NCBI GenBank assembly: GCA_021850555.1
Contig: JAJZLX010000414.1
Coordinates: 1-15,483, forward strand
DNA length: 15,483 nt
Origin: Pseudomonadota bacterium
GTDB lineage: Bacteria; Pseudomonadota; Gammaproteobacteria; Steroidobacterales; Steroidobacteraceae
Direction: 5' to 3'
How positions within the stretch are numbered: the stretch's first letter is position 1; each line of letters starts with the position of its first letter. The translations under genes were made by a program, and so were the position numbers. The notes beneath the pieces were generated by a model. The model was not told the origin of the DNA. It saw only the letters and a list, made by a program, of their open reading frames with translations, and made no database searches. This document shows positions 1 through 15,483 of the stretch, piece by piece.

Positions 1-1250
1 GGCAGGATGATGCGCTCTGCCTGGCGCATGGCGCCGCACGTATACACGACGTTCGGGACGTAGCCCTCGCGGGCCGATCGCTCGGGTCGCAGCAGCGGCT
101 CGGGCAGGCGGGCGAGCACCTTCGCGGGATCCTGTTTGTCCAGTAGCACCGCGCCGATGGAATACCGCCTCATCGGTCCGACACCGTGAGTCAGCAGCAG
201 CCAGCCCTCTTCGAGCTCGATCGGCGATCCGCAATTGCCGATCTGGACGAATTCCCAGGGGAATCGCGGCGCGAGCAGCACGGCGCCCTCCTCCCAGGAG
301 TACAAGTCATCCGAGTAGATGAGGTAGAGGTTTTCGTTGTCCTGCCGCCCGATCATGGCGTACCGGCCGTTGATCTTTCTCGGGAACAGGGCCATGCCCT
401 TGTTGCGCGCAGCCGCACCCGTCAGGGCCGTCATGCTGAAGCGCTGAAAATCGCCGGTTTCGAGCAGCTCGGAGCGGATCGACCTGCCGTTGTAGGCGGT
501 GTAGGTCGCATAGAAGGTCTTCCGGTCGCCGTGGTCGAACTCCACGAAGCGCGCATCCTCGATGCCGTTCGACTGGGCCTCGGTCACCGGGAAGATGACA
601 CGCTCGCTGATGTCGCCGTCGGGCTGGAATACCACCTCGATACAGTCGCTGCGCATGCCGGGGACTACCCGCTGCAGGTGCGGAATCGACGCCAGTCGCG
701 CGGCCGGCTCTACCGTGATGGTGCCATCGGCTGCGAGCATTCCCGATCGAAAGGTCAGAGAGGAGACATGACCTTCCCCGACAGCCCGCAGACTGAGGAT
801 GAAGCGGCGCGCGCCGCGCGCCACCGCGGACTGATCCGGATGCGCGACGATGCTTGGATTGAAAAGCGCTGCCGCTTCGAAGGAGTACTCGTGCAGGAAG
901 TAGGCGCCTACGAGTTGGCGTTGCACCTGCGTGAGCGGACTGTGCACCGAGTGAACGACTTCCACCGCGTCGGCGCGCGTCTCGAAGGTCGCGAGCAGCC
1001 GGCGGTGGCGGCCCTCGAAGGTCTCGAGCAGCTCCGTCAGCTGCCGGGACGCGGTGTCGGGATCGAGAGCGAGGACCCGATCGACGATGTGCGTCACTCG
1101 CTTCGTGTCCGTCGGGGTGAGATTGCGGGGCTCGGCGCTCGGCTTGAAGTGGCGCATCACCACTCGCGTAGGATCTGGACTGAGGCGCAGGGTCTGACGT
1201 TTTACTAGCGTGGGGGATGACAAGGTGTCTCCATGTCGCTCGACCGTCAC
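1..1250 (-). CDS. GH130 mannoside phosphorylase-like enzyme (3' end beyond left edge)
   Basis: The minus-strand frame is open from 1250 to the left edge, giving about 416 residues without the C-terminus. It reads as a glycoside hydrolase family 130 protein. The N-terminus has the family pattern LVKRQTLRLSPDPTRVV (residues about 15-31). FEAAALFNPSIV lies near 124-135 and FILSLRAVGEGH near 150-161. The hallmark SNGIEDARF is at about 227-235, and its Asp corresponds to the family's catalytic acid. GH130 enzymes phosphorolyse or hydrolyse beta-mannosides, usually releasing mannose-1-phosphate, in the cytoplasm unless a signal peptide is present; none is seen here. I chose the GTG at 1250 because it forms a GTGA overlap with the stop of the glycosyltransferase upstream, as at the previous junction. 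A TTG at 1223 preceded by GGAGA is a credible alternative start. The exact substrate cannot be read from the sequence. It is the third gene of the mannose operon. Confidence 0.85.
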   Translation of the reverse strand, partial: MTVERHGDTLSSPTLVKRQTLRLSPDPTRVVMRHFKPSAEPRNLTPTDTKRVTHIVDRVLALDPDTASRQLTELLETFEGRHRRLLATFETRADAVEVVHSVHSPLTQVQRQLVGAYFLHEYSFEAAALFNPSIVAHPDQSAVARGARRFILSLRAVGEGHVSSLTFRSGMLAADGTITVEPAARLASIPHLQRVVPGMRSDCIEVVFQPDGDISERVIFPVTEAQSNGIEDARFVEFDHGDRKTFYATYTAYNGRSIRSELLETGDFQRFSMTALTGAAARNKGMALFPRKINGRYAMIGRQDNENLYLIYSDDLYSWEEGAVLLAPRFPWEFVQIGNCGSPIELEEGWLLLTHGVGPMRRYSIGAVLLDKQDPAKVLARLPEPLLRPERSAREGYVPNVVYTCGAMRQAERIIL

Positions 1251-3550
1251 GCGAAGTCATCGGCGTCGGCAGTGAGCTCGGGTAGTTGGATCGGGCGGGC
1301 GGCGCTCGAGCGGTCGAGCTGCCGCATATCGGCAAGACTGAGAAGATACGAGACGACGGATTCGGCTCCCCGGTTCTCGTTGGGGCGATCCGGATGCAGT
1401 CCGTCGCGGCAGCTGCCGGTGTCCAGATCGATCAGCGGCAAAGACAGATCGTTCGCGCCGAAGAACCACGCGAGCGCCCGCTCCGCGTGCGCCAGCCAGA
1501 CGTCATCGCCGTCGGCGCGCCACGCAGCGAGGCACGCGGAGATCGAGGCCGCGGCCTCCAAGGGCTGCTGGTCGAAGGCGAGCGGGACCGATCGCTTGGC
1601 GCCGAAGCTCATCGAGCCGACGGGCCTGAAGCACCCCGCCGCTGTCGTCTGCAGGCTCATCAGCCAGCGCAGTGAGCGCAGGCCGGCGCGCAGGTGGCGC
1701 GGCGACTCGAGCGCGCAGCCCGTCACGATCAGGGCCTGCGGCAGGCGCGCGTTGTCATAAGCGAGTCCTTCCTCGAACCACTGCCAATCGGCGCTCTCGA
1801 CCGCCTGCATGAGCAGCAGCAATCGGTCCGCGAGCAGCTCGCGCATGCCCCAGGCATCGGCGTGGCGTGCGGCGGCGGCGCAGTAGCCATCCAGGCCGAG
1901 CAGCGCGAAACTCCACGCGCGGGGCGAGAGAAAGCTCGCCACGGTCGGCAGCGCCTCGGCGAACAGGGCCGCGGCCCAGCGCCGCCGCGGCTCGCGGCGC
2001 CCGGCGCGGGCACACTCGCCGAGGGCCCACAGCGCACGCCCGTGACTGTCCTCGGACCCCGGCCCGCCGTGCCAGCACCGGTCGAACCCCATGAAATTGC
2101 GAAAGCGCCTGGTGCCGGGATTCCAGGCATGCTGCACGAACGCGGCGAACCGGCTGGTCACGCTTTCCGGCAGAGGCGACTCTCCGGTCCGCTCGAGGGC
2201 GCAGGCGAGCAGCAAGGCGCGCGCATTGTCGTCGGTGCAATAGCCATGCGAGCGATCCGCAACGGCATGCGTCGCGTGCTGAAGCAGGCCCGTATCGTCG
2301 CACAGAGACAGCAAATGGCCGACCGGCGCCGCCCGAACACCCTGAGCGGCGCGGCGATCCGTCCCGGCCTGCTGGTTCTTGCGTGGAGCGTGGCGGCACC
2401 CAGCCCCGCCTCCGGTACTCTCGAACAGTGCGCAGTAGCGCTCCGCGATTCTCGGCCATATCGTCGAGCGGCCTTGCGCGTACGCGCGCTGGCGCATCGC
2501 GAGTCGCCTGGGCCCGTCGCTCAGCAATGCGGCGGTCTCGCGACCGAGCGCCGCGACATCACCAAAGGGAACCAGCACGCCGCGCCCGTCTCTCAACAGC
2601 TCGCGCGCGTGCCAATAGGGGGTCGAGACGACCGCCTTGCCCAGGCCGAAGCTGTAGGCCAGGGTTCCGGATGTCATCTGCGCCTCGTTGAGATACGGAG
2701 TGGCGTAGACATCGCACATTGAGATGAACTTCAGCAGCGTCGCCTGATCGACGAATCGATCGAGAAACACGACATGGCTGTCGATTCCAAGCGTGCGCAC
2801 CCGCGCCATGAGGCTGTTCCGATAGGCCTCGCCTTGATCACGGACCAGATTCGGGTGGGTCGCGCCGAGCACGACGTATACCGCCTCGGCGCAGCTCTTC
2901 AAGACTTCCGGCATCGCGTCGATCATCACTTCGACACCCTTGCTGGGCGCGAGCAGACCGAAAGTCAGAATGACCGGACGGCCCGCGAAACCGAGGACGC
3001 ACTTCGCCTCATCGGGCTCGACGAACGCGCCATCCGGAGTCCCGTGCGGGATGACCTCGATCTTCCCGGCCGCGACTTCGTATACGGCGCGCAGCAATTC
3101 CCGACCCTTCTCGGCCATGACGACGACTCGGGCGGAGGCCTCGACAATCTCCCCGAGGACGCGCCGCTGCGCCGGCGTCGGCCGCTCGAGCACGGTGTGG
3201 AATGTGGTGATGAGCGGCATGGTCAGCCGCGCGGTCAGCGCCGTGATGTGGCCGCCCGCCTCACCGCCGAAGATGCCGAACTCGTGCTGCAGCGACACGA
3301 TTTCGCACCGCGCGCGGTTCAGAATATCGGCTGCATCCTTGTAGTCCTCGAGCCGTTGATCATTGATCTGAAGGCACACGGCGGCCGGGTAGTCGTAGGC
3401 GTGCCCATCGTCCGTCATGGCCACGATGCTGCAGCGCTCGTGCGGCGGCAGGTTCTCGATGGACTGCTGCAAGTCGGTCGTGAAGGTCGCGATCCCACAG
3501 CGTCGCGGGAGCGAATTGCCCACCAACGCGAACCGCCCGAGCAGGCTCAC
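1247..3550 (-). CDS. GT4-type glycosyltransferase with C-terminal six-hairpin-like domain
   Basis: This 767-residue protein starts at a GTG that overlaps the stop of the isomerase gene (GTGA, 3550-3547). Upstream in-frame codons are open but lie inside the isomerase gene, and the family-like start LLGRFALVGNSLPRRCGIAT supports the GTG. Residues 1-380 are a GT-B fold glycosyltransferase: the glycine/arginine loop at 11-20, SLQHEFGIFGG at 86-96, TFHTV at 116-120, IPHG at 167-170, TFGLLAPSKG at 196-205, and the donor-side segment NEAQMTSGTLAYSFGLGKAVVS at 288-309 in place of the usual E-x7-E. Residues from about 420 to 767 are rich in Trp, His and Ala (GYCTDDNARALL, HGRALWALGE) and look like an alpha/alpha six-hairpin glycosidase-like domain. 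Between the domains is a short basic linker. Between an isomerase and a GH130 gene, a mannosyl transfer role is likely but inferred. Confidence 0.85.
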   Translation of the reverse strand: MSLLGRFALVGNSLPRRCGIATFTTDLQQSIENLPPHERCSIVAMTDDGHAYDYPAAVCLQINDQRLEDYKDAADILNRARCEIVSLQHEFGIFGGEAGGHITALTARLTMPLITTFHTVLERPTPAQRRVLGEIVEASARVVVMAEKGRELLRAVYEVAAGKIEVIPHGTPDGAFVEPDEAKCVLGFAGRPVILTFGLLAPSKGVEVMIDAMPEVLKSCAEAVYVVLGATHPNLVRDQGEAYRNSLMARVRTLGIDSHVVFLDRFVDQATLLKFISMCDVYATPYLNEAQMTSGTLAYSFGLGKAVVSTPYWHARELLRDGRGVLVPFGDVAALGRETAALLSDGPRRLAMRQRAYAQGRSTIWPRIAERYCALFESTGGGAGCRHAPRKNQQAGTDRRAAQGVRAAPVGHLLSLCDDTGLLQHATHAVADRSHGYCTDDNARALLLACALERTGESPLPESVTSRFAAFVQHAWNPGTRRFRNFMGFDRCWHGGPGSEDSHGRALWALGECARAGRREPRRRWAAALFAEALPTVASFLSPRAWSFALLGLDGYCAAAARHADAWGMRELLADRLLLLMQAVESADWQWFEEGLAYDNARLPQALIVTGCALESPRHLRAGLRSLRWLMSLQTTAAGCFRPVGSMSFGAKRSVPLAFDQQPLEAAASISACLAAWRADGDDVWLAHAERALAWFFGANDLSLPLIDLDTGSCRDGLHPDRPNENRGAESVVSYLLSLADMRQLDRSSAARPIQLPELTADADDFA

Positions 3551-4506
3551 GGTACCGCCTCGGCAGAGGCGTCCCGACTGACAGGCACCGACTCCATTCG
3601 CAACGACGTGCCGGGCGAATCGCGGACAGGGTCGGGCACGCGCATGCCGTTCATGCGACGCAGCAGATACGGCGCCGGGGTGCAACGAGCATATGCCACA
3701 AGGCAGTGAAGGCGATTTGCGCCAACTTCGATGCGAGCCGGCTCGCTCTCGAGAAATACGGCCTTACCTGCATCGACCTCGATCGACTCGACCCGGCCGG
3801 CGCCGGCGAGAATGAACAGCCAGGTCTCCGCCGCGGCGTCCAGTTCCCGCACCACTCCAGGCGCGAGCGTCATGCGTTCGAGCACGAAATGCGGGCTGGC
3901 AACGAGCAATGTTCTTGCCGCGGTCAGCTTGCGCGGGGGGCTGCGCGGTGCGGACCGTCCGGCACTCGCAGCCGCCACCGCCATATCGGCGTGAAGCTTG
4001 CGTGACCTGCCGTCCTCGAACGGCCGGAACGTCGCGGCAGTTCTCGGCCGGATCTCGACGATGACCAGCCCAGCCCCGATGGCGTGGATCGTGCCCGGAG
4101 GCACGAACGTGGAGTCGCCCGTTCGGACCGCCTGCCATTGAACTCGTTCGCCGATCGTGCCGTCGCGGATGCACGCCCGCAACTCGGCGGGAGTCAGCTG
4201 TTGCTTCAATCCGACGGCTATATGGGCCTCTGGGCTGGCCGAGAGGACGTACAGCGCCTCGCACGTGCCGTGCACCAGACCGCTCGAGCGCGCACGCGCC
4301 TCATCAGGATGCGTCTGACTCAAGAGCGGCTCATCGGTGAAGATCAGTTTCAGCTGCAGGGTCGGCGCGGGTGCCGACGGATCAGCGCGCTCGAACCAGG
4401 CTTCCCCGATCGCTGCCAACGGGTCGTGATAGACGTTCCAGGGCCTCAGGTCGGTGCGGCCCCAGGGCTTGGGTATGATGTGAATGTGGGCCTGTTCGAC
4501 CGCCAT
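3547..4506 (-). CDS. manA: Class I mannose-6-phosphate isomerase
   Basis: This 319-residue cupin protein interconverts mannose-6-phosphate and fructose-6-phosphate in the cytoplasm. It is shorter than the E. coli enzyme (about 390) and similar to the compact bacterial forms. The zinc ligands are recognisable: Q64 and H66 in SQTHPDE, E83 in CEALYVL, and H141 in PPGTIHAIGAG. The downstream active-site strand EIRPRTAATFRPFEDGR (151-167) matches the family pattern in which Glu and Arg line the pocket. The start is supported by AGGAG a few bases upstream of ATG 4506. The extreme C-terminus (about 290-319) is Ser/Pro-rich and less family-like. It is the first gene of a three-gene coupled operon, with its TGA overlapping the GTG of the glycosyltransferase. 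Its context suggests it supplies or drains mannose phosphates for the other two enzymes. The gene symbol follows the family; substrate specificity is not proven. Confidence 0.85.
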   Translation of the reverse strand: MAVEQAHIHIIPKPWGRTDLRPWNVYHDPLAAIGEAWFERADPSAPAPTLQLKLIFTDEPLLSQTHPDEARARSSGLVHGTCEALYVLSASPEAHIAVGLKQQLTPAELRACIRDGTIGERVQWQAVRTGDSTFVPPGTIHAIGAGLVIVEIRPRTAATFRPFEDGRSRKLHADMAVAAASAGRSAPRSPPRKLTAARTLLVASPHFVLERMTLAPGVVRELDAAAETWLFILAGAGRVESIEVDAGKAVFLESEPARIEVGANRLHCLVAYARCTPAPYLLRRMNGMRVPDPVRDSPGTSLRMESVPVSRDASAEAVP

Positions 4507-4606
4507 GAGGGTCTCCTGGTTGAGGACGCGGAACGCGGTGTGCCACCCTCGCCTCCTCTGACGTCGGGGTGCCTCTGCTCAGGCGCGGGCGGCAGCATCC
4601 ATCCGA

Positions 4607-4890
4607 TCAGAGCCCTCCGGTGAATGACGCCGATCCGTGGCGAATGAGATGAAACGAATTGCGCAAGACGATGAGGACGGCCAGAGCCCCGAGCAATGCG
4701 CGTCCCGCGCTGTGTAATTTGGCTCCGGTCACCTGTGCCATCCCGAAGAGCCGAAATAACCACTTGCCGGTGACCGCCCCGACGATTCCAGGAAGAACCT
4801 CGAGAATGACCCATCTGCGCCCGGGTCGACGATGACACCGGTGATGGCGCCGGCGATGAGCCCCAGGACGATCCACGACAGTGATGGCAT
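4607..4890 (-). pseudogene. GlsB/YeaQ/YmgE-family small membrane protein, frameshifted
   Basis: ATG 4890, with GGAG six bases upstream, opens MPSLSWIVLGLIAGAITGV, a typical first membrane segment of the GlsB/YeaQ/YmgE (transglycosylase-associated) family. After about 27 codons the reading frame is lost near 4810-4825. The rest of the family pattern continues in the -1 frame: WVILEVLPGIVGAVTGKWL, then LFGMAQVTGAKLHSAGR and a last hydrophobic stretch LLGALAVLIVLR, ending at TGA 4607. Adding one base restores a protein of about 94 residues with all three expected hydrophobic segments, so a single-base deletion (or a sequencing or assembly error) is the simplest reading. It lies 100 bp upstream of the mannose operon on the same strand, with no terminator visible between, so co-transcription is possible. 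The role of the family is loosely tied to stress; nothing here narrows it. Confidence 0.65.
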
Positions 4891-5024
4891 GACGAACTCC
4901 GGCTGTGAGGCGAGCCGGACGAGGGTCACGGAACGGCACGCATCCGTCGAGTGGACTGACAGGCTGCCTGTCCATATCGGCGCTGTCGGTGCGCAGGCGC
5001 ACAGAGTGCACAGGGACGGGCGAC

Positions 5025-5030
5025 TATACT
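5025..5030 (+). promoter_or_regulatory. Possible -10 box before the hydroxylase-family gene
   Basis: TATACT sits about 70 bases before the chosen start of the downstream gene and is close to the sigma-70 -10 consensus. No good -35 hexamer is seen at 16-18 bp upstream, so this is a weak call. Confidence 0.25.
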
Positions 5031-5098
5031 ATCTGGGTGGGAGTGCGCTCGGCGAAGGCCGGGCTGCTCACGCGATCCGACCGAGGAGTTGCACGCCA

Positions 5099-5707
5099 TT
5101 GTTCACGTTGGAGCACAGTAAGGCCGCGTATCGAGTGGACTTCGCAGTCCTCGGCGGTGCGTCCATAGGCCTTGGAGTGCTTCTGTTGTGCGTGAGTCCC
5201 CGCGCACGCCTGCTCGAGACTGTCGCGTGCGCCACGCTCGGTCTTGCCAGCTGGACCTTCATGGAATACGGGGTGCATCGGTTCGTGCTGCACGGCGTGA
5301 GGCCGTTCAGCACGTGGCACGCGCAGCATCATCGGCGGCCCGCGGCGAGGATCTACTCGCCAACGTTCGTCAGTGTCGCTTCTATCGCCGCATTGATCTA
5401 TCTGCCCACGTGGATCGTCCTGGGCACGTGGCCTGCTTGCGCGCTCACGTTCGGAGTGACGCTCGGCGACTTCGCGTATTCGGTGACTCATCACGCGGTG
5501 CACCACTGGGCAGCCAGAGGTCGCTGGCTGGGGCGACGCAAGCGCTGGCATGCACTGCATCACGCCCAGCCCCTCGATGTCGCCGGAGGGCCCGGATATT
5601 ACGGCGTGACGAGCATGTTCTGGGACCATGTCTTGCGAACCGCCCTGGCGCCCAGCGCCCAGGGTACGCCGCGCGCCGGCCGACCCGCACGCACGGTCGA
5701 CATCTGA
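5099..5707 (+). CDS. Fatty acid hydroxylase / sterol desaturase-family membrane protein
   Basis: This 202-residue protein has the diiron histidine clusters of the fatty acid hydroxylase superfamily: EYGVHRFVLH (H60, H65), WHAQHH (H74, H77, H78), VTHHAVHHW (H131, H132, H135, H136) and RWHALHH (H151, H154, H155), followed by the family-like tail MFWDHVLRT. Hydrophobic spans at about 14-33, 39-58 and 90-127 place it in the inner membrane with the histidines on one face. Such enzymes hydroxylate or desaturate lipid or carotenoid substrates using oxygen; the substrate is unknown here. The frame stays open upstream to 4832, but that part overlaps the opposite-strand GlsB gene and shows no family similarity. 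I chose TTG 5099 (AGGAG at 5084-5088, 10-base spacing). GTG at about 5007 is an alternative. It stands alone on the plus strand and is followed by a palindrome. Confidence 0.75.
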   Translation: MFTLEHSKAAYRVDFAVLGGASIGLGVLLLCVSPRARLLETVACATLGLASWTFMEYGVHRFVLHGVRPFSTWHAQHHRRPAARIYSPTFVSVASIAALIYLPTWIVLGTWPACALTFGVTLGDFAYSVTHHAVHHWAARGRWLGRRKRWHALHHAQPLDVAGGPGYYGVTSMFWDHVLRTALAPSAQGTPRAGRPARTVDI

Positions 5708-5723
5708 CCGCCAGGCCCCCCAT

Positions 5724-5746
5724 GCGGGCCTGCCGGGCAGGCCCGC
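5724..5746 (+). terminator. Perfect GC palindrome after the hydroxylase-family gene
   Basis: An 11-bp arm GCGGGCCTGCC is followed after one base by its exact reverse complement. It begins 17 bases after the stop codon. It can fold into a 9-bp hairpin with a 5-base loop. There is no T-run after it, so it is an imperfect intrinsic terminator or another palindromic element. Confidence 0.45.
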
Positions 5747-6011
5747 TATCCCGAGCCTACGCCACAGACCGCAACTGCAGATTCCCTCCGGACCTGCGAG
5801 CCGGCCGCTCTCCTGCGACCCTCATGGGTCCGCCACGTACGAATACCGCGACGCACCATCGCCGAAGATCGGCTCGGTCCCGCGTCTTCGCGCCTCAACG
5901 ACCCCCCGCGTCCAGAGCCTCACCAATGCCGGGCGGTGGATTGGGGAGTTCGACTCCCACCTCGACGGCGCTGACCGGCGGCGCGTTGCCGGCATGAATG
6001 AACAATGACAC

Positions 6012-6318
6012 TCAACTCATCGCGGCCGGGAACTCGAGCCCTTGCTTGCACTCGCCACTCAGAGTCACTTCCGCTTCGCTCAGCGCCGAGCACGCGCGCC
6101 CCGGTCCTTGTCGTTGAACGCGATGCATTCGACCCGCCGGCACTGAGCGGAACCCGCCGGCCCATACGCGTGCCCATTGCGCCTGCGGGGGAATATCCGA
6201 ACGCAGTCACAACGTGCCTGTCCACGCCGCGGATCACCCCGGACTCATCGACGCGCCTCATCGCGCCCGGCGCGGCATCGAGCACCCGGAGCGCGAGTGC
6301 GGCTGACAGCACTGTCAT
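6012..6318 (-). pseudogene. Decayed PAS-domain sensor fragment
   Basis: On the minus strand from about 6300, the translation follows the N-terminal half of a PAS domain: LRVLDAAPGAMRRVDESGVI, then AFGYSPAGAMGTRMGRRVP, matching the usual pattern of 'll-aaP-am--vD--G-I' followed by 'FGYs--el-G----lvP'. After a poorly conserved middle, the end of the domain shows up in a different frame as SGECKQGLEFPAAMS (the usual 'G-efP-e-s'), stopping at TGA 6012-6014. The frame change and the absence of any downstream kinase, GGDEF or other output domain indicate a broken remnant. No gene can be seen in 5750-6010 or in 6320-6612. The PAS identification rests on pattern memory, not an alignment, so confidence is moderate. 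Confidence 0.4.
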
Positions 6319-6612
6319 TCGCCCATCACCATTCGGCTTGCCGCATTTCCGACTCCTGCAACTCCCGTACAAACGTCGTAATCGAGCACACCGTCGGAGC
6401 AGCGGTCTGTACGAGGGCGTACCGAGGCAGCACGCACGCAGCTAAGAGACACGGACGCGCAGGCCGGATTTAGCATGACTTCAACGGTATCACGACCGTC
6501 ACCCGCTGTTTCCAACGGCGCCGCCGGCCCGCGATCCGGACGTTCGTCATTCCGTAGCATCCGCCGTAACAAGCGCGCATACTTCACCGACAATTGACGA
6601 GGACGACAGGAT

Positions 6613-7098
6613 ATGAAGAAATGCACCGCCGGCGTTTGGATTGATCATCGCAAAGCCTTGATGGTATTCGTCACTCCCGCCGGCGAGCGCTCGGCACACA
6701 TCGTCTCGAAGGTGGAGACACAGCTGCGGCGGTCTGGGGATTCTCCGATGAAGGGGCGCTACGCGGCGGATCAGGTGCCGGCGGACGATAGTCGACAGAA
6801 GGCGGTCACGGGAGAACTCAACATCTATTACGACGCGGTCGTTGCGGCGCTTCGCCATGCCGAGTCATTCGTCATTTTTGGTCCGGGCGAGGCCAAGGGC
6901 GAATTGAAGAAAAGACTCGTGAAGAACAAGCTCGGCGGAAGAGTGTGCATCGTCGAGGCCGCGGACAAGATGACCGATCGACAGATTGCCGCGAAGGTTC
7001 GCGAATATTGCTCGACCCCGCGGTTGAAGACGGGCAAGCGAGGGGGCCGCCGCCCCACCGTCTCGACCGCACCTGATGTGCCGGAGTGGCAGCGCTGA
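6613..7098 (+). CDS. Conserved basic protein resembling bacterial eRF1-like family
   Basis: This 161-residue protein starts at ATG 6613 (GAGG about 10 bases upstream). It has no signal peptide or membrane segment. It begins with AGVWIDHRKALMVFV, a pattern seen at the start of a group of small bacterial proteins related to the archaeal/eukaryotic release factor eRF1 or to host-attachment-type proteins. The middle carries ELNIYYDAVVAALRHAES and then FVIFGPGEAKGELKKRL (about 87-103), a strongly conserved block in this group, followed by ADKMTDRQIAAKVREY (about 116-131). The C-terminal 25 residues are basic and Pro/Thr-rich and are probably disordered. I know homologues only as hypothetical or translation-associated proteins, and no biochemical role can be assigned from sequence. 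It stands alone with no clear partner gene and is one of the few intact genes between 5.7 and 7.9 kb. Confidence 0.7.
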   Translation: MKKCTAGVWIDHRKALMVFVTPAGERSAHIVSKVETQLRRSGDSPMKGRYAADQVPADDSRQKAVTGELNIYYDAVVAALRHAESFVIFGPGEAKGELKKRLVKNKLGGRVCIVEAADKMTDRQIAAKVREYCSTPRLKTGKRGGRRPTVSTAPDVPEWQR

Positions 7099-7349
7099 GG
7101 AACCGGTTGAGCCGCGGTGGACTGGAACGTTCATCAGGAGCACGGCCGTCGGAATTGACTTGCGGCAGAACGTTTTCCCCGGGCATGCGCCAACCGGGTG
7201 TCGGACTTGCGTCCTCGCAAGACTCTGGGCGCGAAAAAAAGCGCGCCGATGGGTCATCCGAGTCAAGGCCGGCAGGCTCCTACCGCGATTCTCCAGTCCA
7301 TTCCCGCGGCCTCGACCCATCTTTGCCGAAGGAATGAACGCGATGGGCC

Positions 7350-7600
7350 TCAGTTCTCAGGAGCAAAGTCGGGATTGAACACAATTTCCCAGAGATGACC
7401 ATCGGGGTCTTGGAAGTATCCGGAATATCCGCCCCAAAAGGTCTTTCCGGCCGGCTTCACAATCCGCGCCCTGCGGCAAGCGCTAGCCGCATCACATCAT
7501 CAACCTCGTGCGCACTTGCTACAGTGTGGCCGAGGGCGACACCCGCCGGTCTCGCGCGACGGGCATTCAGTGTCGGGCGCTGCCAAAAAAAACGGGCGGT
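7350..7600 (-). pseudogene. VOC (glyoxalase/dioxygenase-fold) protein remnant, frameshifted
   Basis: The minus strand ends at TGA 7352-7350 with KTFWGGYSGYFQDPDGHLWE, the unmistakable C-terminal metal-site strand of a vicinal oxygen chelate (glyoxalase/bleomycin-resistance) protein. Just upstream the frame breaks at about 7468-7476. The preceding part continues in another frame as VALGHTVASAHEVDDVMRLA, which in intact homologues leads into 'GARIVKPA'. Restoring one G in the GGG run rejoins the two parts exactly. Further upstream the N-terminal half is scrambled over several frames (RFFWQ, IGWSPPVFF). At least one lesion is therefore clear and others are likely, so this is a dead gene. The original enzyme's substrate cannot be told. 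Confidence 0.7.
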
Positions 7601-7995
7601 GACCAGCCGATCCGGGCGGACAAACCTCCTTTGGTCACAGGAGATGCTCGATATGGCGGCATACCCGCGATACTGCTCGGCACAGGGAATCGGCAGGGCC
7701 AACGTTTGGGAGAGAGATCCCTGGGAGCAAGAAATTCCAGCGGATCGATGCTCAACCCGTATCACCCCTCCTTGCGCGCACCCGCCCACGTCGAGCGTTG
7801 GGAGGGCAGCGGGTCAGCGTGCCCCAGCGACGCGACCCGCGGCACCGCCCGGCGCCCTCCCTTTCCGCCAACAGGACCTCGCGTGGCGGGTCCGGCTCCT
7901 ACGCCCAGGTCAGGTCAGTGGGTCTACTTTTCGCAAGCAGAAGCGGGCTCTTTCTGGATAACGCCTCAGGCGCTACCGCACAAGGAGATGGACCG
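7601..7995. other. Stretch without recognisable gene
   Basis: About 395 bp between the VOC remnant and the next ribosome-binding site. Open frames exist on both strands, but none shows a known motif, a good ribosome-binding site or sensible composition. It may hold more of the scrambled N-terminal half of the VOC gene. Confidence 0.4.
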
Positions 7996-8346
7996 ATGAA
8001 TTGGCTCGCGCGGGCTGCCCGCGAAATTTCTGACACAGCCGGGAAGCCTACTGTCAAAACTGCCAAAACCGCCGTTTCGTCAGTTTTGACAGTACCCCAT
8101 GCGGGCGTTTCCCAAAGATCAGAGGATATGGCCGCTGATCGAATACCGCCTGAGGGCGGCAGGACGCCTTCCGCCGACTCGCTCACCGCCCGCCCCACGT
8201 ATTTCCGGGGGCGACCCCCGGCAAGTCCCCGGACGGGCGCACGCGGTTCCAGGTCGCGACCTGGGCCGCGTACCCGCACGGCTGCGCCGCTGGCTGGACG
8301 CCACGGGCACCGCTACCGCTTCATTGCCCCGGGGCAGGGCCATTGA
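7996..8346 (+). CDS. Small unrecognised protein, possibly frameshifted
   Basis: ATG 7996 has a strong AAGGAG eight bases upstream, which favours translation. The first 40 residues, MNWLARAAREISDTAGKPTV onward through a Thr/Lys/Val/Ser-rich stretch, recall small uncharacterised proteins encoded on proteobacterial mobile elements. I know these only as hypotheticals. The remaining 75 residues are Arg/Pro/Gly-rich and low in complexity, so the frame may be lost around 8130-8200 and the listed end (8346) may not be the native one. A perfect 13-bp inverted repeat (8050-8093) lies within the coding part. There are no domains, membrane segments or catalytic motifs. It may be a remnant of an integrated element next to the parDE pair. 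Confidence 0.4.
   Translation: MNWLARAAREISDTAGKPTVKTAKTAVSSVLTVPHAGVSQRSEDMAADRIPPEGGRTPSADSLTARPTYFRGRPPASPRTGARGSRSRPGPRTRTAAPLAGRHGHRYRFIAPGQGH
8050..8093. repeat. 44-bp element with perfect 13-bp inverted arms
   Basis: Arms ACTGTCAAAACTG (8050-8062) and CAGTTTTGACAGT (8081-8093) enclose an 18-base spacer, which itself contains partially complementary AAAAC and GTTT tracts. It lies inside the small open frame 7996-8346. It could be a regulator site, a stable mRNA hairpin or a recombination site. No T-run follows it. Confidence 0.6.
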
Positions 8347-8514
8347 GGCAGGCGGCAAGTCGCCTCGGTGAAGAGTCGGTTGGCGGGCAGCCAACGGAAA
8401 CGAAAGCCCGGCAGCTCGGTTCCAGCCGGTGAACTGCCCACTTGCATCATGGCATTTGTTGCCATTAACTGGCATCCCGTCACCCCGATGAATCGGTGCT
8501 TCCATGGAGAGAGC

Positions 8515-8766
8515 ATGAACATTTCCCTGCCGACGCCGCTCAAACGGTTCGTCGATGAACAGATCGCCGCCGGCCGCTACAGCAGCGCCAGCGAGTACGT
8601 CCGGGACCTGATCCGCGGCGATGAGAAACGCCGGGCGGAAGAGCGCCTCGAGGCGCTGCTGCTGGAAGGGCTGGAGGGTCAGGAAACACCACTGACCCGG
8701 GAAGACTGGACCGCTATCCGTAAAGAAGCCCTCTCGCGCGTGGCGGCTCACAAGAAGCGCACGTAG
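8515..8766 (+). CDS. parD: ParD-family antitoxin (ribbon-helix-helix)
   Basis: This 83-residue protein starts at ATG 8515 with GGAG five bases upstream. The N-terminus MNISLPTPLKRFVDEQIAAG is the beta-strand and first helix of a CopG/ParD ribbon-helix-helix domain. RYSSASEYVRDLIR (21-34) is the characteristic second helix. The charged C-terminal part (35-83: EERLEALLLEGLEGQ, then TREDWTAIRKEAL) is the typical toxin-wrapping tail of type II ParD antitoxins. As a dimer it should bind its own promoter and neutralise a ParE partner. The partner lies immediately downstream but is broken, so this antitoxin is now an orphan unless it works in trans. The repeats TGGCA/TTGCCA at about 8450-8474 upstream could be its operator. 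Confidence 0.85.
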   Translation: MNISLPTPLKRFVDEQIAAGRYSSASEYVRDLIRGDEKRRAEERLEALLLEGLEGQETPLTREDWTAIRKEALSRVAAHKKRT

Positions 8767-9084
8767 GGGCGGAGGTCTTTCAAAAGCCCGCGTCGCGACG
8801 GGATCTGATCGAGCACTACGTCTACCTCGCCGAGTACGCTGGCGCGGCCGTCCGCCGATCACTTCCTCGAGCGGGCACAGGAAAGCTTCTCCCAGATCCT
8901 CGAGCAACCTCTGATGGGCTCTCCCGTGGTCTCACGCCGTCCGGAACTCGCCGGCCTGCGCAAGTGACGGGTGTCTGACTTCGAGGACGTCCTGATCTTC
9001 TATCTCCCGCATGATCGCGGGGTTTCGATCGTCCGCGTATTGCGCGGCACGCGGGACTGGTGGCATTTGCTGGGTCTTGTGTAG
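8763..9084 (+). pseudogene. parE: ParE-family toxin gene with frameshift and nonsense mutation
   Basis: Directly after the antitoxin, translation gives EVFQKPASRRDLIEHYVYLA, the N-terminus of a RelE/ParE-fold toxin. At about 8850-8854 one extra base shifts the frame. The protein continues as ADHFLERAQESFSQILEQPL in the next frame. At 8965-8967 a TGA replaces the Trp codon expected in LRKWRV. After it comes DFEDVLIFYLPHDRGVSIVR and then VLRGTRDWW, the family's C-terminal strands, ending at TAG 9082-9084. No start codon is obvious: the likely site reads GTA at 8763-8765. With two or three independent lesions the toxin is dead. ParE toxins act on gyrase and RelE toxins on the ribosome; which applied here cannot be told. 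Confidence 0.8.
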
Positions 9085-9144
9085 GTTGGCCTACAGGAGT
9101 GCGCGACCCACGAGGCTGCCATAGCCCAAAAGACCGGGCGCCGG

Positions 9145-9357
9145 CTATAACAAGCCCGTCGCGGTCTTCCACAGCAGCACCCCCACACCGAGAGCGGCGG
9201 CGATGAAGGGTATCCACGACTTTTTGCCGTCATCCCCGTTCTCAACGGCCTAGTACCACCAGATTCCCATCGCCACCGACGCTCCCGCGAGCTCGGCGCC
9301 CGCATCCTGGACGGTCTCGCAGCTGCCGCAGCCCAGTGCGGCGTTCAATGTGCCCAT
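9145..9357 (-). pseudogene. Small membrane protein with an internal TAG
   Basis: From ATG 9357 the minus strand encodes MGTLNAALGCGSCETVQDAG and then AELAGASVAMGIWWY, followed by TAG at 9252-9250. It resumes in the same frame as AVENGDDGKKSWIPFIAAAL and then GVGVLLWKTATGLL to TAG 9147-9145. Without the internal stop this would be a 70-residue protein with two hydrophobic segments around a charged NGDDGKK loop. Just upstream on the same strand, another frame gives a charged helical stretch (RDAERHAQAMQGLAGRVQEA), possibly the end of a second broken gene. I do not recognise the family. The size and layout would suit a plasmid or phage accessory protein. It sits beside the first tRNA fragment and is probably integration debris. 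Confidence 0.4.
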
Positions 9358-9621
9358 CAGACGCTCGGACCCGCCCACGGGCCTCCTGCACGCGACCCGC
9401 CAAGCCCTGCATGGCCTGCGCATGACGCTCGGCGTCGCGCGCGGCCTCCTCTGTAGATGGGGATTGAAAGCGCTATGAGCATCGGATGGGAAAATTTGTA
9501 TCGATCCACAGGCTCAAGCGTATTGGGCTCGCGTCTGCGCCGCAGGTCCCTGGATAATTCCCAGTCGACCCAGAACACAGTCTTGGTTGGGGACACAATC
9601 GGTTCGGCAATCCTTCGTCAG

Positions 9622-9669
9622 TATTGGCCGGGGCCGGGAGATTCGAACTCCCGACCCTCTGCTCCCAAA
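9622..9669 (-). repeat. Displaced tRNA-Pro 3' fragment, att copy A
   Basis: Read on the minus strand this is the 3' part of a tRNA: the end of the anticodon loop (TTTGGGAGCAG), the variable region, a T arm GGGAG-TTCGAAT-CTCCC, and an acceptor strand ending in CCA. No 5' half is present. It matches copy B (12124-12171) at 45 of 48 positions in direct orientation. It is interpreted as an old attachment-site junction. Confidence 0.75.
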
Positions 9670-9675
9670 AGATCA

Positions 9676-9709
9676 ATGACATACCGACATACATGTCATA
9701 TGCTTTGAC
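9676..9709. promoter_or_regulatory. Probable VapBC operator/promoter region
   Basis: An inverted repeat ATGACAT (9676-9682) / ATGTCAT (9693-9699) is followed by CATATG-containing sequence and TTGACA just before the vapB start. Repeated GACATA-like half sites suggest binding by the VapB/VapBC complex. There is no ribosome-binding site between here and ATG 9712, so the message may be leaderless. Confidence 0.45.
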
Positions 9710-9711
9710 AT

Positions 9712-9957
9712 ATGAGAACCACCGTACGCCTGGATGAAGCCCTCATGAAGCGTGCCCGCCAGGAAGCGGCTCGTCGCGGCATTACGCTCACGTCGCTCAT
9801 CGAGCAAGGGCTTCGGCTTGCGCTGCGCGCCCCCCTGAAGCGCCCGCAGCACCCTGCCGTATCGCTTCCTGAATGCCACGCCGGAGGTGGCGTCCTGCCG
9901 GGCGTGGATTTGAATGACAGCGCGGGCGTACTCGAGCGGATGGAAAGTCGCGATTGA
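9712..9957 (+). CDS. vapB: VapB-type antitoxin
   Basis: This 81-residue protein begins MRTTVRLDEALMKRARQEAA, a ribbon-helix-helix DNA-binding domain of the kind that pairs with PIN toxins. RRGITLTSLIEQGLRLAL forms the second helix. The C-terminal half (about 45-81) is flexible, with GGGVLPGVDLND resembling the toxin-binding tail of VapB antitoxins ('lpvf-gggl-pgvdl'). The stop TGA (9955-9957) overlaps the TTG start of vapC (TTGA), so the pair is translationally coupled. No Shine-Dalgarno sequence precedes the ATG. It should repress its own promoter and block the VapC nuclease. The pair lies between two tRNA-Pro fragments, as expected for island cargo. Confidence 0.85.
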   Translation: MRTTVRLDEALMKRARQEAARRGITLTSLIEQGLRLALRAPLKRPQHPAVSLPECHAGGGVLPGVDLNDSAGVLERMESRD

Positions 9958-10379
9958 TCCTGTGCGACGTCAATGTACTGATCTACGCCTTTCGCTCAGA
10001 CGCCGAAGATCACCCGCGACACAGGGCATGGCTCGAATCGGTGATCAACGGGCCAGCCGCTTACGGCGTCGCACCTCAGGTACTCGTCAGCGTCGTGCGC
10101 ATCTGTACCCATCCGCGGATTTTTGCACGTCCCAGCTCCCTGGATGATGCCTTCGAGTTTTGTCGCGTTGTTGTTGGACAACCCTGCGCGACGGTGATCG
10201 TGCCCGGCGAACGTCACTGGTCGATATTCGAATCCCTGTGCCAGGATTCCAAAGCCACGGGAAACATTGTGCAAGACGCTTGGTTTGCGGCCCTGGCCAT
10301 CGAATCCGGCTGCGAATGGATTACCACGGATCGCGACTACGCGAGATTCAAGGGCCTCACGTGGCGACCCCCATTCTGA
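9954..10379 (+). CDS. vapC: VapC-type PIN-domain toxin ribonuclease
   Basis: This 141-residue PIN protein opens MILCDVNVLIYAFRSDAEDH, with the first catalytic Asp at D5. D108 in NIVQDAWFAALA and D126/D128 in ITTDRDYARF complete the acidic metal site. RICTHPRIF (49-57) is typical of a VapC subgroup in which the usual second-motif Glu is absent; Ser/Val stand near position 46 here. Its length matches the family. VapC toxins cut RNA, often initiator tRNA or rRNA, with magnesium. The TTG start at 9954 overlaps the vapB stop and is the only sensible start. No frameshift or missing Asp is seen, so the toxin appears functional. No terminator is evident after it. Confidence 0.87.
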   Translation: MILCDVNVLIYAFRSDAEDHPRHRAWLESVINGPAAYGVAPQVLVSVVRICTHPRIFARPSSLDDAFEFCRVVVGQPCATVIVPGERHWSIFESLCQDSKATGNIVQDAWFAALAIESGCEWITTDRDYARFKGLTWRPPF

Positions 10380-10721
10380 TCTATTACGGCCGATCGCAAG
10401 CGCGAGCGGCTGCGAAAAACTTGAGCACGAACGTAGTTCCGCGCCGATCGGGCTAACCGCAAGACACAGGGAACTGCATGACGCGCTGGGCCGCCGAGCT
10501 GCACGTGCCGGCCAACTGCCGTCATTGCGTCCGTAGTGGATCCTGCGGTACAGCGGACCGGCACCAGCGCCAAGACCCGTGTGCAATGCGCGTGTCTCAC
10601 ATTTCACTAACCGCCCGAACGGACCGCGACTGTCTTCCTCACCCCGTGTGCGTCTACCCAATGATTGAGACGCTCAGAATCCCTCATGGGCGCTTCTGCC
10701 AGCCGGTACACAGCGTGGTAC
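10380..10721. other. Stretch without recognisable gene between vapC and the IS
   Basis: About 340 bp. Open frames on both strands lack family motifs and good ribosome-binding sites. I see no terminator or repeat other than the target-site TAC at 10719-10721. Confidence 0.5.
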
Positions 10722-10777
10722 TGATCTTGACCCGCTTTCGTGGACACCCGACAGTGTGAATAGTTGAGGAGTCCGTC

Positions 10778-11098
10778 ATGGCCAAGTCAAAGCATGCAAA
10801 GCGATACCCGAAGGAGTTCCACCGCCAGATGGTGGAGCTGCATCGGGCGGGGCGAACGCTGTCTGAGCTTTCGCGTGAGTTCGGCTGCTCGCAGTGGGCG
10901 ATCAGCCGGTGGGTCAAGCAAGCCGATCGCGACGCCGGTCGGGGAGACGGTGGGCTGACCACCGAGGAGCGCCAGGAGCTCGCGCAGCTACGCCGGGAAA
11001 ACAAGCGGTTGAAGGTGGAGAGGGAAATCTTGGGAAAAGCCGCGGCCTGGTTTGCGCAGGAGAGCGCTCCGAATACGAAACGGTCTTCGGATTCGTAA
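10778..11098 (+). CDS. IS3-family transposase OrfA
   Basis: This 106-residue protein starts at ATG 10778 with GAGGAG six bases upstream. KRYPKEFHRQMVELHRAGRT and then LSELSREFGCSQWAISRWVK form the helix-turn-helix that binds the element's terminal inverted repeats. Residues about 62-95 (TTEERQELAQLRRENKRLKV and on) form the leucine-zipper-like coiled coil typical of IS3 OrfA. It can act as a regulator alone or as the N-terminal half of the OrfAB fusion. The reading frame contains the heptamer GGGAAAA at 11032-11038 in the X-XXY-YYZ register, and OrfB continues in the -1 frame from there. No lesions are seen. Confidence 0.9.
   Translation: MAKSKHAKRYPKEFHRQMVELHRAGRTLSELSREFGCSQWAISRWVKQADRDAGRGDGGLTTEERQELAQLRRENKRLKVEREILGKAAAWFAQESAPNTKRSSDS
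11032..11038 (+). promoter_or_regulatory. -1 programmed frameshift heptamer between orfA and orfB
   Basis: G-GGA-AAA is in register with orfA. Slipping back one base moves ribosomes into orfB, giving an OrfAB protein of about 386 residues. No ATG, GTG or TTG that could start orfB lies near the junction, which supports frameshifting as the expression route. Confidence 0.65.
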
Positions 11099-11937
11099 GC
11101 GCGAACCAGGATCACTATCCGGTGGGGACGATGTGCCGGCTGCTGGAGGTGTCGAAGAGCGGGTTCTATGCCCGAGAGAGCCGACCGCTGTCGGCTCATG
11201 CGCGCAAGGACGTCGAGCTGCGAGCACTGATCCACCAGATCTACGAGCACTCCCACCGCACCTACGGTGCCCCGCGAGTCCAGGTGGAGTTGCGGGTGAC
11301 ATACGGGGTGCGTGTGGGACGCAAGCGGGTAGCGCGGCTGATGCGCCAGGCAGGGCTCGAGGGCGTGCAGAAGCGCCGCTTCCGTTGCACGACGCGGCCC
11401 GGGGCGCCCGAGCACTTTGCGCCGGATCTGGTCGAGCGGCAGTTCGTCGCCGAGCGGCCGGATGCGCTGTGGGTAGCCGACGTGACCTACGTTCCGACGC
11501 TCGAAGGCTTCCTGTACTTGGCGATCGTCCTCGATGTGTTCTCGCGCCTGGTGGTGGGGTGGGCGATGGCCGGTCGGCTCGCAAGCCGGCTGGTGTTGCA
11601 GGCGCTGGAGATGGCCTACGCAGCACGCGGGCCGCGCGCCGTGATCCACCATTCCGACCACGGGAGCGAGTACACCGCGATTGCCTTCGGCACCCGCTGC
11701 ACGAAGCTCGGGGTACGGCCGTCGATGGGCAGCGTCGGCGATTGTTACGATAACGCGATGGCCGAAAGCTTTTTCTCCACATTGGAATGCGAGGTGTTGG
11801 ATCGCAATCGCTTCCGGACTCGAGACGAAGCGCGCTCGGTGATTTTCTGTTGGATCAATTCGTGGTATAATACAACACGTCGACATTCGTCGATCGGTTA
11901 CGCTTCTCCACAGGAGTTCGAACGACGCTTCACCTAG
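11038..11937 (+). CDS. IS3-family transposase OrfB (DDE integrase domain)
   Basis: This is the catalytic half of the transposase, entered by -1 frameshifting at 11038. The N-terminal region SANQDHYPVGTMCRLLEVSK is the usual HTH_21-type domain, with HRTYGAPRVQVEL after it. The retroviral-integrase-like core shows the three acidic residues: D in WVADVTYVP, D in HHSDHGSEY, and E in AMAESFFSTLE, in normal order and spacing. The C-terminus SWYNTTRRHSSIGYASPQEF is a family signature. The frame is open to TAG 11935-11937 with no lesions, so the element may still be active. The frame also extends upstream of the slip site inside orfA, but no credible independent start is seen there. Confidence 0.9.
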   Translation, partial: SRGLVCAGERSEYETVFGFVSANQDHYPVGTMCRLLEVSKSGFYARESRPLSAHARKDVELRALIHQIYEHSHRTYGAPRVQVELRVTYGVRVGRKRVARLMRQAGLEGVQKRRFRCTTRPGAPEHFAPDLVERQFVAERPDALWVADVTYVPTLEGFLYLAIVLDVFSRLVVGWAMAGRLASRLVLQALEMAYAARGPRAVIHHSDHGSEYTAIAFGTRCTKLGVRPSMGSVGDCYDNAMAESFFSTLECEVLDRNRFRTRDEARSVIFCWINSWYNTTRRHSSIGYASPQEFERRFT

Positions 11938-12123
11938 AATCACCGGAGCTACACCCGGAGCTTCTCCCCGCGCAAGGCGCGGTGAGACTGCATTGCGTGG
12001 AAGACCACGGTGAGAAAGATCCAGACTGAAGAGGAGACAAGACACAGCCAAGCTTACAAACTCAAGACCGTCCACGAAATCGGGTCAACCCCATACAGAA
12101 TGCTCTGCCGGACCTCTCGTAAA

Positions 12124-12175
12124 TATTGGTCGGGGCAGGGAGATTCGAACTCCAGACCCTCTGCTCCCAAAGCAG
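12124..12175 (-). repeat. Displaced tRNA-Pro(UGG) 3' fragment, att copy B
   Basis: On the minus strand this reads CTGC-TTTGGGA-GCAG, an anticodon stem-loop with anticodon TGG, then the variable region, a T arm around TTCGAAT, and the acceptor strand TGCCCCG-A-CCA. The tRNA 5' half is absent to the right. The first 48 bp repeat copy A (9622-9669). The T stem has one mispair, consistent with a non-functional fragment. The integrase gene starts 155 bp to the right. Confidence 0.8.
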
Positions 12176-12288
12176 TCCCAGGGCGTGCGGAGCTGAAAGT
12201 ACCTGAAATGCTCTGATAGTGTACGTACCGTGATTTCTAGGGTAATACCGCCGTCAGTCCCTTGCATGCCATTCCAGATAATTTCAAG

Positions 12289-12312
12289 TATAGTGGACAC
12301 AAAGCGGACACA
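12289..12312 (+). promoter_or_regulatory. Integrase promoter with tandem GGACACA repeats
   Basis: TATAGT (12289-12294) looks like a -10 box. It is followed by GGACACA at 12295-12301 and again at 12306-12312, 11 bp apart, about one helical turn. These could be integrase arm-type or regulator binding sites between the att core and the integrase start. Confidence 0.4.
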
Positions 12313-12329
12313 CTCCGAGTACTGCGACA

Positions 12330-13583
12330 GTGGCAAAGGGCTTCCCCAAAGGCAGGCACAGGCAGACACAGCCGCAGCGGATGGTCGCGACCCGCGTCGC
12401 CACCCTCCCCCCTGGCACCTACACCGACCCGGGGCAGACAGGACTTCAGCTGCGCGTGCGCGCGAAGCGCGGCGGAGCAAGTCGGACATGGCTACTGCGT
12501 TTCAAGTTCAAGGGCGAGGAGACCCGCATCCTGCTCGGTCACTTCCCGCAGACAAACCTCGATACAGCGCGCGGAGAGGCTCGCCGGCTCCGCGAACTCG
12601 CGGACCAAGGGATTGACCCCCGGCGCGCCCGATCGAGGCGCCGGGAACGAACTGCGGCGGCTGCCGCGGCATCCGGCGCCCCTGATGCGCACAGCGTCGA
12701 GTTTCTCGCCAGCGAGTTCCTGGAGCGCTACGTCAAGCCGCACCGTCGACGGCCTGAGTACGCAGAGTGGCTACTGAAGCGCGATGCGCTCGAGGAATGG
12801 AAAGGCCGAGACGCTCGCACCATAACCCCGGGCGATGTCGTCACCTTGCTGGACGGTATCGTCGAGCGCGGCGCGCCGGTATTGGCGAATCGCACCAGCG
12901 CGCTGCTCTCGCAGATGTTCCGCTTCGGCGTGCAGCGCCGCATCGTCGACCAGAGCCCGGTTCAGCTCTTAATGCGTCCCGGTGGCCGCGAGAAACCCCG
13001 CGAGCGCGTGTTATCGGACGACGAGCTGCGGGCGTTCTTCGCCGATCCGATCGCCTGCACGCGGCACGCAAAGCTCGCGCACGTGGTGACGGTGCTCCTG
13101 CTCACCGGGCAGCGGCGCGGAGAACTGGCTCGAGCCAAGTGGTCCGAAATCAACTTCGACGAGAAGACCTGGGTCATTCCCGACGAGAACTCAAAGAGCG
13201 GCCGCGGGCACGTGGTGCCGCTGTCAGAGTGGGCGCTCGCCGATCTGCGGGCACTCAAGGCACTCGCCGAGCGATCCCGATACGTGCTCCCGAGCGACGA
13301 TGGCAAACAAGCGGCCGACCCGGCCCTGCTCACCCGCGGACTGGCGCGCTGCCTTGGGCGCTTCAAGAAACGCGGGATTGCGCCGTTCAATCTGCACGAC
13401 CTGCGCCGAACCTGTCGCACCGGCCTCGCGCGGCTGAAGGTGGAGCCGCATATCGCAGAGCGCGTGCTCAATCATGTGCAGGCGGGCGTCGTCAGGGTTT
13501 ATGACCGGCATGCGTACTTGACCGAGAAGCGCGAGGCGCTGGAGAAGTGGGCGGCACACTTGCGCAGCATGGCGCCCGGATAA
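12330..13583 (+). CDS. int: P4-type tyrosine integrase
   Basis: This 417-residue site-specific recombinase of the P4/CP4 integrase group starts at GTG 12330. The N-terminal DUF4102-like arm-binding part shows TDPGQTGLQLRVRAKRG (32-48) and TRILLGHFPQTNLDTARGEA (65-84). The middle is the core-binding SAM-like domain (about 120-215). The catalytic domain has R262 in LLLTGQRRGEL, a beta-strand Lys near 289, H356 and R359 in FNLHDLRR, H382 in VLNHVQAG, and the likely nucleophile Y391 in VYDRHAYLTEKREAL. All the key residues are present. It lies 155 bp from the tRNA-Pro fragment and is transcribed away from it. This is the standard arrangement for an island that integrates into a tRNA 3' end. The Shine-Dalgarno is weak. 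It appears intact. Confidence 0.93.
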   Translation: MAKGFPKGRHRQTQPQRMVATRVATLPPGTYTDPGQTGLQLRVRAKRGGASRTWLLRFKFKGEETRILLGHFPQTNLDTARGEARRLRELADQGIDPRRARSRRRERTAAAAAASGAPDAHSVEFLASEFLERYVKPHRRRPEYAEWLLKRDALEEWKGRDARTITPGDVVTLLDGIVERGAPVLANRTSALLSQMFRFGVQRRIVDQSPVQLLMRPGGREKPRERVLSDDELRAFFADPIACTRHAKLAHVVTVLLLTGQRRGELARAKWSEINFDEKTWVIPDENSKSGRGHVVPLSEWALADLRALKALAERSRYVLPSDDGKQAADPALLTRGLARCLGRFKKRGIAPFNLHDLRRTCRTGLARLKVEPHIAERVLNHVQAGVVRVYDRHAYLTEKREALEKWAAHLRSMAPG

Positions 13584-13820
13584 CATGAGGCTGCTTGACG
13601 CCCCACGATGCGAACAGAAAACAGATAACTCTGGAGAATGGGCACCATGCACGATTCAGAAGCGACCAACTGATAACACGTGTTTGCACGCGCGCACTTG
13701 ACGGTTCATGCAAACTATGATTCACTCTCAGCCGCGAGCATGAAGTTCGAAGCGCGCCGAACGCCCGCCAGGATGGCGAACCGCAAAGGAAGCGGAATAG
13801 GCCGGCTGGTAGCGACAATT
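13584..13820. other. Intergenic leader with an inverted repeat
   Basis: GTTTGCA (13682-13688) and TGCAAAC (13709-13715) form an inverted repeat around TTGACG, and TATGAT lies at 13716-13721. This could be a promoter/operator for the structured region that follows, although the hexamer spacing (12 bp) is too short for a standard promoter. A short open frame from ATG 13740 to 13892 runs through the structured RNA (MKFEARRTPARMANRKGSGI and on). I cannot say whether it is translated. Confidence 0.35.
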
Positions 13821-13908
13821 AGACGCACCGGCAAAACGCCCGGAAATTCCCCACGGGGAAGGTGCGTCTCGATTAATCACGTAAGCCGCTGATTTTTCAG
13901 CGGCTTTT
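13821..13908 (+). ncRNA. Candidate structured RNA ending in an intrinsic terminator (C4-like?)
   Basis: AGACGCACC (13821-13829) pairs with GGTGCGTCT (13861-13869). Inside are two smaller hairpins, GGC-AAAAC-GCC (13830-13840) and TTCCCC-AC-GGGGAA (13847-13860), giving a three-way junction. A strong terminator hairpin follows at 13883-13906. The size, the structure, and the position between a P4-type integrase and an AlpA/primase operon recall the C4/CI antisense immunity RNAs of phages P1, P7 and P4. That comparison is from memory and not from a covariance search. Confidence 0.5.
13883..13908 (+). terminator. Rho-independent terminator 1
   Basis: AAGCCGCTGA and TCAGCGGCTT form a 10-bp stem with a TTTT loop, followed by TT. 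It is the first of three consecutive hairpins. Confidence 0.85.
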
Positions 13909-13929
13909 CCATTTCAGCTTTCCGTAAAT

Positions 13930-13961
13930 GACCCCGCCCCGAGCGGGGTCTCGTCGTTTTT
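13930..13961 (+). terminator. Terminator-like hairpin 2
   Basis: GACCCCGC and GCGGGGTC form an 8-bp stem with the loop CCCGA, followed by a T-rich stretch ending in five Ts. Confidence 0.7.
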
Positions 13962-13971
13962 CACCCCAAAC

Positions 13972-14000
13972 AGCCCCGCCCCGAGCGGGGCTTTTTCGTT
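13972..14000 (+). terminator. Terminator hairpin 3, same core as hairpin 2
   Basis: AGCCCCGC and GCGGGGCT form an 8-bp stem with the same loop CCCGA, followed by TTTTCGTT. It ends 18 bases before the next start codon, so transcription of the operon must read through it or be controlled at it. Confidence 0.8.
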
Positions 14001-14017
14001 TCTGGAGCAAGCAAGCC

Positions 14018-14239
14018 ATGTCGACTCCGACCAGTCTCGATCAGTTCGTTGCCGCGCCCGCCATCCTCTGGCCAATCGACCTCGAACGCCATCTCTCAAT
14101 TTCCACCCCGACCCGTTGGCGCTGGGAGCGCGCCGGGAAACTCCCGCCCCGCGATGCGTACATCAACGGCGAACCAGTTGGCTGGCTGCGCAGCACGATC
14201 GACGCAATGCTGAACGGTGAGCGCCACCGCGCCGCCTGA
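14018..14239 (+). CDS. AlpA-like helix-turn-helix regulator
   Basis: This 73-residue protein starts at ATG 14018 with GGAG 10 bases upstream. LERHLSISTPTRWRWERAGK (about 22-41) followed by LPPRDAYINGEPVGWLRSTI matches the MerR/AlpA-type winged helix pattern: 'lgiS-sTlyRwe--G--P-p--i-g--vgW-r--i--w'. AlpA of P4-like elements activates excision or integrase genes. Small proteins of this form also act as excisionases. It is the first gene after the terminator array and probably the first of the replication/regulation operon. An 81-bp gap separates it from the next gene. This gap contains the hairpin-capable GGCCGGCCCCGTTACGAGCG and its near-complement GGGAACCGGCC. Function is inferred from pattern and position. 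Confidence 0.7.
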   Translation: MSTPTSLDQFVAAPAILWPIDLERHLSISTPTRWRWERAGKLPPRDAYINGEPVGWLRSTIDAMLNGERHRAA

Positions 14240-14320
14240 CCCCACCACGATGGCCGCTCCCGGCTCCAGCAATGGAAAGGCCGGCCCCGTTACGAGCGGG
14301 AACCGGCCGGAGATCGCCAC

Positions 14321-14470
14321 ATGACAATCCTACCCTATCCGCGCCCCCCTAAAAAGCACAACCGCCGCTGTGCCGCATGCTCGCGCCCGGCGCGCACTAT
14401 TTACTGTCCGGCCTGCGCGAACGCATACCCGGCTCTCACTCGGCTCCTCGCCGAATGGAGGGCGGCGTGA
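14321..14470 (+). CDS. 49-residue zinc-ribbon-like protein
   Basis: ATG 14321, preceded by GGAG at 8-base spacing, opens a short frame. MTILPYPRPPKKHNRRCAAC continues to a second CPAC, giving two CxxC pairs (C17/C20 and C29/C32) spaced as a small zinc ribbon. A helical tail (AYPALTRLLAEWRAA) follows. The stop TGA (14468-14470) overlaps the GTG start of the next gene, forming GTGA, so translation is coupled. There are no other domains. Small two-CxxC proteins are frequent in phage and island replication modules, but the role is not known. It is real by ribosome-binding site, motif and overlap, although short. Confidence 0.7.
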   Translation: MTILPYPRPPKKHNRRCAACSRPARTIYCPACANAYPALTRLLAEWRAA

Positions 14471-14943
14471 ACGCGTCCGGTCTCGTTGAGCTGCACCGCA
14501 CGATGCGCGAAGCCCAGCGTAATTACGACCGGAACGCAGCCTCGCCGGCCGCACGCGGTGAGTACATCGAGGCGCGTGCTCGTTGGCACGCGGAAAAACT
14601 CGCCGCTCGAGCGCGATTTGCCGGCGCGCGCGGATGGATCACCGCGCGGACGGCGTTCAGCCTCGAGCAGTTGGCACAGATACGCGCCGGGCGTTATTTC
14701 GCCCGCGCCGAGTCTCTCGACCGCCGGGCTTTCGATCACGCGGAATTCTTCCGCTGGCCGGCGCGCCCTTTTCGGCCCGCCGGCATCGTCGTTCACGTCT
14801 ACGCCGACGATTACACGCTGTGCGAGCAGTTGGCCGCGCGCTCCGGCCTGACGTTCGAGCCGCTGCCGATCAGCTGGTACTACCCCGGCGGCACCGGCGC
14901 TGGTGTCTACACTCGTGCCGACTCGATCGCGAGGTGCGCATGA
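14467..14943 (+). CDS. Phage/island hypothetical protein
   Basis: This 158-residue protein starts at GTG 14467, overlapping the zinc-ribbon gene stop. The N-terminal half (about 5-75) is charged and alpha-helical. The C-terminal half has the block DHAEFFRWPARPFRPAGIVV (about 90-109), then VYADDYTLCEQLAARSGLTF and PISWYYPGGTGAGVYTR. I recognise this layout from uncharacterised proteins encoded beside phage-type primases, but no activity is known to me. It has no signal peptide or membrane segment. The stop TGA (14941-14943) overlaps the ATG of the primase-like gene (ATGA), so three genes in a row are coupled. The open frame extends upstream to 14377, but the overlap decides the start. Confidence 0.7.
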   Translation: MNASGLVELHRTMREAQRNYDRNAASPAARGEYIEARARWHAEKLAARARFAGARGWITARTAFSLEQLAQIRAGRYFARAESLDRRAFDHAEFFRWPARPFRPAGIVVHVYADDYTLCEQLAARSGLTFEPLPISWYYPGGTGAGVYTRADSIARCA

Positions 14944-15483
14944 ACGCCACGACGCGCGCACCGTGCCCTGTTTGCGACCGCGGACCGAAGGATACCGCCC
15001 TCAGCGTCACCGTCGACGAACGCGGCACAGTTTCCTACTGCCACCGCTGCGGATACAGTCGGGCTGAGAACTTCGAGCGCCGCCCCGCGTTCATTCCGGC
15101 GCCGAGCAGTTCTGACAAGCCACTCGACTGGAGTGAGCGGGCTGAGGCCATCTGGCGGCGCACACTACCGCTCGGCGAGATTGCGCGCGTCTACCTTCAG
15201 GGCCGCGGCTGCGTGCTCCCGCCTCGCGATGGCGACCTGCGATTTCTCCCTGGCTCTGACCGTCACGCGCCGAGCCTCTGTGCGCGCATCACCGATTCGG
15301 TGACGGCGAAGCCGATCAGCTTGCACTTCACTCCGCTGCTGCCTGACGGCTCAGGCCACGGCGAGCGGCACCTGCTCAAAGGGCACCGGAAACAGGGAGG
15401 CGTGATTCGACTCTGGCCCAACGAAACCGTCACGACTGGACTTGCGATCGCCGAGGGAATCGAGACCGGTCTGGCCGCCGCTC
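14940..15483 (+). CDS. Zinc-finger/Toprim primase-like protein (3' end beyond right edge)
   Basis: The first 181 residues are visible. The N-terminus has a CHC2-like zinc finger, CPVCDRGPKD with YCHRCGY (C9, C12, C34, C37), which in primases recognises single-stranded DNA. The region WSERAEAIWRRTLPLGEIAR (about 64-83) is shared with phage and P4-type primase/Toprim proteins. LAIAEGIETGLAAA (168-181) is the start of the Toprim domain, with its conserved Glu at E172. The rest of Toprim and any helicase part lie beyond the window. The ATG overlaps the previous stop (ATGA). It likely primes replication of the integrative element. Whether a P4 alpha-type helicase domain or a separate helicase follows cannot be seen. 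Confidence 0.85.
   Translation, partial: MNATTRAPCPVCDRGPKDTALSVTVDERGTVSYCHRCGYSRAENFERRPAFIPAPSSSDKPLDWSERAEAIWRRTLPLGEIARVYLQGRGCVLPPRDGDLRFLPGSDRHAPSLCARITDSVTAKPISLHFTPLLPDGSGHGERHLLKGHRKQGGVIRLWPNETVTTGLAIAEGIETGLAAA

Follow-up and report, generated by a model that had tools for sequence, protein, structure and literature searches.

The integrase gene and the AlpA-primase operon of a mobile island in a member of the Steroidobacteraceae are separated by a predicted promoter, a folded leader element and three terminator hairpins (T1 to T3), and we read this arrangement, with a probability of about one half, as a terminator-gated leader whose operon would be opened when RNA polymerase overrides the hairpins. 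All positions refer to the window, the whole stretch of 15,483 nucleotides that was analysed. RNA polymerase would start at 13698-13726 and make a leader of about 174 nucleotides, the 3' half of which would fold into the element; it would normally halt at T1, with T2 and T3 catching most of the remainder, and AlpA (excision, regulation) and the primase would be made only when polymerase becomes terminator-resistant. The agent might be the leader RNA working in cis, for which HK022 putRNA and Tn916 canT are precedents, or else a factor that is loaded at the promoter in the manner of lambda Q and Pseudomonas aeruginosa AlpA. Transcription, termination efficiency, readthrough and its agent are what we infer from sequence. 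Since intrinsic terminators stop transcription by default, readthrough is what needs explaining. The order of integrase gene, promoter, leader element, terminators and alpA recurs in two of 58 genomes of the genus, here called G021 and G009.

The island, its promoter and its terminators

The island interrupts a tRNA-Pro(TGG) gene, and the DNA before it is chromosomal: positions 9219-10724 and 12094-12175 are 99.8% and 98.8% identical to genome G001, in which the two lie directly next to each other and the tRNA gene is whole. ARAGORN finds tRNA-Pro(TGG) at the G001 match to 12094-12175, and the similarity ends inside the gene. Its 3' part (12127-12175, minus strand) is the left attachment junction, and the island would start at about 12176 and continue beyond the window edge. 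The tyrosine integrase gene (int, 12330-13583, plus strand; Pfam PF00589, PF13356, PF22022) is followed by an AlpA-like excisionase/regulator gene (alpA, 14018-14239, plus strand; phrog_66, E 8.4e-05; no Pfam match at E<=0.1), a gene without family matches (14470-14943) and a primase-like gene that leaves the window (14940-15483, plus strand; DUF7146/primase-like, PF23639, E 8.6e-11; phrog_510 DNA primase, E 1.6e-15). The element and hairpins thus do lie where an earlier sequence-only reading had placed them, between the integrase and AlpA-like genes with the primase-like gene beyond. For comparison with P4 and its core genes (those for capsid size and packaging, and alpha), the part of the island inside the window shows int, the AlpA-like gene and the primase-like gene.

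Positions 14375-14528 are identical to G021 in 153 of 154 aligned columns, whereas alpA up to there is only 63.5% identical, which points to a recent mosaic exchange between islands. Relative to G001, 10725-12093 is likely an insertion sequence, with an HTH_Tnp_1 open reading frame (10778-11098), similar inverted ends, a TAC repeated on either side and ends whose sequences are found again elsewhere in G001. In the chromosomal flank, a weak, sub-cutoff ribbon-helix-helix gene followed by a PIN-domain gene (9712-10379) is likely a VapBC-type toxin-antitoxin pair, and a ParD-antitoxin-like open reading frame (PF03693) lies at 8368-8766.

The putative sigma-70 promoter (13698-13726, plus strand; TTGACG-17-TTCACT, with TG before the -10 as in an extended -10) scores 10.1 in a scan of 13560-14030 with sigma-70 base frequencies, and the second-best plus-strand candidate scores 5.5; the top scores per 470-nucleotide strand elsewhere in the window (n=56) have a median of 4.8, a 90% value of 7.3 and a maximum of 12.1. 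Minus-strand candidates within the leader region score 6.5 and 5.7. A consensus promoter scan of 13500-14400 found zero promoters, so that the call, with its weak -10 hexamer, depends on our own scoring. The best promoter of G021 is the homologous site (10.5), with none of its top eight candidates downstream (the eighth scores 4.4), and that of G009 (TTGACT-17-TATGCT, 11.3) lies upstream of all terminators, with listed downstream plus-strand candidates reaching 5.8. Because the best promoter lies upstream of T1-T3, the operon appears to be transcribed through three hairpins from a putative start site. The layout predicted for both the window and G009 has intrinsic terminators between a promoter and the first gene.

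A dyad straddles the -35, with one half upstream of it (GTTTGCA, 13682-13688) and the other in the promoter spacer (TGCAAAC, 13709-13715); it is also present in G021 and may be an operator or factor-binding site. Further upstream on the plus strand lie the repeats AAACAGATAAC (13619-13629) and CAACTGATAAC (13667-13677), and G021 has five such repeats. The span from promoter to T1 would give a leader RNA of about 174 nucleotides (13733-13906, plus strand) with T1 as its 3' end. We rejected a coding leader, as the open reading frame 13680-13892 has no family match and G021 has an early stop in that frame (by eye). A bistable leader, in which the 3' arm of the element would pair with 13747-13759, is not claimed either: the aligned site in G021 was again the best partner, and fractions of 0.146 and 0.738 of shuffles were as good. 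The 5' arm of G021 against its own leader gave 0.038, as one of five such tests.

T1 (13883-13906), T2 (13930-13950) and T3 (13972-13992), all on the plus strand, fold with z-scores of -7.34, -2.86 and -3.52 and keep 10/10, 8/8 and 8/8 pairs in G021, through one double change (in T3) and two G-U changes. A terminator scan of 13500-14400 gave four sites, of which one falls within T3, whereas shuffles gave 1.0 +/- 1.0. Folding and scan bear out the three terminator hairpins claimed earlier, with the reservation that T2 is weak as a terminator: its T run begins about 7 bases past the stem, and a stricter script counts T1 and T3 only. The core CCCCGC-CCCGA-GCGGGG, said to be shared by two of the hairpins, is identical in T2 and T3. 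T3 is followed by a T run, CTGGAG and alpA. An in-frame ATG 5' of alpA opens a reading frame across T2 and T3 (13928-14018; MTPPRAG...PPRAGLF), which is open in G021 too; in G009 a similar peptide is encoded, but that ATG is absent.

Few comparable loci have terminators in tandem ahead of alpA. Thirteen AlpA relatives in 217 genomes of the family include two (G021 and G009) with at least two terminators upstream, two with one and nine with none (for one of the nine the count covers 187 nucleotides upstream), by a script that takes slightly shorter stems than the one used for PF05930 loci and misses T2 of the window and the T1-like hairpin of G009. At PF05930 AlpA loci (30 loci, 28 scorable, from 59 positive of 229 genomes), at least two terminators in the 300 nucleotides upstream were found in 0/28 and a single one in 1; 25 loci are sound, with L211, L213 and L214 excluded because the script-chosen frame is unlike AlpA. 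Ten loci with primase relatives, some of which end short, include one, L228, where an AlpA-like gene (by eye) follows two terminators, and three others with one hairpin somewhere.

By sequence, the combination of T3 and Shine-Dalgarno is widespread in phages as a module, and it may amount to no more than a terminator with a gene behind it. At least 120 viral stretches contain its 20-mer GGGCTTTTTCGTTTCTGGAG; among 80 of them (L243-L322), the 78 loci with 150 nucleotides upstream show the hairpin in 77 cases, a second terminator-like hairpin upstream in 50 and an ATG 3-19 nucleotides downstream in 76, and many of the genes behind are tail sheath-like, some holin-like (names by eye). In other genomes, 9/10 T3-like places follow a lysine-rich gene, one in each of nine genus genomes. 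Among the distant blastn matches listed for 13560-14260, 20/20 phage rows and 19/20 plasmid rows cover the T3 stretch and the remaining plasmid row covers 14208-14250, with no useful relatives among those listed from either source.

How ordinary such terminators are, behind lysine-rich genes and in pairs at viral GGGCTTTTTCGTTTCTGGAG loci, speaks for plain insulation, in which T1-T3 would block transcription from int and the flanks, alpA and the primase gene would run on an unrecognised promoter and the element would be incidental; Tn916 T1, a terminator acting as insulator of the integrated element, is a precedent in the available part of the source (PMC11658703). The plus-strand candidates listed between the leader promoter and alpA, none of which exceeds 4.5, argue against this, as does the end of T3 only 25 nucleotides ahead of the ATG. 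We regard insulation as a serious rival, if an unlikely one, to the terminator-gated leader.

The folded element and its relatives

The DNA search of the genus genomes returned one clear relative, G021 (contig C193), and as the only further match L162 (45 bases, E 8.7e-4); among 396 order and 369 class genomes, 2 and 4 had matches, all 24 to 45 bases long and no better than E 1e-4, L162 among them. G021 is 82% identical to the window in the promoter region (13610-13732), 63% in the 5' half of the leader and nearly identical in T1 plus its upstream linker. It carries a 66-nucleotide insertion, bounded by TGCGTCTCG, which has a predicted three-way-junction fold (z -2.88) and can be aligned with the element as another copy of it; by this alignment the element is in tandem duplicate in G021. 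An integron attC site, suggested by the insertion and direct repeat, was dropped in view of attC core sequences.

A covariance model (R1) was built from the window copy and both G021 copies, which score 64.2 and 54.5 by construction. It found G009 (contig C248) at 27.4 bits, with E 0.0027 for that genome and about 0.15 over 58, and G009 appears a convincing relative by synteny more than by this score, which alone is marginal. Its order is int, promoter, element, T1-like hairpin, two further terminators, GGAG and AlpA; its integrase is identical to that of the window in 247/415 aligned columns and its AlpA has 55% identity to the AlpA-like protein. We set aside an R1 match in Pseudomonas (L072; 22.8 bits, with E 0.0085 across 90 sources) that falls within an open frame; L066 and L025 matched more weakly, and 99 further sources gave zero matches at E<=1. 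AlpA and primase scans of viral contigs, and inverted-repeat and 17-mer patterns, yielded no useful relatives. L228 (contig C72 of G004) has five dyad repeats in two groups at 3616-4576, spaced by about 66 bp, ahead of terminators in tandem and an AlpA-like gene, with palindromic cores that differ between repeats and mostly remain palindromic; as kin of the element they were rejected, the five copies having plus-strand z-scores of -1.87 to 1.47 and being more like operator dyads.

The element itself (13821-13869, plus strand) consists of a closing stem of nine pairs (13821-13829/13861-13869) around two hairpins, hp1 (13830-13832/13838-13840) and hp2 (13847-13851/13856-13860). This is the minimum free energy fold of 13821-13870, at -24.6 kcal/mol against a shuffle mean of -14.45 (z -3.35; 2/200 shuffles as good). 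In absolute terms this stability is moderate: across the whole G+C-rich window, at steps of 5 bases, 68/3087 plus-strand and 81/3087 minus-strand 50-mers fold equally well. The three-way junction proposed at this place folds as stated, but its shape is only partly conserved across copies. In the alignment of window and G021, pairing is kept in the closing stem, hp1 and T1 to T3, with two double changes, while hp2 has lost 3/5 pairs in the first G021 copy; these two sequences show no excess over shuffles (142/500 reach the values).

With four copies aligned to R1, 91.4% of the cells are paired in the closing stem, 83.3% in hp1 and 50% in hp2, in an alignment that was fitted to the structure, that includes the three rows from which R1 was built, two of them neighbours, and in which related sequences can exceed shuffles. 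Under the same provisos, four of five measures are reached by 2 to 6 of 500 shuffles and the fifth by 70: four pairs change on both sides (6/500), and the counts are 2/500 for the covariation score, 3/500 for cells paired and 70/500 for pair types. In G009, hp2 is strong (7 pairs), the element has no excess stability over shuffles (z -0.59 and 0.15) and the closing stem is missing from the minimum free energy fold of its longer leader. Covariance in homologous islands, which had been put forward as a check, gives some support to the closing stem, but a three-way junction across copies, with hp2 half paired, is not established.

The 15-mer CACGGGGAAGGTGCG (13852-13866, plus strand) is common to the window, the first G021 copy and G009. 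Its conservation while the 5' half of the leader diverges, the sRNA size of the promoter-to-T1 unit and the duplication in G021 would suit a trans-acting small RNA with T1 as its own terminator, whose loops or CACGGGGAAGGUGCG would pair with an island or helper-phage RNA, T2 and T3 belonging to a separate alpA gene. We consider this distinctly unlikely. At up to three mismatches the complement of the 15-mer is absent from the window, itself excepted, and complementarity nearby is without clear excess; the three viral matches of the extended motif lack the int-terminator layout (by eye). The 15-mer is not unique, since L229 has it once within its integrase match and three viral stretches contain it as well.

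The minus strand of the element folds equally well (-24.5 kcal/mol, z -3.25), as it might if the structure were read as DNA, whether as part of a replication origin or as a hairpin or recombination site. Repeats are also near: GATAAC repeats in the window and 107-nucleotide direct repeats in G021, at a position comparable to the crr repeats annotated between P4 int and alpha. We find such a reading very doubtful, given that the element is located between the promoter and T1, that no second copy of the 15-mer occurs in the window at up to three mismatches and that R1 scores 65.8 bits on the plus against 17 on the minus strand, though the model was built from plus-strand copies. The G021 repeats (L024, 4843-5077) are two direct copies, 88% identical, between int and the promoter, accompanied by AAACAGATAAC repeats, and the region is a possible origin or cis region.

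The question of an antisense RNA of the C4 type

The same general design, a mobile element with a leader RNA and termination ahead of a replication operon, is found in phage P4, whose CI/C4 leader RNA precedes the replication genes and controls them by termination; for this and for IsrK we draw on the accessible part of PMC4825925, and the accessible part of PMC8628076 holds nothing about immunity RNA. The 5' half of the leader also diverges between islands, as an immunity region might. However, an Rfam search found zero families at gathering score, and C4 (RF01695) is absent from 13580-14260 even at E<=5, while the gathering search recovered C4 (74.9 bits) and isrK (60.8 bits) from phage P4 as positive control. 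At E<=5, with overlapping matches within one clan merged, the region has 13 sub-threshold matches, of which isrK is best (23.4 of 50 bits, E 0.0077). We discount this match and c4-a1b1 (18.5 of 46.7 bits) as evidence, since both are minus-strand matches over the T1 palindrome; the best on the plus strand is BSnc120 (22 of 114 bits).

Nor did the search for complementarity with the leader, likewise proposed beforehand, find a clear excess over shuffles: when element or leader was paired with stretches nearby, 0.070 to 0.927 of shuffles were as good in eight tests, and 0.038 to 0.738 in five more with the stem arms alone. With neither a predicted C4-like RNA nor complementary targets found, P4-type immunity is not supported, and the terminators here, being intrinsic, require no antisense RNA to act. 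The window resembles P4 CI/C4 in its putative leader RNA ahead of replication genes and in probable control by termination, and differs in lacking a sequence or structure match and clear target complementarity. We think it very improbable that an antisense RNA like those of P4 and P1/P7 terminates transcription early here and so confers immunity. Of the switch suggested by the sequence-only reading, termination control is supported by the promoter upstream of all terminators and by the layout in two islands; the antisense mechanism is not.

Readthrough in comparable systems

For the terminator-gated leader, known systems offer models of both kinds of agent. P. aeruginosa AlpA bypasses intrinsic terminators just upstream of its target genes, as described in the accessible part of PMC7969949. 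In that system the binding element for the factor lies in the promoter between the -35 and -10. Like this system and lambda Q, the window has a predicted promoter and then one or more intrinsic terminators directly before the first gene of a phage-like operon; unlike them, its target is excision and replication and not lysis, and its AlpA-like protein is an excisionase-type regulator; the comparison with the P. aeruginosa system is one of layout. The dyad at the promoter leans towards a factor of this kind.

Folding and duplication of the element lean towards an RNA agent. HK022 putRNA has about 70 nucleotides and two stem-loops and binds RNA polymerase, according to the accessible text of PMC9378689; it too is a short folded RNA downstream of an early-operon promoter, acting on terminators further on, and in a comparison by shape alone the element differs in having one closing stem with two small inner hairpins. 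Tn916 canT, in the portion of PMC11658703 available, overrides its own T1-T3 in cis, most probably in the form of RNA, and couples expression to excision and circle formation; the active fragments span 341 to 452 nucleotides, with some shorter ones mentioned. Tn916, found in Gram-positive bacteria, is likewise an integrative element with genes behind terminators, but the present island has promoter, leader and terminators side by side within it. The same source names put and EAR as antiterminating without a protein factor, host factors not being excluded for EAR, and adds canT. The accessible part of PMC2965389 deals with premature terminators as a general phenomenon, among them prophage terminators that have come to serve as attenuators. 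Among the matches listed from the open-licence literature, judged by title and the start of the abstract, we found no paper describing this leader.

A more novel reading, which we think improbable, is that the element stands for a class of its own among cis-acting antitermination leader RNAs: like put in what it does but differently shaped, it would let polymerase past the island's three terminators. Its evolution would proceed through tandem duplication and the replacement of stems, of which G021 would be a case, and related islands would thereby acquire different specificities. If the leader belongs with put, EAR and canT, a Gram-negative integrative element would provide a compact case of such an RNA, together with a naturally duplicated variant and a diverged relative for comparison. 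If readthrough needs a helper-phage or island factor, the leader would be a switch that ties replication of the island to that factor.
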